A DNA stretch of 64,000 nt from NCBI GenBank assembly GCA_021792365.1, contig JAJYUT010000003.1:248001-312000 (forward strand), given 5' to 3'. The notes below the pieces were generated by a model. The model worked only from the letters and a program-made list of their open reading frames with translations. It had not been told where the DNA came from and made no database searches. Positions 1 through 64,000 of this stretch are shown here, one piece after another (position 1 is the first letter of the stretch; every line of letters begins with the position of its first letter). This DNA is from Pseudomonadota bacterium (lineage in GTDB: Bacteria; Pseudomonadota; Alphaproteobacteria; Dongiales; Dongiaceae). The position numbers and the translations under genes are program-made.

Positions 1-739
1 CTATCTCGGTTCCCCGGAATGTAGGCTCAAAGACACGAGTGTTCCGCGGCATTGGGAAGTTCGAGAACCATTCACGAGGAACGCCGGAGATCGTGTAGAG
101 CGTGTACCCCTCACCCTTTTCATCTATCAGGTTGTAAAAGAATGCACCGAATTGCGCACCGGAGAGCCGAACTCCAGCGTCGGTGACCACCTGAACAAGC
201 CGCTCAAGGTTGAGCTCCGCACCTAGCGTGGCAGCTGTCTCGTTTAAGGTTTCGAGGAGCTGTCTTTGCTTCTCCTGCTCCGTGACCTCCGTGTTCGTGC
301 CGATCCAACGAGTGATTTCCTCCTTGGTGTTGCGTAGCGGCCGAACGCGGGTCAGGAATGGCCGGAAAATTCCATCGGCCCCTCTGATGGGAAATGTCAT
401 CTGGAATGGCTCGCCCGTCGCGATCGAATGCTTCCAGTGTTCCAACACAGCAGGAAGTACCGTCGGTTCGTGAACCGACTGCCAGCCCCATCCCTTCATC
501 TGTTCAAGCGTGGTGCCGGTATACTCAAACCACCTCTTGTTGTACCAGTAGATCCAGCCGTCGCTGTTGGCGATCCATGTCGCTTCCGGCAGCTCGTCCG
601 CCAGTGCTGCGAACTCTTCGGCACTCGGGAACTGCTCGGCAACTACCGTCACACCTGCCGTGTTTATCGGATTCAAGCAGACCTCTTCACGACTCTCCCG
701 GCCATTCTCAGAACCACAGAGATGAAAGCAAGCAACCAT
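1..739 (-). CDS. PAS/GAF-domain sensor protein (probable sensor histidine kinase), C-terminus beyond window
   Basis: This reading frame runs off the window edge, so it is missing from the ORF track; I read it by translating the minus strand. It shows a PAS domain (motifs [16 protein letters not shown] and [13 protein letters not shown]), a PAC-like end ([11 protein letters not shown]), a short coiled linker and the start of a GAF domain ([21 protein letters not shown]). This order is typical of PAS-GAF sensor histidine kinases, but no kinase core is inside the window. The upstream ATG at 739 is chosen; a GTG at 652, nearer the PAS fold, is a possible alternative. The frame is intact over all visible codons. 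Confidence 0.75.
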
Positions 740-825
740 AAAGCGCAGTTATATTTCTAAGCCCTCCATGACGTGCTGAGGCAGCGTGCAACCTGAAGCT
801 AAAGGGCATCGTGTTCAAGCGCTTG

Positions 826-1089
826 TCAGAATCCTACGTCTCCGGCCGCACTGGCATCTGGGCCAAGGCGAAATGCAGGGCCACGCAGCATTCCAGCAGC
901 CACTACGAGCAGCCGGGGCCGGCGTCCACCGACCTTCCGGTATTGCGCTTGCCCTTTTCCAGCAGCCATGGCTGCGAAGGTCGGCGCCGCAGCGAGATAC
1001 AGCCAGTCGGCGGCACCGCGGGCGGTTGCATGTCCACCGTCGGAACCGATTGCGCCGCCAGCGCACTCGCTCAGATGAACCGCGCTCAT
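826..1089 (-). CDS. Small hypothetical protein downstream of the DUF899 remnant
   Basis: An 87-codon ORF preceded by a strong ribosome site (aggaggaatgat) and lying just after the stop of the DUF899-like remnant, so the two could once have been one operon. The first half has a hydrophobic segment (ADWLYLAAAPTFAAMA); the second half is arginine- and proline-rich and looks out of frame. It may be a decayed small membrane protein. Plus-strand ORFs over the same bases show no recognisable family. Function unknown. Confidence 0.3.
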   Translation of the reverse strand: MSAVHLSECAGGAIGSDGGHATARGAADWLYLAAAPTFAAMAAGKGQAQYRKVGGRRPRLLVVAAGMLRGPAFRLGPDASAAGDVGF

Positions 1090-1112
1090 ATCATTCCTCC
1101 TGCGGCAGGGCG

Positions 1113-1401
1113 TCAGTGGCAGCAGTCTTTCTTGAAGGCGCCGAACAGCCCTTCGACCGAACCGGCCGACCGCGCTGCCTTCGCAACCGGGGTCGGCTCA
1201 TACCGGTCGTGGTGGCGCACCCATTCCATCTTGTACTCGACGTCTCTTTCGTCGCGGCCCCTTGGGCATGAGGTCGAGCACGTTGTAGGTGCCCATCATC
1301 ACCTCCTCACCGCGTCCAAAGGTCGAGTAGGTTTGGAAAACCTCGTTCGCATCGTTCGTGATGAAAGCGCTGATGCCCGGCCACTCCTCGTACGAATAGG
1401 G
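1113..1401 (-). pseudogene. DUF899-family (thioredoxin-like) protein, C-terminal fragment with frameshift
   Basis: Conceptual translation of the minus strand gives YSYEEWPGISAF, then TYSTFGRGEEVMMGTYNVLDL, then (after removing one base near 1253-1258) RDERDVEYKMEWVRHHDRYEP and a C-terminus ending DCCH. These match the conserved C-terminal third of DUF899 proteins, which have a thioredoxin-like fold and no settled function. A single extra C in the GGGGCC stretch breaks the frame, and an in-frame TGA lies just before YSYEEWP. The N-terminal two thirds are not recognisable. It reads as a decayed gene; a sequencing error could explain the frameshift but not the missing N-terminus. Confidence 0.55.
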
Positions 1402-1594
1402 TCAGGTGCCGTAGTGAGAAGTCCTTCTGGGCTTTGCCCTTGCGCCGCAGGAGCTTTCGACCAAGATCATCTCGCACTCCATTTTCTATAGAGATCAAAC
1501 ACCGCTTTTCGCGCCCGATCGACGCAATGACGGGTTACCCAGCACGGCTGGCGAGATAGGTTCCGCGACTATGGCACCGATCGAGCGGTGATCA

Positions 1595-2950
1595 CTACCA
1601 CCCTGCATAAGGTGCGAGTTTCGCGTCGTCGAAGCGGCCGGCCTCGATATCCGACAGCGCCTCGTCGAACTTCGCCAGGGCTTCCTCGACATCATCCGAC
1701 GTGATGGTCAGTGGCGGCGTCATCTCGATCACGTTGGCATGGATGCCGCAATAAATGACAATCAGCCCGAGCTCGAAGCATCGGTATGCCAGCCGGGCGG
1801 CCTCTCGCGATGCCGGCTCGCGGGTATCGCGGTTGCGTACCAGCTCGACGCCGACCATCAGCCCCATGCCGCGCACGTCGCCGATCAACAGGTGCCGTCT
1901 CGCCAGCTCCCAAAGCCCGTCCACTAGCTGTCGGCCGCGTTCGCTGGCGTTCGCGAGCAGCCCCTCACTTTCGACGATGTCGATTACCGCTAAGCCTGCC
2001 GAGGTCGGTGCGGGTGACCCGCCCAGCGTGAAGAGGTTGTAGGTCGGCGCATCCAGCAGTTCCTTGCGCCCGACCACCGCCGAGAGCGGCAGTCCCCCGC
2101 CGAGCGGCTTGCCCAGGCTGACGGCGTCCGGAACCACCCCGGCATGCTGGAACGCGAACCATTTGCCGGTGCGGCCGAGGCCGGTCTTGACCTCATCGAA
2201 TACCAGCCAGACGCCCAACTCATCGCACAGCTTGCGCAAGGCCGGAATGTAGTTGACAGGCGGGATGATGTCGCCGCCGTCGGACTGCATCGCCTCCATG
2301 ACGATTGCGCCCGTATCGGACGCGGGTGAAGTCGTCTGCAGCGTGCGTGCGACGAAATCGAGGCACTTCAGCGAACAGCCATCACGGCTGCATGGGCCCC
2401 ATGAGCAACGATAGGGATCGGGATACGGAACCTTCGTAACATTGCCGACCCCGATCATATCTGCCTGGGTCTGGTGCCCCGACAGGGCTGCCGATCCCGT
2501 GGTCTGGCCGTGATAGCCCCCGATGAAGCTGATGAGGCGTCGTCGACCGGTCGCCTTCGGCAAGAGGCGGGACAGGCAATCATTTGCGTCCGAGCCGGTC
2601 GTGCCGAACCACACGCGCTTCTCGAAATCACCGGGCACAAGGGCTGCCAGCCGCTCCGCCAGCTCGATCGCCGGCAGCGTCGGGTAACAGCAATGCATGG
2701 ACGTCCAGATACCGTCGAGCGCGGCGATGATTGCTGCGCGCACCTTCGGATGCCGATAGCCGGTCTGCACGACCGCCGCCGCGGCGATGAAATCCAGATA
2801 GGTCTTGCCGTCGACATCGGTAATGCGACAACCGTCCGACGCGGCCGGCACGAACGGATACAGTCGTATCTTCATCACCTTGCCGACGATCTTGCCCTCG
2901 CGCGCCAAGGCCTCTTCGGCCTGCACGTGCTGCTCCTGCCGATCTGCCAT
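1595..2950 (-). CDS. Class III PLP-dependent aminotransferase
   Basis: A 451-aa protein of the acetylornithine/omega-amino-acid aminotransferase group. It carries the cofactor Asp region FDEVKTGLGRTG at about residues 251-262 and the Schiff-base lysine in SLGKPLGGG (Lys281), with the usual GGYHGQT motif at about 144-150. The ORF track extends it to 634 aa, but the upstream part is a shadow of the amidohydrolase gene; the ATG at 2950 follows ggaaagga. Last gene of the minus unit DAO oxidase - RpiR - GS-like - amidohydrolase - aminotransferase, 57 bases after the amidohydrolase. It probably moves the amino group of the imported amine or of its product; the exact donor cannot be read from sequence. 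Confidence 0.9.
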   Translation of the reverse strand: MADRQEQHVQAEEALAREGKIVGKVMKIRLYPFVPAASDGCRITDVDGKTYLDFIAAAAVVQTGYRHPKVRAAIIAALDGIWTSMHCCYPTLPAIELAERLAALVPGDFEKRVWFGTTGSDANDCLSRLLPKATGRRRLISFIGGYHGQTTGSAALSGHQTQADMIGVGNVTKVPYPDPYRCSWGPCSRDGCSLKCLDFVARTLQTTSPASDTGAIVMEAMQSDGGDIIPPVNYIPALRKLCDELGVWLVFDEVKTGLGRTGKWFAFQHAGVVPDAVSLGKPLGGGLPLSAVVGRKELLDAPTYNLFTLGGSPAPTSAGLAVIDIVESEGLLANASERGRQLVDGLWELARRHLLIGDVRGMGLMVGVELVRNRDTREPASREAARLAYRCFELGLIVIYCGIHANVIEMTPPLTITSDDVEEALAKFDEALSDIEAGRFDDAKLAPYAGW

Positions 2951-3006
2951 CTCATTCCTTTCCACGCTTCCGTGCGTGTCGGTGCACCGCGCGCCCGACC
3001 CGTACG

Positions 3007-4146
3007 TCACTGCATTGGATAGATCCGCCGCGCGTTCTCGGTGGCGACCAGTCGCACCAGCTCCTCGGCATCGGCGAGTGAGCAGAAATCCTCCGCCAGC
3101 CAACGATCCAGGCATTTCTTGAGTCCGCGCCGGAACAGCAAGGCCCCGAGATAGTAGAGCTCGCTCAGGCCGAATGCATCGGAGCTGTAGAGCAGCTTGG
3201 AGAACTTGCCCATCTCGAGCGCTTCGCCCAGGATGTCGGCCGACATCGGCGCGGCGTAGTTGAGGATTACGCCGACGTCGTAGTAGACGTTCTGGAATAC
3301 CTCGGACAGCCAAGCCGCCTCGCGCTGGAACGGGTAGTTGTGGAGCAGCGTGATCGGCACTTCCCACTTCTCCATCGCCGCGATGAAGTCGGTGAAGTGC
3401 GACGGGTCGCAGGCATGCATGTAGACATCGGGATCGCCGAACCCGACATGGACCTGCATCGGGAATTTCCGCTGGCGACAAAGCTCGCCACCGACCCACA
3501 ACCCGTGGCGCACGATGGTCGGATCGCTTAAGCGGTACTTGCCGGTGCCTTGCGACGCCTTGAACCAGGCATCCGCCGCAGTGACGACAGCGTCGCGCGC
3601 CGGCGCGGTCTGGTCGATCTTGAACGTGCAGCGATAAGCGACGATCGTCTTCAGGCCCACTGCGGACGCCGCGCGTTCCGCCAAGCGGTCCGCGAAGGCT
3701 TCCGGGAAAGCCGCGGCGCTGACGCCGCTCTTCGCCACCTCCTCCGCCACCGACTCTATCCTGACAATCTCATGCGCCGGCCTTGCCGCCGCCTCGGCCA
3801 TCGCATCGACCGCCAGGATCGAAGAGCTGCGGTGGCCGGTATCGATGAGCAGCGAGTCCAATCCACAGGCACGCAGGAACCGGCGATTGACCTCGGCCGC
3901 CCCGAGTGCGAGGCGCCGCTCGACATATGTTTCCGCCGGACAGGACGGCTCGAGATCGAGCATCGGCGCGCAGAAACGCCGGATTGCTAGGCCGAGCGGC
4001 TTTTGGAATTCGGTGGTGCCAGGAGGTGCCGGGCGGTAGCTCTCGCTGAACAACGCCTGGAACGCCGCGAAATCGAGCTCGGCCGGCGAGACGCCGTGGC
4101 AATGGTGGTCTATCAGCGGGAGGTCGATGGAGAGATCAGTAGGCAT
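3007..4146 (-). CDS. FluG-type amidohydrolase (metal-dependent TIM-barrel hydrolase)
   Basis: A 379-aa amidohydrolase-superfamily protein. Visible metal-site motifs are DHHCHG (13-18), QVHVGFGD (231-238), LLHNYPF (267-273) and YSSDAFG (320-326), in the order expected for this barrel. It resembles the N-terminal half of fungal FluG, where such a domain is fused to a glutamine-synthetase domain; here the partner is a separate gene directly upstream, overlapping by 11 bases, so the two are translationally coupled. Inference: it hydrolyses an amide made or used by the GS-like ligase, for example a gamma-glutamyl amide. The substrate is unknown. Confidence 0.85.
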   Translation of the reverse strand: MPTDLSIDLPLIDHHCHGVSPAELDFAAFQALFSESYRPAPPGTTEFQKPLGLAIRRFCAPMLDLEPSCPAETYVERRLALGAAEVNRRFLRACGLDSLLIDTGHRSSSILAVDAMAEAAARPAHEIVRIESVAEEVAKSGVSAAAFPEAFADRLAERAASAVGLKTIVAYRCTFKIDQTAPARDAVVTAADAWFKASQGTGKYRLSDPTIVRHGLWVGGELCRQRKFPMQVHVGFGDPDVYMHACDPSHFTDFIAAMEKWEVPITLLHNYPFQREAAWLSEVFQNVYYDVGVILNYAAPMSADILGEALEMGKFSKLLYSSDAFGLSELYYLGALLFRRGLKKCLDRWLAEDFCSLADAEELVRLVATENARRIYPMQ

Positions 4147-5449
4147 TGTGATATCGCTCGCACATGTGTTCCAGGCTCTGATCGGCGAACATGCCGATTT
4201 CCGTCCGCTTAACCGCCGTGTATGCCTGATAGAAGGTCGGCGACATCCACGATTTTACGGTCTCGTCGCGATCAAGCACCTCCAAGGCCTCGGCAAGCGA
4301 GGATGGGAGGGCAACGATGTTCAACTTCTGGCGCTCCGCATCGGTCAACTCCGACGGATCCTTGTCCAACGTGCGTGGCAGCGGAAGTTTCTCGCGAATG
4401 CCGGCCAAACCCGCATTTACCAGCGCTCCGATCACCATGTAGGGACTTGCCGTACCGTCGGGGATGCGGATCTCCATGTTGAAGGCACTGGAGCGGCGGG
4501 CAGGATCGCGCTCCGGCGACGGGCAGATGCGGACCGACGCCTCGCGATTCTGGATGCCGAAAGCGTTGTAGCCGCAGCTCCAGTGATGTGGGCCGAGCCG
4601 CAGATATGAAACGGGGCTGGGTGCCATCAGGGCGCACAAGGCGGGCATGTGCCGGACCAGGCCGGCGATAAAATGCTGGGCCACCAGCGATGCTTCGCCG
4701 GGCCCCTTAGGATCGTAGGCCGCGTTCGAGCCGTCCTTGGCGCGGAAGCTGAAATGCACGTGCGCGCCGTTGCCGACCGCATTCGGCGTCGGCTTGGGCG
4801 TGAAGCTGGCGCGCAGTCCGAGGCGCCGCGCCGCCTCCCGGATCACCTCGCGCGTGATGATGGCCCGGTCGCCGGCCGCCTCGCCCACTGCCGGCGCGCA
4901 AGAAATCTCGTATTGCAGCACGCCATACTCCGGCTCGACCGTTTCCAGCCCCACCTTGGCCGCAAGCAAGGCACGCGTGACGTCGCGCACGAACTGTGCG
5001 TTGATGCGCACCTGCTCCAGTGAGAAGGGCACGCACCAGCCGGCTCCTCCACCCGTCAGCAGGAACTCATGCTCGAAGGATGCCATGAACTGCAGGCCGG
5101 TTTCCGCCTCGAAGGCCGCCAGCGCTTTCTTCATGTAACCGCGCGTGCAGCATTCCCAATTGCTGCCGTCGGACACCTTGGAATCGCACATGAAGAAATG
5201 CAGCGGCGCCGCGTCGGGCCAGATATCGACGCGCACCTCTGTCTCCGGGACCGGCGTCTGGCGCGCCTCCAGCATCGGACCCCACGGGTTGGGCGCGATA
5301 TCCTCGAACGGTGTCAGGGCCTGGCCGGCCACCGCCCAGCCGAGGCCGTACGCCATGCGGCGCGAGATCTCCCCGGCCGGCACACCGCGCACGCGGGTGA
5401 TGCCCACCATATCGTTCCACGCCAGATAGATGACTTCGCCTTCAGCCAT
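4136..5449 (-). CDS. Glutamine synthetase-like ligase (gamma-glutamyl-amine synthetase group)
   Basis: A 437-aa GS-family protein with the catalytic-domain signatures FEHEF (about 125-129), PEYGVLQYEIS (173-183), NGAHVHFSF (227-235) and NREASVRICP (301-310). It lacks the housekeeping GlnA context and sits in a catabolic operon with a DAO oxidase and an aminotransferase, which is the company kept by PuuA-like gamma-glutamyl-amine synthetases. Such enzymes use ATP to join glutamate to an amine. It overlaps the RpiR gene by 8 bases upstream and the amidohydrolase by 11 bases downstream. The true amine substrate is an open question. Confidence 0.85.
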   Translation of the reverse strand: MAEGEVIYLAWNDMVGITRVRGVPAGEISRRMAYGLGWAVAGQALTPFEDIAPNPWGPMLEARQTPVPETEVRVDIWPDAAPLHFFMCDSKVSDGSNWECCTRGYMKKALAAFEAETGLQFMASFEHEFLLTGGGAGWCVPFSLEQVRINAQFVRDVTRALLAAKVGLETVEPEYGVLQYEISCAPAVGEAAGDRAIITREVIREAARRLGLRASFTPKPTPNAVGNGAHVHFSFRAKDGSNAAYDPKGPGEASLVAQHFIAGLVRHMPALCALMAPSPVSYLRLGPHHWSCGYNAFGIQNREASVRICPSPERDPARRSSAFNMEIRIPDGTASPYMVIGALVNAGLAGIREKLPLPRTLDKDPSELTDAERQKLNIVALPSSLAEALEVLDRDETVKSWMSPTFYQAYTAVKRTEIGMFADQSLEHMCERYHNAY

Positions 5450-6371
5450 GTCGTGTGCTCCGTTTCTTCGCGCGGCGCGTGGCGGCGCGATTCTCCTCCC
5501 GATATTCGAATCCGACCCGCAGCCCCTCTAGCTCGCGCATGCGGGCGATCGCCCGGTTGCCGGCCGCGGTCAGCACGGCGCCGATCAGCGCCTCGGTCAA
5601 AGCGAAGGCCGGAATCATGGAATCCGATCCGGACTTCGAGGATACCTCGACCACCAGGACGCGATCCGCAAATTCCGCGATCGGCGATTGCCAGGGATCC
5701 GTGACGAGCACGATTGCCGCGCCGCGCTCTTTCGCGCCGCGTGCGAGTTCCACCGTATCCGCCTGATAGCGCCGCACGTCATAAACGAAGAGGACACATC
5801 GCCGGTCGATATCGATCAGCTGGTCAGTGCGGGACTGGAGACCCTCCGCCAGCAAATGCGCATCGCTGCGGATCTGCACCAGATGCAGGTACAGCAACTC
5901 GGCGACCAGCTTGGTGAAACGCCCGCCGGCACACCAGATCCGGCGCGCAGGATCCGCCAGCAGCGCCACCACCGCCGACCATTCGCTGGGCGCGATGCGA
6001 CGGAAGCTGGCGGCCGTCGCATCAGCAAAGGCACGTTGGGCAGCATCCAGAAGGTCCCCGCGTGGCTGCTTGTCGTAGAGCGAGTTGGGCAAGTTATGCC
6101 GTTCCTCCAGCTCTGCCCGCAACGCGCGCTGGAAGCTGAGATAGGAATCGAACTGCAGCTTGGAAGCGAGGCGGATGACAGTCGGGCCGCTGACGCGCGC
6201 CCGTTCCGCGAGCCCGGCGACTGTGTCAAGGCCGGCCAGCATGCCGGACGCGAAAAGCGTGCGCGCAACCTTCTGCTCGGCCGGCGTCATCTCGTGCGAG
6301 ATCTGGCGCAGGCGATCGGCCAGCATCGCGCTGCGGTTGTTGGACGATCTCTGCGGCTGTTCCTTGGCCAA
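5442..6371 (-). CDS. RpiR/MurR-family transcriptional regulator
   Basis: A 309-aa protein with an N-terminal HTH_6 domain (DRLRQISHEMTPAEQKVARTLF, then VAGLAERARVSGPTVIRLASKL) and a C-terminal SIS sugar-isomerase-like ligand domain (IWCAGGRFTKLVAELL through VLFVYDVRRY and AIVLVTDPWQSP). RpiR proteins bind phosphorylated sugars or other small ligands with the SIS domain. Its position inside the minus operon, between the oxidase and the ligase, suggests that it controls this operon and perhaps the divergent transporter unit. The last residues are rich in Arg and Lys. Confidence 0.9.
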   Translation of the reverse strand: MAKEQPQRSSNNRSAMLADRLRQISHEMTPAEQKVARTLFASGMLAGLDTVAGLAERARVSGPTVIRLASKLQFDSYLSFQRALRAELEERHNLPNSLYDKQPRGDLLDAAQRAFADATAASFRRIAPSEWSAVVALLADPARRIWCAGGRFTKLVAELLYLHLVQIRSDAHLLAEGLQSRTDQLIDIDRRCVLFVYDVRRYQADTVELARGAKERGAAIVLVTDPWQSPIAEFADRVLVVEVSSKSGSDSMIPAFALTEALIGAVLTAAGNRAIARMRELEGLRVGFEYREENRAATRRAKKRSTRHG

Positions 6372-6410
6372 CCCGTGTCCCCCACCGCCTCAGGGTTGAT
6401 CCTGAGACGG

Positions 6411-7574
6411 TCAAGCCTTCGCGAATCGTTGCAGCGAGAACGCATCCAGCAGCTTCGGTTTGTTTCCCATGGCCCAGTCCGCTACCGCCTCGCCCACTGC
6501 CGGGCCGAGCTTGAAGCCGTGCCCGCTTGACCCGCATACGAGATACAGTCCTTCGATTCCCGGCGCTTGGTCGATGATCGGATTGTCATCGGGGCTCATG
6601 TCATAGAGCCCCGCGTAACCCTTGCGTACGCCAAGGCGTTCCAACGCCGGCACGCGCGGCACGGCATGACGCAGGATCTCCGCCGATTCATCGAGATCGA
6701 CCACCTCGTCATAATGCTCCGGCTCGGCCACGAAGCGCGGCCGCTCCAACTCGCCATGGCGCACGCCCGTCCCACCGCCGGCCCATGTGCCGACCAGGAT
6801 GCGGGAATCCCCGTCCGGCCGGGCGTAATGTAGCATGGCGTCATCGCACCACGAAAACGGCATGATCTTGAGCGCCTCGCCCGGCGCGTCAATGACCGCC
6901 ATCGGATGCCGCTCGATATGGACCGGCAGGTCTATGCCGTGATTGCCGAGGAATCGCTTGGACCAGACGCCGACCGCGCTGACGACCCGGTCACAGGCGA
7001 TCTGCTCGCCTGCTTCCGTCTCCACGCCGGCAACCTTTCCGCCGACGAGGTGGATCTGCTTGGCGACCGAGTTGTTCAGCACCCGCGCGCCCCGAGCCTT
7101 CGCGCCATCGATCAGGGCTGCGGTCGCGCCATGCGGATCGGCATAACCGTAATCGGCCTCCCACACCGCCATCGCAATGTCGTCCATGGCGAAATGGCGC
7201 GCGCGCTTGTGGAACTCGGCCGGCGACAGCGTCTCGATCCGCGCCCCTTCCGTGCGGATGCGCTCGACCGCCGCTTCCCATGCCGGCTTGGCCTTTGCAT
7301 TCATCACCCACATCATACCGACCTGTGTGATGCAGCGTGGATGGCCTGTCAGCTCCGGCATTTGTGCCAGCAGCTCGCAGCCTCGGATCGCGAGCTGCGA
7401 CAGTTCAGGCATCATGTAGAAAGCGTGGGTGATGGCCGAGGACCGGCCAGTTGGTCCGGAGGCCGGAAAGGCGCGCTCCACCACCGTGACCTTGGCACCC
7501 AGGCTGGCAAGCCGGAAGGCGGCCCCCGACCCTGCAATCCCGGCGCCAATCACCACGATGTCGGATACGGCCAC
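6411..7574 (-). CDS. FAD-dependent oxidoreductase, DAO family (sarcosine/amine oxidase-like)
   Basis: A 387-aa flavoprotein with an N-terminal dinucleotide-binding motif (VVIGAGIAGSGAAF) and the typical C-terminal DAO segment (GLYLVCGSSGHGFKLGPAVG). It resembles sarcosine oxidase beta and PuuB-like gamma-glutamyl-amine oxidases, which oxidise secondary C-N bonds to an imine that hydrolyses to aldehyde or ketone plus amine. I place the start at the GTG at 7574, which follows gggagg at good spacing; the tracked M at 7640 adds 22 unrelated residues. First gene of the minus unit, divergent from the ABC transporter unit across a 261-base control region. Confidence 0.88.
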   Translation of the reverse strand: MAVSDIVVIGAGIAGSGAAFRLASLGAKVTVVERAFPASGPTGRSSAITHAFYMMPELSQLAIRGCELLAQMPELTGHPRCITQVGMMWVMNAKAKPAWEAAVERIRTEGARIETLSPAEFHKRARHFAMDDIAMAVWEADYGYADPHGATAALIDGAKARGARVLNNSVAKQIHLVGGKVAGVETEAGEQIACDRVVSAVGVWSKRFLGNHGIDLPVHIERHPMAVIDAPGEALKIMPFSWCDDAMLHYARPDGDSRILVGTWAGGGTGVRHGELERPRFVAEPEHYDEVVDLDESAEILRHAVPRVPALERLGVRKGYAGLYDMSPDDNPIIDQAPGIEGLYLVCGSSGHGFKLGPAVGEAVADWAMGNKPKLLDAFSLQRFAKA

Positions 7575-7641
7575 GATGCGAAGCCTCCCAGCAGGCGGAT
7601 CAAGGGCTCGTAATAAAACACAACAGAAACCACCATACAAG

Positions 7642-7730
7642 CACGCCCTGTAACATCCATTTCGAACACCCTGCTGTAATACCTGTTACAGAATCACATT
7701 TATTCCTCTGTGTTGTAATACACGCGTTGA
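7642..7730. promoter_or_regulatory. Operator-like palindromes in divergent control region
   Basis: The 261-base gap between the oxidase and the transporter genes is AT-rich against the high-GC background. It contains a perfect inverted repeat CTGTAA-N6-TTACAG (7674-7691), a second half-site CTGTAACA (7648-7655) and a GTGT-TGTAAT-ACAC repeat (7710-7723). The sharing of TGTAA/TTACA cores suggests one regulator binding several sites, controlling both divergent units. The RpiR regulator in the operon is the obvious candidate, but this is inference. Confidence 0.55.
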
Positions 7731-7835
7731 CCCCGCCATCCCGCTTGGTCTATCGTTTGCCGGATGCGCCCGGAGAGGCGCGGGGAACGGCCGGTGGCAT
7801 CGCCGCAAGCCGATCCGTCATAGGGAGTCTGGGAC

Positions 7836-9662
7836 GTGGCGGTCTCGACCTATCTGGCACCTGATGCGGCAAAGAGCGCCGGCTTGCTGTGCGCCATCGT
7901 GGCCGTGCCCGCCCTGGCGATCGGTATCGCTTTCACCGGACCTCTGGTAACCACCACCACGAATTTCCTGGTGATGCTGACCGCGGTGCTGGCTCTTGGC
8001 ATGTTCTCGGGCAACAGCGGCATCCTCAGCTTCGGCCACTGCGCCTTCATGGCGCTGGGCGCGCAGATCTCCGCCACCCTGACCATCAGCCCGGCGCTGA
8101 AGAAATCCGCCTTTCCCTTGCTGCCGGAGATGATCTTGCAGAGCCAGTTCGGCCTGCCGGCCGCACTGCTCGTCACCATGCTGCTGGTGGGTGTGATTGC
8201 GTACGTCATCGGCAAAGTGATCTGCCGGCTGGAGGGCTCTTCCGCTTCGATTGCCACCCTGGGCCTGCTGATCATCGTGGAATCACTGATCGTGGCGGCA
8301 CAGGGTTACACGCGTGGCAACCAGGCGGTCTATGGCGTGCCGAAGCTGACCAGCCTGCCGGTCGCGCTTGTCCTGGCATTGCTGGCCATTGTGGTGGCCC
8401 GCCTGTTCCGTGACAGCCGTCCCGGCCTCCTGCTGCGGGCCAGCCGGGACAATGCGCCGGCGGCTGCGTCTATCGGCATCGACGTGGCGACACAGCGCCT
8501 GCACGCCTGGGTGCTGAGCGCCATGGTGGCCGCTATGTCCGGCGCCATGATGGCGCACTTCCTGACCGTCTTCTCTCCGAAGCAGTTCTATTTCGATCTG
8601 ACCTTCGCGATCATCGCCATGCTGGTGGTCGGCGGCATGATGTCCGTCTCCGGCGCCGTGCTCGGCGCGCTGGTGGTGACCTTGATGGTCGAGGTGCTGC
8701 GCCGGCTGGAGAACGGATTTGCGCTTGGCCCTGTGTCAGTGCCGCAGATTTTCGGCCTGACCCAGATCGGCCTCAGCGTCGCGATCCTGCTCACGCTGTA
8801 TAAGCGGCGCGAAGGCCTGCTGGCATTTGCGGAACTCAATCCGCTGAAGCGTGCGAAGCCGGCCCCCAGTGACCGGATGCCGGAGCGCGCGCCGCCGGCG
8901 CGCCTCGAGATCGCCGACCTGCGTAAGGCCTATGGCGGCGTGGTGGCAGTGGACCGCGTCTCTTTTGCGTTGCGAGCCGGAGAGATTCTCGGCCTCATTG
9001 GGCCGAACGGCTCTGGCAAGACGACCCTCCTCGGCTGTATTGCCGGCACTCATACGCCGAACGGCGGTTCGGTTCTCCTGGATGGCAAGCCCATCGAAGG
9101 ACAATCGCCAGACCGGATTGCTCGTCTCGGCGTCGGCCGCACGTTCCAGACCGTCCGGCTCTTCGCCAACCTGACCTGCCTCGAAAACGTGGTGGCGGCT
9201 CTGACGGAGCGGCACCCGCACTGGTCGCGCCAACAATTGGAGGCCGAGGCCCAGCGCCTGCTGGACGAACTGAATATCGGCGATCTCTGGTCGCAATCCG
9301 CCGGCACGCTCGCCTATGGCCAGCAACGTCGATTGGAGATCGCCCGCGCACTCGCGATCGATCCGAAGTTCATGCTGTTGGACGAGCCCGCCGCAGGCAT
9401 GAACGACGCGGAATCGGAGGATTTGCTGCAAATCCTGGGCTGGCTGGTCGACCAGCGCGGCCTCGGCCTGCTGATCGTCGATCACGACTTGAAGCTGATC
9501 ATGCGGCTGTGCCCGCGCATCATTGTGCTGAACAAGGGCCAGTTGATCGCCGAAGGCAGCCCGACCGAGATCCAGGGTGACGCGAGCGTGCAGCAGGCGT
9601 ATCTCGGCAGGAGGCATGGGGTAGAGCAAGCCCCGCCGCAAACCATCACCATGCGTGCATAG
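7836..9662 (+). CDS. Fused branched-chain-type ABC permease (LivM) and ATPase (LivG)
   Basis: A 608-aa fusion. Residues 1 to about 340 are a LivM-like inner-membrane permease with many hydrophobic helices and the EAA-like loop region (RASRDNAPAAASIGIDVATQRLHAW). After a short Pro-rich linker, residues from about 358 are a LivG-like ATPase with Walker A GPNGSGKTT, a signature region LAYGQQRRLEIARAL, Walker B FMLLDEPAAG and switch His IVDHDLKL. The start is GTG at 7836 after agggagt. First gene of the plus unit, with its binding protein, LivF and LivH downstream. The family moves amino acids, amides and small acids; the substrate here is not known. Confidence 0.92.
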   Translation: MAVSTYLAPDAAKSAGLLCAIVAVPALAIGIAFTGPLVTTTTNFLVMLTAVLALGMFSGNSGILSFGHCAFMALGAQISATLTISPALKKSAFPLLPEMILQSQFGLPAALLVTMLLVGVIAYVIGKVICRLEGSSASIATLGLLIIVESLIVAAQGYTRGNQAVYGVPKLTSLPVALVLALLAIVVARLFRDSRPGLLLRASRDNAPAAASIGIDVATQRLHAWVLSAMVAAMSGAMMAHFLTVFSPKQFYFDLTFAIIAMLVVGGMMSVSGAVLGALVVTLMVEVLRRLENGFALGPVSVPQIFGLTQIGLSVAILLTLYKRREGLLAFAELNPLKRAKPAPSDRMPERAPPARLEIADLRKAYGGVVAVDRVSFALRAGEILGLIGPNGSGKTTLLGCIAGTHTPNGGSVLLDGKPIEGQSPDRIARLGVGRTFQTVRLFANLTCLENVVAALTERHPHWSRQQLEAEAQRLLDELNIGDLWSQSAGTLAYGQQRRLEIARALAIDPKFMLLDEPAAGMNDAESEDLLQILGWLVDQRGLGLLIVDHDLKLIMRLCPRIIVLNKGQLIAEGSPTEIQGDASVQQAYLGRRHGVEQAPPQTITMRA

Positions 9663-9690
9663 AAACATGGACAAACCGGAGGGAGACGTG

Positions 9691-10860
9691 ATGATAAGAT
9701 TTCGCACCGTGAGCATTCTGGCTACCGCCGCTGCAGTGGCCAGCATGGGCCCCACCGCCGCCTCGGCGCAGGATGTGCTGAAGATCGGCTTCGCCGGCGC
9801 CTTGACCGGCTATTTGGCGCCCTATGACCAGCCCACCCAGCAGGGCCTGGAGCTGGCCATCGACGAGATCAACAAGGCCGGGGGCATCGACGGCAAGATC
9901 AAGATCGAGTTGACCACGCGCGACGTGCGGTCGGAGACCGCGCAGTCCGCCGTGGTCGCGCAGGAGCTGGTCGACATGGGCATCAACGTGATGATTGCGC
10001 CCTGCGATGTGGATCCAGCCGTGGCAGTCGGTCAGATTGCCCAGGCCGCCAACATCCCCACCATTGCGCCTTGCGCTTCGACGCCGACTTTGCCGGGCAT
10101 CGCCGGGCCGTTCACATTCGCCAACTACACGGCGGACAATCTGCAGGGAACTGTGCTGGCCGATTTCGCGCTCGAGCAGGGTTACAAGAACGCGCTGATC
10201 CTGATCTCGCGCGACACGCCGTACACCGAGAAGCTGCCGCTCTATTTCAAGCAGGTGTTCGAGGCGAAGGGCGGCCAGGTGCCGGCGACGCTCGAATTCA
10301 AGATGGGACAGCAGGACTTCTCCGCCGAGGTCACCAGGATCAAGGAGCTGAACCCCGCTCCCGATGTGATCATGACCGCGGCCTACGAGCCGGACTTCCC
10401 AGCCTTCATCAAGCAGCTGCGCTCGAGCGGGATCAATACGCCGGTACTCGGCTCGGACGGCATCGATTCCCCGACGACCTTGGCCTTGGGCGAAATCGCG
10501 GAAGGGGTGGTGTTCACCAATGCCGGCTTCCCGAGCGAAGGTGGCCCGCTCGCCAAGTTCAACGCCGCCTTCACCGCGCATTTCGGCGAGGAGCCGACGT
10601 CGGTCTATCCCGCCACCGCCTATGACGTGATCAAGAGCATCGAGGCCGCGGTGAAGGCCACCGGCGGCAATCTGGACGGTCAGGCGCTGCGCGATGCCAT
10701 CGACAACCTCGAGAACGTCCCTGTCGCAACCGGAACGCTGACCTACAAGGGCCGCGAACGTGTTCCGCTACGCGTGGTGGCGCTGAACCGGATCGTCGCC
10801 GGGGAAAAGACGCACGTTGCAGACGTGACGCCGAAGGCTGCCGACGTTCCGGCACCCTGA
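9691..10860 (+). CDS. ABC transporter substrate-binding protein (LivJ/LivK family)
   Basis: A 389-aa periplasmic binding protein of the leucine/isoleucine/valine type. A signal peptide is visible (MIRFRTVSILATAAAV...ASA, then QDVLKIGFAGALTGYLAPY). The ATG at 9691 follows ggagggagacgtg; the tracked M at 9655 overlaps the end of the previous gene and is less likely. Three of its cysteines lie close together (IAPCDVDP and PTIAPCAS). It should capture the substrate of this transporter in the periplasm, and its binding pocket would be the most direct clue to the substrate of the whole locus. Confidence 0.93.
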   Translation: MIRFRTVSILATAAAVASMGPTAASAQDVLKIGFAGALTGYLAPYDQPTQQGLELAIDEINKAGGIDGKIKIELTTRDVRSETAQSAVVAQELVDMGINVMIAPCDVDPAVAVGQIAQAANIPTIAPCASTPTLPGIAGPFTFANYTADNLQGTVLADFALEQGYKNALILISRDTPYTEKLPLYFKQVFEAKGGQVPATLEFKMGQQDFSAEVTRIKELNPAPDVIMTAAYEPDFPAFIKQLRSSGINTPVLGSDGIDSPTTLALGEIAEGVVFTNAGFPSEGGPLAKFNAAFTAHFGEEPTSVYPATAYDVIKSIEAAVKATGGNLDGQALRDAIDNLENVPVATGTLTYKGRERVPLRVVALNRIVAGEKTHVADVTPKAADVPAP

Positions 10861-10885
10861 CGGCAAGCCTGCGAGAGCGCCTGCA

Positions 10886-11599
10886 ATGCTGTTGGAAGTC
10901 CGCGACCTGGACGTGCGCTACGGCGCCGTTCATGCGGTGCGGGGCGTCAGCCTCGCGGTCGAGCAAGGCGAGATTGTCGCCCTGCTCGGCCCCAACGGCG
11001 CGGGCAAGAGTTCCATACTCAATGCGTGCCTGGGCCTCGCTCCACGATCGGGGGGCAGCGTTACGTTCAATGGCGCGCCGATCTCGCGCTTGCCGACCGA
11101 GATCATTGTGCGGCGCGGATTGACCCTGACGCCCGAGGGACGTCGCGTCTTTCCACACCTGACTGTGATGGAGAACCTCAAGATCGGTGCGGCGGCGAAT
11201 GCGAAGCTCCGGCGAGAAACCGCCGGACGCGTCGAGGAAATGCTGGCGCTGTTTCCGGCCTTGACGGACCGCCGCACGCAGCTGGCCGGCACCTTGTCAG
11301 GAGGCGAGCAGCAGATGCTGGCGATCGCGCGATCACTGATGTCCGCGCCGCAAGCTTTGCTGCTGGACGAGCCATCCCTTGGCCTTGCACCCAACATCGT
11401 CGACCAGATCTTCGATCTGATCGCGGAGCTGAAGCGCCGGGGCGTGACCATCCTGCTGGTGGAGCAGAACGTTGAGCTGAGCCTCGCCATCGCCGATCGC
11501 GGCTACCTCCTGGCCAGCGGTCGGATCGCGTTGGCCGGCACCACCGCCGAACTGAAATCCACCGGCCGCCTCGAGCGCGCCTATCTCGGGATCGCTTGA
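10886..11599 (+). CDS. ABC transporter ATP-binding protein (LivF)
   Basis: A 237-aa second ATPase of the branched-chain amino-acid transporter type, with Walker A GPNGAGKSS, signature LSGGEQQMLAIARSL and Walker B ALLLDEPSLGLAP. It starts 25 bases after the binding-protein gene and is followed 6 bases later by the LivH gene, so it belongs to the same plus-strand operon. It would pair with the LivG half of the fused protein to power import. Confidence 0.93.
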   Translation: MLLEVRDLDVRYGAVHAVRGVSLAVEQGEIVALLGPNGAGKSSILNACLGLAPRSGGSVTFNGAPISRLPTEIIVRRGLTLTPEGRRVFPHLTVMENLKIGAAANAKLRRETAGRVEEMLALFPALTDRRTQLAGTLSGGEQQMLAIARSLMSAPQALLLDEPSLGLAPNIVDQIFDLIAELKRRGVTILLVEQNVELSLAIADRGYLLASGRIALAGTTAELKSTGRLERAYLGIA

Positions 11600-11605
11600 G
11601 CAACC

Positions 11606-12490
11606 ATGGACCTGTTTCTGCAGCAAGTCGTGAATGCGTTGAGCCTTGGCGGCACCTACGCCCTGCTCGCACTAGGGCTGGCCGTCGTCTTCTCCGTGCT
11701 GGGCTTGATCAACTTCGCCCACGGAGAGCTTATGACCTTGACCGGCTATGCAATCTTTTTCGCGCTCGCCGCCGGCCTCCCCTATCCCGTCGCGCTGGTG
11801 CTCGGCGTCCTGGTGGCCACCGCGAGCGCTGTCGTGATGGAGCGCGTCGCGTTTCGCCCGCTGCGGAACTCCAATGCAACCGTGATGCTGCTGTCCAGCT
11901 TTGCCGTTGCCGCGATGCTGCACGTGCTGTTCCAGAACCTGATCTCGGCTCGACCGAAAGCCATTCCGGCACCCCAGTTCCTGATGCGGAACGTCGAGGT
12001 CCTGGGATTGCAGATCGGCGCGGTGCAACTGGTTTCGATCGCCGTGACCGCGATCTCGCTGCTGGGGCTCACCCTGTTCCTGCGCCGATCGACGCTGGGG
12101 ATCGCAACGAGGGCGGCGGCCAGCGATTTCAACATCACACGCCTGATGGGCATCAATGCGAACCTGGTCATCTCCACTGCCTTTGCCATCTCCGGCCTGC
12201 TGGCTGGCATCGCCGCCTTGCTTTGGCTTTTCCAGCGTGGCTCGGTCGATCCGTTGATGGGCTTCCTGCCGGTGTTGAAGGCCTTCATCGCTGCCGTGCT
12301 GGGCGGCCTCGGAAGCCTATCGGGTGCGGTCGTGGGCGGATTGCTGCTCGGCTTCATCGAGGTCGGCCTGCGGGCCTACCTACCGGACGGGATGCAAGCC
12401 TACCGCGAAGCCATCGGCCTGACGATCGTGATCGCCGTGCTGTTCTTCTATCCGAGCGGCTTGGTACCGCGGCGGGAGGCCGTGCGATGA
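11606..12490 (+). CDS. ABC transporter permease (LivH)
   Basis: A 294-aa polytopic membrane protein of the LivH type with about eight hydrophobic segments, the opening QQVVNALSLGGTYALLALGLA and the conserved loop TRAAASDFNITRLMGIN. It forms the second half of the membrane channel together with the LivM part of the fused gene. Its stop overlaps the start of the next gene as ATGA, which indicates translational coupling. Confidence 0.93.
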   Translation: MDLFLQQVVNALSLGGTYALLALGLAVVFSVLGLINFAHGELMTLTGYAIFFALAAGLPYPVALVLGVLVATASAVVMERVAFRPLRNSNATVMLLSSFAVAAMLHVLFQNLISARPKAIPAPQFLMRNVEVLGLQIGAVQLVSIAVTAISLLGLTLFLRRSTLGIATRAAASDFNITRLMGINANLVISTAFAISGLLAGIAALLWLFQRGSVDPLMGFLPVLKAFIAAVLGGLGSLSGAVVGGLLLGFIEVGLRAYLPDGMQAYREAIGLTIVIAVLFFYPSGLVPRREAVR

Positions 12491-13224
12491 GCGGCCAGCC
12501 CTTTCGCGTCGTGAACGCGGGCGGACGCTCGCCGATCGTGTTGATCTGCGATCACGCCAGCAATCGGATGCCGAACGGCTATGGCGATCTCGGGCTTTCG
12601 GAGGCTGAGCGTCAGCGCCACATCGCCTGGGACATCGGTGCGGCAGCAGTTTGCGAGCACTTGGCCGCGCGGTTCGATGCGCCTGCGGCCCTGTCCCAGG
12701 TGTCCCGTTTGGTGGTGGATTGCAACCGCCATTTCACCGATGCCAACCTCGCGCCCGCCATCAGCGACGGCACGCCCGTGCCGGCCAATCAGAACCTGGC
12801 GGAAGACGAGCGTCGCCGCAGATGGGAGCAGTTCCATCAGCCCTATCATCAGGCGATCGAGGATGTGATCGCCCGGAAGCTGGCCGGCGGGCAGGAGCCG
12901 ATCGTGGTATCGATCCATTCCATGACGCCGATGATGAACGGGCGCGCGCGACCCTGGCAGATCGCAATGTGCTGGCAGGAGGATGAGCGGCTGAGCAGGC
13001 CCATGCTGAATGCGCTTCGAGCCCGCGGCGATATCGTGGTAGGCGACAACGAGCCCTATTCGCTCGACCGGAACGAGGATTACTCCGTGCCGGTCCACGC
13101 CATGCGCCGCGGTCTGAGACATCTGCAGGTGGAGTTCCGGCAGGACGAGGTCGCCGAACCCGCTGGCCAACGCCGCTGGTCCACCATCTTCGGCGACTGC
13201 CTGAAGGTCGTTCTCAGTACGTGA
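12487..13224 (+). CDS. N-formylglutamate amidohydrolase-family protein
   Basis: A 245-aa protein of the N-formylglutamate amidohydrolase family (Zn-dependent). Family motifs are visible: LICDHASNRMP near the N-terminus, DIGAAAVCEHLA, VVDCNRHF and VVSIHSMTPMMNG. The ORF track extends it upstream through the LivH gene in another frame; the ATG at 12487 overlaps the LivH stop and is the credible start. No other histidine-degradation gene is present, so its role here is probably hydrolysis of a different N-acyl or gamma-glutamyl-type amide linked to the imported compound. That role is inference. Confidence 0.88.
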   Translation: MSGQPFRVVNAGGRSPIVLICDHASNRMPNGYGDLGLSEAERQRHIAWDIGAAAVCEHLAARFDAPAALSQVSRLVVDCNRHFTDANLAPAISDGTPVPANQNLAEDERRRRWEQFHQPYHQAIEDVIARKLAGGQEPIVVSIHSMTPMMNGRARPWQIAMCWQEDERLSRPMLNALRARGDIVVGDNEPYSLDRNEDYSVPVHAMRRGLRHLQVEFRQDEVAEPAGQRRWSTIFGDCLKVVLST

Positions 13225-13573
13225 CGGCCTTTTGCCATGTAGTGTCGGACCGGCGGGCCGTTTCCAACACAGTACCGCTTGAACTCGGCAGCCCTGACCG
13301 GCGCGTCAGAAGCACCGCCAGAATACGAAACATCGTTTTGCCAATTCCTGATTTGCTTGCAGGCCGCCTCCGAGCAGACATCTGCCTGTCGTTGTGGCTA
13401 GCAAAGACGGAGCGTTGAGAGTTGTCTCCCGGCCGCAGTCTTAGCCATCACAGAGCTCTTTGAGCATCGACACTGCCGCATCAGGTGCGGTGAGAACCGG
13501 TATCAGAGAGGCGCGGCAGGGGAAGGCAGCATGTCCGGTGGAATCCCGCGTTCGGAGTGGAGGTGGTCGAAGC
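13225..13573. other. 349-base gap without recognisable gene
   Basis: This convergent gap lies between the amidohydrolase gene (plus) and the serine hydrolase gene (minus). I see no plausible coding frame, RNA gene or strong terminator here. It marks the boundary between the two catabolic loci. Confidence 0.5.
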
Positions 13574-14686
13574 TTAGACGGATTCGTAAACCGCATCCGT
13601 CAGGGCCTTGAGCCGCGGATCCGGCGCATTGCCGGATCCCAGCATGAGGTTGGTGACATAGCCAAACCCGATTCCCGCCTCCGGATCCGCAAAGCCGAGG
13701 GCGCCGCCCCATCCGGCATGGCCGAAAGCCGCTGCTCGACCGATGCCGAGCAGATCCTCAATCTGATAGCCCGCGGCGAAGGCGGCCGGCGCGGAAAGAC
13801 TGTCATCCCAGCCGCGCACGCGGGGCCGCGCCGCTTCTTTGATGGCGTCTTTCCCGACGATGCCGCCGCCACCGCTGGCCAGTGCGCCATAGATCGTCGC
13901 GAGGGCCGCTGCATTGGACTGCCCGTTGGCGCCGGGAACCTCGGCTGCGCGCCAAGCGAGATCGTTGGGCGCCAGCGCGCGCGGCACGGGATTGATGCAG
14001 CTGTGCGGGAAAGGCGATTGCTGCACCGCGGCGATCCAGTCGGAGGCGTTGGCGGCCGCAATGGTCTGAGCCACCCGCGGCTCCTCGCGCTCCGGCAGAC
14101 CGACGAAGAAGTCGATGCCGAGCGGGCCGGCGATCTCCTCGGCGATGAAGCGGCCGGGGCTGCGCCCGTCTATGCGCCGCAGGGGTTCGCCGATGAGATG
14201 GCCGTAGGTGAAGGCGTGGTAGATGCAGCGGCTGCCCGGCTCCCAGAGCGGCGACATGCTGGCCAGGGCTTCCGCGTAAGGAGTCCAGGCAAGCAGGCCG
14301 GATTCCGGCATCGGCACAGAGAGCCCGTTGAGGCCGGCCTGGTGCGACAGAACGAGATTCAGGCTGATGTGCTCCTTGCCGCCCGCGGCGAACTCCGGCC
14401 ACCAGCGCGCCACCGGTACGGCATAGTCCAGCTTGCCGCGCTCGACCAGCATCGCGACGGCCAGCGCCACGATTCCCTTGGTCGCCGACCAGACATTGAC
14501 CAGAGTGTTTCGGCGCCAAGGCTTGCTGCGCGCCGCGTCGGTATGCCCTCCCCAGAGATCGACGACCAACTTCCCATCCGCCATCAACGACACCCCGCCC
14601 CCTAGCTCCAGGCCGGACGCCAGATTCTCGGCGAAGGCCTCCCGCACGCGGGCAAATCGCGAATCGCAAATCCCGTTGACGGTCAT
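13574..14686 (-). CDS. Serine hydrolase, beta-lactamase class C / EstB-type esterase
   Basis: A 370-aa protein with the SxxK nucleophile motif (WSATKG, about residue 67), a YHAFTYG segment that fits the catalytic tyrosine region and GHAGWGG near the C-terminus in place of the KTG box. This is typical of the esterase and amidase branch of class C beta-lactamase folds rather than true resistance enzymes. No signal peptide is evident, so it is probably cytoplasmic. It overlaps the GMC gene by 4 bases and is the last gene of the peptide-type transporter unit, so it likely hydrolyses an ester or amide in the imported compound. Confidence 0.85.
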   Translation of the reverse strand: MTVNGICDSRFARVREAFAENLASGLELGGGVSLMADGKLVVDLWGGHTDAARSKPWRRNTLVNVWSATKGIVALAVAMLVERGKLDYAVPVARWWPEFAAGGKEHISLNLVLSHQAGLNGLSVPMPESGLLAWTPYAEALASMSPLWEPGSRCIYHAFTYGHLIGEPLRRIDGRSPGRFIAEEIAGPLGIDFFVGLPEREEPRVAQTIAAANASDWIAAVQQSPFPHSCINPVPRALAPNDLAWRAAEVPGANGQSNAAALATIYGALASGGGGIVGKDAIKEAARPRVRGWDDSLSAPAAFAAGYQIEDLLGIGRAAAFGHAGWGGALGFADPEAGIGFGYVTNLMLGSGNAPDPRLKALTDAVYESV

Positions 14687-16326
14687 GCTGCGACCGGCGC
14701 ATCGAAGGCAAAGCGCGGGCGGCTCGGCGGCAACGGCGCCTTCCCGCGGATGAGATCGGCGGCCTTCTCGGCAATCATCATCACCGTCGCGTTGAGATTG
14801 GCGCTGATCACGCTCGGCATGACCGATGCATCGACGACCCGCAAGTTCTCGATGCCGCGCACTTTCAGCTGCTCGTCGACCACGGCCATGTCGTCGTTGC
14901 CCATGCGGCAGGTGCAGCTCGGGTGGAATTCAGTCGCGGCGTTGCGTCGGATGAAATCCATCATCTCGGCCTCCGTCTTCACGTCCGGCCCCGGGGTCAG
15001 CTCCGCGCCGCGATAGGCCTTGAAGGCCTGCTGGTTGACGATGTGTCGCGTGAGCTTCAGGCCTTCGACCATTTCTCGGCGATCATGATCGGTCGCGAGG
15101 AAGTTGAAGAAGATCCGCGGCGGTGTCCGAGAGCTTCCATCGGCCGGCGACAGATGGCCTCGGGAGTCCTGACGCAGCTGGCTGACATGGATCTGGAAGC
15201 CCTGCTTGAGCCTGATCTCCGATCCAACCTGGTCGATGCCGACCGGGCAGAAGTGATACTGGATGTTCGGCGCGACCAGGCCGGGCTCCGTGCGCACGAC
15301 ACCGCCGGCTTCCCAGATGTTGGACGCAACCGGACCGCCACGCGTCAGCAACCAGCGCGCGCCGACCGCCGCCTTCACCACCGGATTGGCGAGACGGTCG
15401 ATGGAGACCGACCGGATGCAGTGCCATTGCATGACGAAGTCGACATGGTCCTGCAGGTTCCGGCCCACGCCGGAAAGTTCATGCACGATCGGAATGCCGG
15501 CGCGTTTCAGTACGTCGGCCGGCCCGATTCCGGAGACCATGAGGAGGTGCGGCGAATTGATCGCGCCGCCGCAGAGGATAACCTCGCGCCGGGCGCGTGC
15601 GGTCACCGCGCCGTTGCGGCCCTGGTAGATCACGCCGACGGCGCGGCCGTGTTCCAGCAGCACACGGTCGACATGGGCGCCGGTCTTGATCGTGAGATTG
15701 GCGCGCGATGCCGCGGGATGAAGGTAGGCGACGGCGGCGGAGCAGCGGCGGCCGTTCCACTTCGTGCTGTCATAGCGCCCGAGCCCTTCCGGCTGGTAGC
15801 CGTTGAGATCGTCGGAGCTGCCGACACCCGCTTCGGCGCCGGCCGCGACGAAGGTGTCGTAGAGCACGTTCGGGGTCTTGCCCATGCTGACGCCGAGCGG
15901 CCCGGAGGCGCCATGCCATTCATTCTCGCCGCGTTCGCTCCGCTCCGATCTGCGGAAATACGGCAGGCAGTGCGCATAGTCCCAGCCCGGCAGACCGTGC
16001 TCCGCCGCCCAGCGGTCATAGTCCGTCGGGTGGCCGCGCAGATAGACCATGGAATTGATGGAGGAACTGCCGCCGAGCACCCGGCCGCGCGGGACCGGGA
16101 TGTTGCGCGCGGCCATTTGCGGCTCGGCCTCGCTCCGGTAGTTCCAGTTGAGCTTGGGATTGCTCCAGACGCTATAGACGCCTGCGGGCATGTGGATCAT
16201 CAGGTTCCGGTCGGCCGGCCCGGCCTCGAGAATGAGCACGGAGGACGCGCTCTCTTCCGAGAGGCGGTTCGCCAGGACACATCCAGCGGAACCGGCGCCG
16301 ACGATGATGTAGTCGTACTCCTGCAT
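14683..16326 (-). CDS. GMC-family FAD oxidoreductase (choline dehydrogenase-like)
   Basis: A 547-aa flavoprotein alcohol dehydrogenase or oxidase. It has the FAD motif YIIVGAGSAGCVLANRL at the N-terminus, the GMC signature PRGRVLGGSSSINSMVYLRG at about residues 79-98, and the C-terminal active-site region EFHPSCTCRMG with the closing motif VVDASVMPSVISANLNA. It would oxidise a primary alcohol to an aldehyde. Its start shares one base with the stop of the ABC ATPase gene and its stop overlaps the hydrolase start by 4 bases, so all are co-transcribed. A second GMC gene lies at 26182-27915. Confidence 0.92.
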   Translation of the reverse strand: MQEYDYIIVGAGSAGCVLANRLSEESASSVLILEAGPADRNLMIHMPAGVYSVWSNPKLNWNYRSEAEPQMAARNIPVPRGRVLGGSSSINSMVYLRGHPTDYDRWAAEHGLPGWDYAHCLPYFRRSERSERGENEWHGASGPLGVSMGKTPNVLYDTFVAAGAEAGVGSSDDLNGYQPEGLGRYDSTKWNGRRCSAAVAYLHPAASRANLTIKTGAHVDRVLLEHGRAVGVIYQGRNGAVTARARREVILCGGAINSPHLLMVSGIGPADVLKRAGIPIVHELSGVGRNLQDHVDFVMQWHCIRSVSIDRLANPVVKAAVGARWLLTRGGPVASNIWEAGGVVRTEPGLVAPNIQYHFCPVGIDQVGSEIRLKQGFQIHVSQLRQDSRGHLSPADGSSRTPPRIFFNFLATDHDRREMVEGLKLTRHIVNQQAFKAYRGAELTPGPDVKTEAEMMDFIRRNAATEFHPSCTCRMGNDDMAVVDEQLKVRGIENLRVVDASVMPSVISANLNATVMMIAEKAADLIRGKAPLPPSRPRFAFDAPVAA

Positions 16327-18110
16327 CAGGCCTGCCGGAAGTGCGGCGCGTCCTGGATGAGCCGCGTCGTCTCCGCCGCTTTCGGGCGCGACAGCACGTC
16401 CTTCACCGCGCCGAGTTCGACGATACGGCCGCTCTGCATCACCGCGACCTGCTGCGCCACGCTGCGGATCAGCGGCAGGTTGTGGGTGACGAACAGCATC
16501 GAGATGCCGCGCTCCTGCTGCAGCCGGTCCAGCAGCTCCACGATCACCGCCTGGATCGACACGTCCAGCGCGGAGGTGACCTCGTCGCAGACCAGCAAGG
16601 TCGGGTTCACGATCAGGGCGCGCGCGATCGCCGCGCGCTGCCTTTGGCCGCCGGAGAGGTGATGCGGATATTGCTGCGCCGCCCGCCGCGACAGGGCGAC
16701 CTGGTCGAGCACCTCCCCCACACGCCGACGCAGTTCCTCGTTCGAAACAGATTCGAACTCGCGAAGCGGCGCGGCGATCGCCTCGCCGATGCTGCGACGC
16801 GGGTTCAAGGAAGCATAGGGGTTCTGGAAGATGTACTGGATCTGGCGTCGGCTCTCGACTGCGCGATTGCGCGAGCCGGCGGCCAGTATCTGCCCGTCAT
16901 AGTACATCAGGCCATCGATCTTTTTGTGCAGTCCAGAGATGCAGCGGGCCAAGGTGGTCTTGCCGGAACCGGACTCGCCGACCAGCGCCATCGAGCAGCC
17001 ATGCGCCAGCGCCAAGTCGATCCCCTTCAGGATCTCCGCGCTGCCGTGGAAGGCACGCAGCGCTTTGATCTCGAGCAGCGGCGGCCCGATGCGCTCGACC
17101 GATGCGCTTTCCCGCCCCGCCGTAACGGCCGCCTGGACCCTCACGTCGCTGCGGATGCAGCGGACGTCATGATAGGGCGCGACACGCGCGAGGGATGGTG
17201 GCGCTGCCATGCAGGCCGGGATCGACATCGGGCAGCGGGGCAAGAACGCACAGCCTTTCGGGCGGCTGGTGGGTGCCGGGGCCTGACCCGGAATCCCCTG
17301 CAGCAGGATCGGCCCGTCGAGGTCGGGTACCGCGCGGATGAGCGCGCGGGTATAGGGATGGGTCGGCTCGGTCAGCACGACGGAGGTCGGCCCGATCTCC
17401 ACGATCCGGCCGGAATACATGACGGCGACGCGGTTGGCCAAGGTCGCGACCACGGCGAGGTCGTGGGTCACATAGACGGCGGCGACCCCGTGCTTGGCGC
17501 AGAGACGACGGATGGTGTCGAGCACATGGCTCTGCGTCGTGACATCGAGCCCGGTGGTCGGTTCGTCGAGCACGACCGCGGCCGGGCGGCTGGCGAAGGC
17601 CATGGCGATCGCGACGCGTTGCTGCTGGCCGCCGGAAACCTGGTGCGGGAAGGCGGCGAGGAAAGCCGGGACCGTCGGCAGCTTGACGTCGCTCAGCAGT
17701 TGCAGGACATCGGCTTCGGTCGCCGGCTGGCCCTTCAGGCTCTCGCGCAGTTGCGTGCCGATCCGAAGCGCCGGGTTGAGCGCGGTGCCGGGATCCTGCG
17801 GGACGTACGTGATCGACTTCCCGCGCACCGCGCGCAGCTCGCGTTCGCTGAGGCGCAGCACGTCCTTGTCGCCGATGCACACGGAACCGCCGGTGATCCG
17901 GAGCCCGCTGCGGCTATGCCCGAGCAAGGCCATGCCGACGGTAGTCTTGCCCGAGCCGGACTCGCCGACCAGGCCGAGGATCTCGCCCGCCGCGAGCTCG
18001 AAGCTCACCTCATCGACGATCGGGATCCCCGCGCCGTTGAGATCGACACGCAGGTCAGCAACCGACACGCTGGCATGCGGCTGCGGTACCGCGCGCAGGA
18101 TCTCCTTCAT
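16326..18110 (-). CDS. Peptide-type ABC transporter, two fused ATPase domains (DppD-DppF-like)
   Basis: A 594-aa protein with two complete ATPase modules. The first has Walker A GLVGESGSGKTT and signature SGGQQQRVAIAMAFAS, followed by the cysteine-containing oligopeptide-transporter tail (GCAFLPRCPMSIPAC). The second has ALVGESGSGKTTLARC, LSGGQRQRAAIARAL and LLVCDEVTSALDVS. Fusion of the two ATPases is common in this family. It overlaps the upstream permease gene by 4 bases. It powers import of a peptide, nickel-like complex or other small solute; the surrounding enzymes argue for a catabolic substrate. Confidence 0.93.
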   Translation of the reverse strand: MKEILRAVPQPHASVSVADLRVDLNGAGIPIVDEVSFELAAGEILGLVGESGSGKTTVGMALLGHSRSGLRITGGSVCIGDKDVLRLSERELRAVRGKSITYVPQDPGTALNPALRIGTQLRESLKGQPATEADVLQLLSDVKLPTVPAFLAAFPHQVSGGQQQRVAIAMAFASRPAAVVLDEPTTGLDVTTQSHVLDTIRRLCAKHGVAAVYVTHDLAVVATLANRVAVMYSGRIVEIGPTSVVLTEPTHPYTRALIRAVPDLDGPILLQGIPGQAPAPTSRPKGCAFLPRCPMSIPACMAAPPSLARVAPYHDVRCIRSDVRVQAAVTAGRESASVERIGPPLLEIKALRAFHGSAEILKGIDLALAHGCSMALVGESGSGKTTLARCISGLHKKIDGLMYYDGQILAAGSRNRAVESRRQIQYIFQNPYASLNPRRSIGEAIAAPLREFESVSNEELRRRVGEVLDQVALSRRAAQQYPHHLSGGQRQRAAIARALIVNPTLLVCDEVTSALDVSIQAVIVELLDRLQQERGISMLFVTHNLPLIRSVAQQVAVMQSGRIVELGAVKDVLSRPKAAETTRLIQDAPHFRQA

Positions 18111-19009
18111 CGGGCCGATCCCGCGCTGCTCAGATCGAGCGCCTGGCTCTGCGGCTCGGCTTCATTCAGCTCGGCGCTGCGGGCACGCGTGAGCCGGGAC
18201 ACCGCATCGGTGAAAAGGTTCATGCCGATCGTGAGCACGGCGATGAGCGCGATCGGGGCCAGCACCGCCCAGGGATTCTGCGCCATGCCGATCCGGTTCT
18301 CGTTGATCATCAGCCCCCAGTCCGGCGTTGGCGGCTGCTGCCCGAAACCGAGGAAGCTCAAGCCAGCGATGAGGGCGATCGAATAGGTGAACCGCAAGCC
18401 GAGCTCGACCAGCAGCGGATCGAAGATGTTCGGTAGGATCTCGCGGGTCATGATTTTCCAGGACGAGGCGCCGGTGGTTTCCGCGAAAAGCACGAAATCA
18501 GCATCGGCCACCTTGAGCGAGGCCGAGCGGGCGACGCGTGCCACCTGCGGCGCATGAATGACGCCCACCATCAGGGCGATCAGCCAGGGCGCTGGTCCTA
18601 CGATGCTGACGAACAGCAGGGCGAGGATGGTCTGCGGGAACGCCATGGCGACATCAAGGACGCGCATGACGAGCTCATCGAAAGCCCCTTTGAGATACCC
18701 GGCGGCGACGCCCATGATCGCACCGGCGAGCACGCCCATGATGGTCGCGACGGCCGCCAAAGCGAGGATGCCGGAGCCGCCGGCGAGCAGTCGGGAGAAA
18801 ACGTCGCGACCCAGACTGTCGGCGCCCAGCAGCAATCCGTCGCCGGCCGGCTGATATGGAGCGCCGGCGAAGTCGAGCGGCGAATGCGGCGCCACGAAGG
18901 GGCCGACGATGGCAAGCAGAATGACGCCGAGAGCGAGCACCAGGCCGACCGTGCCGATCCCGAGAGAGAGCAGTCGCTTTGCTTTCCGGAAGGACGTCGT
19001 CGCCATCAC
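18107..19009 (-). CDS. Peptide-type ABC transporter permease (DppC)
   Basis: A 300-aa inner-membrane permease of the DppC/OppC group, with an N-terminal helix, the conserved extracytoplasmic entry segment APHSPLDFAGAPYQPAG and LLGADSLGRDVFSRLLAG, and the EAA loop (FAETTGASSWKIMTREILPN). The gene is 10 bases from the partner permease upstream and overlaps the ATPase gene downstream, in a single operon. Confidence 0.93.
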   Translation of the reverse strand: MMATTSFRKAKRLLSLGIGTVGLVLALGVILLAIVGPFVAPHSPLDFAGAPYQPAGDGLLLGADSLGRDVFSRLLAGGSGILALAAVATIMGVLAGAIMGVAAGYLKGAFDELVMRVLDVAMAFPQTILALLFVSIVGPAPWLIALMVGVIHAPQVARVARSASLKVADADFVLFAETTGASSWKIMTREILPNIFDPLLVELGLRFTYSIALIAGLSFLGFGQQPPTPDWGLMINENRIGMAQNPWAVLAPIALIAVLTIGMNLFTDAVSRLTRARSAELNEAEPQSQALDLSSAGSAR

Positions 19010-19019
19010 GATCCGCCCT

Positions 19020-20006
19020 TCACGGCTTTTGCCATGCGCGGGCGCGCAGGCGCGGGGTCACGCTCACCACGATCACATCCGCGAGGATGTTCACGGCGAC
19101 ATAGAAGCCCGCCAGCGCCAGCACGATGCATTGGATGGTCGGGATGTCGCGGGTGGCAATCGCGTTGATCAGGCCCTGGCCGATGCCGGGGAAGGCGAAA
19201 ACATACTCCACCACCACGACGCCGCCTGCGAGATAGGCGAAGGTAAGGGCGATCACCTGCACGGTGGGCGCAATCGCGTTGGGCAGCCCATGCAGGAAGA
19301 CCAGCCGGGCCGGCGACAGTCCCTTCAGCTTCGCCATCTCCATGTAGTCGCTTTCGAGCACCTCGATCATAGAGGCGCGCATCATGCGGAATATGTAGGG
19401 AAAGCAGACCAGGGAGAGGGTCAGGACCGGCAGCACCAGGATGTCCGGCCGGTCCAGGATCGACATGCCGGGCCGGATCATCGAGACCGGGGGCAGCCAT
19501 TGGAACACCACGGTCGAAAACAGGAGAATGAGTCCGATCGCGATGACGAATTCGGGCGCCGCGGCGAGGGCGAGCGCCACGACCGAGACGCTGGAATCGG
19601 ATCGCCGCCCCCGGCGCAGGGCGGCATAGATGCCGAGCAGGATCGAGGGCGGGATGCCGAACAGGCCGACCAGACCGAGCAGCACCAGCGAGTTGGAGAT
19701 GCGTGGGCCGATCAACTCGGCCACCGGCTTGCCATTGACCAGGGAGATTCCGGGATCGCCGCTCAGCAATCCCCCGGCCCAGCGGGCGAATTGCAGGATG
19801 GCGGGGTCGTCGAGATGAAGCTGCGCGCGCAGAGCTTCGAGCCGCTCCGGAGTTGCGGAGCGGCCGAGCACGGCGCGCGCGGTATCGCCCGGCAGAAGCT
19901 GCGTCGCGGAAAAGACGACGAGCGAGACCAGGAACAGCGTGAGGACGCCGAGGATGGCGCGACGCACCACCAGTCGCGCATACACGCTGTCCTTGTACCA
20001 ATCCAT
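19020..20006 (-). CDS. Peptide-type ABC transporter permease (DppB)
   Basis: A 328-aa inner-membrane permease of the DppB/OppB group with the N-terminal helix, the TQLLPGDTARAVLG segment and the EAA loop (YMEMAKLKGLSPARLVFLHGLPN). It follows the binding-protein gene by 25 bases and precedes DppC by 10. An alternative frame over the same bases (331-aa ORF) is a shadow: only this frame gives membrane helices and the family loops. Confidence 0.93.
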   Translation of the reverse strand: MDWYKDSVYARLVVRRAILGVLTLFLVSLVVFSATQLLPGDTARAVLGRSATPERLEALRAQLHLDDPAILQFARWAGGLLSGDPGISLVNGKPVAELIGPRISNSLVLLGLVGLFGIPPSILLGIYAALRRGRRSDSSVSVVALALAAAPEFVIAIGLILLFSTVVFQWLPPVSMIRPGMSILDRPDILVLPVLTLSLVCFPYIFRMMRASMIEVLESDYMEMAKLKGLSPARLVFLHGLPNAIAPTVQVIALTFAYLAGGVVVVEYVFAFPGIGQGLINAIATRDIPTIQCIVLALAGFYVAVNILADVIVVSVTPRLRARAWQKP

Positions 20007-20031
20007 GCGCGCTCCTGGTGCCGGCCGCGCC

Positions 20032-21594
20032 TCAGGCGAGCCAGATGTCCTTGAAGGCCGAGTTGCCCATCGACAGACCCGTAGCCGCCGGCTTCAGTCC
20101 CTCCACGTAGCTGCCCATGAGATCGACGTTCTGATTGTAGGCAGCGATCAGGTAGCCGCCCTGCTCGAACTCGAGCTTCTGCATGGCGTGCAGGATCTCG
20201 ATCCGCTTGGCCTCGTCGACGGTAGCCTGGGCCTGCTCGTGCAGCTTGTTGAACTCCTCGTTGGTCCAATGGGTCTCGTTGTAAGGGGAATCCGGGAGGC
20301 TGCTCTGCGCGACCTGGCTGAGATAGGGGCTGTAGCCCCAGTAGTCCTGCGCGAAGGTCCATTTCAGATACTGGTCCCCGTAGAAGACATCGGAAGTTAC
20401 CTGACGGACGTTCACAGTCACTCCGGCATCCTTGGCCTGCTGCGCCATGACCTGGGCCGCCTGGACCACGCCGGCCGCGAAATCGCAGGTGACGAGCTCG
20501 ACCGCCAGGTTCTCCTGGCCGGCCCGCTTCAGCAGGAACTTCGCTTGGTCGATGTCGCGCTCGCGCTTCAGCGAGGAATCATAGGCCGGATCCCAAGGCG
20601 AGTAGACATCGTTGCCGACCTGACCGTAACCGCTGAGCGAGATGTTGATCAGCTGCTGGCGATCGACCAGCAGCCGGAAGGCCATTCGGACGTCCGGATT
20701 GTCGAACGGCGCCTGATCGACGCGCATGGTGAACGGAGTCCACTGGCCCGGCTTGGAAACCAGCGGCTTGATAGGCCCACCCTCGCCCACCTGCTTCACC
20801 AGAGCCAGCGGTGCATAGGCGAAGATGTCGATCTCGCCACCCTGCAGCGCGTTGAAGGCGGCGGTGTCCGCGCCGAACGAGGAGATGATCGTCAGCTGAT
20901 CGAGATGCGCCTGCTCCCCCCAGTAATTGCCGAAGCGGTCAAAAACGCTTTCCTGGCCAGGGGTGAAGCTGTTGTATTTGAAGGCGCCGGTGCCGACCGG
21001 ATTTTGCGGGTCATAGTTGGCCGGCACGATGCCGAAGTAGTAGTAGGCGGAGATGCATTCGGGAAAGGCCGCATACGGACGCGTCATCGGCACTTTCAAG
21101 GTGTGCTCATCGATGACTTTGAGATTGCCGAGGTCGAGCGGCTTCAGGGCTGCGGCCTGCGCCATCGGAGCATCCGGATTGCCGATGCGGCGGAAGGTGG
21201 AGGCCACATCCTCCGCGGTCATGGTCTTGCCGTTGTGGAACTCTACGCCCTTCTTGACGCGGATGGTCCATTCAGTGGCGGTGGGGTTCGGCTCCATCGA
21301 GTCCGCGAGCACGTAGGTGAGCTTCCCCTCGGAGTTTAGCTGCGTCAGTCCCTCGTAGAGCGCCATCACACGATGGCTGTCGGGCTGCGTCACCATGCTG
21401 TGGGCGTCCAAGGTGTCGGCGCTGCCTCCGCCGAGGATCGCGATCCGCAAGTTGCCGCCTTTCTTCGGGGTTTCCGCCTGGGCCATTTGCGACAGACCCA
21501 AGGCACCAATGCCGGCGAGAGCGGCCGAACCCTTCAGCAGCGCGCGACGGTTCAGGGTCTGCTTCGAAGGGGCTCGGGTGTTGTTCGCGTTCAT
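20032..21594 (-). CDS. ABC substrate-binding protein, family 5 (peptide/opine/nickel type), Tat-exported
   Basis: A 520-aa family 5 binding protein. The start is set at the ATG at 21594, after agggagag; the tracked start adds 27 charged residues. The N-terminus NRRALLKGSAALAGIGALG followed by AQA looks like a twin-arginine signal. Family landmarks include TLDAHSMVTQPDSHRVMALYEGL and VKKGVEFHNGKTMTAEDV. It heads the minus unit of permeases, ATPase, GMC oxidoreductase and hydrolase, and sits behind the shared 25-bp operator-like element. Confidence 0.93.
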   Translation of the reverse strand: MNANNTRAPSKQTLNRRALLKGSAALAGIGALGLSQMAQAETPKKGGNLRIAILGGGSADTLDAHSMVTQPDSHRVMALYEGLTQLNSEGKLTYVLADSMEPNPTATEWTIRVKKGVEFHNGKTMTAEDVASTFRRIGNPDAPMAQAAALKPLDLGNLKVIDEHTLKVPMTRPYAAFPECISAYYYFGIVPANYDPQNPVGTGAFKYNSFTPGQESVFDRFGNYWGEQAHLDQLTIISSFGADTAAFNALQGGEIDIFAYAPLALVKQVGEGGPIKPLVSKPGQWTPFTMRVDQAPFDNPDVRMAFRLLVDRQQLINISLSGYGQVGNDVYSPWDPAYDSSLKRERDIDQAKFLLKRAGQENLAVELVTCDFAAGVVQAAQVMAQQAKDAGVTVNVRQVTSDVFYGDQYLKWTFAQDYWGYSPYLSQVAQSSLPDSPYNETHWTNEEFNKLHEQAQATVDEAKRIEILHAMQKLEFEQGGYLIAAYNQNVDLMGSYVEGLKPAATGLSMGNSAFKDIWLA

Positions 21595-21739
21595 TGATCT
21601 CTCCCTGTGATCACGTTTCTTCCTCGGATCTAATTCCTCGCCCTGCTGCTTCCGATCCTGCGGCGGCACGAGCACATAGATCCACGCGGGCTCTTCTTCT
21701 TTGCGATGAGCCTAGATACGGTCGCTGGATAGGGCAAGA

Positions 21740-21764
21740 TTTTTATTGACTAATTACTTAATAA
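21740..21764. promoter_or_regulatory. Shared near-palindromic element, copy 1 (transporter unit)
   Basis: A 25-base AT-rich element with core TTATTGACTAATTACTTAAT, about 146 bases upstream of the binding-protein start codon. The 22-base core is an almost perfect palindrome (TTATT...AATAA around TAATTA). An identical 25-base copy lies at 24026-24050. It is a likely operator, best assigned to the BetI-like TetR regulator encoded at 23368-23952. Overlap with the promoter is possible since TTGACT resembles a -35 box. Confidence 0.7.
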
Positions 21765-21833
21765 CCGCACCGCCGGGTGACACCAAGGCGGGTCTCAGCC
21801 ATGGCGTCGGGGGTGAAGATCACGGGCACGGTT

Positions 21834-22601
21834 CTACTGGGCGAGATACCCACCATCGATCGGGTAGTGTGCGCCGGTGATGTAGCTCGCCTCGTCCGAG
21901 AGCAGAAAAGCGACCAGGCTGGCCACCTCTTCCGGCCGACCCAACCGACGCAGCGGGTGCATCTCGGCGATACGCTGCTTGCCGCCCATAACATCCCAGG
22001 TGGCGTCGAGCCCCTCGGTCTCGATATAACCGGGCAGCACATCGTTGCAGCGGATCGCGTAGCCGCGCGCGAGGCAGTATTGCGCCACGGATTGGGTCAG
22101 CATGAGGATCCCACCCTTGCTCGCCGCGTAGGCCAGCGATCCTGTGCCGCCGACCGAGGCGTAGATGGACGCGACGTTGACGATGGCGCCGCCCTTTTCG
22201 CGCATCGCCCTGACCGCGTATTTGCAGCCGAGATAGGAGCCGTCCACGTTCACCTTGAACACGCGGTGCCACTCGGCCAGCGCGAGGTCGTCGATGTCGT
22301 CCAGGACATCCACCAGGCCGGCACAATTGAACAGGCCATCGATCGGCTCGGCGACTTCAGCCGCCTTCTGCATAGCCTGCTGCCAGGATGCCTCGGACGT
22401 CACGTCGAGCGGGATGAAACAGGCATTCTTGCCGATCGCCGCCGCGGCTTTCTCGCCCTTCTCCACCGCGATATCCGACATGATCACGGTCGCGCCGCAT
22501 TCGACGAAGTACCGCGCCGCGGCCCCTCCGATGCCCGAAGCAGCGCCGGTGATCAGGATCGTCTTCGATGCCAGGGGCGCGGCGCCCAACCCTACGCTCA
22601 T
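21834..22601 (-). CDS. Short-chain dehydrogenase/reductase (SDR), first of a pair
   Basis: A 255-aa classical SDR. It has the cofactor motif TGAASGIGGAAA, the NNAG-position motif NCAGL, the active-site Tyr-Lys pair YAASKGG and the proline-glycine LPGYIETEG region. The Asp at the end of strand beta-2 (MSDIA) suggests NAD(H) preference. It overlaps the next SDR gene by 4 bases, and with it and the TetR gene forms a minus operon. It probably oxidises an alcohol made in this pathway; the substrate is unknown. Confidence 0.9.
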   Translation of the reverse strand: MSVGLGAAPLASKTILITGAASGIGGAAARYFVECGATVIMSDIAVEKGEKAAAAIGKNACFIPLDVTSEASWQQAMQKAAEVAEPIDGLFNCAGLVDVLDDIDDLALAEWHRVFKVNVDGSYLGCKYAVRAMREKGGAIVNVASIYASVGGTGSLAYAASKGGILMLTQSVAQYCLARGYAIRCNDVLPGYIETEGLDATWDVMGGKQRIAEMHPLRRLGRPEEVASLVAFLLSDEASYITGAHYPIDGGYLAQ

Positions 22602-23353
22602 TTCAGGCTTCCTCCATCGACGACGTAGTCGCCGCCGGTCATGAAGCGCGCATCACTTGAGGCGAGAAAGACGATGAGATTGGCGATTTCCTCCGGCCGT
22701 GCGAACTTGCCGTGGGGCTGGGTCGCAATCCAGGCATCGCGCTCCTCGGCGTTCTCGGCGAAGAAACCATCCACCATGCTGGTTTGCACCACACCGGGAT
22801 GCACCGCATTGCAGCGAATCCTGTCGCCGCGGCGCGCATAGTAGATCGCAAGCTCCTTGGTGAGATTGCGTACGGCACCCTTGCTGACGTCATAGGCGAT
22901 CAGGTTCCAGGTCCCGACATAGGCCGAGACCGAGCCCATGTTGACGATAGCGGCGTCGTCGCGATTCCGCATCCTCGGCGTGATGGCCTGGCAGCCCAGC
23001 ATCGTGCCCGTCACATTGACGTCGAGGACGCGGGTGAATGCTTCGATCGGATCGCTTTCCAGATCGATCGCCTTCAGGATACCCGCAGCGTTGACCAGAA
23101 CATCGGCTCCGTCGCGGACACGGGTGCCTTCCACCAATTGCCGCCACGAATCAGGATCGACCACGTCGAGCACGGCAAACTCGGCGGCGGATCCGATCTC
23201 GGCCGCCACCTTGCGGCCGAGATCGGCATTCCTGTCGGCGATGACGACATGCGCGCCCTCGGCGGCCAGCCGCGTCGCGACGGCCCTGCCGATCCCGGAT
23301 GCGGCGCCGCTGACTACGGCGGTCTTGCCGGTGAACCGGACTTTCTTGGTCAT
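22598..23353 (-). CDS. Short-chain dehydrogenase/reductase (SDR), second of a pair
   Basis: A 251-aa classical SDR with SGAASGIGRAVA, the NAAGI motif and the active-site YDVSKGA with a preceding catalytic serine (MGSVSAYVG). The ORF track extends upstream to 23893 through the TetR gene; the ATG at 23353, just after the TetR stop, is the credible start. It is related to its neighbour but clearly diverged, so the pair may act on successive substrates or both stereoisomers. It is co-transcribed with the TetR gene 14 bases upstream. Confidence 0.9.
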   Translation of the reverse strand: MTKKVRFTGKTAVVSGAASGIGRAVATRLAAEGAHVVIADRNADLGRKVAAEIGSAAEFAVLDVVDPDSWRQLVEGTRVRDGADVLVNAAGILKAIDLESDPIEAFTRVLDVNVTGTMLGCQAITPRMRNRDDAAIVNMGSVSAYVGTWNLIAYDVSKGAVRNLTKELAIYYARRGDRIRCNAVHPGVVQTSMVDGFFAENAEERDAWIATQPHGKFARPEEIANLIVFLASSDARFMTGGDYVVDGGSLK

Positions 23354-23367
23354 GGCCGGATGCGCGC

Positions 23368-23952
23368 TCAATGAATGACGGGAATGCGAATGCTCATGTA
23401 GCGGCGCAGGATCGCCCGCGCCTTGGCCGGCGTGATGCCGATGCGATTCGCCACGTTGAACCACAGGCCGTCCAGGAGTGACATCAGTTCCTCGGCGACG
23501 TTGTTCGCCTCTGTGCGCGGCAGGCCGATATCCTGCAACATCGAGAGCAGGTTGCTCTGCAGCCGACGCTCGTAGGCGCGCTCGAGCCTGGCCAGAACCG
23601 GGCTCTCCGGCACCAGGGCATAGAGCGCGATCCAGGTGGCCGTCACATGCGGCTGCAGCATCTCGTCGCAGAGCTGCGCGTCCAGCAGCGCATTCAGTCG
23701 TTCGATTGGCGTCTTCGCTTTCACCAGCCGCTTCTGGATCTCTTCCTGGTGTGCGCGATAGAGCTCGCGGTAAACCGCTTCGAACAGCCCTGCCTTGTCG
23801 GTGAAGTAGTGGACGATGAGCCCGGACGTGAGGCCCGCGCGCTTCGCGATGCGCTGCATGGTGGCGCGATTGACGCCCTCCTCTTGGATACATGCCATCG
23901 TGGCTTCGATCATCTGCTGTCGGCGTATCGGTTCCTGTCCCACCTTCGGCAT
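23368..23952 (-). CDS. BetI-like TetR-family repressor
   Basis: A TetR regulator of 194 aa if started at the ATG at 23952 (MPKVGQEPIRRQQMIEAT); the track gives a longer form from 23982. The short start matches the N-terminus of BetI, the choline-responsive repressor, and follows aagggga. The HTH is at about residues 30-50 (TMQRIAKRAGLTSGLIVHYF). It leads the operon with two SDR genes and lies divergent from the monooxygenase gene, with the shared palindrome between them. It likely represses this whole island. BetI-like ligands are often quaternary amines, but the ligand here is not known. Confidence 0.88.
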   Translation of the reverse strand: MPKVGQEPIRRQQMIEATMACIQEEGVNRATMQRIAKRAGLTSGLIVHYFTDKAGLFEAVYRELYRAHQEEIQKRLVKAKTPIERLNALLDAQLCDEMLQPHVTATWIALYALVPESPVLARLERAYERRLQSNLLSMLQDIGLPRTEANNVAEELMSLLDGLWFNVANRIGITPAKARAILRRYMSIRIPVIH

Positions 23953-24025
23953 CGTCGAGGTCCCCTTGCGGCGCGTGGCCATGCTCGCCGCAGGTTAGCG
24001 CGCATGATTCCCAGGCAGCAAGGGT

Positions 24026-24050
24026 TTTTTATTGACTAATTACTTAATAA
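24026..24050. promoter_or_regulatory. Shared near-palindromic element, copy 2 (TetR/monooxygenase divergent promoter)
   Basis: An exact 25-base copy of the element at 21740-21764, located between the BetI-like regulator gene (minus) and the flavin monooxygenase gene (plus), 57 bases before the latter's ATG. The position suits autoregulation of the repressor and control of both divergent operons. Confidence 0.7.
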
Positions 24051-24107
24051 AAGGCAGAACGCGGATGCCATGTGGACGGCTTCGAACGGCAAGGCACGAA
24101 CTGACGA

Positions 24108-25571
24108 ATGACGGTGTCTCAGCGATATGACGTGCTGATCGTCGGCGCGGGATTCGGCGGCCTCTGCATGGCTGCAATCGCGAAGACGGCCGGTTTGCGG
24201 GTGGTGGTGCTGGAGCGGCGCAGCGAGGTTGGCGGAACCTGGAGCCAGAATACCTATCCGGGCTGCGCCTGCGACACGCAATCGCACCACTACAGCCTCT
24301 CCTTCGCGCTCAACCCGGACTGGACCCAACGCTATGCGCCGCAGCCCGAGATCCTCGCTTACCTGAAGCAGGTCGCGGACGATCACGATCTTACGCCGTC
24401 GATCCGCTTCGGCGAATCGGTCGCCTCCGCCGTCTTCGACGAAACAACGGCGTCCTGGCAGGTGGAATGTGAAGGCGGGCGATCCTACCAAGCGCAGTTC
24501 GTGGTTTCCGCGGTGGGGCAGCTGAACCAGCCCGCTGTTCCGGAGATCCCGGGGATGGCGTCTTTCCCAGGCAAGACCATGCATACGGCGGAATGGGACC
24601 ACGCCTATGATTTCAAAGGCCGCACTGTCGCGGTGATCGGCAACGGCGCCAGCGCCATCCAGCTCATCCCGGAACTCGCCAAGTCGGTGCGCCGGCTCTT
24701 CACCTTCCAACGCTCTCCAAACTGGCTGATCCCGAAGCTCAACCGCCCGTTCCGGCCCATCGAGAAGAGCTTGCTGCGCCACGTGCCCTTCCTGATGCGG
24801 CTCTATCGCTGGGGCATCTATTGGAACTGGGAACGCTCCTGGCCGGAATTCCTGGTCGACTCGCCACAGGCGCAAAAGCGGACCGGCATCAACCGCGCCG
24901 GGATCGAGGCCGCGGTACGCAAGGCCGATCTGCGGGAAAAGCTGATTCCCACATACCCGCTTGGCTGCAAGCGCATCCTGTTGAGCGACGATTTCCTGGA
25001 AACGATGCAGCACGAGCACGTGTCGTTGAACACCTCTGGCATCGCTCGGATCGAGCGCAATGAGATCGTCACCAACGACGGGGCGCGTGTCGCGGTGGAC
25101 TGCATCGTCTATGCGACCGGTTTCAAGTCGCATGACTTCCTGCCGGGGATGAATGTGGTCGGGCGCCAGGGGCGCTCGCTGAAACAGGACTGGGACAAAG
25201 CCGGCGGGCCAAATGCCTATCTCGGGATCGCCATGCCGGGTTATCCGAACTTCTTCATGACCTATGGCCCGAACACCAATCTCGGTCACAACTCCATCGT
25301 CTTCATGCTGGAATGCCAGACGCGGTGGATCTTGAAGCTGATCCTCAAGGCCAGGCGACAGGGAAAGGGCACGGCGGAGGTCACGGAAGCAGCGCTTGCC
25401 GCCTTCAACCGGGACCTCGAGCGCGACCTGGCGAAGACGGCCTGGGCCGGCAGCTGCTCGAGCTGGTACAAGAATGCCAAAGGCAAGGTCATCAACAACT
25501 GGTCGTCCAGCACGGTGCGCTACTGGCGACTGACACGGCGCGTCCAGACCAGCGACTTCAATCTGACCTAG
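24108..25571 (+). CDS. Flavin-containing monooxygenase, Baeyer-Villiger type
   Basis: A 487-aa FAD- and NADPH-dependent monooxygenase. It has the FAD motif VLIVGAGFGGLCMAAIA, the Baeyer-Villiger fingerprint FPGKTMHTAEWDH (about 155-167) and the NADPH motif VAVIGNGASAIQL. Such enzymes insert oxygen into ketones to give esters, or oxidise N or S atoms. Together with the class C type hydrolase nearby, a ketone-to-ester-to-acid route is possible. First gene of a plus unit with the HD protein, divergent from the TetR gene. Confidence 0.92.
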   Translation: MTVSQRYDVLIVGAGFGGLCMAAIAKTAGLRVVVLERRSEVGGTWSQNTYPGCACDTQSHHYSLSFALNPDWTQRYAPQPEILAYLKQVADDHDLTPSIRFGESVASAVFDETTASWQVECEGGRSYQAQFVVSAVGQLNQPAVPEIPGMASFPGKTMHTAEWDHAYDFKGRTVAVIGNGASAIQLIPELAKSVRRLFTFQRSPNWLIPKLNRPFRPIEKSLLRHVPFLMRLYRWGIYWNWERSWPEFLVDSPQAQKRTGINRAGIEAAVRKADLREKLIPTYPLGCKRILLSDDFLETMQHEHVSLNTSGIARIERNEIVTNDGARVAVDCIVYATGFKSHDFLPGMNVVGRQGRSLKQDWDKAGGPNAYLGIAMPGYPNFFMTYGPNTNLGHNSIVFMLECQTRWILKLILKARRQGKGTAEVTEAALAAFNRDLERDLAKTAWAGSCSSWYKNAKGKVINNWSSSTVRYWRLTRRVQTSDFNLT

Positions 25572-25600
25572 CCGTTTTGGCAATGAGAGGCGGAGGGGCA

Positions 25601-26176
25601 ATGGAAGCCGATACGATCGATTTCATCAACATGGCGGACGGTACCCGCGAGGAATACGAACTGCTCGACCGGCACTACCGCCGCTTCAGCGACGCCCTCC
25701 CCGACCGTCTGATGACGCATCTCTCGCTGCTTTCAGGCGATCTGATGGGCTACAAGATCGACCGCTTCCAGCATTCGCTCCAATCCGCGACCCGCGCCTT
25801 CCGCGACGGCGCCGAGGAGGAGATGGTCGTCGCCACCCTGCTGCACGACATCGGCGACACTATCTCGCCGGAGAACCATTCGGAGCTCGGCGCCAGCGTG
25901 CTGCAGCCCTATGTGAGTGCGAAGACACACTGGATCATCAAGCATCATGGCGTGTTCCAGGGCTACTATTACTTCCACCATGTGGGCGGCGACCGGAACG
26001 CGCGCGAGCGCTTCCGCGGTCATCCGATGTTCGAGCCCTGCGCGGAATTCTGCCACCGCTGGGATCAGAACTCCTTCGATCCCGACTACGACACGATGCC
26101 GCTCGCGGCCTTCGAGCCGGCCTTGCGCCGTGTCTTCGCGAGGAAGCCCTTCGGCGACCACGTCGGGAGCGTCTGA
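25601..26176 (+). CDS. HD-domain protein resembling PhnZ-type di-iron oxygenases
   Basis: A 191-aa HD-fold protein. Candidate metal ligands are the His in HSLQSATRAF, the HD pair in LLHDIGD, the His in ENHSELG, the HHG of IIKHHGVFQGYYYF and an Asp in DPDYDT. The spacing resembles PhnZ and TmpB, which are HD-type mixed-valent di-iron oxygenases that cleave C-P bonds, more than ordinary nucleotide phosphohydrolases. No phosphonate gene is nearby, so the substrate may differ. The ATG at 25601 follows ggagggg; the tracked longer ORF is a shadow of the monooxygenase. It follows the monooxygenase by 29 bases. Confidence 0.8.
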   Translation: MEADTIDFINMADGTREEYELLDRHYRRFSDALPDRLMTHLSLLSGDLMGYKIDRFQHSLQSATRAFRDGAEEEMVVATLLHDIGDTISPENHSELGASVLQPYVSAKTHWIIKHHGVFQGYYYFHHVGGDRNARERFRGHPMFEPCAEFCHRWDQNSFDPDYDTMPLAAFEPALRRVFARKPFGDHVGSV

Positions 26177-26181
26177 CCGGC

Positions 26182-27915
26182 TCAGTGCGGGTGGCCGCTG
26201 GCGTTGGAGAGTAGCACGGCGGCCAGCTCGTCCCGCCGGCGCGCATAGTCGCTCGTAATCGATGGACCACGCTGGCGCGAGGCCCAGTCCGGGTCGGCCA
26301 GCAGTGGCGCGTCCACCGCCTCCGGAAGATGCCGGCCACGCATGAGATCAGAGATGCGTTCGGCCAATGCGAGGGTCGGCGCGTTGAGGTCGCCGGCCGT
26401 CGCCTGCGGCATCAGCGAGGCATCGACGACCCGCAGGCCGTCGACGCCGTTGACAGTCCCATCCGGCCGCGTGACGGCCGCCGGGCCCGTCCCCATCCGG
26501 CATGTGCCGCAAGGGTGATAGGCGCTTTCGAGCTTTCGCTTGAGGAACGCGTCGATGGCGGCATCGCTGGTCGCTTTCTCACCCGGCGCGATCTCCGGGC
26601 CGCAGTAGCTGGACAGTGCCGGTTGGGCAAAGATCTCGCGCGTATAGCGGATACAGGCGCGGAATTCCTGCCAGTCGTCCGGGTGGGACATGTAGTTGAA
26701 GCGGACGCGCGGCAGGCTCTCCGGGCGCGCATCGCGCAGCTTCACCCAGCCGCGGCTCTTCGACCGCTTGGTGCCGACATGCACCTGGAACCCATGGCCC
26801 TGGGCGAGGGTCGTGCCGTCATAGGAGATGGCCAGCGGCAGGAAATGATACTGGATGTCGGGATAGACGATGCCGGCACGACTGCGAATATGGCCGCCGC
26901 TTTCGAAGTGGTTGGTGGCGCCGAGACCGCGGTGGGTGAGGATCCATTCCAGGCCGATCTTCGCCTTGCCCCAGAGGCTCTGGGTCGGAAAGAGCGTTAC
27001 CGGCTGCCGGCATTGCGCCTGGACGTAGACCTCCAGGTGGTCCATCAGGTTCTCGCCGACCTGCGGCGATGCATGTACGACGGCGATCCCATGCTCGGCG
27101 AGTTCCGCGACGGGACCGATGCCGGACCGCTTCAGGATCGCCGGCGACATAATCGATCCGGCGGAAAGAATTACCTCGCGTGTCGCCGCAACCTGCCGCT
27201 CCTGGCCCGCGGCGCTGAATGCGACGCCTTTCGCGCGGCGCCCTTCGAACACGACCCGGTCGACGAGAGCGTTGGTGACCACCTGCACGTTGCGACGCGC
27301 CAAGGCCGGGCGCAAATAGGCGCGCGCCGCGCTCATGCGCCGCCCGTCGCCCACGTTCATCTCCATCGGACCAAAGCCCTCGTGCTGCAGCTCGTTCATG
27401 TTGGGGCTGCGCGCGTAGCCGGTCTGGACCGCTGCGTCGACGAAGGCCTGATAAAGCGGGTTCTTCTCCGGGCCGCGGGTCACTTTGACCGGACCTTCGG
27501 TGCCCCGTTGCGGCCCACCACCTCGCACCGCCTCCAACCTCTGGAAGTATGGCAGGACGTTGGACCAACGCCAGCCCTCGGCTCCCAGCGCCTCCCAGAG
27601 CTCGTAGTCCATCGGATTGCCGCGCACCCAGCACATGCCGTTGATTGACGAGGATCCGCCGAGCCCGCGGCCGCGCGGGAGATTGACCTGGCGCCCGTCG
27701 AGCGCAGGCTCCGGCTCCGTCACCATGTCCCAGTTGAAGCGGGTGGTGTTCATCGGGATGGAGAGGGCTGCCGGCATGTCGACGATCAACGATCGTTCGC
27801 TGCCGCCGGCTTCGAGCACCAGAATTCGGGCCGCCGGGTCTTCCCCTAAGCGATGCGCCAGCACGCAGCCGGCGGATCCCGCACCCACGATCACGTAGTC
27901 GAATGACTCCTGCAT
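26182..27915 (-). CDS. GMC-family FAD oxidoreductase (choline dehydrogenase-like), second copy
   Basis: A 577-aa GMC flavoprotein with FAD motif YVIVGAGSAGCVLAHRL, signature PRGRGLGGSSSINGMCWVRG and C-terminal active-site segment AYHPCGTCRMG with VVDASLMPQATAGDLNAP. The start is the ATG at 27915, 20 residues inside the tracked ORF. It follows the cupin gene by 8 bases on the minus strand and is convergent with the HD gene, with 5 bases between their stops. It is moderately diverged from the GMC enzyme at 14683-16326, so a distinct alcohol substrate is likely. Confidence 0.9.
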   Translation of the reverse strand: MQESFDYVIVGAGSAGCVLAHRLGEDPAARILVLEAGGSERSLIVDMPAALSIPMNTTRFNWDMVTEPEPALDGRQVNLPRGRGLGGSSSINGMCWVRGNPMDYELWEALGAEGWRWSNVLPYFQRLEAVRGGGPQRGTEGPVKVTRGPEKNPLYQAFVDAAVQTGYARSPNMNELQHEGFGPMEMNVGDGRRMSAARAYLRPALARRNVQVVTNALVDRVVFEGRRAKGVAFSAAGQERQVAATREVILSAGSIMSPAILKRSGIGPVAELAEHGIAVVHASPQVGENLMDHLEVYVQAQCRQPVTLFPTQSLWGKAKIGLEWILTHRGLGATNHFESGGHIRSRAGIVYPDIQYHFLPLAISYDGTTLAQGHGFQVHVGTKRSKSRGWVKLRDARPESLPRVRFNYMSHPDDWQEFRACIRYTREIFAQPALSSYCGPEIAPGEKATSDAAIDAFLKRKLESAYHPCGTCRMGTGPAAVTRPDGTVNGVDGLRVVDASLMPQATAGDLNAPTLALAERISDLMRGRHLPEAVDAPLLADPDWASRQRGPSITSDYARRRDELAAVLLSNASGHPH

Positions 27916-27923
27916 CCGCGGAC

Positions 27924-28304
27924 CTACGGGATGATCACGTAGAATTTCAGGAGTGCGACCGGCTGATGCCACGTGCCCTTGAAGCCTCTGGGCACGAAGA
28001 AGGCGTCGCCCTTTCGGTAGGTATCGCGAAAACCCTCGCCCTCGAGGGTAACCTCGCCTTCCAGCACGACCATGAACTCGTCCGTGGGATAGCTTTCGTA
28101 GCGTTCCGTGTAGGGTTCACATCGCCAAACTCCGGTCCGCAAGCCGGACTCCGGACGCGTGAAATACGCATGGTCCAGCCCGACCGGCATGCCCGCGAGG
28201 AGCTCGGCATGTTCGAGCTTTTCACCTGGCAGGGCGAGCCAGCCGGCCGGACCCGCGGCTTCGAAGCGAATGGGAACGGGCAATGCAGTCTCCTTGCGGT
28301 TCAT
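27924..28304 (-). CDS. Small cupin protein (EutQ/DUF861-like)
   Basis: A 126-aa single-domain cupin. The conserved second half is visible (YPTDEFMVVLEGEVTLEGEG, then YRKGDAFFVPRGFKGTW), which matches the cupin_3 group that includes EutQ and ureidoglycolate-lyase-like proteins. It forms a short minus operon with the GMC gene and is divergent from a LysR gene. The role could be metabolite binding or catalysis; no firm function can be assigned. Confidence 0.82.
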   Translation of the reverse strand: MNRKETALPVPIRFEAAGPAGWLALPGEKLEHAELLAGMPVGLDHAYFTRPESGLRTGVWRCEPYTERYESYPTDEFMVVLEGEVTLEGEGFRDTYRKGDAFFVPRGFKGTWHQPVALLKFYVIIP

Positions 28305-28367
28305 GGCGGCGGGGGCGAAGAGTGTGATCGCGCGTCGGGAGTGACAAGTGACTATCCGTCCACTAGG

Positions 28368-28382
28368 GTAACCTGAAGTTAC
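28368..28382. promoter_or_regulatory. Candidate LysR operator
   Basis: An inverted repeat GTAAC-CTGAA-GTTAC lies in the 88-base gap between the cupin and LysR genes, 10 bases before the LysR start. A dyad of this size in a divergent promoter is the usual arrangement for LysR-type autoregulation and control of the neighbouring operon. Confidence 0.5.
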
Positions 28383-28392
28383 GGAGAGAGAC

Positions 28393-29340
28393 TTGCGCCG
28401 ACTTCATTCCCTGACCGCCCTCCGGGCGTTCGAAGCGGTCAGTCGCCTGAAGAGCATCTCGGCGGCCGCGGAAGAGCTTCGGGTCACTCGGCCCGCGGTA
28501 TCAAAGCAGGTGAAGCAGCTGGAAGCGACGCTCGGTGTGCAGCTGCTGGTCCGCTCAGGCAACGCCATCCAGCTGACGGCGGCCGGGGAAGAGCTGTTCG
28601 ACGGGTTGCGCCGTTCCTTCGACCTGATGTCGGCAACGCTGGCGGCGGTCGGTCGCTTCGCACGGGAAAGCCAGCGACTGAAGATCCTGGTTTGCCGTGA
28701 CTTCGCGTCGAGCTGGCTGGCCAGCCGCGTGGGGACGTTTCTCGTGGAGAATCCCGGAGTTTCGATCGAGGTCACTGCGGAGAAGAACGGCAATCTCCGG
28801 CTCGAGGAGGATTTTGACCTGCGCATCTTCTACGACACCCTTGGGCAGAATGAAGGCACCGGTCTTGTCGAGAGCGAGCTGTGCCGCTGGATCGACCTGC
28901 CGGTCTGCACGGATGCATTCGCGCGACGATACCTGGCCAACGGCCGAAAGCCGAACGCGGTGCATCATCTGGTCGACGCGAATTACGATGTCTGGGACGA
29001 GTGGAGCGCGCTCACTGGAACGCCGTCCGGCGGGCCGCGAAAGCACATCACGATTTTCAATGAGACCACCTTGTGCCTGTCGGTCGCCAAATCGGGCGGC
29101 GGATTGACTATAGGCGACAGCTTCCTGAGCCTACCGGCAATAACCTCCGGCGAGCTTGTCGTGCCCTATCCGGTGGGCCTCGTGAGCGCTCAATGCTATT
29201 TGCTGTTTCGGCCGGCGCGCGGGGCGTCCAGCGCGATCCGCAAGTTCGCGGCGTGGCTTCAAGATGCGGTGAGAAGCTATCAGGCGACGGTGCTGCGCAC
29301 ACTCACAAGTAGAGGGATTCGCGTGGTCGAACGCAACTGA
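28393..29340 (+). CDS. LysR-family transcriptional regulator (GcvA-like)
   Basis: A 315-aa LysR regulator. The HTH is at about residues 20-42 (SISAAAEELRVTRPAVSKQVKQLE), followed by the periplasmic-binding-like effector domain. It starts with TTG after acggagagag. It is divergent from the cupin-GMC operon and therefore its likely regulator. It is the last gene of the second catabolic island before the core-chromosome region. Confidence 0.9.
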   Translation: MRRLHSLTALRAFEAVSRLKSISAAAEELRVTRPAVSKQVKQLEATLGVQLLVRSGNAIQLTAAGEELFDGLRRSFDLMSATLAAVGRFARESQRLKILVCRDFASSWLASRVGTFLVENPGVSIEVTAEKNGNLRLEEDFDLRIFYDTLGQNEGTGLVESELCRWIDLPVCTDAFARRYLANGRKPNAVHHLVDANYDVWDEWSALTGTPSGGPRKHITIFNETTLCLSVAKSGGGLTIGDSFLSLPAITSGELVVPYPVGLVSAQCYLLFRPARGASSAIRKFAAWLQDAVRSYQATVLRTLTSRGIRVVERN

Positions 29341-29780
29341 GGGCGGCCGCCCCGGAAATACCGCCCGGTGTCACTCCGATCGACTGCTTGAACATGGAGA
29401 TGGAACGAATTGCAATCCTTGAAGCCGAGCATGAGGGGCAGTTGCCTTCACTGACGGCGGGTGCGCATCGATCAGCCGCAGCTCATCCCTGCCGGTCCCG
29501 TGGCGCGGCTGCCCAAGCCGCATCCCCGCAGTCTCGACGAGGCGAAGAGCACGCTTGTACGCCAGCTCATCCTGAGCGGAGTACCTCAAGGAGGTCGTCC
29601 GGCAGAGTGGAGTCGGGAGCGGTACGGTCAGCAAGATCCGCCAGCAGCTCAAGGCGAACGTGATGCTCTTCCGCAACTCGAGGGCCAGATCTGCGTGCCC
29701 ACTGCGGGCCCAAACCAGAACATCGCGCCAACAAAAGCGCAGATGAGCGAAGAGCGCGATTCGTATCTGTTTGCAAAGAT
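29341..29780. other. 440-base gap with decayed coding traces
   Basis: No intact gene is recognised here. One plus-strand frame around 29580-29660 reads AEYLKEVVRQSGVGSGTVSKIR, which resembles a helix-turn-helix of the kind seen at the end of resolvases, but it is cut by a stop just upstream and has no family context. The stretch lies beside a tRNA gene, a common integration site. Confidence 0.35.
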
Positions 29781-29857
29781 TGGTGGGCCCGGCAGGACTC
29801 GAACCTGCGACAACACCGTTATGAGCGGCGCGTTCTAACCACCTGAACTACAGGCCC
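29781..29857 (-). tRNA. tRNA with CAT anticodon, probably tRNA-Ile2 (otherwise tRNA-Met)
   Basis: The minus strand folds as a full cloverleaf: acceptor GGGCCTG/CGGGCCC (one G-T pair), D-arm GTTC/GAAC, anticodon stem CGCCG/CGGTG with loop CTCATAA, T-arm GCAGG/CCTGC with TTCGAGT, and an encoded CCA. The anticodon is CAT (29821-29823). CAT is used by elongator and initiator tRNA-Met and by tRNA-Ile2, whose C34 is modified to lysidine. The GGGCC acceptor favours Ile2, but I cannot settle it. It is not an initiator, since the anticodon stem lacks three G-C pairs. Confidence 0.92.
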
Positions 29858-29921
29858 CCAAGGGCGAGAATACCGGGATCAACGGGCCGAAGGCCAGCCT
29901 TATGCTGGCCTTCGTCGTGCG

Positions 29922-31874
<1,953 letters not shown>

Positions 31875-31946
31875 CTCTACACCTGCTCCAAATCGCTGCG
31901 TCCGCGCGGCGTCGTGTCCCCGATCCGCACGAAACAAACCCCTACT

Positions 31947-33878
31947 CTATGCCTGATCCTCGCCATTCCAGCCCGGCACGCGGTCGAGGTCCCGGCGCTG
32001 GCTTTCGCTCTCCAGCGCCGTCTGCCGCGCCGCCTCGAAGCGGGATAAAGCGGTGGTTTCCGCCGTCGGGTCGCCTGGATTGGCCATTGCGCTTTCCAGG
32101 GCCTGAGCCGTTGCCGTCAGTTCCGGTTTCACGCTCAGTTTCTCCCGCAGCAGTCCAATCACGTGCAAAAGCCCCTCCTCGGCGGAATTTAGATCCGCCG
32201 ACGGAAGGGTGAATCTCATATGGCCCGTACGCGCAACCAGGGCTTCCAGGGCTGCTGCAAAACCCAGGTCGTTCAGATGGTTCCGAAACCCCTTGGAGTC
32301 AAGGTGCGGCTCGGCGGCTGCGAGGTCTACAATCGCCCCCTTCAAAGAGTCAAGTTCGCCACGCGGAAACTCCACTTCGCCCACCGCTTCACAATGCCGG
32401 CCAATCAAGTCCGGATGGTTAACAAGTGTGATTAATATCAGTTCGTAAGGGGTGCGCTGAATACTGGTGATTCCCCGCCGCGCGGCCTCGCCCCCCATCG
32501 GCATTGGGGGCTGCCGCCCCGGAAACCGGCCCTTCTGCCAGCCGAATTGGGCGCCGGCCTGGAATCCGGGCTTGGGCTGGGGCCGGAACAATTCGTCGAG
32601 CCGACGCTGGACGTCCTGGCGGTAGGCCTCCGCCACCGCCTTGTCGGCGATCCGGGCGACCTGCGCCGCCAGGTCCTTGCGGAACCCGGCCCGCCGTTCC
32701 GGTGTGTCGAGGGGCCGGTCGGCCATGACCTGACGCCACAGCACCTCCACCAAGGGCTCCATCCGCCCGAGCGCCTCGCGGAACCCGGCGGCGCCCTTGG
32801 CCCGGACCAGGGAATCCGGATCCTCCCCCGCCGGCATCCAGGCGAAGCGCAAGGAAAGTCCGGGCTTCAGCAGCGGGATCGCCCGGTCGGCGGCCCGGTC
32901 GGCTGCTCTCTGGCCCGCATTGTCACCGTCGAAGCAGAGGATCGGCTCCTGCGCCATGCGCCAGAGCAGCGCGATCTGCTCCTCCGTCAGGGCGGTGCCG
33001 AGGGGCGCGACGGCGTTGCTGATCCCCGCCTGGGCCAGGGCGATGACGTCCATGTAGCCTTCGACCACGATGATCTCGTTGGTCTCGCGCGCCGTTTTCT
33101 GCGCGTGGCTGAGGCCATAGAGCACGCGACCCTTGTGGAAGAGCGGCGTTTCCGGCGAGTTCAAGTATTTGGGTTCGCCCTGGTCCAGGATGCGCCCGCC
33201 GAACGCGATCGCTTGGCCCCTCCGGTCCAGGATCGGAAACATGACGCGGCCGCGGAACCGGTCAAATGGATGGCCGCGCACGGCGGCCGCCCCTCCGACC
33301 CCATCGCGCGCCTCCGGCTCGATGAGCAGCCCGGCCTCGACCGCGATTGCCTCGGGAATGCCGGCTTTCTCCAGCGCCGCCCGCAGGCCATGCCGGCTGT
33401 CAGGCGCATAGCCCAGGCGGAAGCGCCGGATCGTGTCATCGGTGAGACCGCGGCGCTTGAGATAGTCGAGGCCCGGGCGCCCCGCCGCGGCGCGCAATTG
33501 CTGCTCGAAGTGACTGGCCGCGAACTCGACGGCGCCGCCGAGGGTCGCCTGCCGCTCCGCCCGCGCGCGTTCTTCGGGCGTCTCGCGCGGTACCTGCATC
33601 CCGGCTTCGCCGGCCAGCTTTTCCACCGCCTGCGGGAAGTCCAGCCCCTCGGAGCGCATGACGAAGCCGATGACGTCGCCATGGGCGCCGCAGCCGAAAC
33701 AATGGAAGAAGCCCTTATCCTCGGTGACCGTGAAGGACGGCGTCTTCTCGTTGTGGAACGGGCACAGGCCGGTCGCCTCGCCCCGCCCCTTGCGGATGAG
33801 GCGCACGCGCCGTCCCACAATATCGGTGATCGACAGCCGACCGCGCAGCTCGTCCAAAAACCGCGGCGGTAGTGCCAT
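31947..33878 (-). CDS. dnaG: DNA primase DnaG
   Basis: A 643-aa primase. The N-terminal zinc ribbon is seen in GLCPFHNEKTPSF and FHCFGCGAHGD, the Toprim core in VVEGYMDVIALAQAG and LCFDGDNAGQRAADRA, and a C-terminal DnaB-interacting region follows. It synthesises RNA primers at the replication fork. It lies between yqeY and rpoD on the same strand, forming the macromolecular-synthesis operon found widely in bacteria. Confidence 0.98.
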   Translation of the reverse strand: MALPPRFLDELRGRLSITDIVGRRVRLIRKGRGEATGLCPFHNEKTPSFTVTEDKGFFHCFGCGAHGDVIGFVMRSEGLDFPQAVEKLAGEAGMQVPRETPEERARAERQATLGGAVEFAASHFEQQLRAAAGRPGLDYLKRRGLTDDTIRRFRLGYAPDSRHGLRAALEKAGIPEAIAVEAGLLIEPEARDGVGGAAAVRGHPFDRFRGRVMFPILDRRGQAIAFGGRILDQGEPKYLNSPETPLFHKGRVLYGLSHAQKTARETNEIIVVEGYMDVIALAQAGISNAVAPLGTALTEEQIALLWRMAQEPILCFDGDNAGQRAADRAADRAIPLLKPGLSLRFAWMPAGEDPDSLVRAKGAAGFREALGRMEPLVEVLWRQVMADRPLDTPERRAGFRKDLAAQVARIADKAVAEAYRQDVQRRLDELFRPQPKPGFQAGAQFGWQKGRFPGRQPPMPMGGEAARRGITSIQRTPYELILITLVNHPDLIGRHCEAVGEVEFPRGELDSLKGAIVDLAAAEPHLDSKGFRNHLNDLGFAAALEALVARTGHMRFTLPSADLNSAEEGLLHVIGLLREKLSVKPELTATAQALESAMANPGDPTAETTALSRFEAARQTALESESQRRDLDRVPGWNGEDQA

Positions 33879-33987
33879 CCGTTCGCCCCAAGCGCTTCGT
33901 GAATCGAGTCAGTCTAGCGATGTCCGGCCAGGCAAGGGACACTGGATACCGGGGATACTGTGGATAACTCGCGCGCGGGTGCGCGCC

Positions 33988-34443
33988 TTACCCCAGCTTC
34001 TGCTTCACCTGCTGCCCGACCTTGGCGAAGTCCATGCGGCCGGCATAGCGCTCCTTCAGCGCGGCCATGACGCGGCCCATGTCCTTGATGCTGGAGGCGC
34101 CGAGCTCCGAGATGACGCCGGCGATCGCGGCGGCGGTCTCGGGTTCGCTCATCTTCTTTGGCAGGAAGCGCTCGATGATCACGATCTCGCCCTGCTCCTG
34201 CTCTACCAGCTCCTGCCGCGCGGCCTTCTGGTACATCGCGATGCTCTCCTGGCGCTGGCGCACCATCTTCTGGAGCATGTCGATGATCTCCGGCTCGTCG
34301 ATGCCGTTGGTGATGCCGCGGTCACGCGCCGCGATGTCGCGGTCCTTCAGCGCCGCCAGAATTAGGCGCAGGGCGGAGGTCGCGCGCTGGTCGCGCGACT
34401 TCATCGCCGCCTTCAGTTCATCGTTGAGGCGCTGCCGCAACAT
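33988..34443 (-). CDS. GatB/YqeY domain-containing protein
   Basis: A 151-aa protein of the YqeY family, which corresponds to the tRNA-binding tail domain of GatB. Family features include LRQRLNDELKAAMKSRDQRATSALRLI and the C-terminal MGRVMAALKERYAGRMDFAKV. It may help tRNA-dependent amidation or another tRNA-linked function. The gene comes before dnaG and rpoD and is divergent from carA, an order that recurs in alphaproteobacteria. Confidence 0.95.
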   Translation of the reverse strand: MLRQRLNDELKAAMKSRDQRATSALRLILAALKDRDIAARDRGITNGIDEPEIIDMLQKMVRQRQESIAMYQKAARQELVEQEQGEIVIIERFLPKKMSEPETAAAIAGVISELGASSIKDMGRVMAALKERYAGRMDFAKVGQQVKQKLG

Positions 34444-34734
34444 GGAGACTCCAAGAAGATGATATCAGCGAAAGGCGGCGAGCCTACAGGATTTGGGCCA
34501 TCGAGGCAATTTCGGCAGGCTCTTCCGTCATCCTGACTAAATGGTTGATGCATCTGCTGTTTTCGCGCGGAAAAAAGCAGGACATTCGCTTGACGGAGCG
34601 GGATTCGCGGCTTAGAAACCGGCGATCTTCGCCGATCGCCGAATGACCGCCGGCCTGGGGCCCGCCCCCGGGATGCGGACAGACGCGCCGGGCCGGCAAG
34701 GTCCAGCGGCGGTTTCCATACAAAGGCCATCGGC

Positions 34735-35901
34735 ATGAGCGCTCCTCAAGCGAACGATCCAACGCACGTGCCAACCGCCCTCCTCGTCCTGGGCGATGGC
34801 ACGGTGCTGAAGGGCCGCGGCCTGGGCGCCGAAGGCAGGGCGGTGGGGGAGGTGTGCTTCAACACCTCGATGACCGGCTATCAGGAGATCATGACCGACC
34901 CCTCCTATGCCGGGCAGATCATCACCTTCACCTTCCCGCATATCGGCAATGTCGGCGCCAATGTCGAGGACATCGAGACGGTGACGCCCGCCGCGCGCGG
35001 CTGCGTGCTGGCGACTGATGTTACCGAGCCTTCGAGCTGGCGCGCCGTCCAATCCTTCGACGCATGGCTGCAGCGCTATAACCTGCCCGCCATCGCCGGC
35101 ATCGACACGCGGCGCCTGACCCGGCGCATCCGCGACGGCGGCGCACCCAACGGGGTCATCATCCATCGCAAGGATGGCAAGTTCGACATCCCGGCCTTGA
35201 TCGCGGAGGCGAGGGCCTGGCCCGGCCTCGAAGGCATGGATCTCGCCAAGGATGTCTCCTGCCAGCAGACCTATCATTGGGACGAGAGCCTCTGGGCGCT
35301 CGGCCTCGGCTATGGCAAGGCCAGAGACCCGAAGTTCAAGGTGGTCGCGATCGATTACGGTGCCAAGCGCAACATCCTTCGCTGCCTCACCGCCGCCGGC
35401 TGCGACGTGACGGTGGTACCCGCCAGCGCCACCACCGACGATGTGCTGCGCCACCAACCCGACGGCGTGTTCCTGGCCAATGGGCCCGGCGATCCCGCCG
35501 CCACCGGCACATACGCGGTGCCGGTGATCCGCGACCTCATCCAGCGCGACATCCCGATCTTCGGCATCTGCCTGGGCCACCAGATGCTGGCGCTCGCGCT
35601 CGGCGGCAAGACCGAGAAGATGCCCCGCGGCCACCGCGGCGCCAATCACCCGGTGAAGGACCTGACCACCGGCAAGGTCGAGATCACCAGCCAGAACCAC
35701 GGCTTCTGCGTGGTGCGCGAGAGTTTGCCCGAAAGCGTGAAGGTAACGCACGAATCCCTGTTCGACGGGTGCGTCGAGGGATTGGAGGTCGAGGGCAAGC
35801 CGATCTTCTCCGTGCAATACCACCCCGAGGCCTCCCCCGGCCCGATGGACTCTCACTACCTCTTCCACCGCTTCGTCGAGAAGATGGAGGAGCGGAAGTG
35901 A
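34735..35901 (+). CDS. carA: Carbamoyl-phosphate synthase small subunit
   Basis: A 388-aa glutaminase subunit. The N-terminal CPSase domain contains GRGLGAEGRAVGEVCFNTSM; the class I amidotransferase domain has the nucleophile motif FGICLGHQM and the His-Glu pair in VQYHPEASPGPMDS. It releases ammonia from glutamine for CarB, feeding pyrimidine and arginine synthesis. carB follows 33 bases later. The 290-base upstream gap should hold divergent promoters for carA and yqeY; I found no clear regulatory structure there. Confidence 0.98.
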   Translation: MSAPQANDPTHVPTALLVLGDGTVLKGRGLGAEGRAVGEVCFNTSMTGYQEIMTDPSYAGQIITFTFPHIGNVGANVEDIETVTPAARGCVLATDVTEPSSWRAVQSFDAWLQRYNLPAIAGIDTRRLTRRIRDGGAPNGVIIHRKDGKFDIPALIAEARAWPGLEGMDLAKDVSCQQTYHWDESLWALGLGYGKARDPKFKVVAIDYGAKRNILRCLTAAGCDVTVVPASATTDDVLRHQPDGVFLANGPGDPAATGTYAVPVIRDLIQRDIPIFGICLGHQMLALALGGKTEKMPRGHRGANHPVKDLTTGKVEITSQNHGFCVVRESLPESVKVTHESLFDGCVEGLEVEGKPIFSVQYHPEASPGPMDSHYLFHRFVEKMEERK

Positions 35902-35934
35902 TTGCGTTCATTCCACTGACAGGATCGAGCCTGA

Positions 35935-39201
<3,267 letters not shown>

Positions 39202-39223
39202 CCTTTAGCCCCGCCGATCTAAC

Positions 39224-39276
39224 ACCCACCGGGCGATGCCACGCCGAAAAGCCTGGCCGCCCGCGGGGGTTTTTTT
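39224..39276 (+). terminator. Intrinsic terminator after carB
   Basis: A compound stem lies in the gap between carB and greA. CGGGCG pairs with CGCCCG, an inner GCCA pairs with TGGC, and outer CCC pairs with GGG; it is followed by seven T residues. This would separate the carAB and greA transcripts, so greA probably has its own promoter or depends on read-through. Confidence 0.6.
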
Positions 39277-39296
39277 GCTGTTTGGGTAGTTGAACG

Positions 39297-39773
39297 ATGA
39301 CCAAGATCCCAATGACGGCGGACGGCTACGCCCGCCTGGAAGAGGAATTGAAGCATTTGAAGACGGTGGCGCGGCCCGAGGTTATTCGCGCCATCGCCGA
39401 AGCGCGCGAGCACGGCGACATTTCCGAAAACGCCGAGTATCACGCCGCGCGCGAGCGCCAGAGCTTCATCGAAGGTCGTCTGGCCGAGTTGGAGGACAAG
39501 ATCAGCCGCGCGGAAATCATCGATCCCGCGACGCTCTCCGGCAAGCAGGTGAAGTTCGGCGCGACCGTCACGCTGATTGACGAGGACACCGAGGAGAAGT
39601 CCGTCTACCAGATCGTCGGCGAGGACGAGGCCGACATCAAGGCGAAGCGCCTTGCCATCACCTCGCCCTTGGCCCGCGCGCTGGTGGGCAAGGCGGTCGG
39701 CGATTCCGTCGAGGTGACGACGCCGAGCGGTTCGCGCTCCTACGAGATATCCAAAGTCGCGTTCAAGAAGTAG
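39297..39773 (+). CDS. greA: Transcription elongation factor GreA
   Basis: A 158-aa protein with the N-terminal coiled coil ([42 protein letters not shown]) that enters the polymerase channel and the C-terminal FKBP-like domain ([26 protein letters not shown]). It rescues backtracked RNA polymerase by stimulating transcript cleavage. Length and motifs are standard. Its position after carB is common in alphaproteobacteria. Confidence 0.98.
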
Positions 39774-39791
39774 CTGAACTGGGAAACGGGG

Positions 39792-40955
39792 GTGCGCGCC
39801 AGGCCGGATCAGTCAAGCTCCCCCGCGCGCGGCCCGCACGGGCTGGATAGCGTGGCCTCTGGCGCCGCAACGAGTTCCATCGTCCATACCGAACCGCGAC
39901 GGCTGGTGCTGAGGGAGGCGATCGCCAGCCAATTCGCCGCCTTCAGCAAGGAGCAACTGGGCCGGCCGCTTCGCGGTGCGGTCCGCGGCGCCATCTACAG
40001 TGCGGACGGCAAGCTGCAGCCGCTGTCCCAGCGGCGCCCCGCCGGTTCGCCCGGCCCGCGCATCTGCATCGATCCACGGATGATCGAGGTCTCCGATCCC
40101 GCGATCGCCGGGGCCGAACGGGTCGGCGGCCGCACGCTCTATCTCGGCAATTTCATGAATCACTACGGGCACTTCCTCACGGAGTTCCTCTCCCGATTGT
40201 GGATTCTGGAGGAAGACGCCGGGTTCGACTGCTTCGTCGCCTATCCCTCCACCGCCAATCGCGGCCGCTACCTGCCGAAGGACTTCCACCGCGACTTGTG
40301 CGGACAGGTCGGATTGGATCTCGAGCGGCTCAAGATCTTGCACGCGCCGGCGCGGTTCGCGGAACTCGTGGTGCCGGAGCAGCTCTGGATCCTCAACACA
40401 CAGGTCAATGGGCGGCTGCGCGGCCTGTATGAGCGCATCGCGCAGGCGCATCGAAATGGCGATCCGGCAGGACGCGTCTTCCTGTCCCGGAGTCCCCGTG
40501 TCGACCAGCGCCTGGCAAACACATCGCAGATCGAACGCGTGTTCGCCGGGTTCGGGTTCTCCGTGGTCTATCCGGAGGAGCTGGCAATGTCCGACCAGCT
40601 CAGGCTCTACGCCAATTGCGAGATCCTGGCCGGTCTGTCCGGCAGCGGCATGCACAACGCGCTGTTCTGCCCGCCCGGCACGCCGGTCATCGAGGTCGGC
40701 GACCTGCGCGCCAGGCGGCATCCGCCATCCATGCAGCAGATGGCCAACCAGCTCGCACAGGTCAGATCGAGCTTCATGCGATATCGCGGCAGCGCCGATG
40801 GCCGCACCGATATCGAGGCGCTGGCCGCCAATCTGTCCGGCCTCCTGGGCGAGCGCCCGAGGCCTGAACGAGCGGTGTGGCTCAGCCTTCGTCAAGGCGC
40901 GCGGTGGCTCGCCAGGCCCGCCCTGCGCGTCTGGCGGCGGCATCGCCGCGGGTAG
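39792..40955 (+). CDS. Glycosyltransferase family 61-like protein (DUF563)
   Basis: A 387-aa protein with hallmarks of the DUF563/GT61 group: NFMNHYGHFLTEFLSRLWIL, VFLSRSPRVDQRLANTSQIERVF and the donor-site-like LSGSGMHNALFCPPGTPVIEV. The start is a GTG at 39792, 18 bases after greA, with a weak ribosome site. The C-terminus is very basic (RRHRRG). GT61-like enzymes transfer sugars to glycans or polysaccharides; no other sugar genes are near, so its acceptor is not predictable. Confidence 0.82.
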   Translation: MRARPDQSSSPARGPHGLDSVASGAATSSIVHTEPRRLVLREAIASQFAAFSKEQLGRPLRGAVRGAIYSADGKLQPLSQRRPAGSPGPRICIDPRMIEVSDPAIAGAERVGGRTLYLGNFMNHYGHFLTEFLSRLWILEEDAGFDCFVAYPSTANRGRYLPKDFHRDLCGQVGLDLERLKILHAPARFAELVVPEQLWILNTQVNGRLRGLYERIAQAHRNGDPAGRVFLSRSPRVDQRLANTSQIERVFAGFGFSVVYPEELAMSDQLRLYANCEILAGLSGSGMHNALFCPPGTPVIEVGDLRARRHPPSMQQMANQLAQVRSSFMRYRGSADGRTDIEALAANLSGLLGERPRPERAVWLSLRQGARWLARPALRVWRRHRRG

Positions 40956-40968
40956 ATCGTGGCCCGCT

Positions 40969-41601
40969 TTACGCCGGGCGCTTCGCAAGCGCGAGCGTGA
41001 CGCCGAGCGCGCACAGGATCCCGCCCGAGCCCTGCCGCATGCGGCGTATGATCCCTGGCCGCGCCGCCAGGCGATCGCGCACGGCCGAGGCCGCATAGGT
41101 CACCACCACGTCGGCCGCGGTGTTGAGCGTGACGGACACCGCGCCCAGCACGATGAACTGCAGCGCGACATTGCCGTCCGCCGGGACTACGAATTGCGGC
41201 AAGAAGGCCAGGAAGAACGCAGCGGTCTTGGGATTGAGCGCTTCGACGATCATGCCTTCCTTGAACGCGCGCGGCGCACCCATCGCCGGCCCACCGCCAA
41301 GCTCCGGCGCGGCTCCCGCATCGCGCCACGTCTTGACGCCGAGGTAGATGAGATAGGCCGCACCGACGATCTTCAGCGCGGCGAAGGCTTCGGCGCTCGC
41401 CATCACGATGGCTGAGACGCCGACCGCGCCGGCGACGATGTGAACGAGCCCGCCGAGACCCGTGCCGAAGCTGGAAGCCAGCCCCTCTCCGCGCCCGCCG
41501 GCGAGTGTGCGCGCCGCGACATAGAAGATACCCGGACCGGGCATCAACGCCAGCACGCCGGCCGCGGAGACGAAAAGAACGAAGTGCCAAGGATCGAACA
41601 T
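40969..41601 (-). CDS. LysE-family amino acid/metabolite exporter
   Basis: A 210-aa inner-membrane protein of the LysE/RhtB family. It starts with the typical helix FVSAAGVLALMPGPGIFYVAARTLAGGRGEG and continues with GLGGLVHIVAGAVGVSAIV and LNPKTAAFFLAFLPQF; about six hydrophobic helices are present. It is convergent with the GT61 gene. An Lrp gene on the same strand lies 256 bases upstream and might control it, as LysE genes are often regulated by neighbouring amino-acid sensors. Confidence 0.92.
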   Translation of the reverse strand: MFDPWHFVLFVSAAGVLALMPGPGIFYVAARTLAGGRGEGLASSFGTGLGGLVHIVAGAVGVSAIVMASAEAFAALKIVGAAYLIYLGVKTWRDAGAAPELGGGPAMGAPRAFKEGMIVEALNPKTAAFFLAFLPQFVVPADGNVALQFIVLGAVSVTLNTAADVVVTYAASAVRDRLAARPGIIRRMRQGSGGILCALGVTLALAKRPA

Positions 41602-41857
41602 GCTGTCTCCTGTGGATTACTCCTCATGCGCGCGGCCGCCCTCCCTTGTGAATGCCCTCTCCGGTCGGGGCGAAGCCAGCGTGCTCCGCATGGATGTTGT
41701 GCGCCGAACCCGACGATACCGCATGGGCCCGGCGTGGCAATCAGATCATCGCCGCAGGTGCGTTCGCAACTGAGTGGAAGAGGTGGAAGCTGCGAGCGCC
41801 GCGATGCTGGCGCGGATCGCCGGGCTTGAAGCCAAAGCTGTCGGAACGCGAACCTGC

Positions 41858-42364
41858 CTAGGCGCGCGCCTGCCGGCGGGCGGGCTTTTCGTCGAGATCG
41901 ATCGGCACCCCCGGCTCGTGCTTGCTGCACCGGATGGCGAGCGCCGATTTGACATGGCTGACGTTGGCGGCGGGCGTCAGCTGGGTGGTCAGGAAGCGCT
42001 GATAGTCGTCCCAGTCATGCGCCACGACCTTCAGGATGAAATCCGTCTCGCCCGCCAGCATGTGGCACTCGCGTACGTGGGGCCAGGATCGGACCAGGTC
42101 CTCGAACGCCTTGAGGTCGGTTTCCGCCTGGCTCACCAGCCCCACATGGGCGAAGACGGTGACGCCGAATCCCATCGCCTCGGCATTGATCTCGGCGTGA
42201 TAGCCCTTTATGAACCCCGCCTGCTCCAGCGCGCGCACCCGGCGCAGGCAGGGCGGTGCGGAAATTCCAGCGCGTTCCGCCAGATCGACATTCGTCATCC
42301 GACCGTCGGCCTGCAGATCGGCCAGGATGCGGAGATCGATTCTGTCCAGTTTGGCGCGTCGCAT
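41858..42364 (-). CDS. Lrp/AsnC-family transcriptional regulator
   Basis: A 168-aa protein with N-terminal HTH (LDRIDLRILADLQADGRMTNVDLAERAGIS, then CLRRVRALEQAGFIKGY) and a C-terminal ligand-binding RAM domain (FGVTVFAHVGLVSQ through RECHMLAGETDFILKVVAHDW). It is slightly longer than usual because of a basic tail (KPARRQARA). It is divergent from trxB. It probably senses an amino acid and may control the LysE exporter downstream. Confidence 0.93.
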   Translation of the reverse strand: MRRAKLDRIDLRILADLQADGRMTNVDLAERAGISAPPCLRRVRALEQAGFIKGYHAEINAEAMGFGVTVFAHVGLVSQAETDLKAFEDLVRSWPHVRECHMLAGETDFILKVVAHDWDDYQRFLTTQLTPAANVSHVKSALAIRCSKHEPGVPIDLDEKPARRQARA

Positions 42365-42396
42365 GACCGATCTCCCCGAACACCCGTGAAGCTTTT

Positions 42397-42409
42397 GTAA
42401 TTATATTAC
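42397..42409. promoter_or_regulatory. Candidate Lrp autoregulatory site
   Basis: An AT-rich dyad GTAAT-TAT-ATTAC lies 33 bases ahead of the Lrp start codon, in a gap that is otherwise GC-rich. AT-rich dyads of this kind fit Lrp-family binding sites, and the site could also act on the divergent trxB gene. Confidence 0.45.
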
Positions 42410-42554
42410 CCGCCGAGTGTTTTTTCGCCAAGCGATTCCATGCGCGCGAAGAGCCGCCACGGCCGCCATGTGGTGCGGGCATTAACTTGTGTAAGGTCGC
42501 ACCCCACCTTATGTTGGAGACTTGCTTCTAACGCATAGCTTCGGATTCGCGCCA

Positions 42555-43553
42555 ATGCCCACCGCTGCGCCCCAGAATGCCCCCCAAAGGGAGCTCCACA
42601 CCAAGGTCCTGATCATCGGGTCCGGCCCGGCCGGCTACACCGCCGCCATCTATGCCGCCCGCGCAAACCTCAAGCCCATCCTGGTTCAGGGCATGTCTCC
42701 CGGCGGCCAGATGACCATCACCACCGATGTGGAGAACTATCCCGGCTTCGCCGACGTCATCCAGGGTCCCTGGCTGATGGAACAGATGGAGGCCCAGGCC
42801 CGCCATGTCGGGACGGAGCTCGTCTTCGATACGATCGTCGACGTCGACCTCTCCCGTCGGCCGTTTCGGGCGGTGGGCGATTCCGGCGACGTCTATCTGG
42901 GCGAGACACTGATCATCTGCACCGGCGCCCAGGCGCGCTGGCTCGGCCTGCCCTCGGAGAAGAAGTTCCAGGGCTTCGGCGTGTCCGCCTGCGCCACCTG
43001 CGACGGGTTCTTTTTCCGCGAGAAAGAGGTGGCGATCGTCGGCGGCGGCAACACCGCGGTCGAGGAGGCGATCTACCTGACGCAGCACGCGACCAAGGTG
43101 ACGCTCATCCACCGCCGCGACACCCTGCGGGCCGAGCGCATCATGCAGGAGCGGCTGTTCGCCAATCCCAAGATCGAAGTGATCTGGGACAGCATGGTGG
43201 AGGAAGTGCTGGGCGGCGGGGATCCGGAGGCGGTGACGGGCGTCCGCATCCGCAACCTGAAGACCGGCGGGACGCGCGATCTTGCGGTCGACGGCCTGTT
43301 CGTCGCGATCGGCCACGATCCGGCGACCCAGCTCTTCAAGGGCAAGCTGCAGCTGGACAATGAGGGCTACATCATCACCCAGCCCGACAGCACCGCGACC
43401 GCCATCCCTGGCGTGTTCGCCGCCGGCGACGTGAAGGACAAGGTGTTCCGCCAGGCGGTCACGGCCGCCGGCATGGGCTGCATGGCGGCCCTGGAGGCCG
43501 ACAAGTTCCTGGTGAAGAACGAGCGCCATTCCTCCGCTGCGGCGGCCGAATAA
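42555..43553 (+). CDS. trxB: Thioredoxin reductase
   Basis: A 332-aa NADPH-dependent flavoprotein. It has the FAD motif VLIIGSGPAGYTAAIYAARA, the redox-active CATC (residues 146-149 from this start) and the NADPH motif VAIVGGGNTAVEEA, with the GVFAAGDVKDKVFRQAV end segment. The ATG at 42555 is chosen; a TTG at 42522 in the track would add 11 residues but its ribosome site is too close. It keeps thioredoxin reduced in the cytoplasm. A LysR gene follows 21 bases later. Confidence 0.97.
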   Translation: MPTAAPQNAPQRELHTKVLIIGSGPAGYTAAIYAARANLKPILVQGMSPGGQMTITTDVENYPGFADVIQGPWLMEQMEAQARHVGTELVFDTIVDVDLSRRPFRAVGDSGDVYLGETLIICTGAQARWLGLPSEKKFQGFGVSACATCDGFFFREKEVAIVGGGNTAVEEAIYLTQHATKVTLIHRRDTLRAERIMQERLFANPKIEVIWDSMVEEVLGGGDPEAVTGVRIRNLKTGGTRDLAVDGLFVAIGHDPATQLFKGKLQLDNEGYIITQPDSTATAIPGVFAAGDVKDKVFRQAVTAAGMGCMAALEADKFLVKNERHSSAAAAE

Positions 43554-43574
43554 CATGAGCTTCGCGGCGGCGAC

Positions 43575-44477
43575 ATGATGGATTGGGACAAGCTGAGGAT
43601 ATTTCATGCGGTCGCCGAGGCGGGCAGTTTCACCCACGCAGGCGAGACGCTGAACCTCAGCCAATCGGCCGTCTCGCGCCAGATCAGCTCGCTCGAGGAG
43701 AGCCTCAACGTCTCGCTGTTCCACCGCCATGCACGCGGGCTCATCCTGACCGAGCAGGGCGAATTGCTCTACCGCACCTCGCACGAGGTGTTCTCGAAGC
43801 TTGCCATGGCCGAGGCGCAGCTCGCCGAGAGCAAGGACCGTCCCAAGGGTCAGCTCAAGGTGACGGCGACCCAGGCTTTCGGCTCGTTCTGGCTGACGCC
43901 GGTGCTGGGCGAGTTCATCGACCACTATCCGGACGTCCAGGTCGACCTGGTGCTGGAGGACCGCGAGCTCGACCTCTCCATGCGCGAGGCCGACGTCGCC
44001 ATCCGCATGCAACCGCCGCGTCAGCCGGAGCTGATCCAGCGCCATCTGATGACGGTGCATCTCGGCTGCTATGCCTCGCCGAGCTATATCAAGCGCCACA
44101 GCATCCCCAAGACGCCGGAGGAACTCGATAACCACCGCATCATCGTCTATGGCGAGGACACCACCAAGCCGCCGGTGCAGAACATCGATTGGCTGCTACG
44201 CGCCGGCACCCGGAAGGACCACCAGCGCAAGCCCATCCTGCGCGTCAACAGCAGCTACGCCATCCTGCGCGCCGTGCAGAGCGGCCTCGGCCTGGCCTCG
44301 CTGCCGGAGTTCATGATGCTCGAAGCCTCGGCCCTGGTGCGCGTGCTGCCGGAGTTGCAGGGCCCGCGGATCGACGCCTACTTCGTCTATCCGGAAGAGC
44401 TCAGGAATTCGAAGCGCATCCAGGTCTTCCGCGACTTCCTGCTGCGCAAGGTCGCCGAAAGCAAGATGACGACCTAG
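43575..44477 (+). CDS. LysR-family transcriptional regulator
   Basis: A 300-aa LysR protein with HTH at about residues 17-45 (SFTHAGETLNLSQSAVSRQISSLEESL) and a full effector domain (GQLKVTATQAFGSFWLTPVL through GLGLASLPEFMMLE). The gene begins 21 bases after trxB on the same strand, so co-transcription is likely. The second codon is also ATG and could be the start. The effector is unknown; a link to redox balance is only suggested by context. Confidence 0.92.
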   Translation: MMDWDKLRIFHAVAEAGSFTHAGETLNLSQSAVSRQISSLEESLNVSLFHRHARGLILTEQGELLYRTSHEVFSKLAMAEAQLAESKDRPKGQLKVTATQAFGSFWLTPVLGEFIDHYPDVQVDLVLEDRELDLSMREADVAIRMQPPRQPELIQRHLMTVHLGCYASPSYIKRHSIPKTPEELDNHRIIVYGEDTTKPPVQNIDWLLRAGTRKDHQRKPILRVNSSYAILRAVQSGLGLASLPEFMMLEASALVRVLPELQGPRIDAYFVYPEELRNSKRIQVFRDFLLRKVAESKMTT

Positions 44478-44484
44478 AGCCGGC

Positions 44485-44742
44485 TCAGCGCCGCTCGCGC
44501 ATGGCCTCGGCAATCTCGCGGGCGCGGGCGTCCTGCTTGGCGGCGTTGATCGCCAGGACCGCGTGGATGACCGCGATGGCCCAGATCGCCAGGAACAGGC
44601 CCAGCGTGATGAAGGGCAGGATGGCGAAGATGAAGCTCACGAACGCGAACAGGCAGATCAGCAGATTGAAGATCGCCTGGAAGATCTTCCCATAAATCAG
44701 CAGCGCCAGCGGGGGCAGAAAGATCGCAACCAGATAGATCAT
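44485..44742 (-). CDS. Small hydrophobic membrane protein (YqaE/Pmp3-like N-terminus)
   Basis: An 85-aa protein. The ATG at 44742 follows aggagcg; the tracked 129-aa form adds a non-conserved N-terminus. The first 30 residues (YLVAIFLPPLALLIYGKIFQ) resemble the Pmp3/YqaE stress-linked membrane peptides; further hydrophobic segments follow and a charged tail ends it (ARAREIAEAMRERR). It probably spans the inner membrane two or three times. Function unknown. Confidence 0.8.
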   Translation of the reverse strand: MIYLVAIFLPPLALLIYGKIFQAIFNLLICLFAFVSFIFAILPFITLGLFLAIWAIAVIHAVLAINAAKQDARAREIAEAMRERR

Positions 44743-44989
44743 CGGGCGCTCCTGAGCCTGTCCTATGGTCGAGTCGTGGTTAATTCTTACACAATGGCGC
44801 GCCGCGCCGCACGAGAGCAACGCTGCCGATTCGCCGGAGTCGCCGACGATCCGCCGGATTCTACACCTCGACACACGACTGTTGGTCGCCCCTTAAACGA
44901 CTGAACAGAAACCATAAAACAGCTATGCAGCATGCGCATGCTTCATATGTGCATTTTTGGCTAGTCGTCGAGTCGGTTCGTTCCTTATT

Positions 44990-45182
44990 GTGTCACTGTG
45001 TTGGTCAGCAACACTGTTGCTAGTTTGCAACGGCGCTGATCCGAAAAGTTTCGGAGCCTTGACGGCTCGAGTCAGAATACCTAGGTGCAACGCTTAGGTA
45101 TGAGGGTCTTCGGATCCTACGTCTCCCAGACGTAAAGCCTCCCTGTTTAACTTGCCGGGTCTTCGGACCCGGCAATTTTTTT
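44990..45182 (+). ncRNA. Candidate structured small RNA with intrinsic terminator
   Basis: A protein-free stretch on the plus strand holds a run of perfect or near-perfect hairpins: AGCAAC/GTTGCT (45007-45021), TCCGAAA/TTTCGGA (45040-45055), TGAC/GTCA (45060-45074), ATACCTA/TAGGTAT (45077-45101), a UUCG-type loop AGGGTC/GATCCT (45103-45118), TACGTCT/AGACGTA with loop CCC (45118-45134), and the terminator stem. Single-stranded CCTCCC and the CCC loop could pair with ribosome sites. No plus-strand gene lies close upstream, so the terminator must end a non-coding transcript. The 5' end is an estimate. Confidence 0.65.
45152..45182 (+). terminator. Strong intrinsic terminator (UUCG hairpin and seven T)
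   Basis: A perfect 10-bp stem TTGCCGGGTC/GACCCGGCAA closed by a TTCG tetraloop and followed by TTTTTTT. It is oriented on the plus strand only; the minus strand has no T-run, so it does not serve the gene at 45186-45449. Confidence 0.9.
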
Positions 45183-45185
45183 GCC

Positions 45186-45449
45186 TTACTGGATCCCGAT
45201 CGAATTGAAGAACCGCACCACGCGGGCGAGCGCGTCGGTCACCTCGGGCGAATGGGTGATGTCGTCGAGCGCGGCGGTCGAGGATTTCATGGCCGCCGTA
45301 TCCGGCTTGGGCGCCTGCACCTCCTGCTCCAGGGCGGAGATGTGGTCCATGATGTCGCTGAGCTCGTCCTCGGAAAAGCCGGCCTCCCGCACCTCCTTGC
45401 GGAAGCGCTCCAGCGCCATGATGGCTTTCTCGCGATGGTCTTCCTTCAT
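45186..45449 (-). CDS. Conserved-looking small hypothetical protein
   Basis: An 87-aa mostly helical, acidic protein (MKEDHREKAIMALERFRKEV, then DELSDIMDHISALEQEVQAP). The ATG at 45449 is preceded by ggag nine bases away; the tracked 133-aa form starts in low-complexity DNA. Its stop lies 4 bases past the end of the small-RNA terminator. I do not recognise a family. The C-terminal SPEVTDALARVVRFFNSIGIQ looks like an amphipathic helix. Confidence 0.65.
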   Translation of the reverse strand: MKEDHREKAIMALERFRKEVREAGFSEDELSDIMDHISALEQEVQAPKPDTAAMKSSTAALDDITHSPEVTDALARVVRFFNSIGIQ

Positions 45450-45892
45450 GAGCAAGAACTCCGCACGCTGAAAGGGATGCCAGTCTACACCGGATTTGTG
45501 GGCCGCAAGAGCGGCCTTCAAGCTGGGCGCCCGCCCGCCGCCATCCTGTGGCACGCACCGGCTGCGACCCCGACGGTCCACGCACATGGACCAGGCCCGT
45601 CATCCGTGGGCGAGGACGACGCACCGACCCGCATTCGCATCGGATCGCATCGCGATGTGGCGCGTCGCCTCGCTCCGGCCGGTGAGCGGGACCTCTTCCT
45701 CGGAGAGCTGGCGAAGAACGGCTCCGCGGAATCAGCCCGGCGCCGCGCAGATCCATCGCGGCGCCCGGCCACGCTTCATGGCGCAGCCGCCGCTGTTCCC
45801 GGCCGAGCCCTTCCGCCTCGAGCGTCCGAACGACGCCTATTCCCCGGTCGAGCAGGCGATCCGGGAGGCGCTGCCAGGGTCACATGAGGGGG
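45450..45892. other. 443-base gap between the small hypothetical gene and msrP
   Basis: No gene is assigned. A 40-codon plus-strand frame ending at 45900 (MAQPPLFPAEPFRLERPNDAY...) looks protein-like but has no visible ribosome site or family. The msrQ partner gene, often found next to msrP, is not here. Confidence 0.4.
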
Positions 45893-46879
45893 TCACATGA
45901 ACAGCTTTTCGCCCTGCAGGTTGGCGTAGAGCGGCGCCACGAAATCGGCGTAGCCGTTGTAGAGCAGGGTCGGGCGCGGCTCATCGTTGCCGAGCATCCG
46001 CTCCGTGGCCTGGCTCCAGCGCGGATGCGGCACCTCCGGGTTGACGTTGGCCCAGAAGCCGTATTCCGAAGACTGCAGCGCCTGCCAGAAATTCACCGGC
46101 CGCTCATCCGTAAAGGTGATCTTCACCAGCGCCTTGCCTGACTTGAAGCCGTATTTCCACGGCAGGGCGATGCGAAGCGGCGCACCGTTCTGCTTCGGCG
46201 CCGGCTTTCCGTACATCCCGGTCACCATGAAGGCGAGGTCGTTCATCGCCTCCTCGACGGTCAGGCCCTCGATATAGGGCCAGGGGTAGAACGGCGACTT
46301 CTGTTCGCCCGCGACCTCAGGATTCATGAAGGTCTCGAGCCGCAGGTATTTCGCCTCCGCCTTCGGTTCCGCCAGCTTCACCAGTTCCTTCAGCGCGAAG
46401 CCGCTCCACGGCACGGCCATCGACCAGGTCTCGACGCAGCGATGACGATAGAGCCGCTCTTCCAGCGGCATCTTCTTCATCAGGTCGTCGATCCCGATCT
46501 GCATCGGCTTGGCGACCAGGCCGTCGATCGTCAGCGTCCAGGGCCGGATCGGCAGGGCTTGCGCCTCATCGACCAGGCGCTTGCCCGAACTGAACTCGTA
46601 GTAATTGTTGTAGGTCGCGGCCCATTGCTCGTCCGTGATGTCGCGGTCGAGCGTGTAGGTTTCGTTGCGCTTGAACGGGTAGAGCGACGCCGATGGATCG
46701 GGCGCTGCACTGGCTTCGGCCTGCGCCTGCGCCTCCTGCTTCTGGTCGCAGGCCGACAGGATGGTCATGGCGCCGATCGCAGCGCCCGTCGTCAGAAACT
46801 TGCGCCGGTTGAAAAACACGTGCTCCGGCGTGGCGAGGCTCTCCGGAATTTCCCAACCGCGCTTCACCTTGATGAACAT
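45893..46879 (-). CDS. msrP: Protein-methionine-sulfoxide reductase catalytic subunit MsrP (YedY)
   Basis: A 328-aa molybdopterin enzyme that repairs oxidised methionines in the periplasm. The N-terminus has a twin-arginine signal (NRRKFLTTGAAIGAMTILSAC) and the molybdenum-ligand cysteine is in HRCVETWSMAVPWSGF. Other family segments include NGAPLRIALPWKYGFKSGK. The ATG at 46879 follows gaggagag. MsrP usually works with the heme membrane protein MsrQ; no msrQ is in this window. The dps gene upstream on the same strand is separated by a terminator. Confidence 0.95.
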   Translation of the reverse strand: MFIKVKRGWEIPESLATPEHVFFNRRKFLTTGAAIGAMTILSACDQKQEAQAQAEASAAPDPSASLYPFKRNETYTLDRDITDEQWAATYNNYYEFSSGKRLVDEAQALPIRPWTLTIDGLVAKPMQIGIDDLMKKMPLEERLYRHRCVETWSMAVPWSGFALKELVKLAEPKAEAKYLRLETFMNPEVAGEQKSPFYPWPYIEGLTVEEAMNDLAFMVTGMYGKPAPKQNGAPLRIALPWKYGFKSGKALVKITFTDERPVNFWQALQSSEYGFWANVNPEVPHPRWSQATERMLGNDEPRPTLLYNGYADFVAPLYANLQGEKLFM

Positions 46880-46915
46880 GAGGAATCTCTCCTCGAACAG
46901 AGGGCTCGCAGCTGG

Positions 46916-46943
46916 AAAAACAATGGGCGGCCAGGCCGCCCAT
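46916..46943 (-). terminator. Intrinsic terminator after dps
   Basis: On the minus strand, ATGGGCGGCC and GGCCGCCCAT form a perfect inverted repeat around one base, followed by TG and TTTTT. It ends the dps transcript ahead of msrP. Confidence 0.8.
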
Positions 46944-46972
46944 CGCAAGTCACATTGGATTGACTGAAAGAG

Positions 46973-47443
46973 CTACTTGCTGAGCAGCGCGCGCAGCATC
47001 CATGCCGTCTTTTCATGGATCTGCAGCCGCTGGGTCAGCAGGTCCGCGGTGGGCTCGTCACTCGCCTTCTCCGCCGCCGGGAATACCGCGCGGGCCGTGC
47101 GGGCAACCGCTTCCTGCCCATCCACCAGCTGCCGGATCATCTCCTCGGCCTTCGGCACGCCGGTTTCCTCCTTGATGGAGGAGAGCTTGGCATAGGCCGC
47201 GTAGGAGCCCGGTGCCGGATGGCCGAGGGCGCGGATGCGCTCGGCAATCGCGTCTACCGCCAGGGCAAGCTCGTTATACTGCTGCTCGAACATCAGGTGC
47301 AGCGTGTTGAACATCGGCCCTTCCACGTTCCAGTGGAAGTTATGGGTCTTGAGATACAGGGTGTAGGTGTCGGCCAGCAGCTTGCTGAGGCCATCCGCGA
47401 TGGTTTTCCGGTCTTTCTTGGAAATGCCGATGTCGATGTCCAT
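46973..47443 (-). CDS. dps: Dps-family DNA-protecting ferritin-like protein
   Basis: A 156-aa four-helix ferritin-like protein. The ferroxidase-site motifs are [25 protein letters not shown] and the helix [20 protein letters not shown]. Dps proteins form dodecamers that store iron and shield DNA from peroxide. The N-terminus is short and lacks an obvious DNA-binding lysine tail. Its neighbour msrP also serves oxidative-damage repair. Confidence 0.93.
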
Positions 47444-47557
47444 GGATTTTCACCTGTCAGAACCTTGGAGGGAGAGCGCTATTATTGCGCGCGCTCCGCG
47501 TAGCCAGCAAGCGATTTAGAACTGTTACAAGGAACGCGCGACGGCCGCCGCGGCTTG

Positions 47558-48868
<1,311 letters not shown>

Positions 48869-48887
48869 TTACATTCAGGCTGCGACA

Positions 48888-49775
48888 TCAAGCACTCCGC
48901 CAGGCCGCGAAAACGCTGACCGCGACGCCCGCCGCCACCGCCCAGGTGCTCCAGCCGACCGGCTCGCCCAGCAGCAGGGCTGCCAGGCCAAGCCCGGCGA
49001 AACTTTGGAGCAGTTGCAACTGCCCGACCCGGGCGGCACCGCCCGCGGCCAGGCCGCGATACCAGAACAGGAAGCCCACGAACATCGAGAACACCGAGAC
49101 GTAGGCGAACCCCGCCCACGCCGATGCCGGCGCAGCCATCAGATCGGCCGGCCACAAGGCGATCGTCGCGACCGCCGATACCGGCAGCGACAGAACCAGG
49201 GCCCAGGAAATGACGGCGAGGCTGCCGAGCCGACGGGTCAGCTTGCTGCCCACTGCATAGCCCATACCGCAGGTGACGATCGCAGCGAGCATCAGGAGAT
49301 CGGCCGCCTCGAACTCCAGCCCGCCGGAGAGCCAAGCATGTCCCGCCACCAGCGTCGAGCCGAGGACCGCAAACAGCCAGAACAAGGGACGGGGCCGATC
49401 CTGGCCGATCAGCGCGGCAAAGCCCGCCGTGGCCAAAGGCAACAGGCCGATAAACGGAATCGCGTGGCTCGATGGCACGAACCGCAGTGCCAGGGCGGAG
49501 AACAGCGGGAATCCCACGACAACGCCCAGCGCCGTCCAGATGAGGCCGCCCCAGTCGCCGCGCGACGGCAGCGGCGCACGCAGCGCCAGCAAGGCGCCCG
49601 CCGCCAGCACTCCCGCGATCAGCGCCCGCCCCGCCGTCAGGAACCACGGGTCCAGCGCCTCGACCGCCACGCGCGTTGCGGGCAGCGATGCAGAGAAGAT
49701 CAACATTCCCGCCATTCCATACCCCCAAGCGGCCCAGTCGCCGGGAGCCTCGTTGTGGGCGATGCTGATGGCCAT
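48888..49775 (-). CDS. EamA/DMT-family transporter
   Basis: A 295-aa inner-membrane protein with about ten hydrophobic helices and two EamA repeats (the first starts at MAGMLIFSASLPATRVAVEAL, the second near ADLLMLAAIVTCGMGYAVGSKL). The family exports metabolites and amino acids. It is divergent from a MocR-type regulator with a palindrome in the shared promoter, which suggests the regulator controls it. Confidence 0.92.
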   Translation of the reverse strand: MAISIAHNEAPGDWAAWGYGMAGMLIFSASLPATRVAVEALDPWFLTAGRALIAGVLAAGALLALRAPLPSRGDWGGLIWTALGVVVGFPLFSALALRFVPSSHAIPFIGLLPLATAGFAALIGQDRPRPLFWLFAVLGSTLVAGHAWLSGGLEFEAADLLMLAAIVTCGMGYAVGSKLTRRLGSLAVISWALVLSLPVSAVATIALWPADLMAAPASAWAGFAYVSVFSMFVGFLFWYRGLAAGGAARVGQLQLLQSFAGLGLAALLLGEPVGWSTWAVAAGVAVSVFAAWRSA

Positions 49776-49864
49776 TTCTCGCTCCGTCGGTTCCGCGCGG
49801 AAGGGAGTTCTTGCGGGTTCCGCCTCGCCAACCCAGAGACAGATGCCTTACAATCTAAGAAACT

Positions 49865-49874
49865 GTACCGGTAC
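49865..49874. promoter_or_regulatory. Palindrome in the DMT transporter / MocR divergent promoter
   Basis: The perfect palindrome GTACCGGTAC sits 7 bases ahead of the MocR start codon, within tgtaccggtacgg. MocR-type regulators commonly bind short repeats in such divergent gaps. The site could block its own gene and switch the transporter gene. Confidence 0.45.
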
Positions 49875-49881
49875 GGATGTC

Positions 49882-51273
49882 ATGACAGTTATCAGTCCAA
49901 CCCTGACCGAGAAGATCGGCGCCACCATTCTGGCGCGGATCGAAGCGCGCAATCTTGCACCGGGCGAACGGCTGCCTTCGATCCGCAGCGCCGCCACCGA
50001 GTTCGGAGTCAGCAAATCGACCATCGTCGAAGCCTATGACCGGCTGGTCGCTGCCGGGCACATCCAGGCGCGGCGCGGGTCGGGATTCACTGTGACTCCA
50101 CGGCGGGCGACGCCGAGCCTGCAGGAACTGGCCCCCAAGCTCGATCGCGCCATCGATCCGGTCTGGGTCGCCCGGCAGTCATTGGAGACGGAGGCGCGCG
50201 CGCTGCGCCCCGGCTGCGGCTGGCTCCCGGAAAGCTGGCTGCCGGAAGCGGACCTGCGACGCGCGCTGCGGAGTGTCGCGCAAGCACCGCATGCCAAGCT
50301 GCTGGAATACGGTCACCCGCTCGGCTACCTGCCGCTGCGCCAAGCCCTACAGGCGCGGCTCGCCGAGCTTGAGATCGACGCGCCGCCGACGCGCATCCTG
50401 CTGACCGACGGCGGGACACAGGCGATCGACCTCATCCTGCGCCATCTGCTGCAGCCGGGCGATGCGGTGCTGGTGGACGATCCAGGCTATTTCAATTTCC
50501 ACGCCATTCTGCGCGCGCACCGCGCCGTCTCCCTGCCGGTCCCGCGACGGCAGGACGGGCCCGATCTGGAGCGCCTCGCCGCACTCGCGCGGGAGCACAA
50601 GCCGCGGCTCTATCTGATGAACGCCGCGCCGCAGAACCCCACGGGCGGCGCACTCTCGCCCGCGGCGGCGCATCGCCTGTTGCAACTCGCAGACCAGCAC
50701 GATTTCCGGATCGTAGAGGATGATGTGTTCGCGGATTTCCGCCGTCATCCGACGCCGATCCTGGCGGCGCTCGACGGACTCAGGCGGGTCATCCATCTCG
50801 GCAGCTTTTCCAAGACGCTCTCCGCCGGGATGCGCTGCGGCTACGTCACGGCCGACGAAACGACGATCGAAGCGTTGCTCGATCTCAAGATCGCCACCTG
50901 CTTCGGCAGTAACCTCGCCGCCGCGCAGATGGTGCATCGCCTGATGGCCGACGGCACCCAGAGGAAACACGCCGACCGCATCCGCCGGCGCCTCGCAGCC
51001 GCCATGGGCCAGGTCGGTGGCAAGCTGCTATCGCTCGGCCTCACCTACTGGCAGGCGCCGCGCGAAGGCCTGTTCCTGTGGATGCGCCTGCCCGATAGCC
51101 GCGATGCCGCCGCGCTGGCACGTCGCGCGCTGCGGTACAATATCGTGCTGGCGCCCGGAAACGTGTTCAGCCCGTCCCAGTCCTGGCCCGACTACCTGCG
51201 CTTCAACGCGCCGCAGAGCCAGCACCAGCGCCTGTTCGAGTTCCTGCAGGCGGATCTCAAGGTGCGCGCTTGA
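49882..51273 (+). CDS. MocR-type regulator: GntR HTH fused to aminotransferase-like domain
   Basis: A 463-aa protein with an N-terminal winged-helix domain of the GntR type (ARNLAPGERLPSIRSAATEFGVSKSTIVEAYDRLVAAG) and a C-terminal class I aminotransferase fold (LTDGGTQAIDLILRHLLQPGD, NAAPQNPTGG, and the lysine segment LGSFSKTLSAGMRCGY). MocR regulators bind PLP and sense amines or vitamin B6. The ATG at 49882 is used; the track extends 203 codons upstream through the DMT gene on the other strand. The lysine for PLP is conserved. Confidence 0.93.
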   Translation: MTVISPTLTEKIGATILARIEARNLAPGERLPSIRSAATEFGVSKSTIVEAYDRLVAAGHIQARRGSGFTVTPRRATPSLQELAPKLDRAIDPVWVARQSLETEARALRPGCGWLPESWLPEADLRRALRSVAQAPHAKLLEYGHPLGYLPLRQALQARLAELEIDAPPTRILLTDGGTQAIDLILRHLLQPGDAVLVDDPGYFNFHAILRAHRAVSLPVPRRQDGPDLERLAALAREHKPRLYLMNAAPQNPTGGALSPAAAHRLLQLADQHDFRIVEDDVFADFRRHPTPILAALDGLRRVIHLGSFSKTLSAGMRCGYVTADETTIEALLDLKIATCFGSNLAAAQMVHRLMADGTQRKHADRIRRRLAAAMGQVGGKLLSLGLTYWQAPREGLFLWMRLPDSRDAAALARRALRYNIVLAPGNVFSPSQSWPDYLRFNAPQSQHQRLFEFLQADLKVRA

Positions 51274-51337
51274 GGATTGCCGGATTGGCGAAAGGGCAGT
51301 CAAATAGCGACAAGAACCTTGATGGGAGGGAACAGCC

Positions 51338-52204
51338 ATGACCAAGGTGCGCGGCGGGTTGATCCAGATGGCGCTGAAGGCGCCGACCGAGAAATCGCCG
51401 GAGGAGATCAGGCGCGCGATGCTCGACGCCCACGTGCCCATGATCGAGAAAGCGGCACGCGACAACGTGCAGGTCCTGTGCTTCCAGGAGGTCTTCACCC
51501 AGCCCTATTTCTGCCCCAGCCAGGATGCGAAATGGTACGCCGCGGCGGAGCGCATCCCGGATGGGCCCACCGTCACGCTGATGCAGGACTTGGCGAGAAA
51601 GCACCAGATGGTGATCGTCGTCCCGATCTATGAGGAGGCGATGACCGGCGTCTACTACAACACCGCCGCGGTGATCGATGCCGACGGCAGCTATCTCGGC
51701 AAATACCGCAAGACTCACATCCCACAGGTGGCGGGCTTCTGGGAGAAGTTCTTCTTCAAGCCCGGCGCGTCGGAGTTTCCCGTGTTCAAGACGCGCTATT
51801 GCCGGCTCGGCGTCTATATCTGCTACGACCGCCATTTCCCGGAGGGCTGGCGCGCCCTCGCCCTCAACGGCGCGGACTACATCGTCAACCCGTCGGCCAC
51901 CGTGGCGGGCCTCTCGGAGTATCTCTGGAAGCTGGAGCAGCCGGCCTCGGCCGTCGCCAATGGCGTCTATATCGGCGCCATCAACCGCATCGGTCGCGAG
52001 ATGCCCTGGAACATCGGCGAGTTCTACGGCCAGAGCTACTTCGTCAACCCGCGCGGCCAGATCGAGGCGATCGCCAGCCGTGACCAGGACGAGCTGATCG
52101 TGCACGACATGGACTTCGACATGATCCGCGAGGTCCGCAACACCTGGCAATTCTTCCGCGACCGGCGGCCGGAAACCTATGGCCCGCTGACGGCAATCGA
52201 GTGA
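51338..52204 (+). CDS. Nitrilase-superfamily amidase, beta-ureidopropionase-like
   Basis: A 288-aa carbon-nitrogen hydrolase. The catalytic triad is visible: Glu in LCFQEVFTQPYF, Lys in YRKTHIPQVAGFWEKFFF and Cys in VYICYDRHFPEGWRAL. The spacing and the KTHIPQ segment favour beta-ureidopropionase or N-carbamoylputrescine amidase, which release ammonia and CO2 from carbamoyl amines. It follows the MocR gene by 64 bases. No other pyrimidine-degradation gene is near, so its pathway is uncertain. Confidence 0.9.
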   Translation: MTKVRGGLIQMALKAPTEKSPEEIRRAMLDAHVPMIEKAARDNVQVLCFQEVFTQPYFCPSQDAKWYAAAERIPDGPTVTLMQDLARKHQMVIVVPIYEEAMTGVYYNTAAVIDADGSYLGKYRKTHIPQVAGFWEKFFFKPGASEFPVFKTRYCRLGVYICYDRHFPEGWRALALNGADYIVNPSATVAGLSEYLWKLEQPASAVANGVYIGAINRIGREMPWNIGEFYGQSYFVNPRGQIEAIASRDQDELIVHDMDFDMIREVRNTWQFFRDRRPETYGPLTAIE

Positions 52205-52208
52205 GCAA

Positions 52209-52997
52209 TCACTCCGCCGCCAGCTCCGCGTCCACCTCGGCGAACACCTCATCCATCATGGCCTTGGGATTCATGACGAACGCGCGCGTCAGCTGGTAAT
52301 GCGGCGTCTCGCTCAACGACACTTCGCGGATCACGCGGCCGTCGAACATGAGCAGTTGCGCGCGGGGGTAGGCCATCAGAAAGGGCGAATGCGTCGCGAT
52401 GATGAACTGCGACCGCCCCTCGAGCTCCAGCATCCGAACTACCTTCAAGAACTGGAGCTGCCGCTTTGGCGAAAGCGCCGCTTCGGGCTCGTCCAGGATG
52501 TAGATCGCCTGACCCTTGAACTTGTTGGTGAAGAGAGCAATGAAGGATTCACCGTGCGACTGTGCGTGTAACGACTTTCCGCCATAGTGCTGCATGTAGA
52601 GGGGATCGCCTTCCGTCACCTCATCCAGGTAGTGCGCGAAATCGAAAAAGCTCTCTGCGCGCATGAAGAACCCACGGCCGACCTTTGGTAGCCAGGATAG
52701 CCTCATCGCGCTGGCGGCCGGGGCTTCATTCATATCCTGACCAAAGCCGTGGTTACGATTGCCGCCAGCCACGTTGAATCCGGATTGGACTGCAATCGCC
52801 TCCAACAGAGTGGATTTGCCGGTGCCGTTCTCGCCCACGATGATGGTGATAGGGCGCTCGAAATCGAGCACCAGCTTGCCGCGCTGGAATGCCGGAATGG
52901 TGAACGGGAACTCGTCCGCCTTGACCCGCTCCTCGATGAAGCTGAGGCGCTTGAGAAACGGCGGCGGCAGGTTCGTCTTGATGTGGCGGCGAGCCAT
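52209..52997 (-). CDS. AAA-family ATPase (ABC-like, single-gene type)
   Basis: A 262-aa ATPase. It has Walker A IIVGENGTGKSTLLEAIA, a signature-like SHGESF, Walker B AIYILDEPEAALSPKRQLQFL and a switch His in FIIATHSPFLMAYP. These are features of the AAA_21/ABC-like ATPases with a minimal lid. The ATG at 52997 is used; the track starts at an upstream TTG. No nuclease partner is next to it, so I cannot tell whether it serves defence, repair or another role. Confidence 0.85.
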   Translation of the reverse strand: MARRHIKTNLPPPFLKRLSFIEERVKADEFPFTIPAFQRGKLVLDFERPITIIVGENGTGKSTLLEAIAVQSGFNVAGGNRNHGFGQDMNEAPAASAMRLSWLPKVGRGFFMRAESFFDFAHYLDEVTEGDPLYMQHYGGKSLHAQSHGESFIALFTNKFKGQAIYILDEPEAALSPKRQLQFLKVVRMLELEGRSQFIIATHSPFLMAYPRAQLLMFDGRVIREVSLSETPHYQLTRAFVMNPKAMMDEVFAEVDAELAAE

Positions 52998-53034
52998 GGG
53001 TTGCAACCAGTGCTGGTGAGGCAACCGTAGATTG

Positions 53035-54240
53035 TCACGCCGCGTGGCGTTCGTCCAGCGCCACGCGATAGAGCGCCCGCGGGGCGCTGAGGCCGGACAG
53101 AGCGTGCACGCCCGCCGGCTGCAGCAGGGCTTGGCTCTCCGCCAGCCCGGCCTGGAAGGAATCGGAAGCCAGGATGGTGCAGTTGAGGCTTTTGGTCAGT
53201 TTCTCCATGCGCGCAGCCTCGTTCACCGCCGGGCCGATCATGGTGAAGTCCAGCCGCTCCCGCGTGCCGACATTGCCGTAGAGCACCTCGCCCTTGTGCA
53301 GCGCGATGCCGAGATCGAGGCCGCCGACTCCCTCGCCTCTCTTCTCCAGCGCCGCAACGGCACCGGCCGCCTTGCGCGCGGCGCGCAGGGCCTGCTCGCA
53401 CACATTCGCGTCCGGCTGCGCGAAGGTGGCCAGGATGCCGTCGCCCATGAACTTCAGGATCTCCCCGCCTTCGCTCGTGATCGCGGCGCCGACTGAATCG
53501 AAATAGCGGTTGAGGGTCGCCATCACGATGTCCGAGCTCGCGCGCTCCGCGAAGGCGGTGAAGTTGCGCAGGTCGGAAAAGAAGATCGCCGCCTCCACCC
53601 GCTCGATCGAGCCGCGGTTGGTCGCCCCGGACCAGACGCGCTGCGCGGCGTCCGCGCCGAGATACGCGCCGAGCAGCGTGCGCGTGATGATGGGCAGGAC
53701 CGCCGCCTTGATGCTGACCGCGAAGATCGGGAACACGCGGTTGATCAGCGCGAGGTTCTGTGCGGAGAACCCATCTGGCAGGTCGGTCGACCAGGAGCAG
53801 GCCATGCCGAGGGAGCCCTGTGCGTCGAGGAACGACTCCGCCTCGAGCCCGGTGACGGCGCCGTACCAGTCGGTGAAGCCGCGCTCCGCCAGCTCCCGCA
53901 GCACGGGAAAGTCGAGCATTGCATCCGGCCCGCGCAAGGTTCGCCGCATACGCGGCAAGCGCTCCAGGATCATGTGGCGCAGCGGGGAATCCGCCCAGGC
54001 CGAGCTGTGGCGCCAGCCATGGTCGAACTGCGTGTGATCGAGCGCGCTGTCCGGCTCCCATGTCATGTCGAAGGCCTGGATCAGCGGGTGGCGCGTCGAC
54101 ATGCCGAAATAGGCGCGGGCGACCGGCACGCGGCCTTCGATCAGATGCTGGGTGAAGCCGTTGAACAGGTCCGACAGCGGCCGGTTGCGCAGCCCGCCTT
54201 CGGCCAGCCAGTGTCCGAACTCCGATTCGTGTTCCGCCAT
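53035..54240 (-). CDS. Class III adenylate/guanylate cyclase
   Basis: A 401-aa protein whose C-terminal catalytic domain shows the metal-binding Asp in AAIFFSDLRNFTAFAERAS and the second in LKFMGDGILATFAQPD, followed by LDLGIALHKGEVLYGNVG. The N-terminal half (about 190 aa) has no clear transmembrane helix and resembles a soluble sensory region found in rhizobial cyclases. It probably makes cAMP. It ends 37 bases downstream of the ATPase start, on the same strand. Confidence 0.9.
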   Translation of the reverse strand: MAEHESEFGHWLAEGGLRNRPLSDLFNGFTQHLIEGRVPVARAYFGMSTRHPLIQAFDMTWEPDSALDHTQFDHGWRHSSAWADSPLRHMILERLPRMRRTLRGPDAMLDFPVLRELAERGFTDWYGAVTGLEAESFLDAQGSLGMACSWSTDLPDGFSAQNLALINRVFPIFAVSIKAAVLPIITRTLLGAYLGADAAQRVWSGATNRGSIERVEAAIFFSDLRNFTAFAERASSDIVMATLNRYFDSVGAAITSEGGEILKFMGDGILATFAQPDANVCEQALRAARKAAGAVAALEKRGEGVGGLDLGIALHKGEVLYGNVGTRERLDFTMIGPAVNEAARMEKLTKSLNCTILASDSFQAGLAESQALLQPAGVHALSGLSAPRALYRVALDERHAA

Positions 54241-54250
54241 TGCCGCTGCG

Positions 54251-54862
54251 TCAGAACGTCACGCCGAGTGCGCGCAGACGCGACGCCGTTTCGGCCGCGC
54301 TGCGATGCGCGATCGCGTGGAAGCCGAGTGCGTTCGCCGCGTCGGTGTTGTGGACGTTGTCGTCGATGAAGACGCAGCTTTCCGCCGGCGCGCCGACACG
54401 CTCCAGCAGATGCGCATAGATGCGCGGATCCGGCTTCACCATGCCGATGCGGCCCGACACCACAATGTGGCGGAAGCGCTCCAGGAAATCGTATTTGCCT
54501 TCGATGTGATGATAGGTCTCCGCCGACCAGTTGGTGAGCCCGTAGAGCGGAACGCCCGCGGCGTGGAGCTGTTCAAGCAACTCGACGCCGTCCTTGAGGA
54601 CTCCACGCAGGGTTTTGGGCCACTGACCGTAGAACGCACGGATGAGTTCCGCATGATCAGGATACAACGCGATCAACTCCGTCTCGGCTTCTGCGACCGC
54701 CCGGCCGCAATCCTGCTTGAGGTTCCAGTCGGGCGAGCAGACGTGGGTCAGGAACCAGCGCCGCTCCGCCTCATCCGGGATCAGCTCGCGATAGAGATAC
54801 TCGGCGTTCCAATCGAACAGCACGCCGCCGAAATCGAAGACCACCGCCCTGATGTCGGGCAT
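54251..54862 (-). CDS. HAD-superfamily hydrolase (subfamily IA)
   Basis: A 203-aa HAD hydrolase. Motif I is VVFDFGGVLFDWN, motif II LYGLTNWSAE, motif III lysine at MVKPDPRIY and motif IV FIDDNVHNTDAA. The helical cap lies between motif I and II. Members dephosphorylate small phosphates or dehalogenate acids; the substrate is not defined. It is 10 bases upstream of the cyclase gene, so both may be co-transcribed. Confidence 0.93.
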   Translation of the reverse strand: MPDIRAVVFDFGGVLFDWNAEYLYRELIPDEAERRWFLTHVCSPDWNLKQDCGRAVAEAETELIALYPDHAELIRAFYGQWPKTLRGVLKDGVELLEQLHAAGVPLYGLTNWSAETYHHIEGKYDFLERFRHIVVSGRIGMVKPDPRIYAHLLERVGAPAESCVFIDDNVHNTDAANALGFHAIAHRSAAETASRLRALGVTF

Positions 54863-54920
54863 CGCGATTGCTCCAGGATTGCCGCGGGAGAAGCGATGCT
54901 AGTCGCGCGCCCCGTCCCAC

Positions 54921-54961
54921 GCAATTGCGATTCAGGCAATTTCGATTCAGGCAATTGCGAT
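54921..54961. repeat. 15-bp tandem repeat (about 2.7 copies)
   Basis: The unit GCAATTGCGATTCAG is followed by GCAATTTCGATTCAG and a partial third GCAATTGCGAT, with one mismatch. It lies about 60 bases upstream of the HAD gene start and may be regulatory or a slippage product. Confidence 0.8.
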
Positions 54962-55110
54962 GTGAGCCGCGATGACACGCGCGATGTCAAATCGGTGAGG
55001 CCAAGCGCGCGTCACAGTTTCGCCCAATTCAATCATCAAAACGCCGCGCGGCCGCAAGAGAACGGTCAGGCTTGATCGCTAGATTGAGTATCACGAGTAA
55101 CAAGGGGAGC

Positions 55111-55284
55111 ATGATGAAACCCGCCTTCGAACCCAATGCCAGACTCAAGGATCGCATCGCGCGCTGGATCAGCTTCCTGGCGCTGGTCGCCTTGCTGGCG
55201 ATGGCGACCGTGCCGCTTGAGCCGGCGCAGCGCGAGATCGCATCGGACAACACCAAGCATCGGAGCGAGACATGGCACGGGTGA
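55111..55284 (+). CDS. Small single-pass membrane protein
   Basis: A 57-aa ORF with start ATG at 55111 after caaggggagc. It has one clear transmembrane helix (WISFLALVALLAMATVPL) followed by a polar tail. Its end overlaps the next small ORF by 13 bases. No family recognised. The good ribosome site and the membrane helix support a real gene. Confidence 0.5.
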   Translation: MMKPAFEPNARLKDRIARWISFLALVALLAMATVPLEPAQREIASDNTKHRSETWHG

Positions 55285-55517
55285 CCCGGGACCTGAGCGC
55301 GGCCTGGATGCGCGAGGCCATTCTGGTGGTCGACGGCGCCGCGCCCTCGCGGCATTTCTGGTCGCGCTGGATGGATCGCGCGCTCGCGCCCCATGAGAGC
55401 GCGATGGCGGTTCCGCGCGCGCCGATCCCGGCCAACGACATCCAACCGGAGGATGGCGAGGACCCGCTGCGGGGCCGCAGCCACGCAGCGGCCCAGCCGG
55501 CCTTGCACTACGACTGA
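55272..55517 (+). CDS. Small hypothetical protein
   Basis: An 81-aa ORF, overlapping the preceding small membrane ORF, with text-like composition (MARVTRDLSAAWMREAILVVDGAAPSRHFW) and an acidic patch (IQPEDGEDPLRG). It is followed by an intrinsic terminator on the same strand, which supports transcription through both small ORFs. No family recognised. Confidence 0.45.
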   Translation: MARVTRDLSAAWMREAILVVDGAAPSRHFWSRWMDRALAPHESAMAVPRAPIPANDIQPEDGEDPLRGRSHAAAQPALHYD

Positions 55518-55552
55518 CCCGAACCCATCTCACTCCTGACGCGAACGGTCGG

Positions 55553-55586
55553 AACGCCAGCATTTCCGAGCTGGCGTTTCGCTTTT
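55553..55586 (+). terminator. Intrinsic terminator upstream of uvrB
   Basis: A stem AACGCCAGC/GCTGGCGTT with an 8-base loop, followed by a T-rich tail (TTTCGCTTTT). It ends the transcript of the two small ORFs. Its right arm overlaps the SOS-box-like site of uvrB. Confidence 0.65.
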
Positions 55587-55590
55587 GTTC
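55576..55590 (+). promoter_or_regulatory. SOS-box-like site upstream of uvrB
   Basis: The sequence GTTT-CGCTTTT-GTTC matches the alphaproteobacterial LexA box GTTC-N7-GTTC with one mismatch. It lies about 95 bases upstream of the uvrB start. uvrB is a classical SOS gene, so LexA control is plausible but not shown. Confidence 0.5.
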
Positions 55591-55685
55591 GCATTAGCAT
55601 TTCCGCCGAAGTGGATGCCGGTTCGTCGCAGAAATGCGCCCGGCGCAACATCGAGTTGCGCGGATTTCGAGGAACGCAAACGCAT

Positions 55686-57908
<2,223 letters not shown>

Positions 57909-57974
57909 CTGCCGTTTTGATCTATAGAATAGTGCTTGAGCGCCGTTTATAGTTGTCCCCCAATTGGGGGGCGA

Positions 57975-59796
57975 ATGATGAAGCTGCTCGAGTTTCGGAT
58001 CACCAATTTCCGTTCCATTGTTGATACTGGTTGGAGCCGGTTTTCACCTGATGGTACGACCGTCTTTGTAGGTCAGAACGAGTCGGGCAAGACCTCAATT
58101 TTGGAGGCTCTAGCAAAATCACTAAGCCCGTCGAACATCGACGAAAATGACGTTCGGCATGGTAGCCCCTTGCCGGAAATTCACCTCAGAATGTCTATGT
58201 CGGCTGAGGAGTACGACGAAGGCTTTGAGCTATCCTTTGAGGACTATCAAAGCGAACAGATCGCTGTCGTAAGGCGCTATCTCCAAGAGAAGAATTGGAC
58301 TTTTACGCTTAGGTGCTACTGGTCTCCCCCACCCAAACCGGGTGAAAGTTATGTAGGAAGATTCTCGCTTGACGATTCGGCTTTGGGCCGCCTCCTTGAA
58401 GAGAGTGCCTTACCGCAAGCTGGAGCCAGTCCCGACGAGGCGGCTGCCGACGAGACTCAAACTAAGACAGCCAAGACTGAAACGGCGCTGACGGTCGAGA
58501 ATCTAGGGCGGCACCTTTATCAAGAAGCTCCTCTAAGTGTGCTCTTTCAATCCGACAGGGCTTTGCTGCCTGATAAAATAGATATTGGGCCTGACTTCAC
58601 TTTGAAGGGAGAGGGGGCATCGGGCCTCAAATTATCTGAAGGCAGCAGGTCTCGATCTCAGCGACCTCATGAAAGCAGATCTGCGCTCAAGAAGCAGTTC
58701 TCTCAAGCGCGCCAATCAGCTTATCACTAGGAACTTTCGCACCTTTTGGAACCAGACGATTGGTCGGGAAATCAAACTCGATTTGGAGTGTTCCATCGAA
58801 GTATACCGTGCAGAGGATTCAGAAAAGGTAGGTACGCCCTATTTGGTTTTTTGGATTTCCGATGGATTGAACAAACTGTACCCGCGGCAACGAAGCCAAG
58901 GAGTACGATGGTTCATCTCTTTTTATCTTCAGATGATGGCGACCGGTCGCACTGACACCAATCAATTGTTCCTCTTGGATGAGCCAGGCGCCCATCTCCA
59001 CCCGCGTGCTCAAGAAGACGTCCTAAGATTGATAAATCACCTCTGCAAGTCCGTGCCAATCGTCTACTCCACTCACAGCCCCCACATGATCGAATATGAC
59101 AAACTTTATCGCGTCTACGGAGTACAACGAGAGGGCGATATGGACGACAGTCCGACGAGGATTATTGACGCCAATAGTCTCGGCTCTGCGTCGACAGACA
59201 CTCTTTCACCTGTTCTTACGATTATGGGAGTCGACCTCTCGCATCAACAAGTGATCAAGAAAAGCGATAATGTGCTGCTCGAGGAAATTAGTGGCTACTA
59301 CTACCTGAAGGCATTTTGGCAGCTAACCAAGGAAGGAACTACGGCGCATTTTCTCGCAGCTTCTGGTGCCAGCAAGATTGAGACCCTGGCAAACCTCTTT
59401 ATCGGCTGGGGGTTGGATTTTGGAATTGCCCTCGACGACGACAACCACGGAAGGGCGTCATTCAATTCAATGAAACGTAATCTCTTTGGCGATGATGAGG
59501 AGCGCGCCGGAAAGAGGATGATAAAACTAAAGCCATTCAAGGGAATCGAGGATGTATTCTCGAAGGAGGATTTCTTCTGTTTTGTTCTGCGAGAGCCTCC
59601 TATCGAAGAAGCTCTGTCCAACAGTGACTATATGAAGACAAACGGTCGATCCAAGCCCGTTGCGGCATTTCAATTTCTTGGCAGGGTCCGCGATGGAGAA
59701 ATCAAGTTTGATGATCTATCGGCAGAAACCAGAACAAACATCAAGGACGTGAAAGATCGAATTGTTAAAATGCTAAAGACGCACAAGGATCGATAG
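57975..59796 (+). pseudogene. OLD-family ATPase/TOPRIM nuclease, broken by a frameshift
   Basis: Two frames form one gene: an N-terminal ORF 57975-58730 and a C-terminal frame open from 58606 (tracked from 58669) to 59796. The N-part has Walker A VFVGQNESGKTSILEAL. The C-part has Walker B LFLLDEPGAHLHPRAQ, the His switch VYSTHSPHMI, and a TOPRIM region with VLLEEISGYYYL, GASKIETLANLF and ALDDDNHG. The frames join cleanly near the AAA at 58629-58631 (GL then NYLKAAGLDLSDL), so one A gained or two lost explains the break. Joined length is about 607 aa, normal for OLD. Base composition is visibly AT-richer than the flanks, which suggests transfer. OLD nucleases act in phage defence or DNA processing. 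Confidence 0.85.
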
Positions 59797-59886
59797 TCCA
59801 TTTGATGTTCCAAGACCTTTGTCTACCCGACTTAGGTCTGCCTGCCTAGCCATGGACAGGATCGCGCGCCAATGCTTCCCTAGGGC

Positions 59887-62800
59887 ATGTCGCAGAGCAC
59901 GCTGATCCTCGGCCTGTCGCTGGCCTATCTCGGCCTGCTGTTCGTGGTCGCGCATTTCGGCGAGCGGCGGGCGGCCAACTGGTCGCGCAGCCGCGCCGGG
60001 CCGATCATCTATGCGCTCTCCCTCGCCATCTATTGCACCTCCTGGACCTTCTACGGCGCGGTCGGGCGCGCGGCGACGGTCGGGCTCGATTTCGCGCTGA
60101 TCTATGTCGGGCCGGCCCTGGTCATGCTGCTCGGCTGGCCGGTCCTCGCCAAGATCGTCCGCCTCGCCAAGCGCCACAACGTCACCTCGATCGCCGACTT
60201 CCTGGCGGCGCGCTACGGCAAGAGCCGCGCGGTGGCGGTGATCGTCACCTTGATCGCGACGGTCGGCGTGGTGCCCTATATCGCACTGCAATTGCAGGCG
60301 GTCTCCACCACCTTCGCCGCCCTTGCCGGGCCCATCACCATCTCGCCCACCGGCCAGCCGGTTTGGTACGACACCGCCTTCATCGTCGCGCTGCTGATGG
60401 CGATCTTCACCATCCTGTTCGGCGTCCGCCACGTGCAGGCGAGCGAGCAGCATCGCGGCATGATGCTGGCGATCGCCTTCGAATCGATCGTGAAGCTGGC
60501 CGCGCTGCTCGCGGTCGGGCCGTTCGTGGTGTGGGGCCTGTTCGACGGGCCCGCCGATCTGGCCGCCGCGGTCGATCGCGCCGTGCACAATCCGGCGCTC
60601 ACGGCACTGGCCGTCGACGGCAATTGGCTGGCGATCACGCTGCTCTCGGGGCTCGCCTTCCTGTGCCTGCCGCGCCAGTTCCACGTCGCGGTGGTGGAGC
60701 ACGACCACCCGCAGAGCCTGAACCGCGCGCGCTGGCTGTTCCCGCTCTACATGCTGCTGATCAACCTGTTCGTCGTGCCGATCGCCCTTGCCGGCCTGGC
60801 GCTGCTCGGGCCGGGGCACAATCCGGACCTGTTCGTGCTCTCCCTGCCGCTGCTGGGCGGCAGCAATTGGCTGTCCATCTTCGTGTTCATCGGCGGCCTG
60901 TCGGCGGCGACCTCCATGGTGGCGGTCGCGTGCATGGCGCTGTCCGGCATGGTCGGCAACGAACTCGTCATGCCGCTGCTCCTGCGGCGCAACGAGGAGA
61001 TGAAGGGCAATATCGGCCGGCGCGCCTTGCTGGTGCGGCGGCTCTCGGTGGTCGCCACCCTGCTAGCCGCCTATGCCTATCACCGCACCATCGCCGGCCT
61101 GCTGCCGCTTGCCACCATCGGCATGGTGTCGTTCTGCGCGGTCGCCAATTTCGCGCCGGCCCTGGTGCTCGGCCTTTATTGGCGGCGCATGCATCGCTAT
61201 GGCGTGATCGCGGGCCTCGCCGGCGGGTTCTTCGTGTGGTTCGCCGCCGTCCTGTGGCCGACCCTGGAGCACGGCGCGGCGCTGCTGGTCCTGCCGGAAC
61301 TGGGGCCGCTCGCCTGGTTCGACCCCATGCCGCGCGGATTCCTCGTGGGGCTCACGGTCAATGTCGCGCTGCTGATCGGCGTCTCCCTGCTGACCCCGGC
61401 ACAGGGCCGCGACCAGCGCCAGGCCGCCGCCTTTGTCGGCGATACCGAGCCCGACGCGCCGAGCGACGAGCCGCGCGAGCAGGCGCGCGACCTCGCGCAA
61501 CTGCAAGAGCTCGCCGCCCGCTTCATCGGCGAGGAGCGCGCGGCGGAAGCCTTCGCGGGGGTGACGGTCTCCGGCCCGGCGGCCTACGAATTCGTGGAAC
61601 GGCTGCTGTCCGGCACGATCGGCGCCGCCTCCGCGCGCGTCGTGGTGGGGACCGCACGCCGGCGCGCGCTGTGGATGCCGGGATCCGTGCGCGAGGTGCT
61701 GCACGACGCGACCGCCGCCATCCGCTACAACGCCGACCTCCTGCGCAAGACCCTGGACCACGTCGGCCTCGGCATCGCGGTGTTCGACGCCGAGGGCAAG
61801 CTGGAGATCTGGAACGAGCGCTTCGCAACCCTGATCGGTGTCCCCCGCGACCTGCTCGCGACCGGCATTCCCGCCGCCCAGCTTTCCGACCAGGCACCGA
61901 TCCTGGCGGAGCTGACCGCCTGGAACGCACCGCCGATGCGCGAGCTGCGCCTGCCCGACGGCAGCTTTACCGACCTGCGCATCGATCCGCTGACCGGCGG
62001 GGGCATCGTGGTGACCGCCAGCGACGTGACGGAACGCGTGCGCGCCGCCGCGGCCTTGCGCGACAGCGAGCGGCGCATCCGCATCGTCACCGACAACGTT
62101 CCGGTCCTCATCGCCTATGTCGACCGGGATCAGCACTATCGCTTCACCAACCGCGCCTATCAGGCAACCATGCGCAGCGCGGCCGCCGATACGGAGGGCC
62201 GCCACATCCGCGAGATCCTGGGTGAGGCGCGCTATCATCGCCTGCTGCCCTATGTCGAGGCGGTGCTGGCCGGTACGCCGCAACATTTCGAGATCGAGTT
62301 CCCGACCAACGATGCGCAGATCGAGGTGGCGAGCGGCACCTACCTGCCGCATTTCGGCGCCGAGGGCCAGGTGGTCGGCTTCTTCCTGCTCTATGTCGAC
62401 ATCACCGAGCGGCGCCGGGCCGAGGCCGCCCTGCGCATCGCCAATGAGTCGCTCGAGCGGCGGGTGGCGCAGCGCACCGCGGAGCTGGAAGCGGCGCGCG
62501 CCAAGGCGGAGGAAGCCAATATCGACAAGACCCGCTTCATCGCGGCCGCCAGCCACGACCTGCTGCAACCGCTCCACGCCGCACGCCTGTTCGTCGCGGC
62601 GATGGCGGAGCGCCACCCGCGCGACGAACTGGTGGAAAAGATCGACCACGGCCTGGGCGCGGTCGAATCGCTGCTCGATGCGCTGCTCGACATCGCCAAG
62701 CTCGATGCCGGAGCCGTCAAGCCCGAGGTGCGCGCCGTCCCGGTCGGGCCGCTGCTCGATTCGCTGGTCGCCTCCTTCGCGCCGATCGCGGACAAGCAAG

Positions 62801-63627
62801 GGGTGGAGCTGCGCTGCGTTCCCACCACCGCCGTCACCAAGAGCGACCCCGCCCTGCTGCGCCGCGTGCTGCAGAACCTCCTGTCCAACGCCATCCGCTA
62901 CAGCCACCAGCCGGGCCGGCCCGCGCGCGTGCTGCTGGGCTGCCGGCGCGCCGGCGCGGAGCTGACGATCACGGTGGCCGATAACGGCCCCGGCATCGCG
63001 CCGGAGCAGCAGCAACTGGTGTTCCAGGAATTCACCCGCCTGCGCGCCGCCACGCGCGACGGCCAGCGCGGCCTCGGCCTCGGCCTTGCCATCGTCGACC
63101 GCATCGCGCGCGTCCTCGGCCACCGCATCCGGTTGCGCTCGCGGCTCGGCAAGGGCTCCGCCTTTTCAATCACGGTGCCATTGGCGCCGGTCTCGGAAGT
63201 CCGCGCGCCGGCTGCCGCGCCGGCCGCGGCGCGCTCCCGCCGCTTTGCCCATGCGCCGCTGGTGCTCTGCATCGACAACGAGCCTCAGGTGCGCGAAGGC
63301 ATGGCGGCCCTGCTCGGCTCCTGGGGGTGCGACACCGTGGTGGGGGAAAGCGCCGACGAGGCACTGGGCCCGATCGAGGCGGCGGGCCGCATTCCCGATC
63401 TGCTGCTTATCGACCTCCATCTCGGGAACGGCGAGAACGGCTTTGCGATCATCGCGCGCCTGCGCGAGCGGTGGGGTCCGGACCTGCCCGCCGCGCTGAT
63501 CACCGCGACCCGCGACCCCGCCGTGGTCACGATCGCCCGCAGCCAGCGGGTCGACGTCCTGCTGAAGCCGGTGAAACCGGCGCAATTGCGCGCCCTCATC
63601 GCGCAGCGCGCGGCGAGCGCGGAATAG
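59887..63627 (+). CDS. CrbS/MxtR-type hybrid sensor kinase with sodium/solute-symporter-like domain
   Basis: A 1246-aa membrane sensor. Residues 1 to about 500 hold some 13 hydrophobic helices of the SSS transporter type (YALSLAIYCTSWTFYGAVGRAA). Two PAS-like regions follow (TLDHVGLGIAVFDAEG and RIVTDNVPVLIAYVDRD), then a coiled coil, a histidine kinase core (H-box FIAAASHDLLQPLHAARLF, N-box NLLSNAIRYS, G-boxes DNGPGIAPE and GLGLGLAIV) and a C-terminal receiver (LVLCIDNEPQV, phospho-Asp in LLLIDLHLG, Lys in LLKPVKPAQL). CrbS-CrbR pairs control acetate use. A LuxR-type regulator lies convergent downstream, fitting that role. Confidence 0.93.
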   Translation: MSQSTLILGLSLAYLGLLFVVAHFGERRAANWSRSRAGPIIYALSLAIYCTSWTFYGAVGRAATVGLDFALIYVGPALVMLLGWPVLAKIVRLAKRHNVTSIADFLAARYGKSRAVAVIVTLIATVGVVPYIALQLQAVSTTFAALAGPITISPTGQPVWYDTAFIVALLMAIFTILFGVRHVQASEQHRGMMLAIAFESIVKLAALLAVGPFVVWGLFDGPADLAAAVDRAVHNPALTALAVDGNWLAITLLSGLAFLCLPRQFHVAVVEHDHPQSLNRARWLFPLYMLLINLFVVPIALAGLALLGPGHNPDLFVLSLPLLGGSNWLSIFVFIGGLSAATSMVAVACMALSGMVGNELVMPLLLRRNEEMKGNIGRRALLVRRLSVVATLLAAYAYHRTIAGLLPLATIGMVSFCAVANFAPALVLGLYWRRMHRYGVIAGLAGGFFVWFAAVLWPTLEHGAALLVLPELGPLAWFDPMPRGFLVGLTVNVALLIGVSLLTPAQGRDQRQAAAFVGDTEPDAPSDEPREQARDLAQLQELAARFIGEERAAEAFAGVTVSGPAAYEFVERLLSGTIGAASARVVVGTARRRALWMPGSVREVLHDATAAIRYNADLLRKTLDHVGLGIAVFDAEGKLEIWNERFATLIGVPRDLLATGIPAAQLSDQAPILAELTAWNAPPMRELRLPDGSFTDLRIDPLTGGGIVVTASDVTERVRAAAALRDSERRIRIVTDNVPVLIAYVDRDQHYRFTNRAYQATMRSAAADTEGRHIREILGEARYHRLLPYVEAVLAGTPQHFEIEFPTNDAQIEVASGTYLPHFGAEGQVVGFFLLYVDITERRRAEAALRIANESLERRVAQRTAELEAARAKAEEANIDKTRFIAAASHDLLQPLHAARLFVAAMAERHPRDELVEKIDHGLGAVESLLDALLDIAKLDAGAVKPEVRAVPVGPLLDSLVASFAPIADKQGVELRCVPTTAVTKSDPALLRRVLQNLLSNAIRYSHQPGRPARVLLGCRRAGAELTITVADNGPGIAPEQQQLVFQEFTRLRAATRDGQRGLGLGLAIVDRIARVLGHRIRLRSRLGKGSAFSITVPLAPVSEVRAPAAAPAAARSRRFAHAPLVLCIDNEPQVREGMAALLGSWGCDTVVGESADEALGPIEAAGRIPDLLLIDLHLGNGENGFAIIARLRERWGPDLPAALITATRDPAVVTIARSQRVDVLLKPVKPAQLRALIAQRAASAE

Positions 63628-63643
63628 TAGGCCGCTTCTCAAC

Positions 63644-63764
63644 TGTCATCCCGGCCTTGAGCCGGGATCCATTCATCATTGCCAGGGCGGTCGTTGGAGA
63701 GCGTGACGGTGGACGCGCGCTTGTCGCGTCGGCACGATGGACCCCGGCTCAAGGCCGGGGTGAC
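63644..63764. repeat. REP-like inverted repeat between convergent genes
   Basis: Two arms of about 28 bases, TGTCATCCCGGCCTTGAGCC... and its near-complement ...GGCTCAAGGCCGGGGTGACG, enclose a 65-base spacer. Each arm also holds its own short dyad (CCCGGC...GCCGGG). Such elements occur in many alphaproteobacterial genomes. Here it fills the gap between the sensor kinase and the convergent response-regulator gene and may help end transcription on both strands. Confidence 0.75.
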
Positions 63765-63795
63765 GGCAGAGAAGGCGGCCCAATCGTGCGCCGCA

Positions 63796-64000
63796 CTAAG
63801 CCTCGTCCGCCACCGGGATCGCTAGCGGCGCCGCCGGCTCCAGCGCCAGGCGCTGCGCCAGCACGATGGCCTGGGTGCGCGAATGCACGCCCATCTTGCG
63901 GAGGATCTCGGTGACATGCGCCTTCACCGTCGCCTCGCCGATCTGCATGTCATAGGCGATGATCTTGTTGGGCTTGCCCTCCGCCATCAGCGCGAACACC
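63796..64000 (-). CDS. LuxR-type response regulator (CrbR-like), N-terminus beyond window
   Basis: The visible 67 residues are the C-terminal LuxR HTH: VFALMAEGKPNKIIAYDMQIGEATVKAHVTEILRKMGVHSRTQAI, then a short tail. The N-terminal receiver lies beyond the window edge. It is convergent with the CrbS-type kinase and is its probable partner. The tracked internal start at 63999 reflects the edge only. Confidence 0.85.
   Translation of the reverse strand, partial: VFALMAEGKPNKIIAYDMQIGEATVKAHVTEILRKMGVHSRTQAIVLAQRLALEPAAPLAIPVADEA

Follow-up and report, generated by a model that had tools for sequence, protein, structure and literature searches.

What does the plus strand encode between positions 44990 and 45182 of the window, a 64,000-nucleotide stretch of DNA from a member of the Dongiaceae (Alphaproteobacteria)? 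A sequence-only reading had proposed a regulatory small RNA with exposed anti-Shine-Dalgarno sequence, made of at least six stable stems in about 180 bases and ending in a perfect UUCG terminator with seven T. Folding of the interval gave −79.6 kcal/mol, compared with −56.2 ± 4.7 kcal/mol for dinucleotide-shuffled sequences (z = −5.0; none of 200 as good). The narrower interval 44998-45182 gave z = −5.8, and at least seven hairpins were predicted within it. The intrinsic terminator (TTGCCGGGTC-TTCG-GACCCGGCAA followed by T7) was located at 45152-45182 on the plus strand, and the exposed CCTCCC-type strand and CCC hairpin loop were found at 45138-45147 (CCTCCCTGTT) and 45125-45127 respectively. 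As had also been claimed, the terminator has no coding gene to serve. The nearest plus-strand coding gene, encoding a LysR-type regulator, ends at 44477, about 520 bases before the RNA, and apart from frame shadows the only open reading frame between the two is a small one on the minus strand (44485-44742). The parts of the RNA are as follows.

44998 to 45014, plus strand: 5′ hairpin GUGUUG-GUCAG-CAACAC, from the fold and identical in two same-genus genomes; it could alternatively be a DNA dyad.
45016 to 45031, plus strand: second 5′ hairpin, GUUGC-loop-GCAAC, from the fold and alignments.
45077 to 45101, plus strand: SL1, a long hairpin with a GUGCAAC loop region; nine modelled pairs, 9/9 with double-sided changes.
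45103 to 45118, plus strand: SL2, a UUCG-capped hairpin; six pairs, 6/6 with double-sided changes.
45119 to 45133, plus strand: SL3, the CCC-presenting hairpin ACGUCU-CCC-AGACGU; 97% of cells paired, five of six pairs with double-sided changes.
45138 to 45147, plus strand: anti-Shine-Dalgarno seed CCUCCCUGUU, single-stranded; unpaired in the centroid fold.
45152 to 45182, plus strand: SL4, the intrinsic terminator with a U7 tail; ten pairs, 10/10 with double-sided changes.

BLASTN searches of 96 genomes (the window's own and relatives) detected the RNA in 44. In the two best genomes of the same genus the match ran over almost all of the 231-base query; the other matches covered the 3′ core only, conservation beyond the genus being limited to the 3′ part, about 45077-45182. 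The two 5′-most hairpins are supported by genus-level conservation and folding, as the covariation count covered SL1-SL4; an element similar to the GTTGC...GCAAC of the second recurs in the family. An alignment of 28 relatives showed SL3 (ACGUCUCCCAGACGU) and the unpaired CCUCCCUGU to be nearly invariant, and the seed, invariant or nearly so, is the most conserved part of the RNA. The near-invariance of SL3 holds outside Rhodobacteraceae and Rhizobiales.

A covariance model (R1) was built from 14 sequences and gave 76 matches in 80 loci. In the R1 alignment 91.9% of cells were paired (70.8% when shuffled), both sides of a pair had changed in 397 cells (86 when shuffled), and double-sided changes occurred in 30 of the 31 modelled pairs. 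The covariation score was 0.479, compared with 0.142 for the shuffled alignment and at most 0.094 for sliding-partner controls; counting on an alignment fitted to the structure favours that structure, and the contrast with the sliding controls is still large. Compensatory changes, whose absence had been set beforehand as a refutation, are present, and because they keep the hairpins in relatives the hairpins are not a product of chance. The product of the interval 44990-45182 is almost certainly a small regulatory RNA, and the proposal of an exposed anti-Shine-Dalgarno sequence is consistent with all findings. In an even sample of 289 alphaproteobacterial genomes, R1 found matches in 123. Two copies of the RNA are present in some genomes (L174 and G068, locus L014); in L174 both lie downstream of lsrB, with two ATGC-N7-GCAT boxes.

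The gene order upstream of the RNA indicates where it belongs.

42522 to 43553, plus strand: trxB, thioredoxin reductase (NCBIfam TIGR01292, 410 bits, above cut-off).
43575 to 44477, plus strand: LysR-type regulator, LsrB/VtlR ortholog (Pfam HTH_1 and LysR_substrate), the predicted activator of the RNA.

The best PDB match of the LysR protein was 9HH1 (329 bits; next match 141 bits), which is LsrB of A. tumefaciens (PMC11975290). In other genomes the best LysR match was likewise far ahead of the second LysR, and trxB adjoins the LysR gene in many relatives. The RNA core lies on the same strand as the LysR ortholog in other Alphaproteobacteria, mostly 145-375 bases downstream of it. Of the terminated loci that were found by pattern and had sufficient upstream sequence, 52 follow a same-strand LysR ortholog; the other 20, which do not, presumably include other anti-Shine-Dalgarno RNAs. 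The slot is also used by RNAs already studied. The order in A. tumefaciens is trxB-vtlR-abcR1-abcR2, and AbcR1 requires VtlR (PMC7486931); abcR1 of S. meliloti is activated by LsrB (PMC8844928), and abcR1/abcR2 occupy the lsrB/vtlR slot in both Agrobacterium and Sinorhizobium (PMC7486931, PMC8844928). Many matches to the ar15 (AbcR) model in a Rhizobiales sample were in the slot downstream of the LysR ortholog, as was, directly, the only SorY match above the Rfam cut-off in 199 genomes of the SorY family (L205, 115 bits). The shared slot suggests one ancient circuit across much of the Alphaproteobacteria.

Two features of the neighbourhood were noted in passing. C165 is the only cysteine of the LsrB ortholog, which carries valines where Agrobacterium LsrB has the conserved redox pair C144/C273; the circuit therefore seems to be kept without the thiol switch. 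The minus-strand frame at 44485-44742, between lsrB and the RNA, encodes 85 residues of hydrophobic character and is conserved in the genus and family; Pfam and NCBIfam searches of it gave no match.

Just upstream of the interval 44990-45182, the gap between the LysR gene and the RNA holds the following candidate control elements.

44925 to 44939, no strand assigned: predicted LsrB operator ATGC-AGCATGC-GCAT, a T-N11-A LysR-type box, from the recurrence of ATGC-N7-GCAT in LysR-sRNA gaps.
44916 to 44928, minus strand: sequence match to the LsrB/VtlR consensus GCAT-N3-TG-N3-T (GCATAGCTGTTTT), overlapping the operator.
44984 to 44989, plus strand: candidate −10 element CTTATT, placed by spacing.

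The consensus GCAT-N3-TG-N3-T is published (PMC8844928, PMC7486931). The exact ATGC-N7-GCAT was present in 73 of 110 LysR-sRNA gaps, compared with 0.2 by shuffling and 0-9 for other spacings; allowing up to one mismatch it was present in 107 of the 110 (shuffles 9.5, other spacings 17-37), where the shuffles are mononucleotide and the loci, having been gathered by similarity, are not independent draws. It was found in 12 of 13 ar15 loci at up to one mismatch (4 of 13 exactly), and the SorY locus carries it exactly. We propose ATGC-N7-GCAT as a more complete, palindromic form of the LsrB/VtlR operator, which could be tested where AbcR1 or SorY is already studied.

At the SorY locus the centre of the box lies about 67 bases before the expected start, as judged from the promoter-like CTTGAA...CCTAAAT. 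With a SorY-like spacing, the start of the window RNA is therefore expected near 44996-45000; we infer a start near 44998, in agreement with the left end given by the sequence-only reading. A promoter scan found no sigma-70 consensus promoter for the RNA, and our assignment of −35 and −10 elements is a guess. Two other placements were considered. A promoter CTTGAC-N17-CTAGGT (45059-45087) would put the start inside SL1, and was rejected as SL1 covaries and the operator would then be some 150 bases away, upstream. The idea of a LysR operator in the 5′ dyads (44998-45031) was set aside, the box conserved across the class being that at 44925-44939. In the lsrB-linked RNA of Rhodobacteraceae (L205-L216), a sigma-H-like promoter CTTGAA...CCTAAAT stands downstream of an LsrB-type box and about 30-100 bases upstream of CCTCCCTG; it recalls the way in which RpoH1 controls AbcR2 in S. 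meliloti.

Targets were sought in the window's genome by pattern, as ACAGGGAGG (the complement of CCUCCCUGU) 2-9 bases before ATG. Ten distinct genes were returned, six of which encode ABC-transporter substrate-binding proteins (one PotF-like, three SBP_bac_5, one SBP_bac_1 and one UrtA-like), against 2 of 25 control genes with GGGAGG-ATG (p = 0.003), the control being small and from one genome. In two same-genus genomes the pattern again returned mostly binding proteins, and several orthologs of the first set keep the site. Pooling the three genomes gave 18 of 28 against 2 of 25, a set that includes orthologs and is not independent, so that the pooled p is not to be leaned on. As the seed is common to at least two other RNAs of the window's genome, an ar8 copy and a second R1-like RNA, the target set is best assigned to the seed class as a whole. 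Acetoacetyl-CoA reductase, of PHB synthesis, is another of the ten; in two genomes of the genus (L217, L264) the ribosome site of its mRNA is complementary to the seed, and there may be a connection with the role of MmgR-type RNAs in PHB.

We consider it quite probable that the RNA is an LsrB-activated, trans-acting anti-Shine-Dalgarno sRNA of AbcR/SorY type, about 185 bases long, that represses transporter mRNAs; on our best reading such an RNA is undescribed in this lineage. LsrB, the product of the LysR gene at 43575-44477, would bind ATGC-N7-GCAT at 44925-44939 and activate a promoter firing near 44998, and the UUCG terminator would end the transcript at 45182. Where the Shine-Dalgarno region of an mRNA reads ACAGGGAGG, the single-stranded seed would then pair with it; the CCC loop of SL3 would assist, as probably would Hfq (an hfq gene is present in the window's genome, and the RNA has a U7 tail). 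Such pairing would block translation of the target mRNAs, predicted to encode mostly ABC-transporter substrate-binding proteins together with a few metabolic enzymes such as acetoacetyl-CoA reductase. The mode of action would be like that of AbcR1, which is activated by LsrB and represses ABC transporters via Shine-Dalgarno pairing (PMC8844928), and of SorY, which represses a malate transporter (PMC8307010). An RNA type missed by Rfam thus gains a predicted regulator, operator and target class.

No named family had been matched from the letters alone, and the Rfam searches bore this out: at gathering and relaxed thresholds no family passed for the RNA. Over 45114-45189 the sub-threshold matches were SorX at 33.9 bits (cut-off 46.6), suhB/mmgR at 26.3 (cut-off 41) and SorY at 25.9 (cut-off 111, a very strict value that 1 of 199 genomes of its own family passed). 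With the ar15 model (RF02345), nothing in the window matched at any E up to 10, and there was no match in the window's genome or in an even sample of the class, in the latter case probably because few Rhizobiaceae were included; a second search, of the order to which a Methylobacterium genome belongs, supplied the Rhizobiales sample.

The RNA nevertheless resembles two families closely in setting and design. AbcR1 and AbcR2 (alpha-r15; Sinorhizobium, Agrobacterium, Brucella) both lie downstream of trxB-lsrB/vtlR, share the LsrB/VtlR-type operator with the window RNA (a predicted site in the window), and, like it, carry one anti-Shine-Dalgarno motif in a hairpin loop and another in a single strand. 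Their targets are ABC-transporter substrate-binding proteins, as predicted for the window RNA. The window RNA differs in its stems and in lacking a match to the ar15 model, in its seed (CCUCCCUGUU, compared with UUCCCCUCUGG in ar15 loci) and in being a single copy, whereas AbcR forms a tandem pair in the slot. Because the ar15 model misses it, we have not filed the RNA as AbcR, and homology to AbcR rests on position, operator and function rather than sequence. SorY (RF02651, Rhodobacter sphaeroides) has the LysR-ortholog slot, the ATGC-N7-GCAT operator, CCUCCCUGUUNNACUU followed by a terminator, and a transporter target; it differs in its sigma-H-like promoter, a different and shorter 5′ hairpin, and the lack of SL3. 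Among the papers searched none names both SorY and AbcR1, and the common locus and operator link these two separately studied model sRNAs.

As a refinement, the window RNA could be a direct sequence ortholog of AbcR and SorY that has diverged past recognition by Rfam, rather than an unrelated replacement in the slot, and this we somewhat favour. All three have in common the slot, the operator and the order of a hairpin-loop anti-Shine-Dalgarno motif, a single-stranded one and a terminator, and R1 finds the SorY locus (E = 2e-4, 27.3 bits). However, R1 finds only one of five searched ar15 loci, marginally (E = 0.008), the ar15 model misses the window, and short anti-Shine-Dalgarno seeds can converge. 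Common descent is plausible from the sequences compared. In the history that we lean towards, AbcR of rhizobia, SorY of Rhodobacter and the window RNA would descend from one LsrB-controlled anti-Shine-Dalgarno RNA fixed beside trxB-lsrB early in the Alphaproteobacteria. The regulator, operator and transporter-repressing role would have been kept and the body of the RNA largely replaced, with a promoter of stress-sigma type in Rhodobacteraceae.

It is unlikely that the RNA is instead derived from a 3′ UTR, through read-through from trxB-lsrB and release of a 3′ fragment by RNase E as for SorX (RF02784) of Rhodobacter. SorX is the best sub-threshold Rfam match and is called a 3′-UTR-derived sRNA in the title of its own paper, which PMC8307010 cites; conservation across the class is confined to the 3′ core. 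Yet the operator conserved in the gap implies that the RNA has its own promoter, and in this genus the RNA lies about 520 bases beyond lsrB, past a convergent minus-strand frame. SorY, of the same slot, is described in PMC8307010 as directly transcribed and unprocessed. As a family, SorX resembles the window RNA in its seed CCUCCCUGUU, its terminator and a transporter target (polyamine for SorX, predicted for the window RNA), but the genuine, strong SorX loci that we examined were not linked to LysR, and the window RNA falls short of the SorX cut-off.

A copy of the ar8 family (alpha-r8, mmgR/SisA-D, RF00519) is a disfavoured reading that we hold to be very improbable. The sub-threshold suhB/mmgR match and the similar CCUCCCU seed (CUCCCU in alpha-r8) point towards it, and both RNAs have a weak hairpin before the seed and a terminator, but the window RNA occupies the lsrB slot, another locus and family. 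Moreover, the window's genome has a separate ar8/mmgR RNA above threshold (58.4 bits; G000:C21:1026797-1026869, L280, L292), close to a frame similar to N-formylglutamate amidohydrolase, which is the usual ar8 neighbour (PMC12559287), and the window RNA is therefore not taken as ar8.

That the dyads are DNA-level regulatory sites beside a stray terminator, with no functional RNA, is scarcely credible: both of the 5′ hairpins are palindromes close to a promoter, but SL1-SL4 show compensatory changes and the unpaired seed is near-invariant.

The second R1-like RNA of the window's genome (G000:C1:159957-160055; L291, 1658-1756) scored 36.9 bits with R1 and has CCTCCCTGTCTAACTT and a terminator. 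A short-chain dehydrogenase gene that by eye resembles 3-hydroxybutyrate dehydrogenase stands immediately upstream, and the RNA is possibly a 3′-UTR sibling tied to the PHB cycle. Second R1 matches were also seen in three genomes of the same family (G008, G011 and G012).
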